Origin: Ensifer sp. IC3342
GTDB lineage: Bacteria; Pseudomonadota; Alphaproteobacteria; Rhizobiales; Rhizobiaceae
NCBI RefSeq assembly: GCF_020193655.1
Contig: NZ_JADYVE010000003.1
Coordinates: forward strand, 124,001 to 188,000
Length of the DNA stretch: 64,000 bases
Direction: 5' to 3'
Shown: piece after piece, positions 1 through 64,000 of the stretch
How the letters are laid out: the number at the start of each line of letters is the position of its first letter
Numbering within the stretch: position 1 is the first letter of the stretch
Made by a program: the position numbers and the translations under genes
The notes under the pieces: generated by a model
The model's input: the letters and a program-made list of their open reading frames with translations, nothing else
The model's database searches: none
What the model was told of the DNA's origin: nothing

Positions 1-547
1 AGGTGACTTCCCCGGAGAGGCCGAGATTCATCGTGTCGAAGCATCGAAAAACCACGTAGCGCGCCTCCGACTTTACCCCCGCTTCGTCCAGAACGGCGGC
101 GAGCGGGACGCCCGTCCACTTGGCGATGCAACTCCAGCCTTCGACGCAATCGTGCCGGGTGATCTGCGTGCGTGACGGCATGTTGCGCAACTCGTCGAGC
201 GAAAGCCGCAGTGGCCGGTCGACAAGGCCGCCAACGTCCAAACGGTAGCCGGCGAAGCCGGCATCACGAAGCGTGATGTATGTGGCGTCGGTCGGGTCGG
301 TGGAGCCATTCGGCCTTTGCCCCTGGCGGATCTCGCTCTCCGGAAATTCTTTTGCCAAGCTGTCGGCACCGATCAGGAAACGCTGGACGCGATAGGTCAG
401 GCCATTCGCCTTGGCCATCGCATCACGCACGGTTTCCCCGCTCGACAGCATGCCGTCCAACGCATCGCATCCAGCAAGGGGCAAGGCCGAGGCTGCGACA
501 CCCGCCGCGGTCAAGAGCCGCCTACGGTTGATGATGATCCGGCTCAT
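1..547 (-). CDS. Molybdopterin-dependent oxidoreductase, sulfite oxidase/YedY-like, partial at left edge
   Basis: The C-terminal part lies beyond the window; about 182 N-terminal codons are visible. The ATG at 547 overlaps the stop of the upstream cytochrome b gene as ATGA, so the two are probably translationally coupled. The N-terminus carries a twin-arginine-like RRRLL (residues 8-12), a short hydrophobic stretch, then LPLAGC (22-27), which also looks like a lipobox. Further on, the motif HDCVEGWSC followed by KWTGVPL matches the molybdenum-binding cysteine region of the sulfite oxidase/MsrP fold. Family knowledge suggests an exported Mo-cofactor enzyme. Inference: it exchanges electrons with the membrane cytochrome b. 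Substrate unknown. Confidence 0.8.
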   Translation of the reverse strand, partial: MSRIIINRRRLLTAAGVAASALPLAGCDALDGMLSSGETVRDAMAKANGLTYRVQRFLIGADSLAKEFPESEIRQGQRPNGSTDPTDATYITLRDAGFAGYRLDVGGLVDRPLRLSLDELRNMPSRTQITRHDCVEGWSCIAKWTGVPLAAVLDEAGVKSEARYVVFRCFDTMNLGLSGEVT

Positions 548-1404
548 CGTTCAGAACCTCGCTCTGCTGCCTCGCGATCGATTCGGTACCGCCCGGTCAC
601 CATGGAACGCATCTCATTGATCGGTCCGGCGGCAAAGACCATGAAGATGTGGATGGCAAAGAAGCCGACGAGCAGCAGCATGGCAGCAAAATGGATGGTG
701 CGCGCCGTCTGGCGACCGCCGAAGATCTCCGTGAGCCAGGGCACGGCAGCGTTCATTCCCGGTGACATCGCCAGCCCCGTCAGGATCATCAGCGGGAAAA
801 GCACCAGAAGAACAATCGCATAGGAGATTTTCTGGAGACCGTTGTAGGAGCGACCGTGATGGAAACGGAACCGCACGTGCTCGACGAAACTGCCCGGCAA
901 GCCGCGTATATCCGAGAAGGTTGGCAAGATATCGCCCCGCAGATGGCCGTTGACCAGGCTCGCCGCAAACCATGAGAGGAACGTGGCCGCGAACAGCCAA
1001 GCGAAGAAGAAGTGGACGACCCTGCCTGTCGCAAGATCGTGGTAGGAGGGCACGGTCAGCCAGGCCGGGAACGCCTGGTACGCGCGGCTGTCCTCCGGTC
1101 CGCTGACACCGAGCAGGCCGGTGGTGTCGATACTTCGGCCGAACAACATCGTCAGGCCTTCGGCACTGCCGTCGGCTCTCCTGACTGCGCGGATCGACAG
1201 CACGCTGTTGTCGAATGCGAAGCCGGATTGCTCGCCGATATAAAGCGATGGGTGGGCGTTGAAGATCTGCAATCCGCTGAGGACCAGGAAAAACAGCGCG
1301 ACCGCCCATGTCCAGTGCGTGACCCGCGTCATGAGACCGTGCCGACGAATCGTCGTCCGCTGCAAGTGAGTGTCGCGCCTCTGCTTGTCTATCGCTGTCG
1401 CCAT
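544..1404 (-). CDS. Cytochrome b561/thiosulfate reductase cytochrome b-like membrane protein
   Basis: 286 aa. The start at 1404 (MATAIDKQ) is chosen because GGAGGT lies just upstream; the longer open frame has no ribosome site. Hydrophobic segments appear near residues 30-48 (WAVALFFLVLSGL), 130-150, 195-215 and 240-260. Histidines in RHGLMTRVTHW, in VHFFFAW and in TIHFAAMLLLV are plausible heme b ligands. The family (Ni/Fe-hydrogenase or formate dehydrogenase-type cytochrome b) passes electrons between quinone and a periplasmic enzyme. It overlaps the downstream molybdo-enzyme gene by 4 bases, so it is probably the redox partner of that enzyme. Confidence 0.8.
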   Translation of the reverse strand: MATAIDKQRRDTHLQRTTIRRHGLMTRVTHWTWAVALFFLVLSGLQIFNAHPSLYIGEQSGFAFDNSVLSIRAVRRADGSAEGLTMLFGRSIDTTGLLGVSGPEDSRAYQAFPAWLTVPSYHDLATGRVVHFFFAWLFAATFLSWFAASLVNGHLRGDILPTFSDIRGLPGSFVEHVRFRFHHGRSYNGLQKISYAIVLLVLFPLMILTGLAMSPGMNAAVPWLTEIFGGRQTARTIHFAAMLLLVGFFAIHIFMVFAAGPINEMRSMVTGRYRIDREAAERGSER

Positions 1405-1643
1405 GTCCGAGACCTCCGCGATATGACAATGACGTAACAGGCACCAGTTGAGTTTCAAAAAACACGTCTGCACTCATCACCGCAATTCCCGGTGAGGCCT
1501 GCGTGAGCCGCCCGAATGGCCCATTTTACAGGGAGATATCCGGGCGGACTGGCATGTATATGAGCAATAAAGAAACCGTCCATTAACCATTTCAGCGCAA
1601 ATGTGGTTACCAGTTTCGGACGTTGACCCATCAAGGATCGATT

Positions 1644-2195
1644 ATGTTCTCGCGCCCTTCTTTGATCGTTCGCGGCGTTGCCGCTTTTGCGCTTGCTGCC
1701 ACTGTCGGCCTTGCAACCCCGGCGTCTTCCGGCGCCCGCGACAAGGCCTTTTTTGAGAAGGTAGCCGGCCAGTGGAAAGGTCCCGGCGAGATCGTTGCCG
1801 GCAAATACAAAGGCACGAAATTTACCTGCGACCTCACCGGGGAGCCGACATCTGGCGCAGATGCCGGGATCAAGCTTGACGGTTTCTGCCGGGTCGGCGT
1901 CTTTAAGCAGCCGATGTCCGCCATGATCACGCAGAAGGGTAACAGCTATACGGGCAAGTTTCTCGATGGCGCCGACGGCAAGGGGCTGGATGTGGTCTCG
2001 GGCAATGTCGCCAAGGACAAGGTCGTCGTCGGAATCAACCGCAAACAGCTTAATGGCGCGATGATTGCCCGTCTCCAGGATGCGGAGACTATGAATATCA
2101 CGATCTCCGTCAAGGTCGAGGAGACCATGATCCCGGTCATTGGCGTCAACCTCAACCGACAAATGGACAATATCGCCGTCGGCTCGATCAAGTAG
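1644..2195 (+). CDS. Conserved secreted protein of unknown function
   Basis: 183 aa. The start at 1644 (MFSRPSL) is preceded by AAGGA at about 1633; the upstream in-frame codon lacks a good site. Residues 1-30 form a Sec-type signal peptide with a hydrophobic core and an A-S-S-G-A-R region that could be the cleavage site. The mature part is hydrophilic, with two cysteines (near FTCDL and GFCRVGV) that may form a disulfide in the periplasm. I do not recognise a named domain; similar small exported proteins are common in rhizobia. It stands alone, followed by a weak hairpin and convergent folK. Confidence 0.7.
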   Translation: MFSRPSLIVRGVAAFALAATVGLATPASSGARDKAFFEKVAGQWKGPGEIVAGKYKGTKFTCDLTGEPTSGADAGIKLDGFCRVGVFKQPMSAMITQKGNSYTGKFLDGADGKGLDVVSGNVAKDKVVVGINRKQLNGAMIARLQDAETMNITISVKVEETMIPVIGVNLNRQMDNIAVGSIK

Positions 2196-2205
2196 CGAAG
2201 GAATT

Positions 2206-2227
2206 CGCCCGGCCTTGGCGCCGGGCG
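2206..2227 (+). terminator. Hairpin between convergent genes, weak terminator
   Basis: CGCCCGG (2206-2212) pairs with CCGGGCG (2221-2227) across an 8-base loop, directly after the secreted-protein gene. No long T run follows, so intrinsic termination is uncertain. It nearly reaches the convergent folK stop. Confidence 0.4.
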
Positions 2228-2230
2228 TGT

Positions 2231-2755
2231 TCAACTGCGCCTGCGCCACCAATTGGCGTCGCCGTCCGCCACCTCAATTCCAGTCACATCGGCATCGTTC
2301 AGCCATTCGCGGACAGTACGCCCTTCTATGGAAAGGTCGGCCGCGAAGTCGGCAAGCGGCATCAGGACGAAACCGCGCGCCGTCATGCGAGGGTGTGGCA
2401 ATTCCAGCTTTTCGCTCACTGAGCTCACTCCGTCGAAGGTCAGCAAATCGATATCGATGGTGCGCGGCCCCCAGCGCTCCTTGCGAATGCGCTTCATCGC
2501 CCGCTCGATATCAAGGCAGGTGTCGAGCAGCGCCTCGGGATCGAGCGTCGTCTCTACCTCGGCGCAGGCGTTGAAGAACCAGGCCTGATCGGTCTTGCCC
2601 CAGGGGGGTGTTCGGTAAAGCCGCGACACAGCGGTGACTTTGCAATCCGGTCTTTCGTCGAGTGCGCGCAACGCCTCCGCCATAGCCAGCGGCGGATCAC
2701 CCAGATTGCCGCCGAGACCGAGCGTCGCGCGCCGCCGGGCCTTATTCTGCGACAT
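2231..2755 (-). CDS. folK: 2-amino-4-hydroxy-6-hydroxymethyldihydropteridine pyrophosphokinase
   Basis: 174 aa. Transfers pyrophosphate from ATP to 6-hydroxymethyl-dihydropterin, the step before dihydropteroate synthase in folate synthesis. Family marks seen are LGLGGNLGDP near the N-terminus, SRLYRTPPWG, FFNACAEVET, and the HPPK signature R-W-G-P-R-T-I-D-I-D-L-L near residue 110, then LPHPRM. The ATG at 2755 (MSQNKARR) lies inside the 3' end of folB, overlapping it by 14 bases, so translation is probably coupled. It is the last gene of folP-folB-folK. The length is usual for the family. Confidence 0.95.
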   Translation of the reverse strand: MSQNKARRRATLGLGGNLGDPPLAMAEALRALDERPDCKVTAVSRLYRTPPWGKTDQAWFFNACAEVETTLDPEALLDTCLDIERAMKRIRKERWGPRTIDIDLLTFDGVSSVSEKLELPHPRMTARGFVLMPLADFAADLSIEGRTVREWLNDADVTGIEVADGDANWWRRRS

Positions 2756-3113
2756 GCTCGACCGTGACTTCGACATAATCCAGCACGCCCGGGACCGGTG
2801 CGTTCGGCTTGCGGATGGAAACCTTCGCGCGCCGGATTTGCCGGAAGCGTGCGCAAAGGGTCTTTGCCACTTCAAGCGCCAGCGCTTCGATCAGGTAGCG
2901 CCGGCGACCGGTGACGATTCTCTCGATTTCCGCAAAGGCGATGCCGTAATGCACGGTGTCATCGATGCAATCTTCTGCGAGCGCCGTGCCCTGCTCCACC
3001 TCGAGTTCGGCATCAACGAAGAAGCGCTGCCCCAGAAACTCCTCCTCGTCGAGCACGCCGTGGCGGGCAAAGAAAGCGCAATTCTTCAAGGTGATAATGT
3101 AGGTCGCAGTCAT
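2742..3113 (-). CDS. folB: Dihydroneopterin aldolase
   Basis: 123 aa, the normal family length. Converts 7,8-dihydroneopterin to 6-hydroxymethyl-dihydropterin and glycolaldehyde. Recognised by the start ITLKNCAFFARHGV, the segment ED-x(3)-DTVHYG, YLIEALA, and RKPNAPVPG near the C-terminus. The start ATG overlaps the folP stop as ATGA and the 3' end overlaps folK by 14 bases, so the three folate genes form one tightly packed operon. Confidence 0.95.
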   Translation of the reverse strand: MTATYIITLKNCAFFARHGVLDEEEFLGQRFFVDAELEVEQGTALAEDCIDDTVHYGIAFAEIERIVTGRRRYLIEALALEVAKTLCARFRQIRRAKVSIRKPNAPVPGVLDYVEVTVEHVAE

Positions 3114-3979
3114 GGCTTCGTATCCCGTCGGCTGTTCTTTGCGGCCAGCATAGCATCTGTCATTACCAGTGCATCCCTGTTGATTGCGACATCATGCACT
3201 CGAAATATTGCAGCGCCCGCGGCCCTGAGAAGCGCGGTCGTCGCCGCCGTTCCGACGTCACGCGCCGGTGCATCTCGTCCCGTGACCGCGCCGATGAAGC
3301 GCTTGCGCGACGTTCCGACCAGGATCGGCAAGCCGAAGCGATGCAACTCGCTGAAACGTGCCATCAGTTCGAGATTTTCCTCGGTATCCTTGGCAAAACC
3401 GAAGCCCGGATCGAGTACGATTTTCTCCTGTGCGACACCGGCGCTCGCTGCGATCTCAAGCGATCGTTCGAGGAAGTGAAACTGATCGTCGATGACATCA
3501 TCGAGCTTCTGCCTGTCGCGGCCCGTGTGCATGATGCAGAGCCCTGCACCCGTGGCAGCCGCGACATCCGCGATCGCCGGCTCGCGCTGCAGACCGTGCA
3601 CGTCATTGACGATGTGGGCGCCGGCTTTTACGGCGAGCCGCGCCGTTTCGGCGCGGTAGGTGTCGACGGAAATGATTGCGTCGGTTTCGCGAGCTAGCCC
3701 GGCGATCACCGGAAGGATGCGCGCCTGCTCCTCCTCGGCCGTCACTGGCTCGGCGTCCGGACGGGTGGATTCTCCGCCGACATCGAGGATCTCCGCGCCC
3801 TGCTCCACCGCATGTAGACCGGCAGTGACGGCCGCAGCGGCATCGATGAAGCGCCCGCCGTCGGAGAACGAATCCGGCGTGACATTGATAATCGCCATCA
3901 AAACGCCACGGGGCCCTAGTTCGAGACTGCGCCCGTGCGCCAGTTTCCAGCGAGACACCTGAAATGGAGTGTTCGTCAT
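3110..3979 (-). CDS. folP: Dihydropteroate synthase
   Basis: 289 aa. Joins p-aminobenzoate to 6-hydroxymethyl-dihydropterin pyrophosphate; the target of sulfonamides. Family signatures are clear: MAIINVTPDSFSDGGR, then ILDVGGESTRPDA, SVDTYR, VNDVHG, LDPGFGFAKD, and LVGTSRKRFIG. The start at 3979 (MTNTPFQ) gives a usual length; a longer frame up to 4033 has no better ribosome site. It is the first gene of folP-folB-folK, joined to folB by an ATGA overlap. Its promoter should lie in 3980-4184, opposite the divergent DUF922 gene. Confidence 0.95.
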   Translation of the reverse strand: MTNTPFQVSRWKLAHGRSLELGPRGVLMAIINVTPDSFSDGGRFIDAAAAVTAGLHAVEQGAEILDVGGESTRPDAEPVTAEEEQARILPVIAGLARETDAIISVDTYRAETARLAVKAGAHIVNDVHGLQREPAIADVAAATGAGLCIMHTGRDRQKLDDVIDDQFHFLERSLEIAASAGVAQEKIVLDPGFGFAKDTEENLELMARFSELHRFGLPILVGTSRKRFIGAVTGRDAPARDVGTAATTALLRAAGAAIFRVHDVAINRDALVMTDAMLAAKNSRRDTKP

Positions 3980-4184
3980 GTTCTCATGATCCCGCGATGC
4001 CGAGAGGCGTGCCACATTCGTTGGCCTCACCAAGATAGATCAGCCTGTTCAATATCAAAGAGTTGCGAAGCTTTCTTCAAGATACTCCGGGACTTTCGAG
4101 CGCCATCTCAGTCGATTTGTGTTGCGCTCGGGCTGGCTATGCCCCAAGCTTCAACGAAGTTCAACCAAAGAGAACCACGCATTG

Positions 4185-4811
4185 ATGCTCCGAGTCCGCG
4201 TTCCGCTGAAAGCCGCTCTCGTTGCGCTCCTCGTCGGCCTGCCGTTGGGGAGCGCCACGGCAGAAACCGTGTTTAGCAAGAGCTTCACCTACTTTTCGAT
4301 CGGCGGTCGCACTGCCGCCGAACTCGACAAGGCACTTGCTGCGGCCGGCCCTGTGATGACGAGCACAGGCGCGCGCCATCCCGGAGCCACGCGGATCAAG
4401 TTCGGCGGCACGATCACCTATGTCAGCCGCGGTGGGCGCTGCGCCATCGGTACGGCGCGTGTGACACTCAGCACGCGTATCATCCTGCCGCGTTGGAAAT
4501 ATCGCAAACAGGCGGGGCGTGATCTCGCTTTGGTCTGGGACACGCTCGCAAGCGACATAAAACGCCACGAGGAGCGGCATGCGGAGATCGCCCGCAATCA
4601 TGCGCGCCAGATGGAAAAAGCATTTCTCGCCCTGAAACCGGAAGCGGATTGCGAGCGGATGCAAGCTAAAGTGGCTCAGACAAGTGCAGCCGAAGTCGAA
4701 AGCCACGACAAGGACCAGGCACGCTTCGACCGCACCGAGGCCGCAAACTTCGATCGTCGCATGATCCGGTTGCTGCAATACCGGCTGGATAGCCTCAAGG
4801 ACGGGCGCTGA
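4185..4811 (+). CDS. DUF922-type secreted putative zinc protease
   Basis: 208 aa. The start at 4185 (MLRVRVPLK) is chosen because it leads straight into a signal peptide (VALLVGLPLGSATA). The mature protein has the zincin-like motif HEERH within DIKRHEERHAEIARNHA near residue 130, which fits H-E-x-x-H of the DUF922 family of predicted Zn-dependent proteases. Two cysteines flank the core (GGRCAIG and EADCERM). The function of the family is not known to me beyond the predicted peptidase fold. It is divergent from folP and has no obvious operon partner. Confidence 0.7.
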   Translation: MLRVRVPLKAALVALLVGLPLGSATAETVFSKSFTYFSIGGRTAAELDKALAAAGPVMTSTGARHPGATRIKFGGTITYVSRGGRCAIGTARVTLSTRIILPRWKYRKQAGRDLALVWDTLASDIKRHEERHAEIARNHARQMEKAFLALKPEADCERMQAKVAQTSAAEVESHDKDQARFDRTEAANFDRRMIRLLQYRLDSLKDGR

Positions 4812-5184
4812 GGCCTTCGCCTCCTGCTCTCCGCGGGCATTCACAATGCGATTGCCCGCGTTGTTCAAGAAGCAAAATTCGCCAAGCAAAATTCGCGCCC
4901 CAAGAACAGGGTGACTATAGCCTGGCAGTGCGCAAAGCGACTGCTCAAACCCACGGTATTTTATTGGCGAATTCTAACGATGGCAGTGGGACGCCGACTC
5001 AGCTATATTGTTACTATGAAGTGAGAGGTGGAATTGAAGTTCAACCTCTCGACGAGATGAATGTTTAGCTGTCGGCTGATAGTTAAGACGTTGTACTCGT
5101 ATGTGGTTTTATTTTGATTTCGCGTCGTTGCTTTGGGTTTAATACAGCGCAGAAGCAATGAAGCAAAAACAGGTTCTCCTGGCG

Positions 5185-5273
5185 TGTCCTGGTGCATCAG
5201 ATGCTCCCTCCCTCATCTGTATGCGATACGCCCTCCTTGCCTCGCTCGTCGACGACCAGCGAGGCATTTTTTT
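5185..5273 (+). ncRNA. Candidate trans-acting small RNA with anti-Shine-Dalgarno loop
   Basis: The 530-base gap 4812-5341 holds no convincing gene but shows a compact RNA-like structure. GCAT CAGATG (5194-5203) pairs with CATCTG-T-ATGC (5214-5224), a 10-bp stem with one bulge, exposing the 10-base loop CTCCCTCCCT. It is followed by a strong intrinsic terminator at 5239-5273. Pyrimidine CUCC/CCUCC loops that pair with ribosome binding sites are typical of rhizobial sRNA families such as alpha-r14 and AbcR. The 5' end is not determined; it may start upstream of 5185. Family membership is inference. Confidence 0.6.
5239..5273 (+). terminator. Rho-independent terminator of candidate sRNA
   Basis: GCCTCGCT (5239-5246) pairs perfectly with AGCGAGGC (5258-5265) around an 11-base loop, followed by A and seven T. 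This is the strongest + strand terminator in the first 10 kb, and no protein gene ends near it. Confidence 0.85.
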
Positions 5274-5315
5274 GCTGCGATCTTTGCGCGTCTGGTTAGA
5301 CGCGCGGCACTGTAG
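5274..5315 (+). repeat. Partial RIME-type palindromic repeat
   Basis: GCGCGTCT (5286-5293), GGTT, AGACGCGC (5298-5305), then GGCACTGTAG. This matches the second palindrome of the rhizobial intergenic element RIME, also seen at 13.3, 27.0 and 60.3 kb. It lies just after the sRNA terminator. Confidence 0.65.
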
Positions 5316-5341
5316 AGCAGCCGCCGAGAGCGGCCCCGGGA

Positions 5342-5662
5342 TCAGGCCTGGCGTTCCGGAACATGGACGACCAGTCCGTCCAAGGCCTCACTCATCTTGA
5401 TCTGACAGGAAAGCCGCGACGTCGGACGCACGTCATAGGCGAAGTCCAGCATGTCCTCTTCCATAGCCTCGGGCGCGCCGACGGCAGCCGCCCACTCGTC
5501 GTCGACATAGACATGACAGGTCGCGCAGGCGCAAGCGCCGCCGCATTCGGCTTCGATGCCCGGCACAGAATTGCGAACCGCATTCTCCATGACCGTGGAG
5601 CCGTTCTCGACATCGAGTTCGTGGCGCGTGCCGTCAAAGGCTACGATCGTAAGTTTTGTCAT
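5342..5662 (-). CDS. [2Fe-2S] adrenodoxin-type ferredoxin
   Basis: 106 aa, typical length. Small soluble electron carrier. Cluster ligands are seen as C-x5-C-x2-C in [12 protein letters not shown] and a fourth cysteine in [12 protein letters not shown], the arrangement of adrenodoxin/FdxB-type ferredoxins. The start at 5662 ([11 protein letters not shown]) is set by family alignment; the open frame extends upstream without a usable start. Partners cannot be read from context, since the neighbours are an sRNA region and an Hpt gene. Confidence 0.9.
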
Positions 5663-5892
5663 TTCACTTTCCGGAATGGATTGGCAGGGTGGCCGCCAGC
5701 GCAAGATCCTGCCCAGCAGGCGGCGACGGCGCGAATTCAGCGCACGTTCTTCCAACAAATTGGCCAGCCAGTCAACAACAGCCGGTCATGCCTCGTAGCA
5801 TATGCTCGTCGGCGCGGCCACGAAGGGTGTCTAATACGGAAGGGCCTCTAATACACTAGGCGCCAACACTACGTGCCATAACAAAATTGAAG

Positions 5893-6258
5893 TCAGCGGC
5901 AAAGCTTCAGGATGAAAAGCTCGGTCACGAGCACGGCCGCGCTGAGCGCACCGGCAAGGATCGGGTTTCCTGGTTCGCGCTCGATCGCGGCGGCCGCCGC
6001 TGCGACGTCGACGGCTCCGACAGCGAGCGCCGCGCCTTTTAGGCGATGTGCAGCCTGGACGCGCCGATCGGCGTCAACGGCAGCGATTTCGCCCACAGCT
6101 TGTCGCGCCTGCCGCGCAAACAACTGCAGAACCTCGATCTCCAGTTCCTTGTCCCCCATCGTCTGCTTGCCGAGCTGGGCGAAGTCGATAGGCTTTTTGC
6201 CGAGGGATGAACTTTCCTGGTTGTCCGGTGCCTCGAAGGCTATCTTGAGTGCCGCCAT
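5893..6258 (-). CDS. Orphan histidine phosphotransfer (Hpt) domain protein
   Basis: 121 aa. Hpt domains relay phosphate between a hybrid kinase and a response regulator. The phosphoacceptor histidine is in AAHRLKGAALAVGA near residue 75, followed by an Ala-rich helix. About 30 residues precede the domain (PDNQESSSLGKKPIDFAQL). ATG 6258 is used; an upstream TTG at 6276 is less likely. AGGA sits about 11 bases upstream. No kinase or receiver gene is nearby, so its partners are encoded elsewhere. It is divergent from the giant polar-growth gene. Confidence 0.8.
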   Translation of the reverse strand: MAALKIAFEAPDNQESSSLGKKPIDFAQLGKQTMGDKELEIEVLQLFARQARQAVGEIAAVDADRRVQAAHRLKGAALAVGAVDVAAAAAAIEREPGNPILAGALSAAVLVTELFILKLCR

Positions 6259-6393
6259 GGGTCGGTTTCCTATCAATAGGTGTCATGTTCGCCGGCGTTG
6301 TCGCGCCGCATAGAGTATGCGTGGATCATCGGCCGGCGCCGCTGCCATCGGCTTAAAGCGCGATGCAAGTGGCGCAGGAATCTGAGGAAATGG

Positions 6394-6468
6394 TTAACGG
6401 ACGTTAAACGCGCTGATTTCCTTAGCTTTTCCCACCGGAAAGCGGTCATTCTGTTAAGAAATCATTAG
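6394..6468 (+). promoter_or_regulatory. Candidate CtrA-type sites upstream of the giant gene
   Basis: The 515-base gap 6259-6773 has no gene I can support. It contains TTAA at 6454-6457, seven bases, then TTAG at 6465-6468, close to the CtrA consensus TTAA-N7-TTAA, and a second pair TTAAC (6394) and TTAAAC (6404) with one base less spacing. CtrA control would fit a growth-pole gene, but the motif is short and AT-rich gaps produce it by chance. Confidence 0.3.
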
Positions 6469-6773
6469 GATTTTAATGAATGCGGATTGCGCTTAATTGT
6501 AAGAACCTGGCTAATGTGTCACTACGATACGGTCAGGAACGTGTTTGCGTACGAAAGTGGCAACTGTTCCGGTGGAAAAGCTCTGTGCTCGGTGCCGAGA
6601 GGCCTTAGTTCCGGCTATCCATCGAGGCAATGGAATGGGTGAACAGGCAGGGTATTGCGCAGATGTGGCGCGTGTATCCTGGTGTCACCGCCCTGTTTCG
6701 GATGTCTTCGGGATCGCCCAAGCGGCGATGCGGAAATGGCCATCGGCGGGCAATAGTAGTGAGGCGTATCCCT

Positions 6774-9700
6774 ATGGCGACGAAAAAGAGCAGTGAGTCG
6801 ATCGACGAAAAGGCGTTCCAGGCACTGGAAGCGGCCCTGAAGATCGACTTTGACGACCTTAAGTCGGCTCTGAATGACAAGACTTCCTTGGATGAACCGG
6901 AGGAAACCGTGTCTGAGCCCAGCAAGCAGGCGGCCGCAGCATCTGACCACGCGCAGGCTCCAAAGGCGCAGCAGGACGCGCCGAAGGTGGTACGCAGCCT
7001 CGCGCCAGAGCCCGCTCCGAGGCAACCGCCGCTTTCGCCGGCAAATGACGACACGCGCCGATCGCCTGCCGCAATGCTGCGTTCCCTCGAAGTCCGCACC
7101 AGCCGCGTGGCAATCCGTACCGCTGCGCTGGTGTCGCTGCTTTGGGCCTTCGCCGGTGTCGCCATCGCCCATCTCCTCTACGCACCGCAGATCTGGCAGA
7201 TCCGTTCGCTTCCCGACCTCGCCGCGACGCCGGGTGCAATTGGTGTTCTTATCGGCATCGCCCTCCCCGTGATGCTGTTCTTCTCCTTTGCGATCATGCT
7301 TGCGAGAGCGCAGGACCTGCGCAATGCGGCGCGCTCGATGGCGGAGGTTGCCCTGCGCCTTGCAGAGCCGGAAACGACCGCCGCAGACCGGGTGATGACG
7401 GTCGGCCAGGCCGTCCGTCGCGAAGTGTCGGCAATGAACGAAGGTATCGAGCGTACCATCGCACGCGCGACGGAACTCGAAACGCTGGTCCACTCCGAGG
7501 TCAACGCGCTTGAGCGCAGCTATAGCGAAAACGAACTTCGCGTCCGCACCCTCGTGCAGGAACTGGGACTCGAGCGGGAAGCGATCATCGGGCACGCCGA
7601 CAGAATTCGCACCTCGATCGCCGGTGCGCACACCAAGCTGAAGGATGATCTGGAACTTGCGAGCGAGGATATTGCCTCGCGCATCGCTTTGTCCGGCGAA
7701 GCCTTCGCCTCCTTGATCGATACGCGCTCCGCCGCCCTCAGCGAAAGGTCGGAAAACGCGTTGCAGACCATCAGCACGATGCTGTCTACCCGCACCGATG
7801 CGCTCCTTTCCGGGCTCACGACGGCTGGGGTTGCGCTCAGCAATGAATTCGACGCGCGGCTCGACGCATTGAGCGAGACCCTTGAGAGACGCGGCGAGCA
7901 GCTGCTCGGCCAGTTCGAGACCCGCGCTTCGACCCTCGATGCCAATACCGAAAAACTGAATGCCGCCCTCAACGAGCGTGCGCGGCAGCTCAACGAAACG
8001 TTGATTGCACGGACCCGTGATCTCAACGAAAGCCTGAGCGTCGGCCAGCAGGCGATCGCCGGCGGGCTCGACGACATGCTTGCCTCGCTCAATGCCGCGC
8101 TCGACGAAAAGGGCGCGAGCTTCAGGCAGAGTCTCAAGACAAGTGCCGACGACGCGATCATGGATCTCGATCTTCGCGGCGGTTTCTTTGAAGAGAAGCT
8201 GCAGACCACGGTCGGTCAGTTGGCGACGGCCTTCGACGAGCGCTTCCATGAATTCGCAAGTGCGTTCGACAAGCGGGCGAGCCTGCTCGACACCAAGTTG
8301 ATGGAAAGCCTGCACCGGATCAACGAGACCGTTACCGGTGGCTCGGAGGCGATCGGCAGCGCACTCGACAGCGGTGTCGAGAAGATCGGTTCGGCGCTTT
8401 CCGACCAGTCGCTGACGCTTGCCACGACGCTTGGCGCGACACAGGATTTCATCGAGGAAAGCATCGGCAGCCGTACGTCCGAGCTCAGCAACCTCATTGG
8501 TGGTGCGCAGGACCGCATCGAGAGCGTGCTTTCCGAGAAGACCGGTTCGCTGATGGGCGCGCTTACCGAAGCACAGGAACGGATCGAGAATGGCTTCGGC
8601 CGGCGCGCCGATGCGCTTGCGGATGCGCTCACGACCAGCGAGCAGCGCCTGACCGAGGGGCTTGACTCGCGTACGTCCGCCTTCATCGACGGTCTGCAAT
8701 CCGCGCATGCGCGGATAGAACAGACACTCACGGGCACGACCGACGAAATTACCAGCGCGATCGCGGCAAGCCAGCATCGCCTGGACAACACACTCTCGGA
8801 GCGCACCGCTGCCATCTCGACCGCCCTCACCTCCGGCGCGAGCCTCGTCGAGGACGCGGTCGCCGGTACGGCCGATCGACTGGAGCGCGTCCTCTCCGAG
8901 CGCGGACAGGTGATCTCCGAAACGCTCAGCAGCCAGACCCAAGCGCTCGAAGGCGTGCTGTCGCAACGCGGCGCGGCGATCACCGATGCGCTCACCAACC
9001 AGACGACGGCGCTCGATGGCATCCTTTCGGAGCGCGCGACGCAGATCAACTCGACGATATCGGCCCGCGCCAATGAAATGGCGGACACTCTCAGCCGCCA
9101 CGCCGAAGACGTTGCAGACAACCTGACGTTCCGCGCGATGGCTGTTGCCGAGACGATGACGGACCGCGTCGGTGAGATTGAGAACAAGCTTTCGCAAAGC
9201 GTATCGGAGGTGGCCGAGAACCTCGGCAGCCGCGTCAGCCAGATCGCCGGCACGCTCACCGAAACAAGCGCCCGTATCGCCGAAGACCTGAGTGGCCGCG
9301 TCGGCAAGATTTCGGACGCCTTGACTGGCACCAGCGCCGAGATCGCGGAAGCGCTCACTGCCCGCACGTCCGAGGCGACCGCCTCGCTCGCCGGCAAGGC
9401 TGCGGAAATCGAACAGGCGCTTTCCGGCAAAACCGAGCATCTGCGCGACACGCTCACGACGACGCATGATCAGATACGGGCGACCCTCGACGATCGGATC
9501 CACGCAATCAATCTGGCCGTCGGCCAGGGCCGCGAGCAGCTTGAGGATCTGCTGTCCGATCAGTCCATGGCGATTGCTGCGACGCTCGCAACCAGCGCCA
9601 GCATGCTGGAAATGTCGCTCGAGGAGCGACAGGCGTCGATTGCCGGCGTCATCGACCGCAGCGCCGAAGCGCTCGACGCGCGCATGCGCTCCACCACCGG

Positions 9701-12700
9701 CAATATCGCGGAGCGCCTTGCCGAGACGGCCGACCAGATCAGCCTTGCGGCCGACACGCTCACCAATCGCGTCGACATTTCGATCAACGGCATCAACAGC
9801 CGTTTGGACGATACCGGCGCCCGCATTGAGGCGAGCCTCGGCACGTTCGAAGATCGCGTTCAGGGCAGCGTTGGCAGCGTCAACGCTTTCGTCGATGAGA
9901 CCGGCGCGCGCATCGAAACGAGCCTTGGTTCGCTCGAGGAGCGTATTCGCGGCACTGTCGGCACCGTCAGCGGCATCGTCGACGATACGGGTGTCCGCAT
10001 CGAGAACCGCCTCGGTGCTGTCGAAGAGCGTATTCGCGGCAGCGTCGGTAACGTGAACGCAATCGTCGACGACACCGGCGCGCGCATCGAAACGAGCCTT
10101 GGCTCGCTCGAAGAGCGCATTCGCGGCAGCGTCGGCAATGTCAACGCGATCGTCGACGACGCTGGCTCGCGCATCGAAACGAGCCTCGGTTCGCTCGATG
10201 AGCGAATTCGCGACAGTATCGGCAGCGTCAACGCCGTCGTCGACCATGCCGGACAGCGGATCGCCGATAGCCTTGGCGAGCGCGCCGGCGAGATCGATCG
10301 GATCAGCGAGACCGCGGCAGCCCGCATCTCCACGGCGATCGAGGCCGGTACGGGCCGTATCGAAGAGCGGCTCGGTACGATGGACCGTGCGCTCAACATC
10401 GGTCTCGAAAACGTCAACCGCACGATCGAAGGCAAGGCAGCCGCCCTCGTTACCAGCTTGCGCGGTGCGGTAAGCAGCGCGGCGCAGGAACTCGACGCGG
10501 AAGCTGCGCGTTCGGCCGACCTTTTGTCGAAGGCCGGCGCGGATTTCGCCGACGCGCTTGCCGCCCGCAACGCCGAATTCGCCAATTCGATCGAGCAGAC
10601 GGCATCGGCCACGGCCGCCCGCCATGCTGATCTCGCCCGCTCGGTCTCAGACGCCGCGGATACGGCGACCGCCCGGCTTGCCTCCACCCATAACCAGGTT
10701 GCGAGCCACGCCCAGGGCATCCAGCAGAGCCTCTCGGATGCGGAAAAGGCGCTTGAGGCTCGCGGCCACGCCATCCGCAGCACGCTCGACGAACGCACCC
10801 GCGAACTCAATTCGATGCTCGCCGGCCGCTCGCTTGAGCTGTCCCGCCTTCTCGACGAGCAGGCACGGCCCGTCATCGAGCAGTATGCTGCAACCGGCAA
10901 GGAAGCCGCCGAGCGGATCGCTGCCCTCACCCAGGAAAGCGCGGATCGCCTGCGCGCCGAAAATGCTGCGCTCATCAACGCGATTACCGAGCGGACCGAC
11001 GAGACGCTCAATGCCATCACGCTGCGCGCAGAAGAGACGGCCAAGGCCATGAAGATGGTCGAGAACCGGCTCCAGTCGACGGCAATGGGCCTTATCGACC
11101 AGCTCGCCGCCAACAATTCGGCGATCGCGACCGTTATCGATCAGGCGAGCAACAATCTCGGTGACATGGATCAGCGCCTCGAGGCGACGGCATCGAAGGT
11201 CTCGGAAACGACACGGCAGGCATCCGACATGCTGTCGAGCTCCGCGCGCCTCATTGAAGGCCGTGTCGACAAGTTGTCCGACATCGCTGGCTCGACGCTT
11301 TCTCAGATCGGTGGGATCGTCGGCCGCTTCGAGGATCACTCGAAGGTTCTCGGCCAGGCGTCCGACCTGTTGGCCGCCGCCCAGTCGAACCTGGTCAGCA
11401 CGCTCGAAGAGCGTCAGGGCGCATTGCGGACGCTTTCCGTCGGCCTGGTGCAGCGTTCGGAAGAAATCGAACGCACGATGCGGGCACTGGAAGGCTTCGT
11501 CGATGGCGCCTTCCAGCGCGCCGAAGAGCGCTCCGGTCAGGTCGCCGGCAATCTTCGCAGTGGCATCCAGTCCTCCTTCGCTGACGTCGGCCGGCTGCTT
11601 TCGAGCACCGAACAGCGTGCGAACGAGGCTGCCGAAGCGATGCGCAACGCTCTGGCGCAGGCTGGCGAGGAAGCAGGCGCGTCGGTCGAAGGCGTCCTTG
11701 CGCGCGCCGAGGAACGGACTCGCCAGATCGCCGATAGGTTGCGCTCGGGCGTCGAAACCTCGTTCGCGGACGTCAACAAGACCCTGTCGCAGGTGGAGGG
11801 GCGCGCGCTCAGCGCCTCCGAGGCACTTCGCCAGGCGATCGCCAAGGCAGGCGAGGATGCCGGTCAATCGATCGAGGGCGCCTTTGCAAACGCCGAGGAG
11901 CGTTCCAAGGAAGTGGCATCTCGGCTGCGCGGCAGTGTCGGCGCCTCGGTGTCCGACATCGAGCGCATGCTGGCAGAAAGCGGCAAGAAGTCTGACGGCG
12001 TCGCCGCTCAACTGCGCGAGGCTGTCCGTCAGGCGATTGATGAGGCGATCAACCGCTTCAGCGGTGCGACCGACGATATCCGCCGTTCCGCCAACGAGAT
12101 CCGCAAGGAACTCGACATGACCCGCGAGGAACTGAAGCGTGGCGCCTTCGACCTGCCCGAGGAGGCAAAGGAGAACGCATCAATGATGCGGCGCGCCGTC
12201 TCCGAGCAGATCAAGGCGCTGCAGGAGCTTTCTGAAATCATCGGCAAGTCCTCCACGCAGCTCGAGGTCGCGCAGCCGGTTCGCCAGCAGGCAGTCTCGA
12301 ATGTTCCAGCCCCTGCCGCCCCTCGCCCGGCTGTCCAGCAACCGGTCGCGCAGGAGCGGCGTGAGCAGCCGGCCCCAGCACCGGCTCCCGCACCGGCGCC
12401 GGCTCCTGCCCTGCGTGGTAGCCTTGGGCTGGAGCAGGCCACACGCCCGCAGCCGCCTGCCCGCCAAGATGCGGCCGAGGACCGCCCGGAAGAAGGCGGC
12501 GGCTGGATGCGCGATCTCCTTCGCGCGGCCTCCCGTGAGGAAGCGCCAGCCACCGCGCGCCAGCGGCCGGCGGAAAGCCAGCCTTCGGTGCGCCCAGGCG
12601 ATAACCGCAATCCGCGCCATGTGGTCGAGTCGTTGAACTCTCTCTCGGTCGACATCGCCCGGGCCATCGACCACGACGCGTCGGTGGATCTCTGGCGGCG

Positions 12701-12962
12701 TTATCAGCGCGGCGAACGCGATGTGTTCACGCGCCGGCTCTACACGCTCAAGGGCCAGCAGACATTCGACGAGATCAAGCGCAAGTATGATCGCGAGCCG
12801 GAGTTCCGGACGGCGGTAGACCGCTACATCGCCGATTTCGAAAAGCTGCTCGCCGATGTCGCGCGGAATGATCCCGACAAGCGCATCACGCAGACCTATC
12901 TGACGTCGGATACCGGCAAGGTCTACACGATGCTCGCCCACGCAGCCGGTCGCTTCAACTGA
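6774..12962 (+). CDS. rgsE: Giant coiled-coil polar growth protein, RgsE/GPR (growth pole ring) homologue
   Basis: 2062 aa. Start at 6774 (MATKKSSES) after GTGAGG; upstream in-frame codons read as non-coding. Layout seen: acidic N-terminus (1-110), two membrane segments (about 113-135 and 153-178), about 1550 residues of near-continuous helix with heptad/apolipoprotein-like repeats, five 29-residue tandem repeats (residues 1011-1155), three 62-residue repeats (residues 1577-1762), a Pro/Ala linker near 1870, and a compact C-terminal domain (VVESLNSLSVDIARAIDHD to the end). Length, two N-terminal membrane spans and the apolipoprotein-like body match GPR of Agrobacterium (about 2100 aa) and RgsE of Sinorhizobium meliloti, which form a ring at the growing pole and are needed for unipolar growth. 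Identification is from memory of that architecture, not a search. Confidence 0.85.
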   Translation: MATKKSSESIDEKAFQALEAALKIDFDDLKSALNDKTSLDEPEETVSEPSKQAAAASDHAQAPKAQQDAPKVVRSLAPEPAPRQPPLSPANDDTRRSPAAMLRSLEVRTSRVAIRTAALVSLLWAFAGVAIAHLLYAPQIWQIRSLPDLAATPGAIGVLIGIALPVMLFFSFAIMLARAQDLRNAARSMAEVALRLAEPETTAADRVMTVGQAVRREVSAMNEGIERTIARATELETLVHSEVNALERSYSENELRVRTLVQELGLEREAIIGHADRIRTSIAGAHTKLKDDLELASEDIASRIALSGEAFASLIDTRSAALSERSENALQTISTMLSTRTDALLSGLTTAGVALSNEFDARLDALSETLERRGEQLLGQFETRASTLDANTEKLNAALNERARQLNETLIARTRDLNESLSVGQQAIAGGLDDMLASLNAALDEKGASFRQSLKTSADDAIMDLDLRGGFFEEKLQTTVGQLATAFDERFHEFASAFDKRASLLDTKLMESLHRINETVTGGSEAIGSALDSGVEKIGSALSDQSLTLATTLGATQDFIEESIGSRTSELSNLIGGAQDRIESVLSEKTGSLMGALTEAQERIENGFGRRADALADALTTSEQRLTEGLDSRTSAFIDGLQSAHARIEQTLTGTTDEITSAIAASQHRLDNTLSERTAAISTALTSGASLVEDAVAGTADRLERVLSERGQVISETLSSQTQALEGVLSQRGAAITDALTNQTTALDGILSERATQINSTISARANEMADTLSRHAEDVADNLTFRAMAVAETMTDRVGEIENKLSQSVSEVAENLGSRVSQIAGTLTETSARIAEDLSGRVGKISDALTGTSAEIAEALTARTSEATASLAGKAAEIEQALSGKTEHLRDTLTTTHDQIRATLDDRIHAINLAVGQGREQLEDLLSDQSMAIAATLATSASMLEMSLEERQASIAGVIDRSAEALDARMRSTTGNIAERLAETADQISLAADTLTNRVDISINGINSRLDDTGARIEASLGTFEDRVQGSVGSVNAFVDETGARIETSLGSLEERIRGTVGTVSGIVDDTGVRIENRLGAVEERIRGSVGNVNAIVDDTGARIETSLGSLEERIRGSVGNVNAIVDDAGSRIETSLGSLDERIRDSIGSVNAVVDHAGQRIADSLGERAGEIDRISETAAARISTAIEAGTGRIEERLGTMDRALNIGLENVNRTIEGKAAALVTSLRGAVSSAAQELDAEAARSADLLSKAGADFADALAARNAEFANSIEQTASATAARHADLARSVSDAADTATARLASTHNQVASHAQGIQQSLSDAEKALEARGHAIRSTLDERTRELNSMLAGRSLELSRLLDEQARPVIEQYAATGKEAAERIAALTQESADRLRAENAALINAITERTDETLNAITLRAEETAKAMKMVENRLQSTAMGLIDQLAANNSAIATVIDQASNNLGDMDQRLEATASKVSETTRQASDMLSSSARLIEGRVDKLSDIAGSTLSQIGGIVGRFEDHSKVLGQASDLLAAAQSNLVSTLEERQGALRTLSVGLVQRSEEIERTMRALEGFVDGAFQRAEERSGQVAGNLRSGIQSSFADVGRLLSSTEQRANEAAEAMRNALAQAGEEAGASVEGVLARAEERTRQIADRLRSGVETSFADVNKTLSQVEGRALSASEALRQAIAKAGEDAGQSIEGAFANAEERSKEVASRLRGSVGASVSDIERMLAESGKKSDGVAAQLREAVRQAIDEAINRFSGATDDIRRSANEIRKELDMTREELKRGAFDLPEEAKENASMMRRAVSEQIKALQELSEIIGKSSTQLEVAQPVRQQAVSNVPAPAAPRPAVQQPVAQERREQPAPAPAPAPAPAPALRGSLGLEQATRPQPPARQDAAEDRPEEGGGWMRDLLRAASREEAPATARQRPAESQPSVRPGDNRNPRHVVESLNSLSVDIARAIDHDASVDLWRRYQRGERDVFTRRLYTLKGQQTFDEIKRKYDREPEFRTAVDRYIADFEKLLADVARNDPDKRITQTYLTSDTGKVYTMLAHAAGRFN
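9804..10238 (+). repeat. Five tandem 87-bp repeats inside rgsE
   Basis: Repeat starts at 9804, 9891, 9978, 10065 and 10152 are exactly 87 bases apart and in frame, coding a 29-residue unit of the type VDDTGARIETSLGSLEERIR plus GSVGNVNAI. A decayed sixth copy starts at 10239. The fourth copy and its neighbours are nearly identical at the DNA level, so copy number may vary by recombination. Confidence 0.9.
11502..12059 (+). repeat. Three tandem 186-bp repeats inside rgsE
   Basis: Units start at 11502, 11688 and 11874, each coding 62 residues of the type EGVLARAEERTRQIADRLRS followed by a serine/phenylalanine turn and a second helix. They are more diverged than the 87-bp set. Confidence 0.8.
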
Positions 12963-12986
12963 TCCGGCAGAGAACTCCTGCCAGGC

Positions 12987-13016
12987 AACGGCCCCGTCGA
13001 AAGATGGGGCCGTTTT
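12987..13016 (+). terminator. Rho-independent terminator of rgsE
   Basis: AACGGCCCC pairs with GGGGCCGTT around GTCGAAAGAT, followed by TTTT. It starts 25 bases after the rgsE stop. Confidence 0.85.
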
Positions 13017-13232
13017 CGTATCTGCCGTATCGCAGGCGACCGCACAGATCCGCGCAGGCGCGAGCGACGCGGCATCGGCAGCGTCGATCATGGTCCGGTA
13101 CAGTCGATCGCCCTCTTTTCAGCGCGCTTACTTGAAGTCGGCGTCGTGGGAAATAGTCAGCACCCGCAAGAGACGGCGTCGCTCGCCAAAAGAGAAAGCA
13201 GAGTCACCGAGGCGGACGACCCCGGACGGCGG

Positions 13233-13325
13233 TCCTTAAATCGGCTCCGATTTGAGAACAAAATCACGCGGCAATTCAAATACTGCAATGAGCCTTGCGC
13301 GTCCAATAAGGCGCGCGGCACTCGA
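13233..13325 (+). repeat. Nearly complete RIME element
   Basis: The first palindrome TTAAATCGG-CT-CCGATTTGA is followed by the conserved middle (AAATCACGCGGCAATTCAAA) and a second palindrome around GCGCGTCC. It fills most of the 373-base gap 12963-13335 and ends at the ribosome site of the VOC gene. The same pattern recurs at 31.65 kb. Confidence 0.7.
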
Positions 13326-13335
13326 GGAGGCCGAA

Positions 13336-13758
13336 ATGAAGCCGCGGATCAAAGTCCTTACCCTTGGCGTGAGCGATCTCGAAAAGTCTCTTACCTTTTA
13401 TCGCGACGGAATGGGACTGCCGACGGAGGGGATTGCCGGCCAGCAATTCGAAGATGGCGCAGTGGTGTTCTTCCATATGGGCGAAGACCTGATCCTGGCG
13501 CTGTTCCCGACGACGTCACTTGTGAAGGACGCGAAGATAACCGCGCCGCCAGTGCGGCTCGGTGCGGTGTCGATCGGGCATATCGTCAAATCGAAAGAAG
13601 AGGTCGATGCGGTCATGAAGCAGGCCGAGAACGCCGGCGCAGTCATCACCGATCCGGCGCATGAACGCTTCTGGGGAGGGTATTCGGGCTACTTCCACGA
13701 CCCGGACGGCCATCTCTGGGAGATCGCCTGGAACCCGCAATGGACGGTAGCCGATTGA
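13336..13758 (+). CDS. VOC (glyoxalase/bleomycin-resistance fold) protein
   Basis: 140 aa. Start at 13336 with GAGGAGG directly upstream. The N-terminal KVLTLGVSDLEKSLTFYRDG and the C-terminal GYSGYFHDPDGHLWEIAWNP are the paired beta-alpha-beta-beta-beta halves of vicinal-oxygen-chelate proteins; the last motif carries the usual metal-binding H and E. Members are lyases, dioxygenases or binding proteins, so the substrate cannot be named. Its leader is a RIME element. It is convergent with petC. Confidence 0.85.
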   Translation: MKPRIKVLTLGVSDLEKSLTFYRDGMGLPTEGIAGQQFEDGAVVFFHMGEDLILALFPTTSLVKDAKITAPPVRLGAVSIGHIVKSKEEVDAVMKQAENAGAVITDPAHERFWGGYSGYFHDPDGHLWEIAWNPQWTVAD

Positions 13759-13804
13759 ATGCTGAGCGCCGAGAGAGGCCGGCAGCGCGTGAACACTACC
13801 AGAG

Positions 13805-13835
13805 CAAAAAGAAAGGCCCCGGTTGAACCGGGGCC
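13805..13835 (-). terminator. Rho-independent terminator of the pet operon
   Basis: GGCCCCGGTT (13815-13824) and AACCGGGGCC (13826-13835) form a strong hairpin. Read on the minus strand it is followed by TTTCTTTTTG, so it ends transcription from petC. Confidence 0.85.
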
Positions 13836-13877
13836 CTCGAAGTTCCGCTGATCGCTCCGGCCCTTGCCGGGTTTCGA

Positions 13878-14750
13878 TCAATGTTCCTTGTTTGCGTAAA
13901 CCGACTTCTTCGTCAGGTAGATGAGGCCGGTGAAGATGAGCAGGAACACCATCACCATGAAGCCGGTGCGCTTGCGATCTTCGAGATGCGGCTCAGCCGC
14001 CCACATCAGGAATGCCGAGACGTCTCGGGCGTACTGATCGACCGTCTGCGGCGTGCCGTCGTCATAGGTGACCTGGTCGTCGGAGATCGGCGGGGCCATT
14101 GCCAGCGCTGCCGCGTTCGCGAAGTACGGGTTGTAATGCGTTCCCTCAGCGACCTCAAGGCCCTCCGGAGCCTCCTGATAACCGGTCAGCAGCGCATGGA
14201 TGTAGTCCGGGCCGCCTTCCTGATAGGGCCAGAACATGTCGAAGACGAACTGCGGGAAACCGCGCTCGATGCCACGTGCCTTCGCGATCAACGAAAAGTC
14301 CGGCGGCGCGGCGCCGTTGTTGGCGGCAGCCGCTGCTTCCTTGTTCGGGAACGGCGACGGGAAATGATCAGACGGAACGGCCTTGCGGGAGAACATCTCG
14401 CCGTCCGCGTTCGGTCCGTCCTGAACTTCGTAGTTTGCCGCGAACGCCTTAACCTGGGCCTCGGAATAGCCGAGATCTTCGAGGGTACGGAAAGAAACGA
14501 GGCTCATCGAGTGGCAGGCAGAACAGACTTCGGTGTAGACCTTGAGCCCGCGCTGCAGCTGGCCCTTGTCGTAGTGGCCGAAGAGGCCGGCAAAGGTCCA
14601 ATCCTGCTGTTCCGGCTTGTGGATCGGGAAGTGCGGCGTGCCGCTGGTTGCATGCTCCTCCCCGCCTGCCGGTTCCTGGGCAACGGCAGCGCCCAAGCCG
14701 AGACCGGCGACGACAGCGAGTGACAGAATGCCTGTAACAAGCTTATTCAT
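13878..14750 (-). CDS. petC: Cytochrome c1 of the bc1 complex
   Basis: 290 aa. Carries electrons from the Rieske protein to cytochrome c. It has a signal peptide (VVAGLGLGAAVA), the heme c motif VCSACH near residue 66, the axial methionine region LAMAPPISDD, and a C-terminal membrane anchor (GFMVMVFLLIFTGLIYLT). The start at 14750 has AAGGA upstream. This is a separate cytochrome c1 gene, not the fused cytochrome b/c1 (fbcH) of Bradyrhizobium. Last gene of petA-petB-petC, also called fbcF-fbcB-fbcC. Confidence 0.95.
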   Translation of the reverse strand: MNKLVTGILSLAVVAGLGLGAAVAQEPAGGEEHATSGTPHFPIHKPEQQDWTFAGLFGHYDKGQLQRGLKVYTEVCSACHSMSLVSFRTLEDLGYSEAQVKAFAANYEVQDGPNADGEMFSRKAVPSDHFPSPFPNKEAAAAANNGAAPPDFSLIAKARGIERGFPQFVFDMFWPYQEGGPDYIHALLTGYQEAPEGLEVAEGTHYNPYFANAAALAMAPPISDDQVTYDDGTPQTVDQYARDVSAFLMWAAEPHLEDRKRTGFMVMVFLLIFTGLIYLTKKSVYANKEH

Positions 14751-14782
14751 TGTTGTGGGTTCCTTATCAATCACTGTTCTGA

Positions 14783-16063
14783 TCAAGCGCGTACGGTTGC
14801 CGGCTGCGCCTTCGCATTCTGCTTTTCCAGCACCGCTTCGGTGATGGAGTTTGGAATGCGCTTCGGCGTTTCGATCAGGCCGAGAACCGGCATGATGACC
14901 AGGAAGAAGGCGAAGTAGTACAGCGTGCCGAGCTGCGACATCACGACATAGAGGCCTTCTGCAGGGCGCGAACCCAGCCAGCCGAGCATGATTGCGTTAG
15001 CCACGAAGATCCAGAAGAACAGCTTGTACCACGGACGGTAGACGGCCGAGCGGACCTTGGACGTGTCGAGCCAGGGCAGGAAGAACAGGACGAGGATCGA
15101 GCCGAACATCACCAGAACGCCGCCAAGCTTGGAGTCGATCGGTCCGATGTTGAAGGTGATGGCGCGCAGCATCGCGTAGAACGGCAGGTAGTACCATTCC
15201 GGAACGATGTGTGCCGGGGTCTTCAGCGCGTCAGCCGGGATATAGTTGTCCGGGTGGCCGAGGAAGTTCGGCATGTAGAAGACGAACCAGGCATAGACGA
15301 TCAGGAACACCGATACGCCGAGCGCATCCTTCAGCGTTGCATAGGGCGTGAAGGCGACAGTGTCGGTCTTCGACTTCACTTCCACGCCCGTCGGGTTGGT
15401 CTGGCCGGTGACATGCAGAGCCCAGATGTGCAGGACGACAACGCCGGCGATCATGAAGGGCAGCAGGTAGTGCAGCGAGAAGAAGCGGTTCAGCGTCGGC
15501 TGGTCGACGGCGAAGCCGCCGAGCAGGAACTGCTGGATCCACTCACCGACCAGCGGGAAGGCCGAGAAGAAGCCGGTGATAACGGTCGCGCCCCAGAAGG
15601 ACATCTGGCCCCAAGGCAGAACGTAGCCCATGAAACCGGTTGCCATCATCAGAAGATAGATGACGACGCCGAGAATCCAGAGGATCTCGCGCGGTGCCTT
15701 GTAGGAACCGTAGTAGAGCCCGCGGGCGATGTGGAGATAGACCGCGATGAAGAAGAACGACGCGCCGTTCGCATGCAGATAGCGCAACAGCCAGCCGTGG
15801 TTGACGTCGCGCATGATCTTCTCGACCGAATTGAAGGCGACGGACGTTTCGGCCGCATAGTGCATGGCCAGCACAATGCCGGTCAGGATCTGGACGATCA
15901 GCATCACAGACAGCATGGCGCCGAAGGTGTAGGCGTAGTTCAGGTTGCGCGGAACCGGATAGGAGACGAACGAGTCGTGAACCAGGCGCGGCAGCGGAAG
16001 ACGGGAATCAACCCACTTCTCGATGCCGGTCGTTGGCGTGTAGGTTGAATGATCAGCACTCAT
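14783..16063 (-). CDS. petB: Cytochrome b of the bc1 complex
   Basis: 426 aa, eight or nine membrane segments. Holds the two b hemes and the quinol oxidation and quinone reduction sites. Family marks include [16 protein letters not shown]-type sequence (here [12 protein letters not shown]), [36 protein letters not shown], and the [13 protein letters not shown] Qo-site segment with PEWY. Start MSADHST at 16063; the frame upstream overlaps the petA stop region. Middle gene of the pet operon, with 32 bases to petC. Confidence 0.97.
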
Positions 16064-16077
16064 TATCAGTAGTCCCC

Positions 16078-16656
16078 TCAACCGATCTTGATAACTGTGT
16101 CGGAAACGAACGAGAAGGTCGGCACGGGGAGATTTTCCGGTGCCGGGCCTTTGCGGATACGGCCGGCCGTGTCGTAGTGCGAGCCGTGGCAGGGACAGAA
16201 CCAGCCACCGAAATCACCGGCCTGACCGAGCGGAACGCAGCCGAGATGGGTGCAGGAACCGATCATGACGATCCAGTTTTCCTTGCCCTCGCCGGCCGAG
16301 CGGTCGAGATCGTTGGCCGGGGCGTCGGAAGCGAGATTGGCGTTGCGCGCAACCGGGTCCTTGAGATCTTCCAGCGGAACGGCCTTGGCGTCTTCCACTT
16401 CCTTATCCGTGCGGTTGCGGATGAATACCGGCTTGCCGCGCCATTTCGCCGTCAGCGACATGCCGGGCTGCAGGCTGGAAACGTCGACCTCGATCGAAGC
16501 GAGCGCGAGCGTCGATGCGTCGGGGCGCATCTGGTCGATGAACGGCCAAGCGGCGGCGGTGGCGCCGACGACGCCGGCCATGCCCGTGGCCAGGTAAAGG
16601 AAATCGCGGCGAGTGGGCTCGCCCAAGGTCTCGCTTGAAGTGTCGTGTTCGCTCAC
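16078..16656 (-). CDS. petA: Rieske iron-sulfur protein of the bc1 complex
   Basis: 192 aa. It oxidises quinol and reduces cytochrome c1. A twin-arginine motif TRRDFLYLA (15-23) precedes a single hydrophobic anchor, as expected for Tat-inserted Rieske proteins. Cluster ligands are Cys135 and His137 in CTHLGC and Cys154 and His157 in CPCHGSH, with disulfide cysteines 140 and 156. First gene of the operon; its stop is 14 bases before the petB start. A possible promoter lies near 16864-16892. Confidence 0.97.
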
Positions 16657-16863
16657 GGCTAAACCATCCTCTCACGCAAATGTTGCGGAAACCGCATCCG
16701 CCCCGGCGCGATTCCTGTTCAGGCCTTCGCCCAAGCCAAGGAACCACGCCCTCTAAACTCGCTGGCGCCCTAGCCGGCCTGCCGAGACAAGCATGGACCG
16801 GGCACCAGTATCCGGAAAATCATGCGCTCGCACTGCACGCAGATTCCCCGTCAATCGGGCGCG

Positions 16864-16892
16864 TTCTATGCCTGATCGCAAATTATGTCCAG
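16864..16892 (-). promoter_or_regulatory. Candidate promoter for petA-petB-petC
   Basis: On the minus strand CTGGAC (16887-16892), a 17-base spacer, then ATAGAA (16864-16869) resembles the alphaproteobacterial -35/-10 pattern. The remaining part of the 364-base gap 16657-17020 shows nothing else I can support. Confidence 0.35.
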
Positions 16893-17020
16893 CCTTGACA
16901 AGGGGATGTGGGCAGATTGTCGCGGGGAAAGGCGCGACCAATTGGCACAAGGACTTGACGGGTTTGCGGGCCGTTTCGCGGGACGTGTCCCAGACGGCCC
17001 GTGAGCGACATTGAAGCGAC

Positions 17021-18886
17021 CTATTCCGCCGCTTCTTCGCGCGCCAGAAAACCGCCCGACTGACGCGACCAGAGCTCGGCATAGAGCCCGCCGCGCGCGA
17101 TCAGTTCCCCATGGGTGCCATCCTCGACGATGCGTCCCCGATCCATCACGACAAGCCGGTCTAGTGCTGCAATCGTGGAGAGCCGGTGGGCGATCGCAAG
17201 CACCGTCTTGCCCTCCATCAAGCGCTCCAGATTCGACTGGATGGCGGCCTCCACTTCGGAATCGAGCGCGGACGTCGCCTCGTCGAGAACGAGGATCGGC
17301 GCGTCCTTCAGCATGACACGGGCAATCGCTATTCGCTGCCGTTGGCCTCCGGAGAGCTTGACGCCGCGTTCGCCGACATGCGCGTCGAAACCCTTTCGGC
17401 TGCGCTGATCCTGCAGGTTTACAATGAATTCGTACGCCTCCGCCTTGCGGGCTGCTTCAATCAACTGCTGTTCAGTCGCGCCGGGCCGGCCGAAGAGGAT
17501 GTTGTCGCGGATCGACCGGTGCAGAAGCGAGGTGTCCTGGCTGACCATGCCGACATGGGCGCGCAAGGATTCCTGACGGATCGCGGCGATATGCTGGCCG
17601 TCGATCAGAATGCGGCCACCCTCGAGGTCGTAGAAGCGCAGCAGCAGGTTGACGAGCGTCGACTTGCCGGCTCCGGACCGACCAACGATGCCGACCTTCT
17701 CGCCCGGCCGAATGGTGAGCGAGAAGTCGTCGATGACACCGCCGCCTTTTCCGTAGTGGAACTTCACGTGCTCGAAGCGGATTTCCGGTCGGTGTACCTT
17801 AAGGTCAGGCGCACCCGGACGGTCCACAAGCCCGATCGGCTCGGAGACGAGCTCGGCGGAATTCTGCATCGTGCCGATATTGCGCATGATCGCGTTGAAC
17901 TGTGACATCATGCGGCCGAGAAGCATGTTGAGGCGCAGCACCAGCGCCAGCGTGAACGCAACCGCCCCGGAACTGACGGAGCCGGCAAGCCACAGATGGA
18001 TCGAATAGACGGCGATCGCCGTAATCATGAGACCTGACAGCAGCGCCAACGACGACCGCACGGCCGTCAGCAGCCGTGTGAAGGGGATCACCGCTCCCTG
18101 GAAGCGGTCGAAGCCGGCGCGAATATAGCGGTCGTTCTCCTCGTCACTGCCGAAGAGCTTCAGCGTCTGGATGTTCGAATAGGCGTCGACCATGCGGCCG
18201 TTGAGCATCGACGCCATCTCGGCCGTCTCGCGGGCATGCTTGCGCACACGGGGGACGAAATAGCGGGCAAGCGCGAGGAAGACCACAATCCAGAACGCCA
18301 CCATAGCCGCGAGCCGCCAGTCGAGCTGGGCGATCAGCGCCATGGTCGAGGCCGTGTAGATGACGATGAACCAGACGACCTGCAGGAGCGAGACGATGAG
18401 GTCGCTGGTGGCTTGCGCGCCGGACCAGACCTTCGTGACGATGCGGCCGGAAAAGTCGTTCTGGAAGAAGGTCAGAGACTGGCGCGCCACGTGGACGTAG
18501 GATTGCCAGCGCACGAGGTTGAGAAAGCCGGTGATGATCGCCTGTTCCTCGACGAGCGCCGCGAGCGCAACCGCAAGAAACCTGAACACCAGCACCGTCA
18601 ACAGCATGAAGAGCAGTTCTGGTCCATTGGTGGAAATCAGACCGCTCCACCCGGCCTCCGGCTTCACCGTGTCGAGGACATCGACCAGCCGGCCGACGAA
18701 ATAGAAAAGCCCGGCTTCCAGCATCGCCACCAGGCCGCCGAGCACCGCCATTGCAACAAACGGCCCCTTCGCCTGGCTCGCGTAGAACCAGGCGAAACCC
18801 CATAGCGATTTTGGTGGCTGCAGCCTCTCCCGCGGCGCGAACGGCTTGATCCAGTTCTCGAAGATGGTGACGATCGCGCGCAGCAT
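17021..18886 (-). CDS. ABC exporter, fused membrane and ATPase domains (first of a tandem pair)
   Basis: 621 aa. A half-transporter with about six membrane segments (residues 40-320) and a C-terminal ATPase. Walker A is GRSGAGKST, the Q-loop is MVSQDTSLLHR, the signature is LSGGQRQR, Walker B is ILVLDEATSALDSE, and the switch histidine is in AIAHRLST; all are intact. The nearest described families are MsbA/multidrug exporters. The neighbour at 19035-20888 is a close paralogue with the same layout and the same C-terminal LWSRQSGGF, suggesting tandem duplication and perhaps a heterodimer. Substrate unknown. Confidence 0.85.
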   Translation of the reverse strand: MLRAIVTIFENWIKPFAPRERLQPPKSLWGFAWFYASQAKGPFVAMAVLGGLVAMLEAGLFYFVGRLVDVLDTVKPEAGWSGLISTNGPELLFMLLTVLVFRFLAVALAALVEEQAIITGFLNLVRWQSYVHVARQSLTFFQNDFSGRIVTKVWSGAQATSDLIVSLLQVVWFIVIYTASTMALIAQLDWRLAAMVAFWIVVFLALARYFVPRVRKHARETAEMASMLNGRMVDAYSNIQTLKLFGSDEENDRYIRAGFDRFQGAVIPFTRLLTAVRSSLALLSGLMITAIAVYSIHLWLAGSVSSGAVAFTLALVLRLNMLLGRMMSQFNAIMRNIGTMQNSAELVSEPIGLVDRPGAPDLKVHRPEIRFEHVKFHYGKGGGVIDDFSLTIRPGEKVGIVGRSGAGKSTLVNLLLRFYDLEGGRILIDGQHIAAIRQESLRAHVGMVSQDTSLLHRSIRDNILFGRPGATEQQLIEAARKAEAYEFIVNLQDQRSRKGFDAHVGERGVKLSGGQRQRIAIARVMLKDAPILVLDEATSALDSEVEAAIQSNLERLMEGKTVLAIAHRLSTIAALDRLVVMDRGRIVEDGTHGELIARGGLYAELWSRQSGGFLAREEAAE

Positions 18887-19034
18887 GGCTTCCGATATAG
18901 GTGGTTGTGAAGCGGCGGCAAACGATTTCAGATGCCGGCTACATTACAAATGCGTGAGTTTTCGCGCACCATGCACCCCGACGAGCGCGAGAAAACGCTT
19001 TAACCAATTGCTATCAAACGACAGGAGCGGCGGA

Positions 19035-20888
19035 TTACTCCGCCGCTTCTTCTTTCTCCAGATCGTCGGCGATGAAGCCGCCGGACTGGCGGGACCAGAG
19101 GTCGGCATAGAGCCCGCCTTTGGCGACGAGTTCTTGATGCGAGCCGGTTTCTACGATTCGGCCGGCCTCGAGGATCACCAGGCGATCCATCTCGGTCAGT
19201 GTCGAAAGCCTGTGCGCAATCGCGATCACCGTCTTGCCTGCCATCAGCGCGAACAGGTTTTCCTGGATCGCGGCCTCCACTTCGGAATCGAGCGCCGAGG
19301 TTGCCTCGTCAAGGATCAGGATCGGTGCGTCCTTGAGGAAGACGCGCGCGATCGCGATGCGCTGGCGCTGGCCGCCCGAAAGCTTGACGCCCCGCTCGCC
19401 GACCTGTGCATCGAGACCGCGTCTGCCAAGGCTATCCTCCAGCGTCTGGATGAAGTCCCAGGCGTTCGCCTTCTTCGCCGCCGCGACGATGTCCGCGTCG
19501 CTTGCTTCCGGATGCCCGTAGGCGATGTTGTCACGGATCGAGCGGTGCAACAGCGACGTGTCCTGCGTGACGACGCCAATCTGCGAGCGCAGGCTATCCT
19601 GGGTGACGGTGGAGATATCCTCGCCGTCGATGAGGATTGAGCCGGACTCCAGATCGTAGAAGCGCAGAAGCAAGTTCATCAGCGTCGTCTTGCCGGCGCC
19701 CGACCGGCCGACGAGGCCGATCTTTTCGCCGGGGCGGATGTCGAGCGACAGCCGGTCAATCACCCCCTTCGCCTTACCGTAGTGGAAGCGGACATTGTCG
19801 AAGCTGATCGCGCCTTTGTCCGCTTTCAGCATTGTCGCATTCGGCCGGTCGACGATATCGTGCGCCTTGGTCATCATGCCCATGCCGTCATAGACCGTGC
19901 CGACATTCTCGAACAGTGCCGAGACCTCCCACATGATCCACTGCGACATGCCGTTGATGCGCATCGCAAGGCCGACCGCGATGGCGATCGCGCCCACCGA
20001 GATCGCGCTCGTCAGCCACAAGTGGATGCCGAGCGCACTGATGGCGAAAAGCGCGAGGCTATTGTTCGTGTAGACGAACACATGAAACAGCGTGACCTTC
20101 CGCATCTGCCGGTGAACGGTGTCGAGGAACTCGTCCATCGCCGCGCGGGCATAGGTTTCCTCGCGGCCCGCATGCGAGAACAGCTTGACCGTCCCGATGT
20201 TGGTGTAGCTGTCGACGATACGGCCCGTCATCATCGAACGCGCATCGGCCTGCTCCTTCGAAATCCTCTGCAGCCGCGGCACGAAATAGGTGACGATGGA
20301 GATATAGACGACGAGCCAGGCAGCAAGCGGCAATACCAGCCGCCAGTCGGCCGTCGCCACGACGATCAGCATCGTCACAAAATAGCTGACGACATAGACA
20401 AAGACGTCGAGGATCTTCATCACGGTCTCGCGCACCGCAAGCGATGTCTGCATGACTTTCGTCGCCACACGTCCCGCGAACTCGTTGGCAAAGAAGGTCA
20501 TGCTCTGGCGCAAGAGGTAACGGTGCATCTGCCAGCGCGCGATCATCGGGTAGTTGCCGAGCAGCACCTGATGCATGACGAAGGAATCGAGAGCGACCAG
20601 ACCCGGCAGGCCGACGAGGACGAGCGCCGCCATCCAGAAGAGCTTGCCGCCCTCTGCTGCCAGGAAGTTTTCGCGGTTGGCGCTGGAGAGCCAATCGACC
20701 ATGTTCCCGAGGAACTGGAACAGCGCCACTTCGCCGATCGCGATCAGCATCGTGGAGACCGACATGATGAGGAGCCATGGAACCGCAGGCTTCGTGTAGT
20801 GCCAGCAGAAGGCAAACAGGCCCTTCGGCGGGAGCGTCGGCTCTTCCGTCGGATAAGGATTGAGGCGGGATTCAAACCAGCCAAACAT
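19035..20888 (-). CDS. ABC exporter, fused membrane and ATPase domains (second of the pair)
   Basis: 617 aa, same domain order as the gene at 17021-18886. The membrane domain runs over about residues 35-320; the ATPase shows GRSGAGKTT, VVTQDTSLLHR, LSGGQRQR, ILILDEATSALDSE and IAIAHRLST, so both nucleotide sites are catalytically complete, unlike many asymmetric heterodimers. It is transcribed first, with 148 bases to its paralogue and no terminator seen between them. Start MFGWFESRLNP at 20888. Export of lipid or hydrophobic compounds is likely but unproved. Confidence 0.85.
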   Translation of the reverse strand: MFGWFESRLNPYPTEEPTLPPKGLFAFCWHYTKPAVPWLLIMSVSTMLIAIGEVALFQFLGNMVDWLSSANRENFLAAEGGKLFWMAALVLVGLPGLVALDSFVMHQVLLGNYPMIARWQMHRYLLRQSMTFFANEFAGRVATKVMQTSLAVRETVMKILDVFVYVVSYFVTMLIVVATADWRLVLPLAAWLVVYISIVTYFVPRLQRISKEQADARSMMTGRIVDSYTNIGTVKLFSHAGREETYARAAMDEFLDTVHRQMRKVTLFHVFVYTNNSLALFAISALGIHLWLTSAISVGAIAIAVGLAMRINGMSQWIMWEVSALFENVGTVYDGMGMMTKAHDIVDRPNATMLKADKGAISFDNVRFHYGKAKGVIDRLSLDIRPGEKIGLVGRSGAGKTTLMNLLLRFYDLESGSILIDGEDISTVTQDSLRSQIGVVTQDTSLLHRSIRDNIAYGHPEASDADIVAAAKKANAWDFIQTLEDSLGRRGLDAQVGERGVKLSGGQRQRIAIARVFLKDAPILILDEATSALDSEVEAAIQENLFALMAGKTVIAIAHRLSTLTEMDRLVILEAGRIVETGSHQELVAKGGLYADLWSRQSGGFIADDLEKEEAAE

Positions 20889-21152
20889 TGTCGAGCTCCT
20901 TCAGAGTATTTTGAAGGAAGGCGGGTCGCCCCGCATTCTTATCTTGAAAAATCGAAACCGGAAATGGGCCCGCAAAACAGGCTACGACCTCCGGAGGACC
21001 GGAGCGCGCGTCAATCGATCGATAGAAAGGAAAGGCGCGGAACCGGTCAGACCAGGAAGGACCCGGCCCAGAGGCGTGTCATCACGGGAATATGCATGCA
21101 TGCCTCCATCGGTTCGCGTTGAAGATGAGCGAGCTTTAAACCCATTCGTGCG

Positions 21153-21183
21153 CCCGCGCCAGATTGTCGCGGGTATTTTCTTG
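21153..21183 (+). terminator. Orphan Rho-independent terminator
   Basis: CCCGCG (21153-21158) pairs with CGCGGG (21168-21173), then TATTTTCTTG. No + strand gene ends nearby in the 468-base gap 20889-21356, so it may close an unannotated short transcript starting after 20900. Nothing else in the gap is convincing. Confidence 0.5.
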
Positions 21184-21356
21184 CCCATTTTGTAATCATC
21201 GTGCCGGCTGTTGCCGATACGGCACAGATTAGCGAGCGCAAAACCAGCGATACGAAATGTGTTCTCCCATGGCGAGGCCAAGGGTGGATCGCGGGACAAT
21301 TCACTGTCATAGAAGCCGTCGCTTTTCCACGCTCGCTTACGTTCCGGTGAAGGCCC

Positions 21357-21818
21357 ATGAACAATCTCCGCATCGCGCTCTACCAGCCCGACATTCCGGG
21401 CAATACCGGCACGATCCTGCGGCTCGCCGCCTGTCTCGGCCTCGCGGTCGACATCATCGAACCAGCCGGCTTCGATCTGTCGGACCGCAACCTCAAGCGC
21501 GCTGGCATGGACTACATTCCCGCCGTCACCCTCACCCGCCACGTCAACTGGGAGCGCTTCGAGGCTTGGCGGGAGACCACAGGCAGGCGGCTTGTGCTGG
21601 CCTCGACCAAGGCCGCGCAGCCTTATACGCGCTTCAGTTTCCGCCCGGACGACATTCTGCTGTTCGGACGTGAAAGCGCTGGCGTGCCGGATCACGTGCA
21701 CGAGCGAGCCGATGGCCGTGTCGTGATCCCGATGGCGCCCGGTCAACGTTCGCTCAATATCGCCATCTCGGCCGCCATGATCGTCGGCGAAGCGATCCGC
21801 CAAACCGAACCTGACTGA
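21357..21818 (+). CDS. trmL: tRNA (cytidine/uridine-34-2'-O)-methyltransferase TrmL
   Basis: 153 aa, the usual length. A SPOUT-class enzyme that methylates the wobble ribose of leucine tRNAs. Family motifs seen: ALYQPDIPGNTGTILRLAA at the start, LLFGRESAGVP, and the knot segment IPMAPGQRSLNIAISAAMIVGEA with the invariant RSLN. Start at 21357 fits the family exactly. Convergent with the MFS gene that ends at 21836. Confidence 0.95.
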   Translation: MNNLRIALYQPDIPGNTGTILRLAACLGLAVDIIEPAGFDLSDRNLKRAGMDYIPAVTLTRHVNWERFEAWRETTGRRLVLASTKAAQPYTRFSFRPDDILLFGRESAGVPDHVHERADGRVVIPMAPGQRSLNIAISAAMIVGEAIRQTEPD

Positions 21819-21835
21819 CCGGGCCGCGAAGAACA

Positions 21836-23074
21836 TCATGCCCTGTCCTCTTGTTGCTGCGGCCGCACGGCGAGCAGCATCCGGCTTACGAGCGAGATCA
21901 GGGCGAGCGCACCGAGCAAGGCGCCAGCGCCGGTGAACGTGGCCGGATAGCCCCAGTCGCGGACGAGCGGCTGGCTCGCGAGCGGTGAGATGAATTGGCC
22001 GGCAAAGATGCTGGCTATCAAGGCGCCCGAAAGTCGCCCGCGCAGGGCCGGCGGCGCGATCGCCAGCAGCGAAGCCGATAGGTTCGGCGTCATCAAACCC
22101 ATGCTGATCCCGGTAATCGCCGTGGCGGCAAGGATGCCGGCATAGGATTGGGCGCTCCCCAATCCGATGTAGCCGGCGCCAAGTGCTGCGAAACCGAGGG
22201 CAAAGACGCCCATCCGGCCGATGTGGCCTCTCACCCGCGAAAAGGAAAGCGCCGCCATCACGCCAACGACCTGCCCTGCCCCGATTGCGATGCCGGCGCG
22301 GCTTGGCTGCGCGATACCGAGGCTCTTCAGATAGAAGGGGAGCTGTGTCGGCAGCATATAGAAGATCGCGAAGTGCAGGCATGCCGCGAAGAGCAGCAAG
22401 ACGAGTGGCAGTGCGAAACCGTGGCGTTCTTCCTGTTTGACATCCGCAACCGGCGAGGCGCGGTGTCTGTGCGGCTCCGGGATCAGCGTCAAGACGGCCG
22501 GCAATAAAGCAAAGGCCAGGCAATAGATCGCAAAGGGCCCGCGCCAATGGATGTCGGCGAGCAGACCACCGCCCGAAAGGAAGATGGCACCGCCGATACC
22601 GACGAAGGCGGCCTGAAACCCCATATAGCGGTCGCGCGCCACCCCCTCGAAGAAGTCGCCAACCAGAGCGGTTGCCGTCGTCATGATGCCTGCGACGGAA
22701 ACGCCAAGGATCGCGCGGCCGACGAGCAAGGCCGGCAGGCTGTCAAGAACGAGGCCGGACGATCCAGCGAGCGCGAAGGCGACAAGCGAAACAAGCAGCA
22801 GCCGCTTTCGACCGAACCGGTCCGCAATGACGCCGGCGACGGGCGCGAGCCCGGCGATAAAAATCGCCGGGAGCGTCAACATCAGGCGGCTGAGCAGCGC
22901 TGCGCCCTCGGACCCGGCGAAGCGAGCCTCGATGCCGGGCAAGGATGCGGAGATTGTGGCGCCCGACATGATCGTCAACGCGCTCACGCACAGAAGCGTG
23001 AGATTGCGCCCCCGGGTGCCTGGGGAAAGAACCCCCTGCGCACCAGTCGCAATGTTGAAGGTCGGACCGCTCAT
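21836..23074 (-). CDS. MFS drug/efflux transporter in a SoxR-controlled operon
   Basis: 412 aa, twelve predicted membrane segments. The conserved loop motif GVIADRFGRKRLL after segment 2 and the repeat at GHIGRMG mark the major facilitator superfamily, DHA-type drug:proton antiporters. The start ATG overlaps the stop of the flavin reductase gene as ATGA, so both are made from the SoxR-type promoter at 23686-23716. Inference: it exports redox-cycling compounds that also activate SoxR. Confidence 0.85.
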   Translation of the reverse strand: MSGPTFNIATGAQGVLSPGTRGRNLTLLCVSALTIMSGATISASLPGIEARFAGSEGAALLSRLMLTLPAIFIAGLAPVAGVIADRFGRKRLLLVSLVAFALAGSSGLVLDSLPALLVGRAILGVSVAGIMTTATALVGDFFEGVARDRYMGFQAAFVGIGGAIFLSGGGLLADIHWRGPFAIYCLAFALLPAVLTLIPEPHRHRASPVADVKQEERHGFALPLVLLLFAACLHFAIFYMLPTQLPFYLKSLGIAQPSRAGIAIGAGQVVGVMAALSFSRVRGHIGRMGVFALGFAALGAGYIGLGSAQSYAGILAATAITGISMGLMTPNLSASLLAIAPPALRGRLSGALIASIFAGQFISPLASQPLVRDWGYPATFTGAGALLGALALISLVSRMLLAVRPQQQEDRA

Positions 23075-23646
23075 GCTGCGATCTCATTGTAAGGTGTTGT
23101 CTTGCGGGCGGTCTTCAACGTCCGCGCCCACCAGGTCAGCCGATCCATCATGAGGAACAACGGCGCACGCATTTCGTCGGGCTTGTAGAGATTTCCGGCC
23201 GCATCGAACTTCGACCAGGCTTTCGGGATGCTGATGCCATCGCGCAGGGTAACCGCATGCAGTTCCCCGAAAACCTGACGGAGCTGCTCTACGGCCCGGA
23301 TGCCACCGGATGCGCCGCCATAGGAGACAAAGGCAACCGGCTTGGCATGCCACGGTTCGTAGACAGAATCGATCAGTTCCTTCAACGCGGCCGGATAGCC
23401 GTGGTTGTATTCAGGCGTGACGACGATGAAGGCATCTGCCTCGGCAACCTTTCGCTCCATCCACTCGGCCGGATCGACCGCCTTTTCGACGCCACGAGAG
23501 GTCCTCAGTCTCACCGGATCAATTATCGTCAGGCTGAAGACGCTGGATTCCGAAAGTTCACGGATAAGCCAGCTGGCGACGGTATCGCAGAATCGGCCCT
23601 GCCGTGCGCTGCCGTAGATCACAGCGAGGGTCATCTTCTCTGTCAT
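23071..23646 (-). CDS. NAD(P)H-dependent FMN reductase/quinone reductase
   Basis: 191 aa, flavodoxin-like fold. The FMN-phosphate loop GSARQGRFCDTVA is near the N-terminus and TPEYNHGYPAALKELID is the family signature. Start at 23646 follows AAGGAGCTG. First gene of a two-gene operon with the MFS pump, divergent from soxR, with a soxbox in the 79-base gap. Likely role (inference): two-electron reduction of quinones or flavins to limit redox cycling. Confidence 0.9.
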   Translation of the reverse strand: MTEKMTLAVIYGSARQGRFCDTVASWLIRELSESSVFSLTIIDPVRLRTSRGVEKAVDPAEWMERKVAEADAFIVVTPEYNHGYPAALKELIDSVYEPWHAKPVAFVSYGGASGGIRAVEQLRQVFGELHAVTLRDGISIPKAWSKFDAAGNLYKPDEMRAPLFLMMDRLTWWARTLKTARKTTPYNEIAA

Positions 23647-23685
23647 GGGGAATCAGCTCCTTGTTGTCGGTATCAGGGAGCTCAT

Positions 23686-23716
23686 GCTATAGAACCTCAA
23701 CCATAGTTGAGGTCAA
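23686..23716 (-). promoter_or_regulatory. SoxR-regulated promoter with overlong 19-bp spacer
   Basis: On the minus strand, TTGACC (23711-23716) and TATAGC (23686-23691) are separated by 19 bases. The overlong spacer is the hallmark of MerR-family activated promoters. The SoxR box lies within the spacer. Confidence 0.85.
23695..23712. promoter_or_regulatory. SoxR binding site (soxbox)
   Basis: The 18-bp dyad CCTCAACCATAGTTGAGG has the CCTCAA-N6-TTGAGG arms of the E. coli soxS operator. It is centred in the promoter spacer of the flavin reductase operon and ends 13 bases before the soxR start. Confidence 0.9.
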
Positions 23717-23725
23717 TAGTATCCC

Positions 23726-24199
23726 ATGGAAAAAGGCAAAGTCGGTGATATTTCGCGGGAGTTGACCGTCGGCGAGGTTGCCGAACGCAGCGGTCTTGCA
23801 GTCTCCACGCTCCATTTTTACGAAACCAAAGGGCTAATCAGAAGCAATCGGAGCCGCGGCAACCAGCGGCGCTATCCACGTGCAGTGCTCAGGCGCGTGG
23901 CCGTCATCAAGGTCGCTCAGCGCACCGGCATTCCGCTGGCGGAGATTCAGTCGGCGCTTTCGGTCTTGCCACACGATCGACCGTTGACCGTCGAGGACTG
24001 GGCGAAACTCTCCATCACGTGGCGGCACCAACTGGACGAGCGCATCGCCAAGCTGACGGCGCTGCGGGACCATCTGACAGGGTGCATCGGCTGCGGCTGT
24101 CTTTCGATGCGCGAGTGTCCCTTGCGCAATCCATACGACGTACTCGGCGACGAAGGAGCAGGCCCGCGCCTTATCGATCCGATGGATGGAACGAATTAA
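23726..24199 (+). CDS. soxR: Redox-sensing MerR-family activator SoxR
   Basis: 157 aa. A MerR winged helix ([20 protein letters not shown]) and dimer helix lead to the [2Fe-2S] motif Cys120-x2-Cys123-x-Cys125-x5-Cys131, followed by PLRNP, as in E. coli SoxR. It turns on its target promoter when the cluster is oxidised by redox-cycling drugs. The start lacks a Shine-Dalgarno and sits 13 bases after the soxbox, so the message may be nearly leaderless and self-controlled. No soxS is present, so control is direct. The stop overlaps the convergent MFS stop by 4 bases. Confidence 0.95.
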
Positions 24200-25377
24200 C
24201 GCTGCGCCGGCCTCATGCGGTCGAGAGCAACCATGCTTACCAACGTGCCGAGGGAGCAGAGAAGCGCGATCGACAAAGCCCACCAATTTCCCGCCGTGCC
24301 GAGAATGAACGAAAAGAAGGGTGGTGCGGTGGCAAAGGCGAGATTGAGCGGGAGACCAAGGCGGGCCATGACCGAAGCGTATTGTCCTGAGGTGACGAAT
24401 ACGAGCGGCATCGTCGCACGGCTGACCGACATGGCGCCGCTCGAAAGGCCATAGAGCACGAGAAACAGGATGATCGACCACTCGGCTCCGTTGCCGAAAA
24501 TCAATGCCAGCAGCGCGAGCGGCATGATTGCTGCCGCGACGAGGCCGGTCGTCAGGCCATCCCAGCGGTTACCGCCCAGAAAATCAAAAAGCCGCGCGGA
24601 CAATTGGACGAAGCCGATCGCTGAACCGAAGCCGACGGCGAGATAATCCTGCACCGCGAAGCTGCGGAAAAGGTCGATCACCACCAATTGGAAGCCCCAG
24701 GTCACGAAGCCGTTGAGCGCAACGGCGGTCGTAATCAGCGCTGTGACCAGCCGGTTGCGCCCCATTTGCTGCTGGGTCGAAACCTCCGGCGTCCGGCTTT
24801 TGGGCGCGCTCACATGTGCCACGGTTTTTGGCAGCGCGAAGAAATGCAACGGCGCGCAGACAAGCAGCATCACCGCACCGTAAAGGACAAAGGTGCCGCG
24901 CCAACCGAACAGGCCCTCAAGATAAACAGTGGCGGGCCAGGCAAGGCTCGGCGCGAGTGCCATGGCGAGCATCTGCGCCCCGATCGCACGCCTGGCGCCC
25001 TCTCCCGCCACTTCATTCAGGAAGACATGGGCGGAGGTCGTCAAGGTTGCCGCGCCCGCCATGCCAAGGACTGCCCAGGCAGCAAAATAGGAAAACGTTC
25101 CTTCCGCTCCTGCAAGGAGCCAAAGACCGGGTGCGGCGAAGAGCGAGCCGAGCGCCAACACCCGCCGGGCACCATGGCGTGCATAGAACGCGGCGAGTGG
25201 CGGCGAGCACAGTGCCATCGCCACCAGCATGACGGTGGGCCCAAGATAGACGCTCGACGGGTTGAGGCCGAGATCGCCGGCCATTTCGGCTGCCGTCACC
25301 GAAACGGCCATGAACATGGCGCCCCAGGCAATGATCTGCGTTGCGGACAGAATGGCGACTGAGCGGAAGACGAGCAT
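24196..25377 (-). CDS. MFS transporter of unknown substrate
   Basis: 393 aa, about twelve membrane segments. The A-like motif region is [14 protein letters not shown] after segment 2. The overall pattern ([24 protein letters not shown] at the start, [13 protein letters not shown] in the second half) resembles oxalate/formate-type or YbfB-like carriers, but no substrate can be named. It converges on soxR with a 4-base stop overlap. It is not part of the SoxR operon, which is read the other way from the box. Confidence 0.75.
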
Positions 25378-25559
25378 GAAATGACGACGCCGGGATGGGT
25401 GATGACGGAGCGGCCCAGAGTTGGTGCCGCCCGATCTTGTAGCGTATTGGTTGCGTTATGGCGACCACGTTTTCCCGAGCGCCTTTGCGAGCCCATTGCG
25501 AGCGGAATATGCGAAGGAAAGTAGAAATCTATTTTGCGCAAAGCGCCGTCGATGGGTGA

Positions 25560-25820
25560 TCAGTCGGCGCTTGGCAGCCGGCGCATGGTGAACTCGATCT
25601 CATCGCCATCGAGCTGGCGCCAGCTTTCCACCTCGGTCCAATAGGCCGCCTTGGGCCAGGTCTCGAACCACTCGCGCGCCTTGGCGCGGGCCGCGCTTCG
25701 CTCAAGTCGAAAAGTCTCTCTCACGAAGAGCTTGTCGCTCCGTGTGGGCTTCTCCCGGCGGTGCCGGGCAATCTGACGCCGCAAGCCTTCAAGCGGCGGT
25801 CCTGCGGGTATTCTTGCCAT
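25560..25820 (-). CDS. Small conserved hypothetical protein
   Basis: 86 aa. Start MARIPAGPP chosen as the first methionine followed by protein-like sequence. Basic N-terminal half (RRQIARHRREKPTR) with a long helix (SAARAKAREWFETWPK), then a C-terminal strand-like stretch (IEFTMRRLPSAD). No signal peptide, cysteine or known motif. Looks like a rhizobial lineage protein; function unknown. Upstream of it, 25821-26080 is the shared leader with divergent hemF. Confidence 0.6.
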   Translation of the reverse strand: MARIPAGPPLEGLRRQIARHRREKPTRSDKLFVRETFRLERSAARAKAREWFETWPKAAYWTEVESWRQLDGDEIEFTMRRLPSAD

Positions 25821-26080
25821 GGGCCATACCTCTGCAAGGAAGATAGGATGACTCCCTCGTGATTGCCAGCCCCGCTCCCGGCCGGGCCTGGACCTGGTCG
25901 GACCAATGCATGATGGGGATCGGCTCAGAGAGATCATTCTCATCTGGGGTTATTCCTGCGATAGACTATTGATGGGGTCGCGCCGCCGTTGCCATTCGGG
26001 GAAAAATATGGACTGTGGCGAAACCACTCGAATCGGCGGCTTCTCCCGCGCGAGAAGCCGCGAATGGAAGCTAAATTCCC

Positions 26081-26992
26081 ATGGAAAGACCGCAATTGCC
26101 GCAGGGACTGCCTGCTGACATCGAAGACAAGAAAGCCGAGGCAAAGGCCTGGTTCGAAAGCCTGCGCAACACGATCTGCGCGGCCTTCGAGGCGCTTGAG
26201 GACGATTTGGCCGGTCCGCTCTCCGACCAACCTCCAGGCCGCTTCGTCGGCAAGGACTGGCTGCGCGAGGAGGGGGCCGGCGGTGGCGGCCGGATGTCGA
26301 TGATGGAAGGTCGCGTCTTCGAAAAGGTCGGCGTCCATACATCCACCGTGCATGGCGAGTTTTCGCCTGAGTTTCGCGGCCAGATTCCTGGTGCGAGCGA
26401 AGATCCGCGTTTCTGGGCGTCCGGCATTTCGCTGATCGCCCATCCGGTCAACCCCAACGTCCCCGCCGTGCATATGAACACCCGCATGGTCGTGACGACC
26501 AGTCACTGGTTCGGCGGCGGCGCCGATCTCACGCCGGTTCTCGATCGCCGACGCGTTATGACCGATCCGGATACGATGCTCTTCCATCGGGCGATGGAGA
26601 TCACCTGCAACCGACACGCGGTCGCCGATCACGCAAAGTTCAAGGCATGGTGCGACGAGTATTTCTTCCTGAAACACAGGAACGAACCGCGCGGCACCGG
26701 TGGCATCTTCTACGACTGGCTGCACTCACCCGATGAACTGGGCGGCTGGCAGGCCGATTTCGCCTTTACCCGCGACGTCGGCAAAGCCTTCTCTCTTGTC
26801 TATCCGAAGATTGTTCGGGCGAATTTCAACACCTCGTGGACGGAAGAGGATCGTGACGAGCAGTTGGTCCGTCGCGGACGTTACGTCGAATTCAACCTGC
26901 TCTACGATCGCGGCACGATATTCGGCCTCAAGACCGGCGGAAACGTCGAATCTATCCTCTCCTCCCTGCCCCCGGTTGTGCGCTGGCCTTGA
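26081..26992 (+). CDS. hemF: Oxygen-dependent coproporphyrinogen III oxidase
   Basis: 303 aa, the family's normal size. Converts coproporphyrinogen III to protoporphyrinogen IX using oxygen, in heme synthesis. Signatures: [57 protein letters not shown], and [16 protein letters not shown]. Start at 26081 (MERPQLPQG), with GGAAG about a dozen bases upstream. Followed by a partial RIME and the BON-domain gene. Confidence 0.97.
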
Positions 26993-27011
26993 GGCCAAGC
27001 GGGCGTCGCCA

Positions 27012-27066
27012 GAGCGCCGCGCGTCCAATCGGACGCGCAAAGGTCGCTGTCGCACATTGAATTGCT
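27012..27066 (-). repeat. Partial RIME element (minus orientation)
   Basis: GCGCGTCC (27019-27026), AATC, GGACGCGC (27031-27038), then the conserved A-AGGTCGCTGT and CATTGAATTG stretch, the reverse of the RIME second half. It lies 20 bases after hemF, where the hairpin could also stabilise or end the transcript. Confidence 0.65.
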
Positions 27067-27143
27067 ATAGCGTCGAGCGAGACCGCCTGAACAAATTCCC
27101 GCGACCGGCGTTCTTTCCGCGAGAGGGAGAGGAGGACCCGCGC

Positions 27144-27422
27144 ATGATTTTCAAGAAACGGACGTTCTTCGGCGACGCGCCGGAGAGACAACCGGCCGAG
27201 CACCCCGCTGAACTCGAACGCCGCGTTGCGCACTATCTTGCGGTCTCGCCTGGGCTCGACGCGATCGACGTCACGGTCACGTGTAGGGGCAACACGGCCG
27301 TGCTCGGTGGAACGGTGGCGACCAGCGAGGAAGCCGCGCGCGCGGAGGAAGCGGCAGCGGCGGTCGAGGGCGTTGCTGAAGTAATCAACCAGATCGAGAT
27401 TTCGAAAAGTGGCACTGGCTGA
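27144..27422 (+). CDS. Small BON-domain protein
   Basis: 92 aa. Start at 27144 with GAGAGGAGGA upstream. Residues 25-90 form one BON domain (VTVTCRGNTAVLGGTVATSEEAARAEEAAAAVEGVAEVINQIEI), an alpha/beta fold linked to phospholipid or envelope binding. There is no signal peptide (MIFKKRTFFGD), so it is probably cytoplasmic or loosely attached. Convergent with the MCE operon's lipoprotein, which may be chance. Confidence 0.8.
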   Translation: MIFKKRTFFGDAPERQPAEHPAELERRVAHYLAVSPGLDAIDVTVTCRGNTAVLGGTVATSEEAARAEEAAAAVEGVAEVINQIEISKSGTG

Positions 27423-27476
27423 GCGCCGCACCAACGGAGCTTAGCTTTTGAGCGGCGAGGAGCCGAAATTCGAAGC

Positions 27477-28091
27477 TCAGATCGAGCTGAGGGTCCAGCC
27501 GACGATCTCCTCGGCGACCTGGGCAAAAGCCGCGTCGAGGGCGGCGACGAAGGCGGAGCTGTTCGCGCCTCGCGCAGGCGCAGCCGCACGGAAGGCCCTC
27601 TGCGTCCGGACAGTGCCGTCTCGATCGTTGAGGAGCTTGGCGTAGATCTCGACAACCGCCGTGTCGGGCCCTTCCGTGGAGATTTCGAAGGAACGGATTT
27701 CCGTGATGAGCTGGTAGTCTATCGCGAGGCCCTGCCCCGGCTTGCCGACGCCCCCCACCTTCCCGGTGTTGTCGAAGGTCTGGACGAGCTTGTCCTGCAC
27801 CATCCTCGGGAGCCGGTCGCCCCATTGCGCCCTGGCGAGATATTGAAGCTCCGATCTGGACAGCCGGATCACGATCCGATCGTTGTTGATGGTCTGGAGC
27901 GCTGTCGGCTCGGGCACGAGGATCTGTCTGTTGGTCGATGCCTGCCCTTTGATAACGGGCGCGGTTGCCAGACTGAATGTATCGTTGACGGCGGCGCGCG
28001 TGCCGCAACCCGCGAGCGCGATGGCTAATGAGAAGATTACGGCAGACCGGGTCGCCCTCCCCCTACGCACTACAAGCCCCCGAAAATCCAT
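27477..28091 (-). CDS. ABC-type transport auxiliary lipoprotein (PqiC-like) of the MCE system
   Basis: 204 aa. The start at 28091 (MDFRGLVVRR) gives a lipoprotein signal ending LAIALAGC. The body has the ABC_trans_aux pattern, including LVPEPTALQTINNDRIVIR, a segment after QWGDRLPRMVQDKLVQTF, and DYQLITEIRSFEI. Family members sit at the outer membrane and work with MCE proteins in lipid or solvent transport. Last gene of the four-gene operon; 82 bases follow the MCE stop. Confidence 0.85.
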   Translation of the reverse strand: MDFRGLVVRRGRATRSAVIFSLAIALAGCGTRAAVNDTFSLATAPVIKGQASTNRQILVPEPTALQTINNDRIVIRLSRSELQYLARAQWGDRLPRMVQDKLVQTFDNTGKVGGVGKPGQGLAIDYQLITEIRSFEISTEGPDTAVVEIYAKLLNDRDGTVRTQRAFRAAAPARGANSSAFVAALDAAFAQVAEEIVGWTLSSI

Positions 28092-28173
28092 ACCGCAAAT
28101 ATCCCCATCCACTCCGGCGCAATCCAATCTACCCGTCGGGTGCATGCCGTATGCAACACTCGATCGACGCGAA

Positions 28174-29544
28174 TCACCGCCGCGTGCGGCCATCATACTG
28201 CTTTACCGTTTCGCCCCCGAAAAGCAGCCTCTGTGGATTTCTATCGAAGTTTGAAATCGTGCTCTCCAGGCCCTGCACCGTACGGCGCGTCTCGGTGACC
28301 AGCGCCTCTACGTCGCGCAATCCCGAATTCGAGAAGCGCTTCAGGTTCTCAGCGATCGGACCGATTTGCGCATTGAGGTTGTCAGCCATCCGGCGGAACG
28401 CCTCGAGCGTCGAACGCGCCTGGGCCGAAAGCGACGGTGCGTTGGCGTCACCCAGGAAGCCATCGATTTTCACCAAAATGCCGTCGACCCGGTTCGAGGC
28501 TGCGTTCAGCTTGTTCGACATCTGGGTGAAATCGGAAATCGTCTGATCGATATCCTCCTGCCGTGCGGAAATCTTCGCCGCGAAATCCGATATCCGCGCG
28601 ACGGTCTGGCGGGCATCGGCGCTCGCGGCCGCGATGTCGTTGACGACGAGTTCGACCTTCTGAGTATCGACCGACGCGACCAGCGTATCGACGCGTTTCA
28701 GCGTCTGCTGGGCGTTCCTGCCGACCTCTTGATAGGTTTCCACGGTGCGCCGGAAGGCGGCGATCGTCTCGGAAACGCCGCCAGAGGCGTTCTTGAGGTC
28801 GTTGCTCACCTGCTCGACATTGCTGACGATGCGGTCGATTTTCTTCGGGTCCACCGATTTGATCAACGCGTCGGCGCCCGCTAGCGTCGTGTCGAGCTTC
28901 TTGGATGCGGCGCTGACCGTTGTCGAGAGTTCCCCGACACTCTTCAGGAAATCGTCGATCGCACCGGAATTGTCGGCAAGCGCCTTGGAGAAGCGCTCGG
29001 CATTGCCGATCGTCGTGGTGAGCGGACCGCGTACGTCCGTGACGAAGCCCTGTATGTCGCCAATGGCGCCGTTCGCGCGGTCGAGGATCGCGTCCGCGGT
29101 TGCCAAGAGGCTGGTAACGCTCGATTGATCGGCGAGGATGCGCGCCTGCGTTCCGTTTTCAAGGGCGGTTTTCAGGATGTTCTCGTCGCCTTTGTTGCCG
29201 CCACTGAGTTCGATATAGGCAGCACCGGTCAATCCCTGCACCTCGAGCGTTGCTCTGGTGGATTTCAGCACGGGTGCGTCGGCGGAAACCTCGGTGATGG
29301 CGAGCGAAAACCGCGGATCGTTCGCGTCAATTGCGAGGTTGCGGACAGTGCCTACGTTGATGCCGTTGAAACGCACCGGCGAGCCGACCGAAAGTCCATT
29401 GGCCGAGCCCGGAATATTGACGATAAGGTCGACCATCTGGCCGCTTCGCCCATACTGCGACATCCAGTAGACGAATCCGAATGCAGCCGCGATGACGAGC
29501 ACGGTGAAGAAGCCGACAATGGCATAGTTCGCTTTGGTTTCCAT
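28174..29544 (-). CDS. MCE (MlaD-like) substrate-binding membrane protein
   Basis: 456 aa. Start at 29544 (METKANY). One membrane span (residues 7-27) is followed by an MCE domain (about 38-115, with GSPVRFNGINVGTVRNL and LTGAAYIELSGG), then about 330 residues of helical, Ala/Ser/Asp-rich sequence to the C-terminus. MCE proteins form hexameric channels in the periplasm that carry phospholipids between membranes. The long helical tail suggests a needle or barrel as in longer MCE proteins, not the short E. coli MlaD type. Confidence 0.9.
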   Translation of the reverse strand: METKANYAIVGFFTVLVIAAAFGFVYWMSQYGRSGQMVDLIVNIPGSANGLSVGSPVRFNGINVGTVRNLAIDANDPRFSLAITEVSADAPVLKSTRATLEVQGLTGAAYIELSGGNKGDENILKTALENGTQARILADQSSVTSLLATADAILDRANGAIGDIQGFVTDVRGPLTTTIGNAERFSKALADNSGAIDDFLKSVGELSTTVSAASKKLDTTLAGADALIKSVDPKKIDRIVSNVEQVSNDLKNASGGVSETIAAFRRTVETYQEVGRNAQQTLKRVDTLVASVDTQKVELVVNDIAAASADARQTVARISDFAAKISARQEDIDQTISDFTQMSNKLNAASNRVDGILVKIDGFLGDANAPSLSAQARSTLEAFRRMADNLNAQIGPIAENLKRFSNSGLRDVEALVTETRRTVQGLESTISNFDRNPQRLLFGGETVKQYDGRTRR

Positions 29545-29637
29545 GGCTCCGACCACCTTCGCAACTTCAAGCCGCTCATTCACACTGCTTCGACAAGCGG
29601 GCTTGCCCGAAGCTTGTCACCACGCGCCGCTTGAGCA

Positions 29638-30450
29638 TCAGTCGTGCTCGCGAACGATCGACCTTGCCCGTTTGCCCCGGAAATAGGATTTCACCCATGG
29701 CTCTTCACAGGCGAGCATATCCTCGATCGTGCCGGACACCAGAACGCGTTTCTTTCCGAGAACCGCAATCCGGTCACAGACCGAAAACAGGCTGTCCAGA
29801 TCGTGAGTCACCATATACACGGTCAATCCAAGCGTGTCGCGCAACTTGGCGATCAACTCGTCGAACTCCGCAGCACCGATGGGGTCGAGACCCGAGGTCG
29901 GCTCGTCGAGAAAGACGAGATCCGGATCGAGCGCGAGCGCCCGAGCGAGTGCGGCGCGCTTGATCATACCCCCAGACAGCTCCGACGGATACTTATCTGC
30001 GGCCTCCGGTGCGAGGCCCACCAATTCGACCTTGAGCCGCGCAAGCTCGTCCATCAGGTCCTGCGGCAGATCGAGATATTCGCGCATCGGCACCTGGATA
30101 TTCTCCCTGACCGTCAAGGCGGAGAAGAGCGCGCCGTGCTGGAAAAGAACGCCGAGCCGCATGTCGAGTGCCATGCGATCGGCCTCGCTCACCTTGTCGT
30201 ATTCGGCTCCAAGGATCTCGATCGTGCCGGAACGCTTCGGCAAGAGTCTCAGCACTGTGCGCATCAGCACGGACTTGCCGGTACCGGACGCGCCGACGAA
30301 GCCCAGAATCTCGCCGCGCAGCACTTCGAGATTGAGCTTGTCGAGAACGATGTTGTCGCCGAAACCGACGGTAAGGTCGCGAACGGAAAGCACGGCTTCG
30401 CGCCGTTCCGCCGCGTTGTCAGGTTGTTTTTCCATGACTGCCTGAACCAT
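29638..30450 (-). CDS. MlaF-like ATPase of the MCE lipid transporter
   Basis: 270 aa. Walker A GASGTGKS (53-60), Q-loop region LFQHGALFSALTV typical of MlaF/Mkl proteins, signature LSGGM with KRAALARALA, Walker B LVFLDEPTSGLDP, and switch histidine THDLDS. It powers lipid movement through the permease and MCE partners encoded on either side. The start at 30450 lies 13 bases after the permease stop. Confidence 0.95.
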   Translation of the reverse strand: MVQAVMEKQPDNAAERREAVLSVRDLTVGFGDNIVLDKLNLEVLRGEILGFVGASGTGKSVLMRTVLRLLPKRSGTIEILGAEYDKVSEADRMALDMRLGVLFQHGALFSALTVRENIQVPMREYLDLPQDLMDELARLKVELVGLAPEAADKYPSELSGGMIKRAALARALALDPDLVFLDEPTSGLDPIGAAEFDELIAKLRDTLGLTVYMVTHDLDSLFSVCDRIAVLGKKRVLVSGTIEDMLACEEPWVKSYFRGKRARSIVREHD

Positions 30451-30462
30451 GTTCCGTCCGCC

Positions 30463-31617
30463 TCAGAAGTCGATTGCCGCATAGAACATGGCGAACAATC
30501 CGTCGATAAGGATCACGACGAAGATCGATTTGACGACCGACGACGTCACGCGACGTCCGAGTGACTCGGCGCTGCCGCCGACCTTCAGCCCCTCGACGGC
30601 GGCAACGACGCCGATGATCAGCGCCATGAACGGCGCTTTGATCATGCCTGCCGCCACCGACGAGAAGTCGACTGCTTCCTGCAGCCTCGAGAGGAATGTC
30701 GCAAACGTGATTCCCGAATAGCCCCAGGCAACGAGGGCCGCACCAGTCAGCGCCGCGAAGTTCGCGATAATCGTCAGCAGCGGCAGCGCGATCGTCAGCG
30801 CCACAAGGCGCGGAAAGACCAGAACGCCGACGGGGCTCAGGCCCATGACCTTCAGCGCGTCCACCTCTTCACGCATCTTCATCGAACCGATTTCGGCGGT
30901 GATCGCACTGCCCGAGCGGCCGGCAATCATGATTGCGGTCAGGAGCACGCCGATTTCGCGCAACTGCAGAATGCCGACAAGGTCGACGACGAAGATCTCG
31001 GCGCCGAAGGACCTCAGCTGGAAAGCTCCCTGCTGCGCGATGATGGCGCCGATCAGAAACGACATAAGCGTGATGATCGGCACCGCCATGACGCCCATGC
31101 GGTCGATCTGATGCACGATCGCGGCCGGTTTAACGCCGGCGTGGCGCCCAAGCTTCAACTGGGCGCCGCGCACGGCCGAGCCGAGAATGAACATCGCGGC
31201 GACCGTGTCGGTCCATATAGACACGGTTACCTCGCCGATCGGCGCAAACAGCCGCTGGAAAAGCGGAGCCCTCGTAGTGTCGTGCTCCGGCGGGCGCAAC
31301 TTTTCCGGAAGTGCCTGCACGAGTTCGACATAACGCTGGCCGCCACTCGCAAAATGCACTTCCGCACCCGCCTCGCCGCCAATCCCGTTCATGAAGCGGC
31401 GGATGATCCACGCGCCCGCCGTATCCATCGCCGTGACGCCGGAAAAGTCGAACTCATGTCGTCCCCCCGAGGGGCGACCAAGCTTCTTCAGCTTCGCGGC
31501 CATAGCCTCGGCTGTCTCATGTCGCCAGTTGCCGCTGAAGACATAGCGCCGGCCTTGTACGCCGGCGCTCTCCTCGAGCGTTACATCTGCAGCGATCTGG
31601 GATTGGGAATGCGTCAC
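30463..31617 (-). CDS. MlaE-family permease with N-terminal STAS-like domain
   Basis: 384 aa. Residues 12-105 resemble a STAS domain (DFSGVTAMDTAGAWIIRRF); residues 130-384 are the MlaE permease, with REIGVLLTAIMIAGRSGSAITAEIGSM and a conserved EEVDALKVMG loop. In E. coli the STAS partner is the separate protein MlaB; here it is fused. First gene of the operon permease-ATPase-MCE-lipoprotein. Its leader carries a RIME element at 31654-31740. Confidence 0.9.
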   Translation of the reverse strand: MTHSQSQIAADVTLEESAGVQGRRYVFSGNWRHETAEAMAAKLKKLGRPSGGRHEFDFSGVTAMDTAGAWIIRRFMNGIGGEAGAEVHFASGGQRYVELVQALPEKLRPPEHDTTRAPLFQRLFAPIGEVTVSIWTDTVAAMFILGSAVRGAQLKLGRHAGVKPAAIVHQIDRMGVMAVPIITLMSFLIGAIIAQQGAFQLRSFGAEIFVVDLVGILQLREIGVLLTAIMIAGRSGSAITAEIGSMKMREEVDALKVMGLSPVGVLVFPRLVALTIALPLLTIIANFAALTGAALVAWGYSGITFATFLSRLQEAVDFSSVAAGMIKAPFMALIIGVVAAVEGLKVGGSAESLGRRVTSSVVKSIFVVILIDGLFAMFYAAIDF

Positions 31618-31653
31618 GTGATCTTGGTCTTCCCGGTTGGCCCTTGCATAATT

Positions 31654-31740
31654 CCTTAAACCAGATTCGATTTAAGGACCAAATCGTGCAGAAATTCAAA
31701 GCCGTAATGCGCGCTTTGTGCGACTGAAAAGCTACACTGC
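31654..31740 (+). repeat. Degenerate RIME element
   Basis: The first palindrome CCTTAAA...TTTAAGG (31654-31677) is followed by AAATCGTGCAGAAATTCAAA and a decayed second palindrome. It is the closest match in the window to the copy at 13233-13325 and sits between divergent genes. Confidence 0.65.
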
Positions 31741-31822
31741 CCAAAAGAGTTCCCAAAAAACGTAGAACGTCATAGCGGGTGATGGCGGAGATGTCGCCCA
31801 TCAACCCGGCGGAGAAGATCCA

Positions 31823-32806
31823 ATGCCACTTTCGCTTACTGCAACGGTCCAACATTTTCCGATCGCCGGCGCCTTCACGATTTCCCGCGGCTCGAAGACG
31901 ACGGCAAGCGTCGTCACCTGCCAGATCAGCGAGGGCAACGTGACCGGTTGGGGAGAATGCGTGCCTTATGCCCGCTATGGTGAATCGCTGGAAACGGTCC
32001 TGGCTGCCATCGAGGCCGTGCGTTCGTCGATCGAAGCGGGGTTGACGCGCTCTGATCTCCAGAAGGCGATGTCACCTGGCGCCGCTCGGAATGCGGTCGA
32101 CTGCGCTCTTTGGGACCTGGAGGCGAAACAAGACGGCAAGCGCGTCCATGAACTCGCCGGCATTGCCACTCCCGGCCCTCTGACGACCGCCTACACCCTC
32201 TCCCTCGGCGAACCGGAGGAGATGATGAAGCAGGCACAAAAGTTTTCCCATCGCGCGCTGTTGAAGGTGAAGGTCGGCACAGCCGACGATACAGCGCGCA
32301 TTCGCGCCGTGCGTCAGGGGGCGCCGGAAAGCAAGATCATCCTCGACGCGAACGAAGGCTGGACGGAGGACAATCTTGCCGCTCATTTCGCGACTTGCGC
32401 CGAAAACGGCATCTCTCTCATCGAGCAGCCATTGCCGGCAGGCCGGGATCAGGCGCTCGCGTCAATCGCGCGACCGGTTCCGGTCTGCGCCGACGAAAGC
32501 GCGCACGGAACAGACGATCTCAAGGGATTGGCCGGACGCTACGATGCCGTCAACATCAAGCTCGACAAGACGGGCGGGCTGACCGAGGCGCTACGCATGC
32601 GCGCCGCCGCCGAGGCGCTGGGGTTCAAGATCATGGCCGGCTGCATGGTCGGCAGTTCGCTCGCTATGGCGCCGGCGATGCTCGTTGCGCAAGGTGTCGA
32701 TTTCGTCGATCTCGACGGCCCGCTCCTGCTTGCCGAAGACCGCAAGCTGGGCCTGCGCTACGAAGCCTCCCTCGTTTTTCCTCCTGAGGCTAGCCTCTGG
32801 GGCTGA
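31823..32806 (+). CDS. L-Ala-D/L-Glu (dipeptide) epimerase
   Basis: 327 aa, enolase superfamily. Catalytic residues are in place: Lys148-x-Lys150 (LLKVKVG), metal ligands Asp175 (DANEGW), Glu201 (EQPLP) and Asp224 (CADES), and Lys246 (NIKLDKT). The usual role is to epimerise murein-derived dipeptides for recycling. Its 3' end overlaps the convergent MFS gene by 49 bases, an unusually long antisense overlap. Confidence 0.9.
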   Translation: MPLSLTATVQHFPIAGAFTISRGSKTTASVVTCQISEGNVTGWGECVPYARYGESLETVLAAIEAVRSSIEAGLTRSDLQKAMSPGAARNAVDCALWDLEAKQDGKRVHELAGIATPGPLTTAYTLSLGEPEEMMKQAQKFSHRALLKVKVGTADDTARIRAVRQGAPESKIILDANEGWTEDNLAAHFATCAENGISLIEQPLPAGRDQALASIARPVPVCADESAHGTDDLKGLAGRYDAVNIKLDKTGGLTEALRMRAAAEALGFKIMAGCMVGSSLAMAPAMLVAQGVDFVDLDGPLLLAEDRKLGLRYEASLVFPPEASLWG

Positions 32807-33978
32807 AGATACCAGCCGGCAAAGGCGAAACAGCAGCCCGTGAAGGCGACGGCCGACATCGAATAGAAGCCGTTGACGCCGAACCACGCGTAGAAATAGC
32901 CGGAAAGGAACGTGAAAATCGCCGTGAAGAAGCCGGTGTAGAAGAAATAGAGGCCCTGTGCCGAAGCCTCCTGCTCTTCCGCAACCCTTTCCACCAGCTT
33001 GTGCTGCATGCCCGTATGCATGATCGCATAGGTGAAGGCGTGGAAGCACTGCAGGACGAAATAGCCAGAGAAGCCAAGATCCATCGGGAAGATCAGCCAG
33101 CGCACGACGGCAAGTCCGCAGCCGGAGAAGATCATTGTCCATACGCTGAAGCGCCGGATGATGGCCCTGGCGAAAACGAACATCAGCACCTCGGCTGCCA
33201 CGCCGGCGCTCCAGAGCGCTCCGATCTGCGTGCCGCTGTAGCCGATATGCTGCCAATAGATGGCCGAGAAGGCGAAGAGCATGGCATGGCTGCTGTTGAC
33301 CAGCGTGACGCCGATCAGCAGCAACTGGAGGTCTGGCTGGCGCAGCGATTTCGGCGGCGGCTCGGTCAGCGCCGTGATCGGCGAAGGGCGGCGCGGCCGG
33401 CCGACGCGCGGGGCCGCCAGGGCCATAAGGACCATCAGCCCGAAGCCCCCGGCCATCGCCGGCAACACTATGGGGCCGCCAAATCTGCCGATCATCCAGC
33501 CACCCAGCATGGTCGCACCGATAAAGGCGACCGATCCCCAGACGCGCATATGAGCATAGTCGAAGCCCCAGCGCCTCACGCCGGAAAGCGCGATCGCCTC
33601 GACGATCGGCACATAGGGCGAATAGACCGCCGATTGCAGCGCGTAAATGACGAGCACCGGCCAGAAGCTCTGCGCGTAAAAAAGGATGAAGGCCGTCGCG
33701 AGGGACAGGACGGCCGACCAGATCAGCACGATCACCCGCTCGCCAATCCGATCCGCAAGCAGACCTGCGAGTGGCGCGGTAATGACGCGAATGAACATCG
33801 GAACGGCGAGGACGACGCCGATTTCGAAGTCGGTCATGGACAGGGTGCTGAGCCAGACCGGAAAATACGGCATGGCGAAGCCGTTGACGATCAACGGCGC
33901 ACAAAAGAGCAGCGCTATGCGGAGCGCGAAACGACGCGGCGGAGGCCCCACGTTCGAGGGCGCGGATGAGGGAATCAT
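32758..33978 (-). CDS. MFS transporter, phenylpropionate/nucleoside-permease-like
   Basis: 406 aa, twelve predicted spans. The first segments (LRIALLFCAPLIVNGFAMPYFPVWL) and the HAFTYAIMHTGMQHKL segment resemble the MFS_1-like group that includes HcaT. Start MIPSSAPS at 33978. Overlaps the 3' end of the epimerase gene tail to tail, so it could carry a related metabolite, but this is guesswork. Confidence 0.75.
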   Translation of the reverse strand: MIPSSAPSNVGPPPRRFALRIALLFCAPLIVNGFAMPYFPVWLSTLSMTDFEIGVVLAVPMFIRVITAPLAGLLADRIGERVIVLIWSAVLSLATAFILFYAQSFWPVLVIYALQSAVYSPYVPIVEAIALSGVRRWGFDYAHMRVWGSVAFIGATMLGGWMIGRFGGPIVLPAMAGGFGLMVLMALAAPRVGRPRRPSPITALTEPPPKSLRQPDLQLLLIGVTLVNSSHAMLFAFSAIYWQHIGYSGTQIGALWSAGVAAEVLMFVFARAIIRRFSVWTMIFSGCGLAVVRWLIFPMDLGFSGYFVLQCFHAFTYAIMHTGMQHKLVERVAEEQEASAQGLYFFYTGFFTAIFTFLSGYFYAWFGVNGFYSMSAVAFTGCCFAFAGWYLQPQRLASGGKTREAS

Positions 33979-34092
33979 GGAGTGACCTGATGGCTGTAGG
34001 CCATCCTCTAGCACAACCGCGCCGCAGCTCACCATAAGCTAGTTTTCGCCACAGGCGCGTCGCGAAAAACAGCCGGGGAAATGCGAACCAGG

Positions 34093-34938
34093 TTAGGCCG
34101 CCTGCGGTGCGAGGACGCGTGCCAGCATCTTTTCGGCCTCGTCCGAGCTTTCCACCTCAATCATGCCGCCGCGCATCCGGTGCCAGGTGATAAGCTCCAT
34201 CCTGCCGTCGTGATGCTCGGCGATCGCCGTGCAGCTTTCGACCCAGTCGCCGGTGTTGATGTAGCGGACATCGCCGATGTCCTCGATCACCGCGTGATGA
34301 ATGTGGCCGCAGATGACGCCCTGCGCGTCGTGGCGACGCGCCTCCTCGGCGACGACCTTCTGGAACTCGCCGATGAAATTCACGGCGTGTTTGACCTGCA
34401 GCTTTGCCCAGGACGAGAACGACCAATAGGGCATGCCGAGACGGCGGCGGATCGCCGCCAGCCCGATATTGATGGCGATCGCCGTGTCATAGGCCCAGTC
34501 GCCAAGATAGGCGAGCACACGCGCATTGCGCACCACCACGTCGAATTCGTCGCCATGCAGGACGAGATAGTTGCGTCCGTCCGCGGCTTTGTGCATGTGG
34601 CGCTGGGCCACCTCTATGCCGCCGAAATGCACGCCCGGGAAATCCCGCATGAACTCATCGTGGTTGCCGGGAATGTAGATGATGCGGGAGCCTTTGCGGG
34701 CCTTGCGCAACAGCTTCTGGACCACGTCGTTGCAGGGTTGCGGCCAATACCAGCTGCGCTTCAGGCGCCAGCCGTCGACGATATCGCCGACGAGGATGAT
34801 GGTCTCGGCCTCGTGATGGCGCAGGAAGTCGAGCAGGTAATCGGTCTTCGCCGCCTTTGAGCCCAGATGGACGTCGGAGATGAAGAGCGTCCGCAGTTTC
34901 CGAACCGAGTTCTGTTGGGATACCGATGCCGCGGTCAT
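34093..34938 (-). CDS. LpxH-like metallophosphoesterase (UDP-2,3-diacylglucosamine diphosphatase family)
   Basis: 281 aa. Calcineurin-type motifs: SDVHLG, GDIVDGW, PGNHDEFM, VLHGDEFDV and CGHIHHA, all metal-binding positions present. LpxH hydrolyses UDP-diacylglucosamine in lipid A synthesis; this rhizobial form is longer than E. coli LpxH, so the substrate may differ. Start at 34938 (MTAASVSQQ) follows GAGG; a TTG 39 bases upstream is the alternative. Divergent from the malic enzyme gene. Confidence 0.8.
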   Translation of the reverse strand: MTAASVSQQNSVRKLRTLFISDVHLGSKAAKTDYLLDFLRHHEAETIILVGDIVDGWRLKRSWYWPQPCNDVVQKLLRKARKGSRIIYIPGNHDEFMRDFPGVHFGGIEVAQRHMHKAADGRNYLVLHGDEFDVVVRNARVLAYLGDWAYDTAIAINIGLAAIRRRLGMPYWSFSSWAKLQVKHAVNFIGEFQKVVAEEARRHDAQGVICGHIHHAVIEDIGDVRYINTGDWVESCTAIAEHHDGRMELITWHRMRGGMIEVESSDEAEKMLARVLAPQAA

Positions 34939-35114
34939 GCCAGCCTCGTCTTGGTTGAGCCTCTTGATGCCCGTCAAAACCAGACTCGTGTTTCAGGAAG
35001 ATGACACGGCGTGTGCATGCGACAATCCGGGTGCCGGAAAAGAACCGCGGCGAAACTGTACGCCGCCCGCAATTCATGCCAAAAGGCCCCGATCAAGAAC
35101 AAGGAATGCAAGGC

Positions 35115-37421
35115 ATGAATACGGGCGACAAAGTGAAACCGGTTCCGGCAAGCGGGGACATCGATCAGCAGGCACTTTTCTTCCATCGCTATCCTCGCCC
35201 GGGCAAGCTTGAAATACAGCCGACCAAGCCGCTCGGAAACCAGCGCGACCTGGCGCTGGCCTATTCGCCCGGCGTTGCCGCGCCCTGCATTGCTATCAAG
35301 GACAACCCGGAAACGGCCGCCGATTTCACCGCACGCGCCAATCTGGTCGCGGTAATCTCCAACGGCACGGCCGTTCTCGGCCTCGGCAACATCGGCCCGC
35401 TCGCCTCCAAGCCGGTCATGGAAGGCAAGGCCGTGCTCTTCAAGAAATTCGCCGGCATCGACGTTTTCGACATCGAGATCGACGCGCCGACGGTCGATCG
35501 CATGGTCGATGTCGTCTCGGCGTTGGAGCCGACGTTCGGCGGTGTCAATCTCGAGGACATCAAGGCGCCGGAATGCTTTGAGGTGGAGCGGCGCCTGCGC
35601 GAAAAGATGGAAATACCGGTCTTTCACGACGACCAGCACGGAACCGCGATCATCGTTGCTGCCGCCGTTCTGAATGGCCTCGAACTTGCCGGCAAGGATA
35701 TTGCCAAGGCGAAGATCGTCACCTCCGGCGCGGGCGCGGCGGCGCTTGCCTGCCTGAACCTCCTCGTTACGCTCGGCGCCAAACGGGAAAACATTTGGGT
35801 TCACGATATCGAGGGTCTCGTCTACACGGGACGCGAAGCGCTGATGGACGAGTGGAAGGCCGTCTATGCGCAGGACAGCGACAACCGCGTGCTGGCCGAC
35901 AGCATCGGCGGCGCCGACGTCTTCCTCGGTCTCTCGGCCGCCGGCGTCCTCAAGCCCGAACTGCTAGTGCAGATGGCCGAGAAGCCGCTGATCATGGCGC
36001 TCGCCAACCCGACTCCGGAGATCATGCCGGAGCTCGCCCGCGCGGCTCGCCCGGACGCCATGATCTGCACCGGACGATCCGATTTCCCGAATCAGGTCAA
36101 CAACGTTCTCTGCTTCCCGCACATCTTCCGCGGCGCGCTGGATTGTGGTGCGCGTACGATCAATGAAGAAATGAAGATGGCGGCGGTGCGGGCAATTGCC
36201 GGACTTGCGCGCGAGGAGCCTTCGGATGTCGCCGCACGCGCCTACTCGGGCGAGACGCCGGTCTTCGGACCAGACTACCTCATCCCCTCGCCGTTCGACC
36301 AGCGGCTGATCCTCCGCATCGCTCCGGCCGTCGCGAAAGCAGCCGCCGAAAGTGGCGTCGCGAGCCGCCCCATCCAGGATTTCGACGCCTATCTCGATAA
36401 ATTGAACCGCTTCGTCTTCCGCTCCGGCTTCATCATGAAGCCGGTCTTCGCGGCGGCGAAGAACGCGGCGAAGAACCGTGTCATCTTCGCGGAGGGAGAA
36501 GACGAACGCGTGCTGCGCGCCGCGCAGGTGCTGCTCGAGGAAGGCACCGCCAGTCCCATCCTGATCGGCCGCCCGCAGATCATCGAGACGCGCCTGCGGC
36601 GCTACGGCCTGCGGATCCGCCCGGATGTCGATTTCGAGGTCGTGAATCCTGAAGGCGACCCGCGCTACCGCGACTACGTCGACGATTATTTCGCGCTCGT
36701 CGGCCGCCGCGGCGTCATCCCGGAAGCGGCCCGTACCATCGTGCGCACGAACACGACGGTGATCGGCGCTCTCGCGGTCAAGCGCGGCGAAGCGGATGCG
36801 CTGATCTGCGGCGTCGAAGGACGCTACAGCAAACACCTGCGCGATGTTTCGCAGATCATCGGCAAGCGGGCGGGCGTTCTCGATTTCTCCGCGTTGAGCC
36901 TGCTCATCTCGCAGCGCGGTGCAACCTTCTTCACCGATACCTACGTCAGCTACAATCCGAGCGCCGAGGAGATTGCGCAGACGACCGTGATGGCAGCTGG
37001 AGAAATCCGCCGCTTCGGCATCACACCACGTGCGGCACTCGTGTCGCATTCGAATTTCGGCTCGCGCGACTCCGAAAGCGCTTCGAAAATGCGCGCGGCG
37101 CTGCATCTCGTACGTGAACTCGCACCCGACCTCGAGGTCGACGGCGAGATGCACGGCGACTCGGCGATCTCCGAGATCCTACGCCAGCGTGTGATGCCGG
37201 ACAGCGCGCTGAACGGCGAAGCCAACCTGCTCGTATTCCCTAACCTGGATGCAGCCAACATTACGCTCGGTGTGGTCAAGACGATGACGGACAGCCTGCA
37301 TGTCGGGCCGATCCTTCTGGGCTCCGCCTTGCCGGCGCACATTCTTTCGCCTTCGGTTACATCGCGCGGCGTGGTCAACATGGCTGCTCTTGCGGTCGTC
37401 GAGGCAAGTCATCCGGTATGA
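35115..37421 (+). CDS. dme: Malic enzyme with C-terminal phosphotransacetylase-like domain
   Basis: 768 aa. Oxidative decarboxylation of malate to pyruvate. Residues 1-430 are the malic enzyme part ([43 protein letters not shown] nucleotide site); residues 440-768 match phosphotransacetylase ([25 protein letters not shown]) and are usually inactive but regulatory. Size and position next to sinR fit the DME of S. meliloti, essential for nitrogen fixation in its nodules. Start: AAGGA sits 9 bases before the ATG at 35115; ATGs at 35106 and 35076 are alternatives. Confidence 0.9.
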
Positions 37422-37435
37422 CGGAGGGGCCCGGT

Positions 37436-37458
37436 CGGGCCGCCAATCGAGCGGCCCG
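37436..37458 (+). terminator. Hairpin after dme
   Basis: CGGGCCGC pairs with GCGGCCCG around CAATCGA, 15 bases after the dme stop. No T run, so it may be Rho-assisted or an mRNA-end stabiliser. Confidence 0.5.
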
Positions 37459-37590
37459 CGACGTTTACCCGATCAAAATTCAACCATGAATTTAGAAAGG
37501 GCAATAGTTTGCAGCGTTTACGAAATATTGCACTAGACAAAGCATGCCCCCATTACCATGCTTATCTAGGGGCAAGATTCGGTGTTGGGC

Positions 37591-38328
37591 ATGACGGATC
37601 AACAGGCTGTCCTCGATCTATTGGACATTGTGGAGTACGGGGGCTGCGCTGAACCCGAGCAGTTCTTCGCGTTGATGCGCCGCACGTTCAAGATTGCGCA
37701 TCTGCTATATCTGGAAGCGGAGCCCCTCGCCGACGGCCTGAAGGTCTGCCGTCTGCACCACACGTTCGGCGCCTATGCCGCTGAAATCTATGTCTCAAAA
37801 GGCCTCTACCGCATTGATCCCATCCTGCGGCTTGCGCTCGGCGGCGTTCGACCTGTCGAATGGACGACCGCCCGCCGGCGCTTTCCGGAGTGCGAACCGC
37901 TCTTTCAGGCCGCGGAGGAAATCGGGCTTTCGACGGAAGGCGTCGCGCTGCCGCTGCCGTCACCGGCCGGACGCATGGCGCTTCTTGCCATCAACGCCAA
38001 CATGTCGCCCACGGAATGGTCCACCTACCGGCGCTGCCATCTGCGTGACTTCCAGCTGGCCGCCAACCTCTTCCACGCATCGATGTTGGAACATGCGGCT
38101 ATGGCCGGCGCGATCGATGAGCGCGACATGCGGCTGACGGGCCGCGAAACCGAGGTACTGACCTGGTCGGCGGCCGGCAAGAGTTACTGGGAAATCGCCA
38201 CAATACTCGGCATCTCCGAGCGTACCGTCCGCTTCTTCATGACCAATGCGCGTCGCAAGTTGAACGTTGTCTCCAATACGCAAGCCGTGGCGCAGGCGGT
38301 TCGCCACGCACTGATCCCCACCATCTGA
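37591..38328 (+). CDS. sinR: LuxR-family quorum-sensing regulator SinR
   Basis: 245 aa. N-terminal autoinducer domain (about 15-165) with LHHTFGAYAAEIYVSKGLYRIDPIL and VEWTTARRR, then a LuxR HTH (about 178-240: LTGRETEVLTWSAAGKSYWE, ISERTVRFFMTNARRKL). In S. meliloti SinR is needed for sinI expression. ATG at 37591 is chosen; a GTG three codons earlier is possible. It is directly upstream of sinI, with dme before it, as in S. meliloti. Regulation of sinR itself is not visible; I found no PHO box in its leader. Confidence 0.9.
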   Translation: MTDQQAVLDLLDIVEYGGCAEPEQFFALMRRTFKIAHLLYLEAEPLADGLKVCRLHHTFGAYAAEIYVSKGLYRIDPILRLALGGVRPVEWTTARRRFPECEPLFQAAEEIGLSTEGVALPLPSPAGRMALLAINANMSPTEWSTYRRCHLRDFQLAANLFHASMLEHAAMAGAIDERDMRLTGRETEVLTWSAAGKSYWEIATILGISERTVRFFMTNARRKLNVVSNTQAVAQAVRHALIPTI

Positions 38329-38402
38329 CGGGTCAAATTAACCATTACCGTCTCCCCTCGAACAAAAGCCCCGCAAATTTAGTAGGAAAAATTCGCCTTT
38401 TG

Positions 38403-38422
38403 AACTGTCACTATCGACAGTT
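38403..38422 (+). promoter_or_regulatory. lux-box-like palindrome upstream of sinI
   Basis: AACTGTCACTATCGACAGTT is a 20-bp dyad with perfect 7-base arms (38403-38409 and 38416-38422). It lies in the sinR-sinI gap, 60 bases before the sinI start, where a SinR operator is expected. Confidence 0.7.
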
Positions 38423-38481
38423 ACATGTGTCAGTTGAGCCTGACAGCATCTGCCCATCGCGCAAAAACGATGGAGCGAAAG

Positions 38482-39126
38482 ATGATCAGGATTGTGAACG
38501 GTAACGCTCGCGGACAGCACCCGCGGGCCATCGACGAAATGTTCCGGCTGCGCAAGCGCGTGTTCCATGACTTCCTCAAATGGGACGTGAAGACGGACGG
38601 CGAGTGGGAAATCGACCATTACGACAAGGCGAACCCCCTCTATGTGATGTCTTACGCGCCGGATACCGGAAAGTTGCGCGGATCGCTGCGGCTTTTGCCG
38701 ACCCTCGGGCCAAATATGCTGGACGACACGTTTCCGATCCTGCTCGGCGACAATCCCGAGATCCGCAGCGCCTCGGTGTGGGAATCGAGCCGCTTCTGCA
38801 TCGACCCGGATATTTCGCAGGATCGTTCGTCGAATCAAGTGACGGTCGCCGCTGCGGAACTCATGTGTGGCGTGGGCGAACTCGGCCTTGCCTCCGGCAT
38901 CAGCCATATCGTCACCGTCACCGACGTCTTTCTGGAAAGAATGTTTCGTCGGATGGGGTGCCCCGGGGAACGCATTGCCGACCCGCACCGGATCGGCTCC
39001 GTCTTCGCCGTGGCAGTGGCGTGGGAAGTGACCCAAGAGCTGCTCGAAACGATGAAGCAGGTCGCCGCGATCGAGGGCACCGTGCTCGAGCGCCCGATGT
39101 CTCTCGAAACCGCACGGGCGGCTTGA
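38482..39126 (+). CDS. sinI: N-acyl-homoserine lactone synthase SinI
   Basis: 214 aa. Makes acyl-homoserine lactones from S-adenosylmethionine and acyl-ACP; S. meliloti SinI makes long-chain forms. LuxI hallmarks: MFRLRKRVFHDFLKW (Arg and Trp), EIDHYDKANPLYVM (paired Asp), RGSLRLLPT, and ESSRFCID. Start at 38482 (MIRIVNG) with GGAG 6 bases upstream; an ATG four codons earlier overlaps that site and is less likely. A lux-type box lies upstream. A hairpin at 39138-39156 follows. Confidence 0.93.
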   Translation: MIRIVNGNARGQHPRAIDEMFRLRKRVFHDFLKWDVKTDGEWEIDHYDKANPLYVMSYAPDTGKLRGSLRLLPTLGPNMLDDTFPILLGDNPEIRSASVWESSRFCIDPDISQDRSSNQVTVAAAELMCGVGELGLASGISHIVTVTDVFLERMFRRMGCPGERIADPHRIGSVFAVAVAWEVTQELLETMKQVAAIEGTVLERPMSLETARAA

Positions 39127-39137
39127 CACTTCTTGCC

Positions 39138-39156
39138 GGGCCGCGAAGCGCGGCCC
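39138..39156 (+). terminator. Hairpin after sinI
   Basis: GGGCCGCG (39138-39145), AAG, CGCGGCCC (39149-39156), 11 bases after the sinI stop. Stable but lacking a T run. Confidence 0.45.
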
Positions 39157-39315
39157 GGGCCCTTCCGTCGCTCGCTGTTTGCCATGTTAACCCAAAACTT
39201 CGCCTTGACGTTGCGCTGTTACGTCAAGGCCTTATGATATGGCGAAACAGGGGTTGGCGGTCGTGAATGTCCTCGAAGAAGGGATCGCGCGCCAAAGCAG
39301 AAGAGACAAGCGCCA

Positions 39316-40446
39316 GTGTCCCGGAGTTTCGTGTCCCGGAAGCTCAGATGTGCGGCGGTCGCCTTGCTCCCGGCGCTGCTGGCGATGGCTGACGGTGCGT
39401 CGGCCTCGACCGTTTGTGAACGTCTAAATGCACGGCTCGCCGATCTTTCCACGGTCGTAACCCCAACGGCCAATCTGCGGGATTTCACCGGCGCCGTCTC
39501 CCGCCAGAACATCGAGCTTCGCCGGGCGAAGAACGAGCGACGCCGGATGGAGTGCGGTACCGGCAGTGTCGTCGTCATCGGCGGCGACAACGACGAGGCA
39601 TGCGCGGTGTTGGATGAGACCATCGCCCGCATGGAGGATAACCTTCAAAGGCTGAAGGCGCACCGCCGCTCGTTGATATCGAGCGACACGGGCGACACGC
39701 GCCGGCGCATTCTTGCCGCGCTGGAACTGAACGGCTGCTATGACGAGGCCAACGAGGCCCTGGATCCAATCGAGGAGCAGGATAAGTTCGCCAGTGCCGC
39801 GGTCGACGATGCCGAGCTCCCGCGCAATATCCTCAGGGATCTCCCGCCGGACAGCGAAGATTATCCGCTATTAAGTGACGACAGCGATATGCAGGATTTT
39901 CCGTTGCTGCACGAGGAGCCCATGGGCAGCCTCAGGACAATGTGCGTGCGCACCTGTGATGGGGCCTTTTTCCCGATCTCCTCAAATGCGACGCCGGCAG
40001 ATTTTGCCCGTGACGCCGAGCTTTGTCAGGCGCGTTGCCCAGGTGCGCAAACGGAACTCTACTACCATGTCCTGGCGACCGAAGAGAGCGACCAGATGGT
40101 CTCGGCATTGACCGGAAGGCCCTATACCGAACTGCCGACGGCCTTTGCCTACCGGGCGCGCGGCGTCGGCGCGCCAGGGATTTGCGGCTGCCGGATTCCG
40201 AATGGCGCGGTGACACAAAATGGCGGCAACGCGACGGCAGGAAGCAAGCCGTCGGTCATCACGATCAATGGCGACCGGAAACCGGCTGCGGAATCCGCAC
40301 AAGCAAAGCCCGTGCGGGAAAGGCCCTACGACCCGGCGAACAGCAAGGTTCGTGTCGTCGGCCCGACATTCCTGCCACAAGAGAAAAGCGCGATCGACCT
40401 GAAGCATCCGCTCGGCCCGGGCTACCAGCCGATCCAGGGCAATTGA
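39316..40446 (+). CDS. DUF2865-type exported protein
   Basis: 376 aa. Signal peptide (CAAVALLPALLAMADGASAS), then a helical region (residues 35-120) and a cysteine-bearing core: MCVRTCDGAFFPIS, AELCQARCPGAQTELYYH, and GICGCRIPNG, typical of DUF2865. The C-terminus is low-complexity. The start is a GTG at 39316 without a strong ribosome site, so the true start may differ; a GTG at 39331 is another option. Function unknown; a periplasmic place is inferred from the signal. Confidence 0.65.
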   Translation: MSRSFVSRKLRCAAVALLPALLAMADGASASTVCERLNARLADLSTVVTPTANLRDFTGAVSRQNIELRRAKNERRRMECGTGSVVVIGGDNDEACAVLDETIARMEDNLQRLKAHRRSLISSDTGDTRRRILAALELNGCYDEANEALDPIEEQDKFASAAVDDAELPRNILRDLPPDSEDYPLLSDDSDMQDFPLLHEEPMGSLRTMCVRTCDGAFFPISSNATPADFARDAELCQARCPGAQTELYYHVLATEESDQMVSALTGRPYTELPTAFAYRARGVGAPGICGCRIPNGAVTQNGGNATAGSKPSVITINGDRKPAAESAQAKPVRERPYDPANSKVRVVGPTFLPQEKSAIDLKHPLGPGYQPIQGN

Positions 40447-40542
40447 CCCCATCAGCCTCAGAAATACCGCTCGGCTGACCAGCCCGCATGGTCGCAAAGC
40501 AGTGCAGATCTTCCGACTATCATATTGAATTGAAGCGATTCA

Positions 40543-41500
<958 letters not shown>

Positions 41501-41562
41501 AAAGGCAAGACGAGCCGAACAGCTCGCTTACCCTTCGCACTGCATGGAGAACCGGCGCCGCG

Positions 41563-42384
41563 TCAGAGTGGCGCCGTCGGATGGGGGGAGCCGTCGTAGG
41601 CGCCCCAGATCGATTGGTCGAAGCAGATCACCGAACCGGTCATCAGACCGGATTCCGCCGAGGAGAGATAGGCGCAGGCGCGCGCGACTTCGGCTGGATC
41701 GACAAGGCGGCCGAAAGGCTGGTTGGCTGCCGCCTTTTCGAGCCAGTCTGCCGGCGCGTCATGATATTCGCGCTGGATGCGATCCTCACCTTCCGACGCC
41801 ATCCAGCCGATGTTGAGGCCGTTGACGCGGATGCGGTTGCGCAGGAGCGCGTAGGCCGTGTTCTTGGTCAGCGTCTCCAAGGCACCTTTCGACGCGCAAT
41901 AGGCGGCAATAAAGGGCTGGCCCGCCTTGGCCGACATCGAACCGATATTGACGATCGTGCCCTCGATTTTTTCGCGCCGCATTATCTTGACCGTTTCCTG
42001 CATCAGGAAGAAGGGCGCGCGCACGTTGACCGCGAACATGCGGTCGAAGAGTTCTGGCGTGGTGTCGAGGATCGTGCCGCGGTCGGTAATTGCGGCGGCA
42101 TTGACCAATGCGTCCACTCGGCCGAATTCCCTGTCACATGCGGCAACAACCTTGCGGGCGTCGTCGACCCGCTCGAGATCGGCCGCCACGTAAACCACCT
42201 TGGTGCCGGTCGCCTTACCGATCTCGGCTGCTTTTGCCTCGCCTTTAGCGGTGTTGCGCCCGCAGATGACGATGCCGGTCGCACCCCGTTCGGCAAAGAG
42301 CGCGGCGATCGTCGCACCGAGCCCTTGCGTGCCGCCGGTCACGATTGCGATCTTGCCATCGAGACGGCCATAGTCCGTGCTCAT
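41563..42384 (-). CDS. Short-chain dehydrogenase/reductase
   Basis: 273 aa. NAD(P) motif TGGTQGLG (16-23), NAAA, a catalytic serine in VNIGSMSAKAG and the YCASK pair. The C-terminal GSVICFDQSIWGAYD is longer than in generic SDRs. It follows the PhyH-type dioxygenase gene by 66 bases on the same strand, so the two probably act in one pathway: a hydroxylation then an oxidation of the alcohol (inference). It precedes the bluB riboswitch; no terminator is clear. Confidence 0.9.
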   Translation of the reverse strand: MSTDYGRLDGKIAIVTGGTQGLGATIAALFAERGATGIVICGRNTAKGEAKAAEIGKATGTKVVYVAADLERVDDARKVVAACDREFGRVDALVNAAAITDRGTILDTTPELFDRMFAVNVRAPFFLMQETVKIMRREKIEGTIVNIGSMSAKAGQPFIAAYCASKGALETLTKNTAYALLRNRIRVNGLNIGWMASEGEDRIQREYHDAPADWLEKAAANQPFGRLVDPAEVARACAYLSSAESGLMTGSVICFDQSIWGAYDGSPHPTAPL

Positions 42385-42450
42385 GGATCTCCTCCTTTAT
42401 TGCGGTTCCAAGCTCCCGCATTCGAAGCCTCGGGAGCATCGCGGCGTTCC

Positions 42451-43644
42451 TCAGCTTCTCTTTTTCTCCGCCTGCGCGGCCAGCGCCTCCACGAAGGCCT
42501 TAGTCTCCCAACCGGCCGCCAGTGCTTCATGCATCAGCTGTGCTTGCGTCTTCGGCGCCAGGCCACCGAGCGGCGGGTCGCGATCGAGATTGGTCGGGAA
42601 CGAATACCCTTCGGCGCAGGAAGCAATCGCGTTGGCAATCTCGCCAGCCGAGAGCCTTCCGTCCGCCGCGAGGGCCTTCAGGGCCGGATAGAGCATCGCG
42701 CACATTCGCTCTCGATCGACCGTTTCCATCGCGCGTCCGAAGGCGGAAGAGACCTGGAGGAGATTTGCGACGCGCTTGATGCCTGCCGAACGGTTGGTGC
42801 CCGCCGCATGGAAGAGCGCCGGATTGAAGAACACCGTATCGCCCTTCTCAAGCGGAAGCTGGACGTGGTTCTCGTCGAAATATGCCTTGAACTCCGGCCT
42901 TTTCAGCGCGAGATAGCCGGGCACATAGCTCTGGCTGTAGGGCAGGAACAAGGTCGGCCCGCTTTCGAGCGGCATGTCGCAATGGGCGACGGCGCCTTGC
43001 AGCGTCAGGACGGGCGAGAGCTTGTGCACATGTGCCGGATATTGCTCGATGACCGCCGATGTCTGGAAACCGAGATGATAGTCCCGATGCGCCGACTGCG
43101 CCGCGCCGCCCGGATTGACGCGGTTGACCTGTGCGGTCATCTGGTAGTACGGCCCGAGCCAGGCTTCGCTGACGAGCGCGATGACCGCGTTGCCGTAATA
43201 GGCCGCGAAATTTTCAGGAGAGCGCAGGCAATGTTTCTCCAGCGAGTTCCAGATGCGGTCGTTGGCGCCGGGCTTGGCGAAGTGGTCGCCGCCGCCACTG
43301 TTCGTGCGGTGTTGCTCCTCGATGATCTCGTCAAAGATACGGCTTGCCTCGTCGATAATTCTCGTATCGGCGAAGGCGCGCTTGAATACCGCAACGCCCG
43401 GTCCCTCGGCCAGGACCTCGCAAATCTCCGCCAGAGCCGCGCGCCGGCCGTCATCCGTCCTGCAATCGGCAACGAGGCTGGCGCTGTCATAGATCAGGAC
43501 GTTCTTCTGGCAATCGGCCGCATGCGGATAGTCGGCCGGATTGGTGCGCCGCTCGACCTGGGCGCGGAACGCCTCGATGCTGCAGGAATCCTCCGTCAGC
43601 CAAACGCGTTCGACGCGCCTCCTCACCGTGTTGTCGGTCTTCAT
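42451..43644 (-). CDS. Phytanoyl-CoA dioxygenase (PhyH)-family Fe(II)/2-oxoglutarate enzyme
   Basis: 397 aa. The iron ligands fit H-x-D in SAHRDYHLG and a distal His in FFNPALFHAAGTNRS, with the 2-oxoglutarate-binding Arg or Ser nearby. Start MKTDNTVRR at 43644; the region before reads non-coding. These enzymes hydroxylate small molecules or lipids. It appears co-transcribed with the downstream SDR. Substrate cannot be told from sequence. Confidence 0.8.
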   Translation of the reverse strand: MKTDNTVRRRVERVWLTEDSCSIEAFRAQVERRTNPADYPHAADCQKNVLIYDSASLVADCRTDDGRRAALAEICEVLAEGPGVAVFKRAFADTRIIDEASRIFDEIIEEQHRTNSGGGDHFAKPGANDRIWNSLEKHCLRSPENFAAYYGNAVIALVSEAWLGPYYQMTAQVNRVNPGGAAQSAHRDYHLGFQTSAVIEQYPAHVHKLSPVLTLQGAVAHCDMPLESGPTLFLPYSQSYVPGYLALKRPEFKAYFDENHVQLPLEKGDTVFFNPALFHAAGTNRSAGIKRVANLLQVSSAFGRAMETVDRERMCAMLYPALKALAADGRLSAGEIANAIASCAEGYSFPTNLDRDPPLGGLAPKTQAQLMHEALAAGWETKAFVEALAAQAEKKRS

Positions 43645-43755
43645 CGGGTCTCCTCCTCGAGAAAATGCGATAGCGACTATACGTCTCGCCCGATCCTGAT
43701 CACGCCCTACGATCTGCCGGCCTGAGGCGGTCAGGTGGCGTCCATGCAAGCAGAA

Positions 43756-44580
43756 TCACTCGGGCTGATATCGCACGAACGCAAATGCCTCGCCCGTCGG
43801 CGACCAGTTCGGGACATTCATCGTCCCCTGCCCGCCGAAGAGTTCGAACAGCACCCGGGCATTGCCGCCTTCCGGGTCCATCAGGCGAAGCCTGACGTCA
43901 AGGTCGCGCGGGTGGTCGAAGACGTCGCCGTCATAGGAGAGCACCAGCAAGTGCCGGCCATCCGGCGAGGGGTGCGGAAACCAGTCACCATAAGGACTGT
44001 CGGTGATGCGTTGCACATCGCTGCCGTCGGGGCGAACCCGCCAGATCTGCATGCGGCCGGTGCGGCTCGAATTGAAATAGATCCAATGTCCGTCCGGCGA
44101 CCAGTCTGGCCCGTCATTGCGCCCTTCACCGTGAGTCAGGCGGCGCTCCTCGCCGCCTTCGGCAGGGATCGTGTAGATGTCGAAGACCTGATCGCGGATA
44201 CCGCAATAGGCAAATGTCCGCCCGTCGGGCGACCAGCCGTGCCAGTAGGACGGCAGGTTCGGCGTCACCAAACGGGGCACACCGCCCCCGATCGGCAGGA
44301 CATAAATCGCCGACTTGCCGAATTCGCTCTTGTCGCTGATGACGAGCGATTGGCCGTCCGGGGAAATGCCGTGGTCGTTGTTGCACTGACGGGCAAAGCC
44401 GGTGTCGATCTCAACCGGTTCGGAACCGTCGAGCGCAAGACGATAAAGCCGGCCGTCGCCGTTGATGATCAGATGGCGGCCATCCGGCGACCAATTGGGC
44501 GCCTCGACCAGCCGCTCCGTCTGCCAGACTGTACGCGTCTCGCCGCTGCCGATGTCGAAGATCTCCACCGAGCTGCGCAT
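43756..44580 (-). CDS. TolB-like beta-propeller protein
   Basis: 274 aa with at least five PD40/WD40-like blades, each carrying a SPDG turn ([45 protein letters not shown]). There is no signal peptide, unlike periplasmic TolB, so this looks cytoplasmic. The ATG at 44580 follows AGGGGGT, which lies in the last codons of nadE, so the two are coupled. Function unknown; a binding or lactonase-like role is possible. Confidence 0.8.
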
Positions 44581-44582
44581 CA

Positions 44583-46265
44583 CTACCCCCTGTCACGGAA
44601 GCGATTGGTAATCGGATAACGCCGGTCGCGACCGAAGTTCTTCTTGGTGATCTTTACGCCCGGAGCCGACTGCCGGCGCTTGTATTCGGCGATGTAAAGC
44701 AGGTGTTCGACGCGATGGACGGTCGGTTCATCGTGCCCGCGGGCGACGATTTCCTCCGTGCTCATCTCCTTTTCCACCAGGCATTCCAGAATGTCATCCA
44801 GCACCGGATAGGGCGGCAGCGAGTCCTGGTCGGTCTGGTTCGGCCGAAGTTCGGCGGAAGGCGCCTTGTCGATGATGTTCTGCGGGATGACTTCGCCGGA
44901 TGGCCCGAGCGCGCCCGGCGGTACCGCGCCATTGCGCCAGCGCGAAAGCGCATAGACCTGCATCTTGTAGAGGTCCTTGATCGGATTGAAGCCGCCGTTC
45001 ATGTCGCCGTAGAGCGTGGCGTAGCCGACCGACATTTCGGATTTGTTGCCGGTCGTCACCACCATCGAGCCAAATTTGTTGGAGATCGCCATCAGGATCG
45101 TCCCACGCGTACGGCTCTGGAGATTTTCCTCGGTGATGCCGGATTCGGTGCCCTCGAACGCATCGGAGAGCGCGTTGAGGAAGCCCTCTACGGGCTCTTC
45201 AATCGCGACGATATCGTAGCGGCATCCGAGCGCCTTGGCACAGGCCTCGGCGTCCTTTAGCGACTCTTGCGAGGTGTATCGGTACGGCAGCATGACGGTG
45301 CGCACCCGCTCCTCGCCTAGCGCGTCGACGGCTAGCGCTGTGCAAATTGCGGAGTCGATGCCGCCCGAAAGGCCGAGCACGACATTCTTGAAGCCGTTCT
45401 TGTTGACGTAGTCCCTTAGCCCCAGCATGCAGGCGCGGTAATCCGCCTCGTCGCTTTCCGGTATGCGTGAATTGAGCCCGTTCTCCGCGGTCCAACCCTC
45501 CTCGCCTCGCCTCCATTCGGAGATTGCGACCGCTTCCTCGAACTGGCTCATCTGGAAGGCGAGTGACTTGTCCGCATTGAAGGCGAAGCTCGCACCATCG
45601 AAGACCAGCTCGTCCTGGCCGCCGAGCTGATTTGCGTAGATCATCGGCAGGCCCGTCTCGATTACCTGCTTCAGGACGACCTGATGGCGGACATCGACCT
45701 TGCCGCGGTAATAGGGCGAACCGTTCGGGGACAGCAGGATTTCGGCGCCGCTTTCCTTGAGTGTTTCGCAGACGCCGAGATCGCCCCAAATGTCCTCGCA
45801 GATCGGTATGCCGATACGCACGCCGCGGAAGTTGACGGGACCGGGCATTCCACCGGCATCGAACACCCGTTTCTCGTCGAACTCGCCATAGTTCGGCAGG
45901 TCCACCTTGTCGCGGATCGCAATGATCTTGCCTCCGTCCAGGACCGCGATCGAATTGTGACGGAGCGCGCCGGCCTGACGCGGAAAGCCGATGACGACGC
46001 CTGGGCCTCCATCTTCCGTGTCGGCGGCGAGCCTCTCGACGGCCTGCAGGCAGGTCTTCAGAAATGCCGGTTTCAGAACGAGATCTTCGGGCGGGTAGCC
46101 GGAAATGAAGAGTTCGGTGAACAGGAGCAAATCGGCGCCCTGGCGCGCCGCGTCCGCGCGCGCCTCGCGTGCCTTCGCCAGATTGCCGGCGATGTCGCCG
46201 ACGGTCGGATTGAGCTGGGCCACGGCAATCCGTAGCGTTGAGGGAGCGGCTTTCTGTGCAGTCAT
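44583..46265 (-). CDS. nadE: Glutamine-dependent NAD+ synthetase
   Basis: 560 aa. Residues 10-260 are a nitrilase-type glutaminase (catalytic Glu in [14 protein letters not shown], Lys in [12 protein letters not shown], Cys in PICEDIW) that supplies ammonia; residues 285-560 are the NAD synthase ([19 protein letters not shown] loop, [22 protein letters not shown]). Makes NAD from deamido-NAD. Start MTAQKAAPS at 46265; upstream codons look non-coding. Upstream of the TolB-like gene. Confidence 0.96.
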
Positions 46266-46480
46266 GAGCGGGGCCTGTGGTCTTTTCTCAGCGAATACTT
46301 CTGACGTACGCCCTGTCTTACCGCATACCGCGGGAAAAAACCCACAGCCAATCGCAATCAACTCAAAGATTCCGAAAAATTCTGCATTTCCCGCCCTTTA
46401 CGCGGCGAGACTATGATCTTTTCGCGTGCGTGGAACTCGCGGCCATCCAAGCTGGTTTAGCCATTCATCCCCCGTTCAAG

Positions 46481-46498
46481 ATGACAGTCGTATGACAG
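46481..46498 (-). promoter_or_regulatory. Perfect PHO box (PhoB site)
   Basis: On the minus strand CTGTCAT-ACGA-CTGTCAT, a perfect match to the two 7-base direct repeats of the PhoB consensus. It ends 15 bases before the phosphoglycerol transferase start at 46514, orientated opposite to that gene, and 216 bases before nadE on the other strand. Confidence 0.85.
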
Positions 46499-46513
46499 TT
46501 GGACGAAAGATTT

Positions 46514-48454
46514 ATGAATTTGGAGACGCCGTTGGCCAGTATCGATTCCGCCGCCGCGAGACGCTCCCGGACCTTCATAGATAGGTCTGGGTCCTCCGTC
46601 AGAAACGCCAAGGCGCTGGCCGGCACGCGCAGCGCGTTCTTTTCTCTTTTTATCGCTGCCGCCCTCGTATTCGCGGTCGAACTGATCGTGCGCCAGTCCT
46701 TTGGCGAAACCGTCGCCTATTTCATCGATCCCATGCGTCCCGCCTGGACGACCATCGCTGTTTTCTTCCTGGTTCTGCTTGCGGTCGATGCACTCTTTGG
46801 TCGCGAGCACAAGGCGGCCCTCCTCGTCGTGCCGCTTGCGATTCTGCCGGCCTTCATCAGCGAGCAGAAGCAGGTCTTCCTCTCCGATCCGCTTTATCCG
46901 ACCGATTTCCTTTTCGGGCGGCAGATCATGGAGTTGATGCCCGTCCTTGTTAAGGACCGCCCGTGGACCGCCGTCGCGGTCGTGGTCGGGCTGATCGCTA
47001 TGATCGCCACCATCGGCCTGCTCCTGCGCTATGCCTGGCGGAACTTTCCTAAGCTGACACGCAGGGAGCGTGTCGTTCGGGTCGCCTTTGCCCTGCCGCT
47101 GCTCGTCGCCTTCTGGCATATCATGGACTACAACCAGTTCTCGTGGATCCGCGACCGTTTGCGGGTCATCCCGATCATGTGGGACCAGACTGAGAACTAT
47201 CGCCACAACGGCTTTGCACTCGCCTTCGCGATCAACCTGCCGATGGCCAATGTCAGCGCGCCGGCCGGCTACATGGCGGATGCGATCGACCGCATTCCGG
47301 TCAAGCCGCTGCCGGCCGGAACGACGCATCGCAGCAAGCCGGACGTGATCGTGGTCATGAGCGAATCCTTCTGGGATCCTACTCGCCTGCCCCACGTGAA
47401 GCTTTCGCCCGACCCGATGCCGACGGTCCGTGAAATGCAGGTGGGTAACGTCTTCTCGCCGGAATTCGGCGGCATGACCGCTAATGTCGAATTCGAGACG
47501 CTGACCGGCTTTTCGAATGCCTTCCTGCCCTATGGCAGCATTCCCTACCAGCAATATATCCGCAATCCGATCCCCTCGCTCGCAACCTTCTTCCGCAGCG
47601 AAGGCTACGTCTCGCGCGCCATTCATCCCTTCCAGGGCTGGTTCTGGAACCGCACCGCCGTCTACAAGGCCTTCGGCTTCGACACGTTCCGCTCGGAGGA
47701 GAACCTGCCGGCGATGCAGAAGCGCGGGATCTTCGCTTCGGACGAATCGCTGATGAAAGAAATCATCCGCCAGGCGGATGACATGGAAGACCCCTTCTTC
47801 TTCTTCACGGTGACCTTGCAAGGCCATGGTCCCTACGAGCCTAACCGCTACGCGAAGAACACGATCAAGGTCGAAGGCAATCTCCCCGACGGCGACCGTC
47901 AGGTGCTCGCAACCTATGCCCAGGGCATCAAGGAGGCGGACGATAGCCTGAAGATGTTGATGGACTGGGCGAAGAAGCGCGACCGCGAGACGATCATCGT
48001 GCTCTTCGGCGATCATCTTCCGCCGCTCAACACCGTCTACACCAACACCGGTTACATGAACGACGTGACCGCCTCGCGCAAGGGCACGAAGGAACAGATG
48101 AAGGCGCAGCACGAAACGCCGCTCGTCGTCTGGTCGAACAAGACTGGCCCGAAAAAGAACATCGGGACGATCAGCCCGGCTTTCCTTTCCTATCAGATCC
48201 TGAAGCAGGCCGGCTACGAGCACCCCTACTACACCGGCTTCCTGGGTAAGGTTTACGACCAGTACCGTGTCATCGACCGCTATATGGTGGTCCGCAAGAA
48301 CGGCAAGGATATCGCAGAGTGGTCGCGGCGGCCGAAGATACCCGCGTCGCTACGCGATTATCGCTTCCTTCAGCACGACATGATGTTCGGCAAGCGGTTC
48401 AGCACGGAACGCTTCTTCAAGTCCCACGCCGAACTCTTCCCCGTCGGTTCCTGA
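46514..48454 (+). CDS. LTA-synthase-family phosphoglycerol transferase
   Basis: 646 aa. Four or five N-terminal membrane segments, then a sulfatase-like periplasmic domain with VVMSESFWDPTRLP (nucleophile region), FGGMTANVEFETLTG, HPFQGWFWNR and VLFGDHLPPLN (metal-binding). The family transfers glycerol phosphate from phosphatidylglycerol to sugars. In rhizobia the best-known member, CgmB, decorates periplasmic cyclic beta-glucans; this gene may be its orthologue, but I cannot confirm that. A perfect PHO box overlaps its leader. Start ATG 46514 over an upstream TTG. Confidence 0.85.
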   Translation: MNLETPLASIDSAAARRSRTFIDRSGSSVRNAKALAGTRSAFFSLFIAAALVFAVELIVRQSFGETVAYFIDPMRPAWTTIAVFFLVLLAVDALFGREHKAALLVVPLAILPAFISEQKQVFLSDPLYPTDFLFGRQIMELMPVLVKDRPWTAVAVVVGLIAMIATIGLLLRYAWRNFPKLTRRERVVRVAFALPLLVAFWHIMDYNQFSWIRDRLRVIPIMWDQTENYRHNGFALAFAINLPMANVSAPAGYMADAIDRIPVKPLPAGTTHRSKPDVIVVMSESFWDPTRLPHVKLSPDPMPTVREMQVGNVFSPEFGGMTANVEFETLTGFSNAFLPYGSIPYQQYIRNPIPSLATFFRSEGYVSRAIHPFQGWFWNRTAVYKAFGFDTFRSEENLPAMQKRGIFASDESLMKEIIRQADDMEDPFFFFTVTLQGHGPYEPNRYAKNTIKVEGNLPDGDRQVLATYAQGIKEADDSLKMLMDWAKKRDRETIIVLFGDHLPPLNTVYTNTGYMNDVTASRKGTKEQMKAQHETPLVVWSNKTGPKKNIGTISPAFLSYQILKQAGYEHPYYTGFLGKVYDQYRVIDRYMVVRKNGKDIAEWSRRPKIPASLRDYRFLQHDMMFGKRFSTERFFKSHAELFPVGS

Positions 48455-48459
48455 ATCCC

Positions 48460-48490
48460 GACGGCCGGGGCGCAAACTGCCCCGGTCGTC
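48460..48490 (+). terminator. Hairpin after the phosphoglycerol transferase gene
   Basis: GACGGCCGGGGC pairs with GCCCCGGTCGTC (one G-T pair) around GCAAACT, 5 bases after the stop. There is no T run. Confidence 0.45.
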
Positions 48491-48621
48491 GCCGTCCGGC
48501 CGTGCTCGGCGCGACACTGGGCAAGTCGCCTTTCGCGCGTCATCGGGTCGCTGACAAAAACCGCTTCACAGTTTTTCCCGCACCGTCCTAAATAGCTTCC
48601 GAGCCATTTCCGGAGGCCAAC

Positions 48622-49188
48622 ATGCCGCATCTCAACGAAATTTCCCAAATCCTGTTAGGCAAGCCCAGTAGCCAGTTGAGCGAAATCGAACGCCGCATCC
48701 TGAGGCATGCAAAAGAGCGGCGGCCTCTTTCGACGGATACGCATGCGGCGTTCGACACCAGCCTTTCCTTTGGCGCCCGGCTTGCCGATGCCATCGCGCG
48801 CATCGGCGGGTCCTGGACCTTCATCCTCGGATTCTGCGCCTTCCTCGTCGCCTGGATCGTCATCAACTCGATCCTTCTCGTGCGGGGCGCATTCGATCCC
48901 TACCCGTACATCTTCCTCAATCTGGTGCTTTCGATGCTTGCGGCGCTACAGGCGCCGGTCATCATGATGTCGCAGAACCGTCAGGCCGAACGCGATCGCT
49001 TTGCCGCGTCGAAGGACTACGAGGTCAATCTCAAGGCCGAAGTCGAGCTGATTGCCCTCCACCACAAGGTGGATGACGTGCTGCTCCGCGAAATCTCTGA
49101 GCTGCGCTCCGAGCTTGCCAACCTCAATCGTCAGATTGCGCAGTCCATGCCCGCGACTGACCGAGGACAGGAATGGACGGGGAAATAG
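48622..49188 (+). CDS. DUF1003 membrane protein
   Basis: 188 aa. GGAGG lies 6 bases before the start. N-terminal helix and a conserved FGARLADAIARIGGSWTFI, then two membrane segments (about 65-85 and 95-115, with YPYIFLNLVLSMLAALQAPVIMMSQNRQ), then a C-terminal helical cytoplasmic tail rich in Leu/Glu. This is the DUF1003 pattern; function unknown. No operon partner. Confidence 0.85.
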   Translation: MPHLNEISQILLGKPSSQLSEIERRILRHAKERRPLSTDTHAAFDTSLSFGARLADAIARIGGSWTFILGFCAFLVAWIVINSILLVRGAFDPYPYIFLNLVLSMLAALQAPVIMMSQNRQAERDRFAASKDYEVNLKAEVELIALHHKVDDVLLREISELRSELANLNRQIAQSMPATDRGQEWTGK

Positions 49189-49562
49189 CGCAACTTATTG
49201 GGGTATGAAAAAAATTAACCTTTGAGGCGCACCCTGAAAATGCAGGGTAGCAGAGATGCAGCGCCATTATTGTTCAAGACCGTTGCGTTCTCCATTCTGA
49301 AGAGCCTGGGACCAGGCCCCTGCAAGCGGCCCGCGATCAAGCGGGATCACGAGAACATGACGAGCTCTCCATTAACTTATTGCGAAACATTCGCCGCTGC
49401 GACGTTAGCGGCGCGTGGAAGTTCGCCTGAAACGAACAATGAACTTGCACGTTAAGCGCAAGGTTGAAATGCTAGCGAATTGCCAGAACAAGGCTGTGTG
49501 TTGCCCGGAACACGCGTCGATGGCCGTGTTTCGTTGCAGCGCAAGTGGGGACATACGCGCAA
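49189..49562. other. Gap with no supported gene
   Basis: 374 bases. A frame of 77 codons at 49222-49455 has no ribosome site and no protein-like signature. A small hairpin CCCTG-AAAATG-CAGGG at about 49232-49247 has no T run. Nothing I can call. Confidence 0.5.
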
Positions 49563-50468
49563 ATGCAGCGGGTTGCGGGAAAGGAAAACGTTAAGCAAAA
49601 GAGCCCACCTGGTTTCACGGTGGAGGCGTTGCTGCAAAATCCGGAATTTCGACCAGCCTTGCAGGTGGGTGCGCGCAACCTCATCTCACTGAACGATCTC
49701 TTCCCGCGCGTCGCACGCATGGTGGCCGCCCACCAGAAGTGGATACTCACGCAGGCGGCCTATGCCCTCCACCTCGAACGCGACCGCAACGATCCCGACT
49801 CCGGCGTCACGGCGGCGCGCTTGCTGAAACTGATGCGCGAAACTGGCGGGGCGAGCCGGAACACCGCGACTGCATTTCTTGCCGAACTGCTCGCCTATAA
49901 GATGCTCCGGCCCGCCAGCGGCGGCCGAACCAGGAGGACGCGCCCGCTGGAGCCGACGGAAGTCAGCCAGCATGCGATGCAACTCTGGTTCAAAAGCCAG
50001 ATGAGAACGCTCGACCTTTTGGATGGAGGGACCAGGGTCGCGCGTATCGACGCCGACATAACCATTTTCGAACGCGCTCAGCCGATTGCCGCACGGCGTC
50101 TGCTTGCAGACAGCAAGTGGACGCAGCCACCGCAGGGGGTCGCTGTGTTCGTGTGGTCGGAGTCTGGCGGCGTACTGCTCGACGACCTGATGGCGCGCCC
50201 GTCAAGTCTTGTTCCGGAGGACGGAAGGGTATCGATCAGCGTCAACCTAGCGGCACTCGCAGAGCACTATGCCATATCGAACACCCATGTCCGCCGTCTG
50301 TTTTCAAACGCGGAGAAGTCCGGTTTTATCGGCAGGCCCGATGATGGCGCGCGCGGCCAGTTCTGGCTAAGCGAACGGTTGGTCGAGGAATATGCCTTCT
50401 GGCAGGCCGTGAAGTTCGAAGCCTTGGCAAGCGCTTTCGACCGGGCAGCGACGACGCCGGGACAATAG
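49563..50468 (+). CDS. Hypothetical protein with C-terminal helix-turn-helix
   Basis: 301 aa from ATG 49563; a GTG six codons earlier is possible. The C-terminal SVNLAALAEHYAISNTHVRRLFSNAEKSGFIG looks like a winged-helix/HTH unit, and TAARLLKLMRETGGASRNTATAFLAELLAY, near residue 95, may be a second one. No known sensor or membrane part. Probably a DNA-binding regulator of unknown target. It follows DUF1003 by 374 bases and is convergent with the GFA gene, 10 bases stop to stop. Confidence 0.6.
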   Translation: MQRVAGKENVKQKSPPGFTVEALLQNPEFRPALQVGARNLISLNDLFPRVARMVAAHQKWILTQAAYALHLERDRNDPDSGVTAARLLKLMRETGGASRNTATAFLAELLAYKMLRPASGGRTRRTRPLEPTEVSQHAMQLWFKSQMRTLDLLDGGTRVARIDADITIFERAQPIAARRLLADSKWTQPPQGVAVFVWSESGGVLLDDLMARPSSLVPEDGRVSISVNLAALAEHYAISNTHVRRLFSNAEKSGFIGRPDDGARGQFWLSERLVEEYAFWQAVKFEALASAFDRAATTPGQ

Positions 50469-50478
50469 GCAAATGTTC

Positions 50479-50874
50479 TCAGGCGCGGCCCCGGTCAAAC
50501 CTCGGCAGTTCGTCCACGATATCGTAGTAGTCACCCTTGTCGGCGCAATAGATATGATAGCCTGGTTCAAGCCGCGTCGGCGTCTCGAAGGTACCCGCAA
50601 GAATTGACGTGTAGTCGAGAGCGTCGGCCTTCCAGAAAAGCGCCGATCCACAGACCCGGCAAAAGCCGCGCTGCGCCTCGGGGCTCGAACGGTACCAGGT
50701 CACATTGTCCCCGCCTTCAACATCGATATCGTCGTTCTGCACGTTCGTGGCGGCATAATAGAGGCCGGTTTGTTTCCGGCACTGCGAGCAATGGCAGAAG
50801 ATGATCTCCCTCAGCTTCCCGCGCGTCTTGAACCGCACGGCGCCGCAAAGGCAGCCGCCTTCATGAATTTCCAT
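50479..50874 (-). CDS. GFA-family zinc protein
   Basis: 131 aa. Zinc cysteines: Cys8/Cys10 (GGCLCGAV), Cys27/Cys29/Cys32 (CHCSQC) and the pair CRVCG, the glutathione-dependent formaldehyde-activating fold. Most members, this one included by length, are of uncertain substrate. Start at 50874 (MEIHEGG); the weaker upstream frame is excluded. Same strand as the DAHP synthase but separated by its terminator. Confidence 0.85.
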   Translation of the reverse strand: MEIHEGGCLCGAVRFKTRGKLREIIFCHCSQCRKQTGLYYAATNVQNDDIDVEGGDNVTWYRSSPEAQRGFCRVCGSALFWKADALDYTSILAGTFETPTRLEPGYHIYCADKGDYYDIVDELPRFDRGRA

Positions 50875-50904
50875 TGACGTCCTCCCGTCGTTCAATTCGC
50901 ACTC

Positions 50905-50941
50905 GAATAAAAAACCGGGCCAGCTTTATCGGCTGGCCCGG
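50905..50941 (-). terminator. Rho-independent terminator of the DAHP synthase gene
   Basis: CCGGGCCAGC (50915-50924) pairs with GCTGGCCCGG (50932-50941); on the minus strand a run of T follows. It is placed between the DAHP synthase stop and the GFA start. Confidence 0.85.
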
Positions 50942-51007
50942 CCCTGTCAAATTCAGACGACGCGCCGATCGTTCAGAAATTTTGAACTAGGCGGCCTCCG
51001 TCCCCGA

Positions 51008-52381
51008 TCAGCCGTTGACGACCATCTTCTTCTCGTCGCGGCCGCCCTTCATGCGCTCAGCGAGCAGGAAGGCAAGTTCAAGCGCCTGATCCGCATTCAG
51101 ACGCGGATCACAATGGGTGTGGTAGCGATCGGCAAGGTCGTCACCAGAAAGCGCACGGGCGCCGCCGGTGCATTCGGTGACATCGTTGCCGGTCATCTCG
51201 ATGTGGATGCCGCCCGGGTGCGTGCCTTCGGCGCGGTGAATCTGGAAGAAGCTTTCGACTTCCGACAGGATCCGTTCGAAGGGCCGGGTCTTGTAGTTGT
51301 TGAGCGTGATCGTGTTGCCGTGCATCGGATCGCACGACCAAACGACCTTCTTGCCCTCGCGCTCGACCGCGCGGATGAGGCGCGGCAGATGCTCGGCCAC
51401 CTTGTCGTGACCGAAACGGCAGATGAGCGTCAGGCGGCCCGCCTCGTTTGCCGGGTTGAGAAGGTCGATCAGTTCCAGCAAACCGTCGGCAGTCAGCGAC
51501 GGGCCGCACTTGAGGCCAAGCGGGTTCTTAATGCCGCGGCAATATTCGACGTGCGCATGGTCGGGCTGACGCGTGCGGTCGCCGATCCAGATCATGTGGC
51601 CCGAGGTCGCATACCAGTCACCGGAGGTCGAGTCGACGCGGGTGAGCGCCTGCTCGTAGCCGAGCAGCAGCGCCTCATGGCTTGTGAAGAAATCGGTCTC
51701 GCGTAGGCTCGGGTGGTTTTCCGAAGTGATGCCGATCGCCTTCATGAAATCCATGGTCTCGGAGATCCGGTCAGCGAGCTTGCGGTAGCGCTCGGCCTGC
51801 GGGCTGTCCTTGACGAAGCCCAGCATCCACTGGTGCACGTTCTCGAGGTTGGCGTAGCCGCCCATCGCGAAGGCACGCAGCAGGTTCAGCGTTGCAGCGG
51901 ACTGGCGGTAGGCCATGATCTGCCGCTCCGGATTCGGCACGCGGGCCTCTTCCGTGAATTCGATGCCGTTGATGATGTCGCCGCGGTAGCTTGGCAGCGT
52001 CACGTCACCCTGCTTTTCCACGCCTGAGGAGCGCGGCTTGGCGAACTGGCCGGCGATGCGGCCGACCTTGACCACGGGCTGCTGTGCGCCGAAGGTCAGG
52101 ACGACGGCCATCTGGAGGAAGGCGCGGAAGAAGTCCCTGATGGTGTCGGCGCCGTGCTCGGCAAAGCTCTCCGCGCAGTCGCCGCCCTGCAGCAGGAAAC
52201 CACGACCCTCGGCAACATTGGCGAGCGCAGTCTTCAGACGCCGCGCCTCGCCGGCAAAGACGAGCGGCGGATACTTCGCGAGGCGTGTTTCCACTGCCTC
52301 AAGCGTTGCGAGGTCCGGATAATCCGGCACCTGCTGAATGGGTTTCTGCCGCCAGCTGTTCGGAGTCCAAGTCTGTGCCAT
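51008..52381 (-). CDS. aroG: Class II 3-deoxy-7-phosphoheptulonate (DAHP) synthase
   Basis: 457 aa. First step of the shikimate pathway, from phosphoenolpyruvate and erythrose 4-phosphate. The plant-like class II type is recognised by [60 protein letters not shown] and ECTGGA. Start [11 protein letters not shown] at 52381 with AGGTGA upstream; the ATG two codons before is an alternative. The gene symbol varies between aroG and aroF in this group. Confidence 0.93.
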
Positions 52382-52593
52382 TTCCATCACCTGTTGTCTG
52401 ACGCGGGAGACCCGCGCACGTCGCGCCTGCGGTTGTACAACCGCCCGGTATTCGGATTTCCATGATCCCAGCCGTCGCGCCCGCCCCCCGAGCCGATGAC
52501 TTCGCGGATGCGGGCTTATAAACGTTAACGTGGGGCTTGGAAAGCCATTCTACCAGAAAACATCGGTGGCCGCGTTGCCGCTGGCAAGCAGGC

Positions 52594-53985
52594 TCAAGCG
52601 ACCCGTTCGCCTTTCCTGATCCGGTAGGAAGGCTGGTACATGGTCACCAGTTCCTCCGCCGCCGTCGGATGCACGGCCATGGTGCGATCGAAGTCGTCCT
52701 TGGTGCATCCGGCCTTGAGCGGAATTCCGAGCAACTGCGCCATTTCGCCGGCATCGTGGCCGAGGATATGTGCACCGACCACCTTACGGTCGGCGGCGTT
52801 GACCACAAGCTTCATGATCATCTTTTCCTTCCGTCCCGAAAGGGTCGCCTTCATCGGACGGAACTCGGCGCGATAGATTTCGAGCTCATCGAATTTGCGC
52901 GCGGCGTCTTCTTCCGTCATTCCGACCGTGCCGATCTCCGGCTGCGAGAACACGGCCGTCGCGATCAGGTCATGATCCGGCGACGTCGGGTTGTTCTTGT
53001 ATTCGGTCTCGATGAAGCACATGGCCTCGTGGATCGCCACCGGCGTCAGCTGTACGCGGTCGGTCACGTCGCCGAGCGCGTAGATGCCCGGCGCGCTTGT
53101 GCGCGAGAAGGCATCGACAATGATTGCGCCGCGCTCGTTGACCTTGACGCCAGCGGTTTCGAGGCCGAGCCCTTTGGTGTTCGGCACGCGCCCCAGAGCG
53201 AGCATCACTCGGTCGATGACAAGTTCGCCGTGCTTCATCGTCTGAGCGACGCGTCGGCCTTGCGCATCCGTCGATACCGACTGAATGATGTCCTCGCACA
53301 GGATGCGGATGCCCTTCTCTTCCATCGCCGCGTGCAGGCCGCGCCTGAGGTCCTGATCAAAGCGCGAAAGAATTTCCTTGCCGCGATAGATGAGCGTCGT
53401 CTCAACGCCCAACCCATGGAAAATATTGGCGAATTCGATGGCAATATAGCCGCCGCCGGCAATGAGGATCGATTTCGGCAGTTCGGCGAGATCAAAGGCT
53501 TCGTTGGAGCTGATGCAGAGTTCGTGCCCCGGAAGCGCGTCGTGCGGGCTCGGATGCCCGCCGACTGCGATCACGATGCGCTCGGCCGTGACGGTCTCTC
53601 CGCTCGCCAGCAGCCGCACCGTGTTGGGCCCTACGAGTTCGGCGCGAGTATTGAGGATTTCGGCGCCGGCATTCGCAAGCCCCTTGCGGTAGAGGCCCTC
53701 CAGACGGGAGATTTCCTGTTCCTTGGCCGCGACCAGCTTGGCCCAATCGAAGCGGCTTTCGCCAACCGTCCAGCCGAAGCCCGCCGCGTCCTCGAAATGT
53801 TCCGAATATTGCGAGGCATAGACATAGAGCTTCTTCGGCACGCAGCCGCGGATCACGCAGGTGCCACCATAACGAAACTCCTCCGCAATCGCCACCTTCT
53901 TGCCGAGCGCCGCTGCGAGACGCCCGCTTCTGACGCCACCCGAACCACCGCCGATCACGAAGAGGTCATAGTCGAAAGCGGTCAT
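52594..53985 (-). CDS. gor: Glutathione reductase
   Basis: 463 aa. FAD motif VIGGGSGGVRSGR, redox disulfide Cys43-x4-Cys48 in GGTCVIRGCVPKK, NADPH domain AGGGYIAIEFANIF, FAD-binding GDVTDRVQLTPVA and the C-terminal HPTAAEE with the catalytic His. Reduces oxidised glutathione with NADPH. Start MTAFDYDL at 53985. Same strand and upstream of the DAHP synthase, but a 212-base gap separates them. Confidence 0.95.
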   Translation of the reverse strand: MTAFDYDLFVIGGGSGGVRSGRLAAALGKKVAIAEEFRYGGTCVIRGCVPKKLYVYASQYSEHFEDAAGFGWTVGESRFDWAKLVAAKEQEISRLEGLYRKGLANAGAEILNTRAELVGPNTVRLLASGETVTAERIVIAVGGHPSPHDALPGHELCISSNEAFDLAELPKSILIAGGGYIAIEFANIFHGLGVETTLIYRGKEILSRFDQDLRRGLHAAMEEKGIRILCEDIIQSVSTDAQGRRVAQTMKHGELVIDRVMLALGRVPNTKGLGLETAGVKVNERGAIIVDAFSRTSAPGIYALGDVTDRVQLTPVAIHEAMCFIETEYKNNPTSPDHDLIATAVFSQPEIGTVGMTEEDAARKFDELEIYRAEFRPMKATLSGRKEKMIMKLVVNAADRKVVGAHILGHDAGEMAQLLGIPLKAGCTKDDFDRTMAVHPTAAEELVTMYQPSYRIRKGERVA

Positions 53986-54090
53986 GGCGAGCTCCTGGTG
54001 TGAAAATCGTATCAGTCGACAATGTCGGATTGGAGGATGGACGGCATGAACCCCGCCTCACCCTTCGCCACTGATATAGTATTGCGGCGC

Positions 54091-54122
54091 AAAAAAAGAA
54101 AAGCCCGGATCGCTCCGGGCTT
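54091..54122 (-). terminator. Rho-independent terminator of the DUF2059 gene
   Basis: AAGCCCGGA (54101-54109) pairs with TCCGGGCTT (54114-54122) around TCGC; on the minus strand a T-rich run follows (54091-54100). It lies 29 bases after the DUF2059 stop. Confidence 0.85.
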
Positions 54123-54150
54123 CGTCGATCTGTGGTCGGCCTTGCGGCAA

Positions 54151-54696
54151 TTACTGCTGTGCCGGCGCAGCGCTGCCAGCGTCGGCTGCAGGAGCGCCGC
54201 CGATGGTCGTATCGAGCGACTTGGTCGCCTCCTGGGTCAGGTCGCGCGAAACGCCGGCGGCCCAGATATCGGCTGCCTTCAGCAACTCGCGGGAGGCGAT
54301 CGGACCATCGTTCAGCAGCTTCTTACCGGCGGGCGAGCTGTAGAACTCGGTGATCGCGTTCAGTTCCTCGACCGAGAAGGTCTTGGCGTAGATGGTTGCG
54401 GCCTCGCGCTCCAGATCCGCACGCCGCGCCGCAAGGGCGAGCGCCTTCTCGTCGACCGTAGCGGTGATCAGTTCCTGGTGGTTCGGCGAGGACTGGATCA
54501 GCGTATTCTTCAGGCGCTCGGCGAGACGCGGCAGAATGTTGTCGAAGGTGTTGGTCACGCCGAGCGCCGCGATAGTCGCGCGGGCGGCCTTAATTTGATC
54601 TTCCGTCACGTCCTGGGCGCGAACCGCCGGAACCGAAACCGAAACGAGAACGGCAGCAGCTGCGAAAGTGCGGGCAAGACCTGTGAGTTTGTTCAT
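54151..54696 (-). CDS. DUF2059 exported protein
   Basis: 181 aa. Signal peptide (TFAAAAVLVSVSVPAVRA), then mostly helix with TFSVEELNAITEFYSSPAGKKLL, the clear DUF2059 signature. A low-complexity Ala/Pro tail follows. Function unknown; usually periplasmic. Lies between rpiA and gor on the same strand, with its own terminator. Confidence 0.85.
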   Translation of the reverse strand: MNKLTGLARTFAAAAVLVSVSVPAVRAQDVTEDQIKAARATIAALGVTNTFDNILPRLAERLKNTLIQSSPNHQELITATVDEKALALAARRADLEREAATIYAKTFSVEELNAITEFYSSPAGKKLLNDGPIASRELLKAADIWAAGVSRDLTQEATKSLDTTIGGAPAADAGSAAPAQQ

Positions 54697-54815
54697 TGTT
54701 ATCCATGCTCCTGTGTTGGCACCTGTCGCCCGGCCGATCGCCGCCTCCAGGCAGACATGTGCGGAAACCTATTTTTCTGCGCCGTCCGCGACGCTTATCG
54801 AAGCGGCGGGTCGGC

Positions 54816-55511
54816 TCAGGACGCCGTCAGGGTACGGGCTCCCTCCGGACCGGCGATGATCGCCAACGACGCAATCCCGATAAACAGCCCGTGCTCAACC
54901 ACCCCGGGGATGGCGTTCAGCTCTGCCGCGAGCGCATCTGCATCAGGAATACGGCCAAAAGATGCATCGAGAATGAGGTGTCCCCCGTCGGTCATATAGG
55001 GGCCGTCGCCCGACGCGCGAACGACGATATCGCCCGTCATTCCCATCCGGGACGCCACCTTCTCTATCGCCAGCCGCGTTGCGACCTGCCCGAACGGATT
55101 CACTTCGATCGGCAGCTTGAAGGCGCCGAGCACGTCGACAACCTTCGATTCGTCGGCAATGACGATCATGCGCTTGGAGGCGCTGGCGACGATTTTCTCG
55201 CGCAGTAGCGCGCCGCCCCCGCCTTTGATCAATCTCAGCTTCCCATCGACCTCATCGGCACCGTCGATGGTGAGATCCAGCTCCGGCAGTTCGTCGAGCG
55301 ACTTCAACGGCACGCCGAGTTCGAGGCAAAGCCTCGCTGTCCGCTCGGACGTCGGCACGCCGGCGATCTGAAAGCCCGCCGCGACCTTTTCGGCGAGCAG
55401 CCGGACGAATTCTTCGGCGGTCGAACCGGTACCTATTCCAAGCCGCATGCCGTTCTCGACATATTCAAGCGCCGCCGCTGCGGCCTTGATCTTCATTTGG
55501 CGGGCGTCCAT
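54816..55511 (-). CDS. rpiA: Ribose-5-phosphate isomerase A
   Basis: 231 aa. Interconverts ribose 5-phosphate and ribulose 5-phosphate. Signatures: [23 protein letters not shown] and [14 protein letters not shown], with the catalytic Glu and Lys. Start MDARQMKIK at 55511; upstream frame is leader. Divergent from gph over 224 bases. Confidence 0.96.
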
Positions 55512-55735
55512 GCGCCACTCGCTCCCTCGTGATCCTTCACGATGGCGAGGCCAAAGCAGGCCAGCCACCGTCTATTTTCCGCTGAGACACTTACACGCCC
55601 GTCGCCGCAAACAAAAGGCCAAAATAAGAGCGGTTTGCCGGATTCCAGCAGCGGCCTGCGCTGATCCGTACCATTGCATTCCTCGCCCACTTCGCCTACC
55701 CGAACTGCTATCGTTTTCGCAACACGAGGTTCCCG

Positions 55736-56419
55736 GTGTCTCCTCCCATTGTCGTCTTCGATCTCGACGGTACGCTTGTCGACACCGCTCCGGATCTCGT
55801 CGCCAGCCTCAACCACGCAGTCACACAGGCTGGCGTCGAGCCCGTCACCTATGCCGACCTGACCCATCTCGTCGGTCACGGCGCCAGGGCGATGATCGAG
55901 CGCACGTTCGCGCTGCGCGGCAAGGCACTCAGCGAAAGGGACCTTACCTGGCAGATGAAGGAGTTCGTGGACTTCTATCACGGCTCGATGCCGGGGGATT
56001 CGGTACCCTATCCGGGCCTTATCGCGGCACTCGATCGCCTGCAGGATGCCGGACTGAAGCTCGCTGTCTGCACCAACAAGCCGGAAATGCTCGCAACGCG
56101 CCTTCTGGAAAGGCTTGGACTGCTCGGCCGGTTCGCAGCCATCTCGGGGGGTGACACCTTCGCGGTTCGCAAGCCGCATGCGGAACATCTGCTTTCGACG
56201 GTCGCCAATGCCGGCGGCATCGCCGAGCGCTCCGTGATGGTTGGCGACAGCCTCAATGACATCCTTGTCGCACGGAACGCTTTGGTGCCGTCGATTGCCG
56301 TACCGTTCGGCTATTCCGACGTGCCGGTCGAGAGCCTCGCTCCCGATCGCATCATCCAGCATTTCGATGAGCTGACACCCCACCTGGTCGAAACACTTCT
56401 CATGCGAAAGCGCAAATGA
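55736..56419 (+). CDS. gph: Phosphoglycolate phosphatase (HAD family)
   Basis: 227 aa. HAD motifs: FDLDGTLVDTAPD at the start, CTNKPE with Lys, and VGDSLNDILVARNA near the end. Removes phosphate from 2-phosphoglycolate. GTG start at 55736 with an AGGT-type site 8 bases upstream. Convergent with the L,D-transpeptidase gene, sharing a short terminator. Confidence 0.9.
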   Translation: MSPPIVVFDLDGTLVDTAPDLVASLNHAVTQAGVEPVTYADLTHLVGHGARAMIERTFALRGKALSERDLTWQMKEFVDFYHGSMPGDSVPYPGLIAALDRLQDAGLKLAVCTNKPEMLATRLLERLGLLGRFAAISGGDTFAVRKPHAEHLLSTVANAGGIAERSVMVGDSLNDILVARNALVPSIAVPFGYSDVPVESLAPDRIIQHFDELTPHLVETLLMRKRK

Positions 56420-56421
56420 GA

Positions 56422-56443
56422 AAGGGCCGCTTTTGCGGCCCTT
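56422..56443. terminator. Bidirectional hairpin between gph and the L,D-transpeptidase gene
   Basis: AAGGGCCGC-TTTT-GCGGCCCTT lies in the 28-base gap between the two stops; T-rich sequence follows on the + side and A/T on the other side. Confidence 0.6.
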
Positions 56444-56447
56444 CCCT

Positions 56448-58343
56448 TTATCCCTCGGCGCGGCGAGCGTTGCGTGTCGCGTCCAATGCCCGGTTCATAT
56501 ACATGTCGCGATCGTAGACATCGTTGAAATATTCGACGGTGCCAGTCTTGTTGGGCCATGCGGTAAAATAGGAAACATAGACGGGCACCTTCTGCGGCAC
56601 CTGCAAGGCCTTGTTGCGGCCGCTCGCTATTTCCTTGCCGACTTCGTCGATGCTCGTGCCGAGAACCGCAGCGGCCATGCGGCGCGGATCGGCGAGCCGC
56701 ACGCAGCCGTGGCTGAGCGCCCGCTGGTCGCGCTTGAAGAAGCTCTTCGACGGCGTGTCATGCATGTAGATCGCGTGAGCGTTCGGGAAGAGGATCTTCA
56801 GTTCGCCAAGCGCGTTGTCGCTGCTCGGCGGCTGTCGCACCGCGACCGAGGAGGTCGATCCGTACCAGTTGACGGCGGACGAAGGCACGACACGGCCGCC
56901 GACCTCGACCTGATAGCCCATCCGGTCGAGATAGCCGGGGTCGCTTCTGAGCTTCGGCAACATCTCGTTGACGATGATCGACTGTGGCACGCCCCAGTAG
57001 GGATTGACCTCGACGGTCTGGATCTCGTCCTGGAAGAAATAGGTCTGGTTCGTCTTCGAACCGACAACCACGCGCATGGAGAACTGTTCCACGCCCTGGT
57101 CCGTGTAGGAGGCCGTGAAGGCGGGCTGGTTGATAAAGACGTAGCGGCTGCCCAATCCATCCGGGAGCCAGCGCGCCTGCTCCATCGCGATTTCAACCTT
57201 ATTGATCTTGCTGGCGGTCGTGTCGCCGCCCGTCAGCGCGCGGATCGAGGCCTCACCGACGACGCCATCGGCCTTCAGGCCGTGTTCCTTCTGGAAAGCC
57301 TCGACGACGGGCACCAGTTCGGCCGTATAGTCCGGGGTTCCCTTATAGCTCGCAAGCACGACCGCATGTTCGGACTTCAGAGATTCGGAAGCCTTGAGTT
57401 TGATGCCGGCGATGACATTGGCCAGTTCCGGGCTGCTCTGGCCAGGCTTCAGCAGTGTACCCGGAGCGATTTCCACACGTGGGGTCGCGTCCGTCTGCGC
57501 GCGCAGGCGTTCCAGTTCCGCCTTCAGGGTCAGGAATTGTGCGCTCTTTGGATTCTGACTTTCAATCAGTGCCGCGACGTCATCGCTTCCCGCAATCTTG
57601 TCAAGGAAGGCGAAGAGATCGACGCTTTTGCGCTTGAAGTCGTGATAGCCCGAGATCCTGTTCGGATCGATGCGGCCACGGACCGTGTCCTGCACATAGG
57701 TCAGCGTCGCCACGGACATCGCTAGTTCGAACTGCACGAGTTCCTTTTCGCGGGCGATCATGTCGCCGCGATCGAAAGTGTCCGACGGCACGTCAACCGC
57801 ATAGTCCTGCGGATCAAGGCCGACCTTCGCGGCTTGCGCGAGCACCGCAAGAGCCGACTTGGCGCGGGCGCTGACGCCGGTACCATCGATCCACATGAAG
57901 TCCGTCCGGGCGCCATAATAGTTCTCGACCGCCTTTGCGACGGCGTCCGTAGCACGGACGTTGATCTCGGGCAGGAACTGCCGCGCATCTGAGAGCGGCG
58001 GGCGCAGTATCGGGGGCAATGCGCCGTTCTGCACCGAACCGGTCACGACGGGATCGATCAACCGGTCCGTAGCGATCCGGCGCAGCGGTTCGGCCTTATA
58101 GGTATAATACCGCGGTCCAGTGACGCGCGGCGGTTTTGCCGTCCGCGGATCGATCTGCTGCGGCATGATCATGCCGACGCCCGGCAGCGGCTGGGCAGGC
58201 TGGGCGTGCTCCGGCGACGTTCGCTTCTTGCCGCCGCGGATGAAGTCCATCAGGGTGAGCGCCGATGCCGGCTGCACGTCGATGGTTGCAACCGCACAAC
58301 CACACATGAGCGCCACAATCGCTGCCGATTTGATAATTTTCAT
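56448..58343 (-). CDS. YcbB-type murein L,D-transpeptidase
   Basis: 631 aa. The start at 58343 (MKIIKSAAI) leads into a signal peptide (AIVALMCGCAVATI, then QPASA). A peptidoglycan-binding domain (VVEAFQKEHGLKADGVVGEASIRAL) sits near residues 310-370 and the YkuD catalytic domain after it, with the active cysteine in RALSHGCVRLAD. Makes 3-3 cross-links in peptidoglycan, which are especially common in Rhizobiales. Two upstream in-frame ATGs exist but read as leader. Confidence 0.9.
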   Translation of the reverse strand: MKIIKSAAIVALMCGCAVATIDVQPASALTLMDFIRGGKKRTSPEHAQPAQPLPGVGMIMPQQIDPRTAKPPRVTGPRYYTYKAEPLRRIATDRLIDPVVTGSVQNGALPPILRPPLSDARQFLPEINVRATDAVAKAVENYYGARTDFMWIDGTGVSARAKSALAVLAQAAKVGLDPQDYAVDVPSDTFDRGDMIAREKELVQFELAMSVATLTYVQDTVRGRIDPNRISGYHDFKRKSVDLFAFLDKIAGSDDVAALIESQNPKSAQFLTLKAELERLRAQTDATPRVEIAPGTLLKPGQSSPELANVIAGIKLKASESLKSEHAVVLASYKGTPDYTAELVPVVEAFQKEHGLKADGVVGEASIRALTGGDTTASKINKVEIAMEQARWLPDGLGSRYVFINQPAFTASYTDQGVEQFSMRVVVGSKTNQTYFFQDEIQTVEVNPYWGVPQSIIVNEMLPKLRSDPGYLDRMGYQVEVGGRVVPSSAVNWYGSTSSVAVRQPPSSDNALGELKILFPNAHAIYMHDTPSKSFFKRDQRALSHGCVRLADPRRMAAAVLGTSIDEVGKEIASGRNKALQVPQKVPVYVSYFTAWPNKTGTVEYFNDVYDRDMYMNRALDATRNARRAEG

Positions 58344-58861
58344 TAGAACAAAGATCCCCGTATTGCGTTGTCGCCGAATTCGGCCGCTGCCAGATTCTCG
58401 CCACGCCCTCGTGCTCCCCGACTTATAGAAAAGGATGGTGAATGAAAAGGAAACGGCCCGGCGCCACTGGAGCGAAACCTCGTCAAATCCGTCCCAAAAA
58501 ACGTCGGCCCATTGCTGCCGAAACATCATAAAAATTTGATTCGTTTTCATTTTGCGTCCGTCGAGCGCGCGTCGGTGTTTCCCAGGGCACAGCCGGCCCT
58601 GTAAAAGGAAAACGCGCAATGTGACGGAAAGGTCACAACTCTTGCGACCCGCGGGTTTGTCGATCACCGTTCCCGACGGCAACGCCAACCTGTTGACGCA
58701 CCGCAAGAATTCAAACGATTGTAGGGCCGGAGATGCCTTTGCCGCCCCTTTACAAGCTTGCTCCGCCGGGGCAGAGAGATGCCCGGCAACCGGGGTGGAC
58801 GACCGGCTGGGAAGCGTTCTCGCCTCGGCTTCATGAACCGCAGACGAAGGCAGGTATCACG
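58344..58861. other. Divergent leader region of the L,D-transpeptidase and fumC
   Basis: 518 bases with no gene I support, although frames stay open on both strands. It holds the 18-bp inverted repeat at 58620-58637 and a run of A/T-rich sequence, so promoters for both genes should be here. Confidence 0.5.
58620..58637. promoter_or_regulatory. Perfect 6-6-6 inverted repeat upstream of fumC
   Basis: TGTGAC-GGAAAG-GTCACA. It resembles a CRP/FNR-family operator but with two bases more spacing than the E. coli CRP site. It is 225 bases before fumC and 277 before the L,D-transpeptidase start, so which gene it serves is open. Confidence 0.45.
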
Positions 58862-60253
58862 ATGACATCGACCCGCACGGAAACAGATACGTTCGGCCCC
58901 ATCGAAGTGGCGAGCGACCGCTACTGGGGGGCCCAAGCGCAACGCTCGCTCGGGAACTTCAAAATCGGCTGGGAAAAGCAGCCTGTCGCGATCGTCAGAG
59001 CCCTCGGCATCGTCAAGCAGGCAGCGGCGCGCGCCAACATGGCGCTCGCCCGCCTCGATCCGGCGATTGGCGATTCCATCGTCAAGGCGGCGCAGGAAGT
59101 TATTGACGGCAAGCTCAACGATCATTTCCCGCTTGTCGTCTGGCAGACCGGTTCCGGCACGCAGTCGAACATGAACGCGAACGAGGTCATTTCCAACCGG
59201 GCGATCGAACTGCTCGGCGGCGTCATGGGCTCGAAGAAGCCCGTTCACCCGAACGACCACGTGAATATGAGCCAGTCGTCGAACGATACCTATCCGACGG
59301 CCATGCACATCGCCTGCGCCGAGCGCGTCATCCACGACCTGCTGCCGGCGCTGAAGCATCTGCACAAGGCTCTCGAAGAGAAGGTGAAGGCCTTCGATCA
59401 CATCATCAAGATCGGCCGTACCCACACGCAGGATGCTACGCCGCTGACGCTCGGTCAGGAGTTTTCGGGTTATGCCGCGCAGGTCGCGTCCTCGATCAAA
59501 CGCATCGAGATGACCCTGCCCGGTCTCTGCGAACTCGCCCAGGGCGGCACTGCGGTCGGCACGGGTCTCAACGCGCCGATCGGTTTCGCCGAGAAGGTTG
59601 CCGAGGAGATCGCCGCAATCACCGGCATCGCCTTCACCTCCGCGCCGAACAAGTTCGAGGCGCTGGCGGCTCACGATTCGATGGTCTTCAGCCATGGCGC
59701 GATCAACGCCACCGCGGCCGCGCTCTTCAAGATTGCCAATGACATCCGCTTCCTGGGCTCCGGACCGCGCTCCGGCCTCGGCGAACTGGCGCTGCCGGAA
59801 AACGAGCCGGGCTCTTCGATCATGCCGGGTAAGGTCAATCCGACCCAGTGCGAGGCGCTCACTCAAGTCTGCGTCCAGGTGTTCGGCAATCACGCTGCCC
59901 TCACCTTCGCCGGCAGCCAGGGTCATTTCGAGCTCAACGTCTACAATCCGCTGATGGCCTACAATTTCCTTCAGTCGGTACAGCTTCTCGCCGACGCAGC
60001 GGTCTCGTTCACCGACAACTGCGTCGTCGGAATCGAGGCGCGCGAGGACAACATCAAGGCAGCGCTTGACCGCTCGCTGATGCTCGTCACCGCACTGGCG
60101 CCGAAGATCGGCTACGACAATGCCGCGAAGATCGCCAAGACTGCACACAAGAACGGCACGACGCTGCGCGAAGAGGCCGTCGGCGGCGGCTATGTGACGA
60201 ATGAAGAGTTCGACGCCATCGTTCGCCCGGAAACGATGATCAGCCCCGCCTGA
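58862..60253 (+). CDS. fumC: Class II fumarate hydratase
   Basis: 463 aa. Converts fumarate to malate; cluster-free and stable to oxidants. Signatures: [49 protein letters not shown], and the catalytic loop [11 protein letters not shown]. Start at 58862 (MTSTRTETD) over a longer frame. Confidence 0.97.
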
Positions 60254-60265
60254 TCGATCTCGATT

Positions 60266-60292
60266 GCCGCGGCGCGGTACCGGCGCCGCGGC
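60266..60292 (+). terminator. Hairpin after fumC
   Basis: GCCGCGGCGC (60266-60275) pairs with GCGCCGCGGC (60283-60292) around GGTACCG, 12 bases after the stop. No T run. Confidence 0.5.
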
Positions 60293-60320
60293 ACCCCTCG
60301 CCGCCCTCATTAGCACGGGG

Positions 60321-60365
60321 CTACTGCGTCCTTTGCGCGTGTGACAAGACGCGCGGCGCAGCGGG
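60321..60365 (+). repeat. Partial RIME element
   Basis: CTGCGTCCTTTGCGCGT, GTGACA, AGACGCGCGGCGCAG matches the second palindrome of the RIME copies at 5.3, 13.3 and 27.0 kb. The first half is missing. It lies between fumC and the GGDEF gene. Confidence 0.65.
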
Positions 60366-60487
60366 CGCATCAGCCCGAAATTGGTCGAATTGCATCGATG
60401 CGCTCAAGCAATTGTTAAGACTTCACAAATCATTTCCCCCTAGAAATAACCAGACATTAGAATTGAATAATTAAAGGAGGTTTGCAT

Positions 60488-61558
60488 ATGCAAACGGCAA
60501 CCTCGAGTAAGGCGCCGCCGCCGGATATCGCCGCGCAGATCACTCACGCCATGCGGATGATGGGGGTGGCGCCAATACCGCGTAATTACGAGCTTTATTA
60601 CGAAGCCTATCTCGGCTCGAACCCGCAATTGTCCAAGGAGCTTGCGGCGCTTGGCAGCCGCGCGAGTCAGGAAGAGCTCGACGCGATCGGCGCACAATAT
60701 TTCAGCCATATACACCATCCGAGCGGCATAGAGCGAGCGCACAACACGCTTGCCGCAAAGCTGACCGAGCTCGTCAACCTCTTGAAGGACGAGCAATACG
60801 CGCTCGAGAACTACAACAAGGTTCTCGATGAAGCCTATCTCAACATGACCAACAAGAGCGCTGCGAGCGCCGACATCCTGCGCCACGCCATCAGTATCCT
60901 GACCGAGGCAACCGTCGATACGATGAACCAGGGCAAGGAGCGCGTTCAAACCGTCGTCCAGAAATCCTTCGAAATGGAGGTCATCCGGCAGGAGCTCGAT
61001 GAATACAAGCGCATTGCCAACACCGATTCACTGACGCGTCTCGCCAACCGGCGGGCCTTCGACGACGCTCTGGCCGGCGTCTACAACAGCGAACATCTGC
61101 GCAATTTTACCGGCCTGCTCGTTGCCGATATCGACCATTTCAAGAAGGTCAACGACACGTTCGGTCATCCGGTCGGCGACAAGATTCTTGCCACCGTCGG
61201 CAATGTCATCCGCGCCAACTTGCGCCGGGATGCGTTCGTCGCGCGCACCGGCGGCGAGGAATTCGCCGTCATCCTCCATGACATCACGCAGGAAGAATGT
61301 CTGCAGGCGGCTGACCGGATCCGGACTGTGCTTGCCGGCACGCCCTTCAAGAACTCCAAGACGGGCGTCAATTACGGCCCAATCACCCTCTCCGTCGGCG
61401 TCTGCATGGCGACCGAGGCAGACGATCCGGTCGATCTCTACAACAAGGCCGATGTTGCCCTCTATTCCGCCAAGAATGCCGGCCGAAACCGGACGGTGCT
61501 CTTCGAGGAGGGAATGCGCAAGGATTCCGGCCGCAACTGGCTGATCTATCGCCGGTAG
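60488..61558 (+). CDS. Diguanylate cyclase (GGDEF)
   Basis: 356 aa. A strong AAAGGAGG precedes the ATG at 60488. The N-terminal 170 residues are helical (YELYYEAYLGSNPQLSKELA, then a long coil); the GGDEF domain covers about 185-345, with active site GGEEF and the metal Asp in VADIDHFKKVND. Makes c-di-GMP. The inhibitory I-site R-x-x-D is broken (R-R-D-A aligned), so feedback inhibition may be absent. No membrane segment and no EAL domain. Confidence 0.93.
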   Translation: MQTATSSKAPPPDIAAQITHAMRMMGVAPIPRNYELYYEAYLGSNPQLSKELAALGSRASQEELDAIGAQYFSHIHHPSGIERAHNTLAAKLTELVNLLKDEQYALENYNKVLDEAYLNMTNKSAASADILRHAISILTEATVDTMNQGKERVQTVVQKSFEMEVIRQELDEYKRIANTDSLTRLANRRAFDDALAGVYNSEHLRNFTGLLVADIDHFKKVNDTFGHPVGDKILATVGNVIRANLRRDAFVARTGGEEFAVILHDITQEECLQAADRIRTVLAGTPFKNSKTGVNYGPITLSVGVCMATEADDPVDLYNKADVALYSAKNAGRNRTVLFEEGMRKDSGRNWLIYRR

Positions 61559-61602
61559 GCATCACTCCGGTACCGGCTCGTTGTCGGAAGGATCGGCCGC
61601 GC

Positions 61603-62211
61603 CTACCACATCGTCTTGGCGGCGCGCCCGGGCCATTCCCGGTCGTAAGTTTCGTTGTCGAAATCGGCCTTTGCCGCCTTTAGTAGCGTGCCCGCTGTCG
61701 GCAACGATGCCGGGTCGACGAAGCGACCGGAATTCCAAAGTTGCGAACGGATGAGCGCCCGCGCGCATTGGAAATAAACCTCTCCGATCGTGATCACGAT
61801 CACGCTGCGCGGATGCTTGCCCTCGACCTCGAAGGAGCTGGTGAGCGCCGGATCGACGCTGACGACGGCCGTGCCGTTGATGCGCATCGTCGTATTCGAC
61901 CCGGGCACCAGGAACATCAGCGCCACCCTCGGGTCGCGGACAATGTTGAGAAGCGAATCGACGCGGTTGTTGCCGCGCCAGTCGGGCATCAGTACGGTTT
62001 TGTCATCCGCGACCCGGACGACACAATGATCGTCGCCACGCGGCGAGCAATCGAGCCCCTCCGGCCCGACGGTCGCGAGTGCGGCGAACGGCGAGGCCTC
62101 GATCATTTGCCGATACTTCGCAGTCAGCGCCTTCGTCACTTTGACGATCGAGGCCTCGCTTGTCTCGCCGTAGAGTGCCTTCAGTTCCTCGACCGTTGTG
62201 ATAACTGTCAT
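61603..62211 (-). CDS. Pyridoxamine-5'-phosphate-oxidase-like flavin protein
   Basis: 202 aa. PPOX split-barrel with FAALATVGPEGLDCSPRGD, MPDWRGNNRVDSLLNIVRDPRVALMFLVPGSNTTMR and the C-terminal WNSGRFVD. Members bind FMN or F420 and reduce various compounds; vitamin B6 oxidase activity is unlikely. Start MTVITTVEE at 62211. Same strand as the hydrolase gene upstream, 67 bases away, so possibly in one operon. Confidence 0.85.
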   Translation of the reverse strand: MTVITTVEELKALYGETSEASIVKVTKALTAKYRQMIEASPFAALATVGPEGLDCSPRGDDHCVVRVADDKTVLMPDWRGNNRVDSLLNIVRDPRVALMFLVPGSNTTMRINGTAVVSVDPALTSSFEVEGKHPRSVIVITIGEVYFQCARALIRSQLWNSGRFVDPASLPTAGTLLKAAKADFDNETYDREWPGRAAKTMW

Positions 62212-62278
62212 TCCATCCTCCGTGACGCCTGCTCTTGCATGCGCTTTCAACGGATAGCATGACGTCTTGATGACAGCA

Positions 62279-63193
62279 TCAAGCGATTCTCTTCAAGTGA
62301 GCAGCTTTCCTGCCTTCACCAACGAAGGCCTTGATCCTGTCGATGACCGGTTCGGCGGAAACGATGCGGCGATGGCCAAAACCGTTCGCCCAGTACATTT
62401 CGACATTCGGTCCGGCCGCCGCGTAGCGGCGGGCGTGGGCAGCGGAAACCTCCTTGTCGTCCTCCGCATGGATGACGAGCACCGGCTTCCTCAGCATGCC
62501 GAGAATGCGGGCTGCGTCAAAACCTTCGACTCGGCGGCCGGACAGGCGTTCGACCATGCCTTCGAAGGCAGCCTGGGCTGCCGGCGCGAGAGCCATCATC
62601 TTGCCGAAACCCCTGAAGAGCCATGTCATTTCGCTCGGCGCACCGATCAGAACCAGTTTTCCCGGAACCCGCGCCGGGACGTCGCAGACGACGGCGCCGG
62701 CCGCACAGGCGAGGCTCGCGCCGCCGAAGGAATGGCCGATCGCGATGTCGAATCCATCGAAATGGCGCCAGGCCGCATCGATCACCCGCACCGCCTGGGG
62801 CATCGTCAGCGACCGCCCCGGCGAAGCGCCGTGCCCCGGCCAATCGAGCGCAACCACCTCCGCACCGGCAGCATGCAGGCCATCGATCAAGGTCGCGAGA
62901 TAGGCGCTGCGCGATCCCCAGCCATGGGCGAGCAGGATGCGCGGGCCTCCGGCCGGACGCGGCGCGAAATGATGCGCGACAAACCAGCCGCCAGCGTAAG
63001 AAAGAGAGACCTTTCGCGAGCGCTCCATGGTCGACGCCGCCGCCTTCAGCAAGGCCGCTTCCTTGGCGCTTTTCGGCTTGCGGCCCGGTGTGAGACAGAA
63101 GACTCTGAAAGCGACCCTGCCTGCAGCCTCGGTGGAGACGGCAGACACGGCCTTCAATGTCGCACGGATGACCTTGACCCCGAAGGATGCCAT
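62279..63193 (-). CDS. Alpha/beta hydrolase under MarR control
   Basis: 304 aa. Nucleophile elbow GHSFGGAS, oxyanion region LLAHGWGSRS, acid in IHAEDDKEV, and catalytic His in NGFGHRRIV. Start at 63193 with AAGAGAG upstream. It shares a 47-base gap with the divergent MarR gene, whose operator at 63211-63228 should control it. Esterase or lipase-like activity is likely, substrate unknown. Confidence 0.85.
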   Translation of the reverse strand: MASFGVKVIRATLKAVSAVSTEAAGRVAFRVFCLTPGRKPKSAKEAALLKAAASTMERSRKVSLSYAGGWFVAHHFAPRPAGGPRILLAHGWGSRSAYLATLIDGLHAAGAEVVALDWPGHGASPGRSLTMPQAVRVIDAAWRHFDGFDIAIGHSFGGASLACAAGAVVCDVPARVPGKLVLIGAPSEMTWLFRGFGKMMALAPAAQAAFEGMVERLSGRRVEGFDAARILGMLRKPVLVIHAEDDKEVSAAHARRYAAAGPNVEMYWANGFGHRRIVSAEPVIDRIKAFVGEGRKAAHLKRIA

Positions 63194-63210
63194 AGTGAAA
63201 CTCTCTTGAT

Positions 63211-63228
63211 ATGTTCAACTATGAACAT
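63211..63228. promoter_or_regulatory. MarR-type operator
   Basis: ATGTTCA-ACTA-TGAACAT is a perfect 18-bp inverted repeat between the hydrolase and marR-type genes. A second, weaker dyad TTGTACAA follows at 63231-63238. The first site includes the ATG at 63211, which argues that translation of the regulator starts later. Confidence 0.75.
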
Positions 63229-63240
63229 CATTGTACAACG

Positions 63241-63720
63241 ATGAACAAAAAGCAAGTGACAGCAGAACACCATCACTTCCCCTGGGATCATCCGCGCTTC
63301 CGAAGCTGGATCGCCGTCGCCCGCGCGTGCCAATTGATGCAACAGACATTGACGCGGGAACTCGCCCACCTCGACATCAAGCCGCCGCATCTCGATATCC
63401 TGATCAATCTCTATCGATTCGACGGAATCACGCAGCAGGAACTCGCACGCAAATTGCTCGTCGGTCGCTCCAACATGAGCATGCTGCTGCCGCAACTCGA
63501 GAAGCGCGGCCTGATAAAGCGACGAGGCGACGCGCGCGACAAGCGCGTCTTGCGGCTCTCGCTGACGCCGGCCGGCCGTACCCTCACCGAGGAGGCTATG
63601 GAAATCCAGACGGCGCTTATCGAAAAGTCGCTGACAGGTTCGCCGATCGAGGACTGCATGACGGTCGCGCAGTCGATGGAGCGGATCATCGCCACGCTGT
63701 TGAAGGAAGACGGTGATTGA
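63241..63720 (+). CDS. MarR-family repressor
   Basis: 159 aa from ATG 63241; an ATG at 63211 is in frame but lies inside the operator. MarR winged helix: LDILINLYRFDGITQQELARKLLVGRSNMSMLLPQLEKRGLIKRRGDARDKRVLRLSLTPAGR, with the wing DARDKR. It probably represses the divergent hydrolase and itself until an unknown ligand binds. No Shine-Dalgarno is visible, so the transcript may be leaderless. Confidence 0.85.
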   Translation: MNKKQVTAEHHHFPWDHPRFRSWIAVARACQLMQQTLTRELAHLDIKPPHLDILINLYRFDGITQQELARKLLVGRSNMSMLLPQLEKRGLIKRRGDARDKRVLRLSLTPAGRTLTEEAMEIQTALIEKSLTGSPIEDCMTVAQSMERIIATLLKEDGD

Positions 63721-63791
63721 TAACGCGCGTCCTGCGGCGCCGCGTCAACTCGGACCAAAACGGACGCCGTAGCCCTTTGGTTGCGTGTTTG

Positions 63792-63826
63792 ATCCCTAAG
63801 CCGAGCCCGACTTAAGGAGACATGCA
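63792..63826. repeat. RIME first-palindrome fragment
   Basis: CCCTAAGCCGAGCCCGACTTAAGG with the following AGACATGCAG resembles the first half of the RIME at 13233. It lies 5 bases after the DUF971 stop on the other strand. Confidence 0.45.
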
Positions 63827-63830
63827 GTGG

Positions 63831-64000
63831 TCAGCGCGGCTTTTCCGACTTGTCGCGCGACATACCCTTTTCGGCCAGCTCCTGCTCATAGGCAGCGAAG
63901 AGTTCCGCGCCCTTCTCTCCCAATTCGCGCAGATAGCTCCAGGTGAAGATCCCCGTGTCATGGAAATCATCGAAGCCGATGCGCACGGCGTAGTTGCCGG
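63831..64000 (-). CDS. DUF971-domain protein, partial at right edge
   Basis: Only the last 55 or so codons are inside the window; the start lies beyond 64000. The visible NYAVRIGFDDFHDTGIFTWSYLRELG matches the DUF971 (gamma-butyrobetaine hydroxylase N-terminal-like) fold, which in related proteins is tied to Fe-S cluster handling. The tail (EKGMSRDKSEKPR) is charged and probably flexible. Stop TGA at 63831-63833. Confidence 0.75.
   Translation of the reverse strand, partial: GNYAVRIGFDDFHDTGIFTWSYLRELGEKGAELFAAYEQELAEKGMSRDKSEKPR

Follow-up and report, generated by a model that had tools for sequence, protein, structure and literature searches.

These bacteria restrict growth to one cell end without using the MreB machinery, by means not yet settled, and GPR/RgsE is a leading candidate scaffold. 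In rhizobia and related bacteria this protein has already been described as organising growth at a single end of the cell; growth-pole location, a ring of six foci, the effect of loss on cell shape, and interactions with TolQ, RgsA and RgsS have been published for orthologues. A gene of this kind lies in the window analysed here, a 64,000-nucleotide stretch of Ensifer sp. IC3342. Our comparison supplies units that can be tested: an arm in 11- and 29-residue steps, a C-terminal domain, and a neighbouring Hpt gene.

Identity of the gene and its conserved ends

A single open frame of 2062 residues spans positions 6774-12962, with the following features:

6774..12962, + strand: rgsE/gpr orthologue, 2062 aa, stop included, ATG at 6774
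6774..7088, + strand: cytoplasmic N-terminal segment, residues 1-105, low-complexity, containing a PANDD motif
7107..7304, + strand: membrane hairpin, two transmembrane helices at about residues 112-177 (hydrophobicity and AlphaFold2)
7341..7643, + strand: conserved juxtamembrane helix, residues 190-290; RLAEPE (195-200), close to its start, carries an invariant Pro
7644..12275, + strand: helical arm, residues 291-1834, with 11/3 periodicity and prolines 1366 and 1795
9804..10325, + strand: 29-residue sequence repeats, residues 1011-1184
11589..12146, + strand: 62-residue repeats, residues 1606-1791, last copy weak
12276..12608, + strand: Pro/Ala linker, residues 1835-1945, 21 Pro in 111 residues
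12504..12533, + strand: W-x-x-D-L-L-x-x-A-S motif, residues 1911-1920, within the linker (alignment)
12627..12959, + strand: C-terminal domain, residues 1952-2062, six helices, without a Pfam family

An alternative in-frame ATG at 6630 (2110 aa) was rejected, since homologues from other families show an M-A start at the 6774 position.

Aligned over its full length with the 2089-aa protein of Sinorhizobium meliloti Ak57, the product is identical at 1692 of 2032 aligned residues (83.3%). The Ak57 protein, labelled a kinesin in its record, was taken as RgsE by species, length and neighbourhood; RgsE (SMc00190) is described as 2,089 aa long in the available text of PMC7327166. The two membrane helices, the arm and the C-terminal domain are shared by the S. 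meliloti protein and the one encoded in the window. Identity is 36% in residues 1001-1100, and a 22-residue (2 x 11) gap falls in residues 701-800, both depending on how the repeats are aligned. Ten neighbouring genes (folK, folB, folP, DUF922, ferredoxin, Hpt, petC, petB, petA and an ABC transporter) surround both genes; downstream, Ak57 has an IS110 transposase in the gap where the window has a glyoxalase-type gene. For both proteins, each genome or record searched gave a single match. An orthologue elsewhere in the window's own genome was also sought, and no second rgsE copy emerged, the search hitting one place at E <= 10; the idea of two copies was dropped, the extra row of another search being an antisense 24% match. 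In our tree, S. meliloti, four congeners and the window fall together (SH-aLRT 99). Judged by sequence, the gene is the single-copy orthologue of S. meliloti RgsE in a Sinorhizobium/Ensifer species, and the RgsE identity proposed in the initial annotation holds over the full length, with a mostly shared neighbourhood. In that sense the protein itself is ordinary. Agrobacterium tumefaciens GPR (Atu1348), 42% identical to RgsE according to PMC7327166, is alike as described in print, with 2115 aa, a pair of membrane helices at the N-terminus, Apolipoprotein PF01442 over about 75% of its length and a Pro-rich region near the C-terminus (PMC8262873, in the part available).

The two N-terminal membrane spans noted at the outset are upheld by prediction. 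Two hydrophobic segments centre on residues 126 and 167, and AlphaFold2 places helices at 112-140 and 153-197, after which a single helix continues without interruption from residue 200 through the rest of the modelled piece (pLDDT 92, pTM 0.46). Sequences from 22 congeners (L215 of G010 yielded no gene and was left out) match the window with a mean identity of 98.8% in residues 1946-2062, 90.2% in the membrane/juxtamembrane zone, 89.2% in the arm, 83.6% at the N-terminus and 81.5% in the linker; over all 23 sequences, both the membrane/juxtamembrane zone and the C-terminal zone are gap-free. The C-terminal domain is thus the most conserved part, as the initial annotation had suspected. The C-terminal 111 residues alone give a confident predicted fold (pLDDT 89, pTM 0.80), which, with the 21 linker prolines, agrees with the expected Pro/Ala linker and compact terminal domain. 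The linker motif is recognisable in many aligned members of the order. Foldseek of the domain against the PDB returned 62 matches at E <= 10 and none at E <= 0.001, a sequence profile against the PDB reached a best E of 0.14, and a Pfam scan of 18 members gave a best E of 0.022 and no family.

That the C-terminus matters has been reported before: in PMC8262873, as far as its available text goes, complementation fails once 221 or 332 C-terminal residues are deleted. The 332-residue deletion still gives paired foci, so ring assembly does not require the domain. We infer that it docks a growth-machinery partner.

Periodicity and packing of the helical arm

The arm matches the roughly 1550 residues of helix first estimated, being nearly proline-free over about 1,540 residues; only the two prolines listed occur within the 1,544 residues from 291 to 1834. 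In five arm stretches and in the whole arm, the hydrophobic period is 3.63-3.67 with a peak power of 11-30, whereas the heptad period of 3.5 has a power of just 0.1-1.5. The arm is an 11/3-periodic helix, not a heptad coiled coil; two 21-residue coiled-coil pieces had been predicted in PMC8262873, within the text available. Throughout residues 641-990, position 0 of the 11-mer is hydrophobic in 32/32 units and position 7 in 31/32. The presence of repeats was correctly anticipated, but they form three zones rather than two: regular 11-mers at about residues 300-1000, the 29-residue repeats (with 87-nt repeats at 9720-10276 as their DNA counterpart) and the weaker 62-residue repeats.

We lean towards a protein in which two conserved docking ends are joined by a long right-handed helical rod. 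The membrane hairpin and conserved juxtamembrane helix would fix the inner-membrane end at the growing pole, and copies of the arm may pack through the 11-residue hydrophobic stripe into a right-handed coiled coil. Helices rise 0.15 nm per residue, and the rod, if straight, would measure some 230-245 nm here. The Pro/Ala linker would hold the small conserved C-terminal domain, allowing it to dock its putative partner. Selection would then preserve a continuous stripe and both ends, and not an exact arm length. The right-handed oligomer, the rod length and the docking role are all predictions.

The arm has also been proposed to be an apolipoprotein-like belt, whose amphipathic helices on the inner membrane sort lipids at the pole (PMC8262873, available part). 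We consider this unlikely. Pfam PF01442 does match across the arm, with 281 bits in 15 stretches against a cut-off of 90. For residues 641-970, however, the real sequence scores 119 bits against 78 and 83 (E 9e-22, 3e-23) for two shuffles that preserve only the 11-residue register, so the label seems largely to reflect periodicity; two full shuffles of this piece gave no match. The 36-41 bits by which the real piece exceeds the register shuffles speak for the belt. Against it, the arm is acidic (net charge -88) and its hydrophobic stripe narrow (24% LIVMF), which appears to resemble an oligomer seam more than a lipid-binding face. We caution against inferring a lipid function from the apolipoprotein label. 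The ZorA tail family (NCBIfam NF033914) finds its best-matching stretch in the arm as well, at 66.6 bits (E 1.4e-18) and below its cut-off of 190; common helix periodicity may suffice to explain this match. As a separate observation, and one against a rod, an 11/3 pattern equally suits lipid-bound helices.

A compact antiparallel bundle, in which the arm folds back and one 50-nm focus holds whole molecules, seems quite improbable. It was argued in PMC8262873 (in the text available) from foci 50 nm wide compared with an extended length of '600 nm', so that the arm must fold up, and the 112 glycines in residues 291-1870 could permit bends. We advise caution with this figure for the extended arm, as 600 nm implies a rise of about 0.36 nm for each residue, which is that of a strand, whereas a helix of 1,700 residues reaches ~255 nm. 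With two prolines over a length of 1,544 residues, there are few obvious places for the chain to turn. In addition, on our reading of the available text of PMC8262873, the foci were imaged with GFP at the N-terminus and so locate that end only.

Variation in arm length

Within the genus, 28 of the 29 arm gaps no longer than 100 aa can be composed of 11s and 29s, against 2 of 40 linker gaps, in counts that are not independent because pairs share history; by chance, 22% of lengths from 1 to 100 qualify. Arm length therefore changes within the genus almost only by phase-keeping units (11, 29). Among Mesorhizobium-type genes, where the arm was taken to begin at open-frame residue 290 in almost all loci because the start motif matches only 4/79, 49 of 107 such arm gaps are sums of 11 and 29. 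The remaining 58 include 37 of 7, 36, 65, 72 or 94 residues, near whole helical turns, and 12 single residues.

The initial annotation had linked the helix and repeats to ring size; in a ruler model, the length of the arm would determine how wide the polar ring is. Fully straight, a helix of roughly 1,550-1,700 residues would span 230-255 nm, near the 200-nm ring, and protein length varies little in the genus (2028-2222, mean 2091, sd 38 aa, n=23). The idea is weakened by Mesorhizobium. A gene was recovered at 79 of 80 Mesorhizobium-type loci, and its frame was closed on the 5' side in 71; 69 were used, 40 of them, judging by record titles, named Mesorhizobium and not metagenome bins. In these 40 isolates, the distance between the membrane/juxtamembrane and C-terminal modules is 1216-2008 residues, or 1474-2008 once L147 and L153 are set aside; these two, the shortest, rank with the most divergent and may belong to other genera. 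Over 58 proteins the distance extends from 311 to 2412 residues, and the tree, built from the 58 of 63 proteins that passed the filter, requires at least five switches between distances under and over 900 (one row being 896). So variable a length disfavours a strict ring ruler, which we regard as very doubtful.

The ends themselves are widespread. A search for the C-terminal domain, of the kind suggested in the initial annotation, found it in 380/397 genomes of the order; this domain and the membrane/juxtamembrane module reach into other orders of the class. Of the 63 proteins scored, 61 carry both modules, including two 5'-truncated ones with weak N-terminal hits (L058, L063); the exceptions are L046 (truncated) and L155 (Sphingomonas). 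Sequence comparison thus newly indicates two ends common to much of Alphaproteobacteria and a helical arm several-fold variable in length.

TipN of Caulobacter crescentus, 882 aa long (PMC13170164), is comparable by description: membrane-anchored, with a long helical part, and a new-pole marker. In the available texts, a resemblance to GPR has been published before (PMC8546619) and it is called analogous to GPR (PMC13170164). Our family f115, with frames of 830-1005 aa in six genomes and both GPR end modules in 3/3 checked, might be TipN. One of its proteins had no tblastn match in plasmid records, none in the PDB at E <= 0.1 and none in NCBIfam at E <= 0.001.

The upstream region and the Hpt gene

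Upstream of rgsE lie:

5342..5662, - strand: 2Fe-2S ferredoxin adjoining the Hpt gene (neighbourhood comparison)
5893..6276, - strand: single-domain Hpt protein, divergent from rgsE, HxxKG motif intact
6390..6407, no strand assigned: CtrA-like site ATGGTTAA-CGGACG-TTAA in the hpt-rgsE intergenic region

Counting only loci with at least 900 nt upstream, 24 of the 29 testable loci from other members of the order have an Hpt gene upstream in divergent orientation; the ferredoxin gene is near rgsE in 27/62 loci, some with short flanks. The scaffold gene often adjoins a small signalling-type (Hpt) gene, which is new. A scan of 6200-6800 found no sigma-70-type promoter or terminator. In a speculative and less likely reading, RgsE/GPR would form one branch of an alphaproteobacterial pole-scaffold family with fixed ends and a repeatedly resized arm, TipN being a short-armed member. 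The Hpt protein would link the scaffold to phosphorelay signalling, and in Sinorhizobium CtrA would act on the promoter region between the two genes. On this reading the Hpt protein could even serve as the phosphotransfer partner that is lacking for an orphan kinase controlling cell shape, for instance RdsA of Rhizobium etli; according to the available text of PMC9022086, no Hpt gene was found close to RdsA.

A long antisense frame overlapping the gene (6615-10625, minus strand) is attributable to chance, as 198 of 500 synonymous shuffles carry one equally long; across the 22 congeners, the longest antisense frame ranges from 323 to 1610 codons.

A growth-pole scaffold with conserved ends

The large protein of this region is confirmed, by comparison with RgsE of Sinorhizobium meliloti, as one of a known kind, RgsE/GPR (GPR being the Agrobacterium protein), and the present analysis adds a clear modular picture together with several direct tests. 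The features concerned are:

6774-12962 (+): rgsE, a single open frame of 2062 residues
5893-6276 (-): Hpt gene, encoding a single-domain phosphotransfer protein
6390-6407: CtrA-like site between the two genes

A tblastn search of plasmid records matched the protein to a replicon of S. meliloti Ak57, on which the gene is annotated as 'kinesin' and encodes 2089 aa, the length reported for RgsE (PMC7327166). The two proteins are identical at 1692 of 2032 aligned residues (83.3%) and the loci share ten neighbouring genes, from folK through an ABC transporter, which bears out the RgsE similarity proposed in the initial annotation; downstream, Ak57 has an IS110 transposase where the window has a glyoxalase-type gene. 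An orthologue elsewhere in the same genome, which the initial annotation had held would count against this identity, was not found, as the genome carries one copy. In a quick tree of both end modules (the membrane/juxtamembrane zone and the C-terminal domain; 58 proteins), the window protein belongs to a group (SH-aLRT 99) that also contains S. meliloti and four congeners. Together these results point to Sinorhizobium/Ensifer as the genus of the window. The Ak57 record (CP090106.1), which carries folP, petA and rgsE, is titled plasmid pSymB yet spans 3.72 Mb, and is therefore probably a mislabelled chromosome.

ATG 6774 is the likely start, since homologues from other families begin with M-A at the matching position. 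The two N-terminal membrane spans and compact C-terminal domain noted initially both held up. Hydropathy places membrane segments around residues 126 and 167, and an AlphaFold2 model of residues 98-330 predicts a hairpin followed by a single unbroken helix (pLDDT 92, pTM 0.46; a 49-sequence alignment, with confidence that is local, not global). Only one residue is invariant across those sequences, the RLAEPE proline that immediately precedes the long helix. The C-terminal 111 residues are predicted to fold into six helices (pLDDT 89, pTM 0.80).

The C-terminal domain was also expected to be the most conserved part, and it ranks first of five zones: mean identity to 22 congeners is 98.8% for residues 1946-2062, 90.2% for the membrane/juxtamembrane zone, 89.2% for the arm (residues 291-1834), 83.6% for the N-terminal zone and 81.5% for the Pro/Ala linker (1835-1945), and neither of the first two zones contains a gap. 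A C-terminal profile matches 380 of 397 Rhizobiales genomes (among the good genomes, 334 of 341; by genus, 138 of 142) and 147 of 385 genomes sampled from Alphaproteobacteria, five of the 147 belonging to Rhizobiales. A wider profile, which contains rows from other orders, matches 78 of 299 genomes sampled from the phylum, all 78 within the class. The domain gave no clear match in Pfam and none among PDB folds at E <= 0.001. This breadth is known in part already, since homologues have been reported from all Rhizobiales families, with distant ones in Emcibacterales and Rhodospirillales (PMC7327166); a named Sphingomonas record also carries one, which adds Sphingomonadales. Seven Rhizobiales genomes (G235, G274, G329, G348, G373, G381, G385) have two or three matches to the domain each. 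Frames of family f74, an unnamed family of the class, match it weakly (for example G669:C3:412828-413127) and, at just 329-377 aa, are too short to accommodate a long arm.

Similarity of GPR to TipN has been stated (PMC8546619); TipN, of 882 aa, has been termed analogous (PMC13170164) and is absent from most alphaproteobacteria (PMC5182065). In another unnamed family of the class (f115), frames of 830-1005 aa occur in six genomes, and both GPR end modules were present in three of three checked, the C-terminal match being weak by profiles without f115 rows (E 3.5e-6 to 1.3e-4).

Periodicity and length of the arm

The arm contains two prolines, and its hydrophobic period is 3.63-3.67, close to 11/3 or 29/8; power at the heptad value of 3.5 is 0.1-1.5, against 11-30 at the peak (the short 187-290 piece yields no value). 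Across residues 641-990, a hydrophobic residue occupies two of the 11 repeat positions in 32/32 and 31/32 units, respectively. Among congeners (29 pairs), 28 of 29 arm gaps no longer than 100 aa can be built by adding 11s and 29s, against 2 of 40 linker gaps, with 22% expected for random lengths; the pairs behind all gap counts are not independent. In these sequences, changes in arm length follow the helix. In the Mesorhizobium-type set (68 pairs), the proportions are 49/107 for the arm and 0/107 for the linker, and some N-terminal gaps may be included because the arm start was set at residue 290 of the open frame for nearly all rows. Of the remaining 58 arm gaps, 37 measure 7, 36, 65, 72 or 94, lengths also near whole helical turns, and 12 are single residues. 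Residues 1001-1100 (window 9774-10073) are 36% identical to S. meliloti RgsE, against 69% and 86% in the adjoining hundreds, which may reflect turnover of the 29-residue repeat or misalignment of those repeats.

Pfam labels the arm Apolipoprotein (281 bits), the label on which a lipid hypothesis for it rests (PMC8262873). In a control of four decoys, residues 641-970 scored 119 bits, two shuffles preserving the 11-residue register 78 and 83, and two full shuffles gave no match. Periodicity thus accounts for roughly two thirds of the score, which makes a lipid role less likely.

A helix rises 0.15 nm per residue, so that 1,700 residues span 255 nm. The GPR ring is reported as 200 nm, with six 50-nm foci, and its 1,700-residue helical domain as 600 nm extended (PMC8262873), a figure that suits a strand. 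The foci were imaged with GFP on the N-terminus (PMC8262873) and so locate that end only. As the length of a straight arm roughly matches the width of the ring, a ruler comes to mind, in which arm length fixes ring size. However, the distance between modules, linker counted, ranges over 1216-2008 among 40 isolates named Mesorhizobium (1474-2008 once two divergent ones are left out) and over 311-2412 among the 58 proteins, with at least five switches between short and long on the tree (cut at 900). Unless ring size varies equally, a strict ruler is improbable; the earlier suggestion that helix and repeats set ring size is weakened by this wide variation.

The divergent Hpt gene and its intergenic region

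At E <= 0.001 the genome gives three Hpt matches, and the protein of 5893-6276 (PF01627, 31.4 bits, cut-off 24.6) is one of them. With a profile grown from it on the flanks of the loci compared, and counting those with at least 900 nt upstream, the gene was present and always divergent in 22/22 congeners, 68/71 Mesorhizobium-type loci, 24/29 from the rest of the order and 11/21 from other orders, several of these 21 being closely related. HxxKG is kept in 19, 65, 18 and 9 of these, respectively, and is missing in some lineages (for example L034 and L044). No paper on the Hpt-rgsE pair was found in the literature searched; in the portion of PMC9022086 covered here, Hpt is discussed only for the kinase RdsA, which is reported to have no Hpt gene nearby, and GPR expression in the mutant is normal.

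The intergenic site ATGGTTAA corresponds to a CtrA-type motif, TTAACCAT (PMC11527210), in reverse. It lies at -371 to -385 in 23/23 congeners, in 0/71 Mesorhizobium-type loci and in 12/53 non-congeneric other loci (17/58 including five congeners), with about 0.01 expected per locus. Its paired TTAA are spaced by 6, against the consensus 7 that binds better (PMC3616915). SMc00190 (rgsE of S. meliloti) is not named in the passages of PMC4433202 covered here.

An antisense frame over rgsE (window 6615-10625 (-), 1336 aa) was rejected: 198 of 500 synonymous shuffles equalled its length, which differs widely among congeners. A ferredoxin match lies near the gene in 27 of 62 loci.
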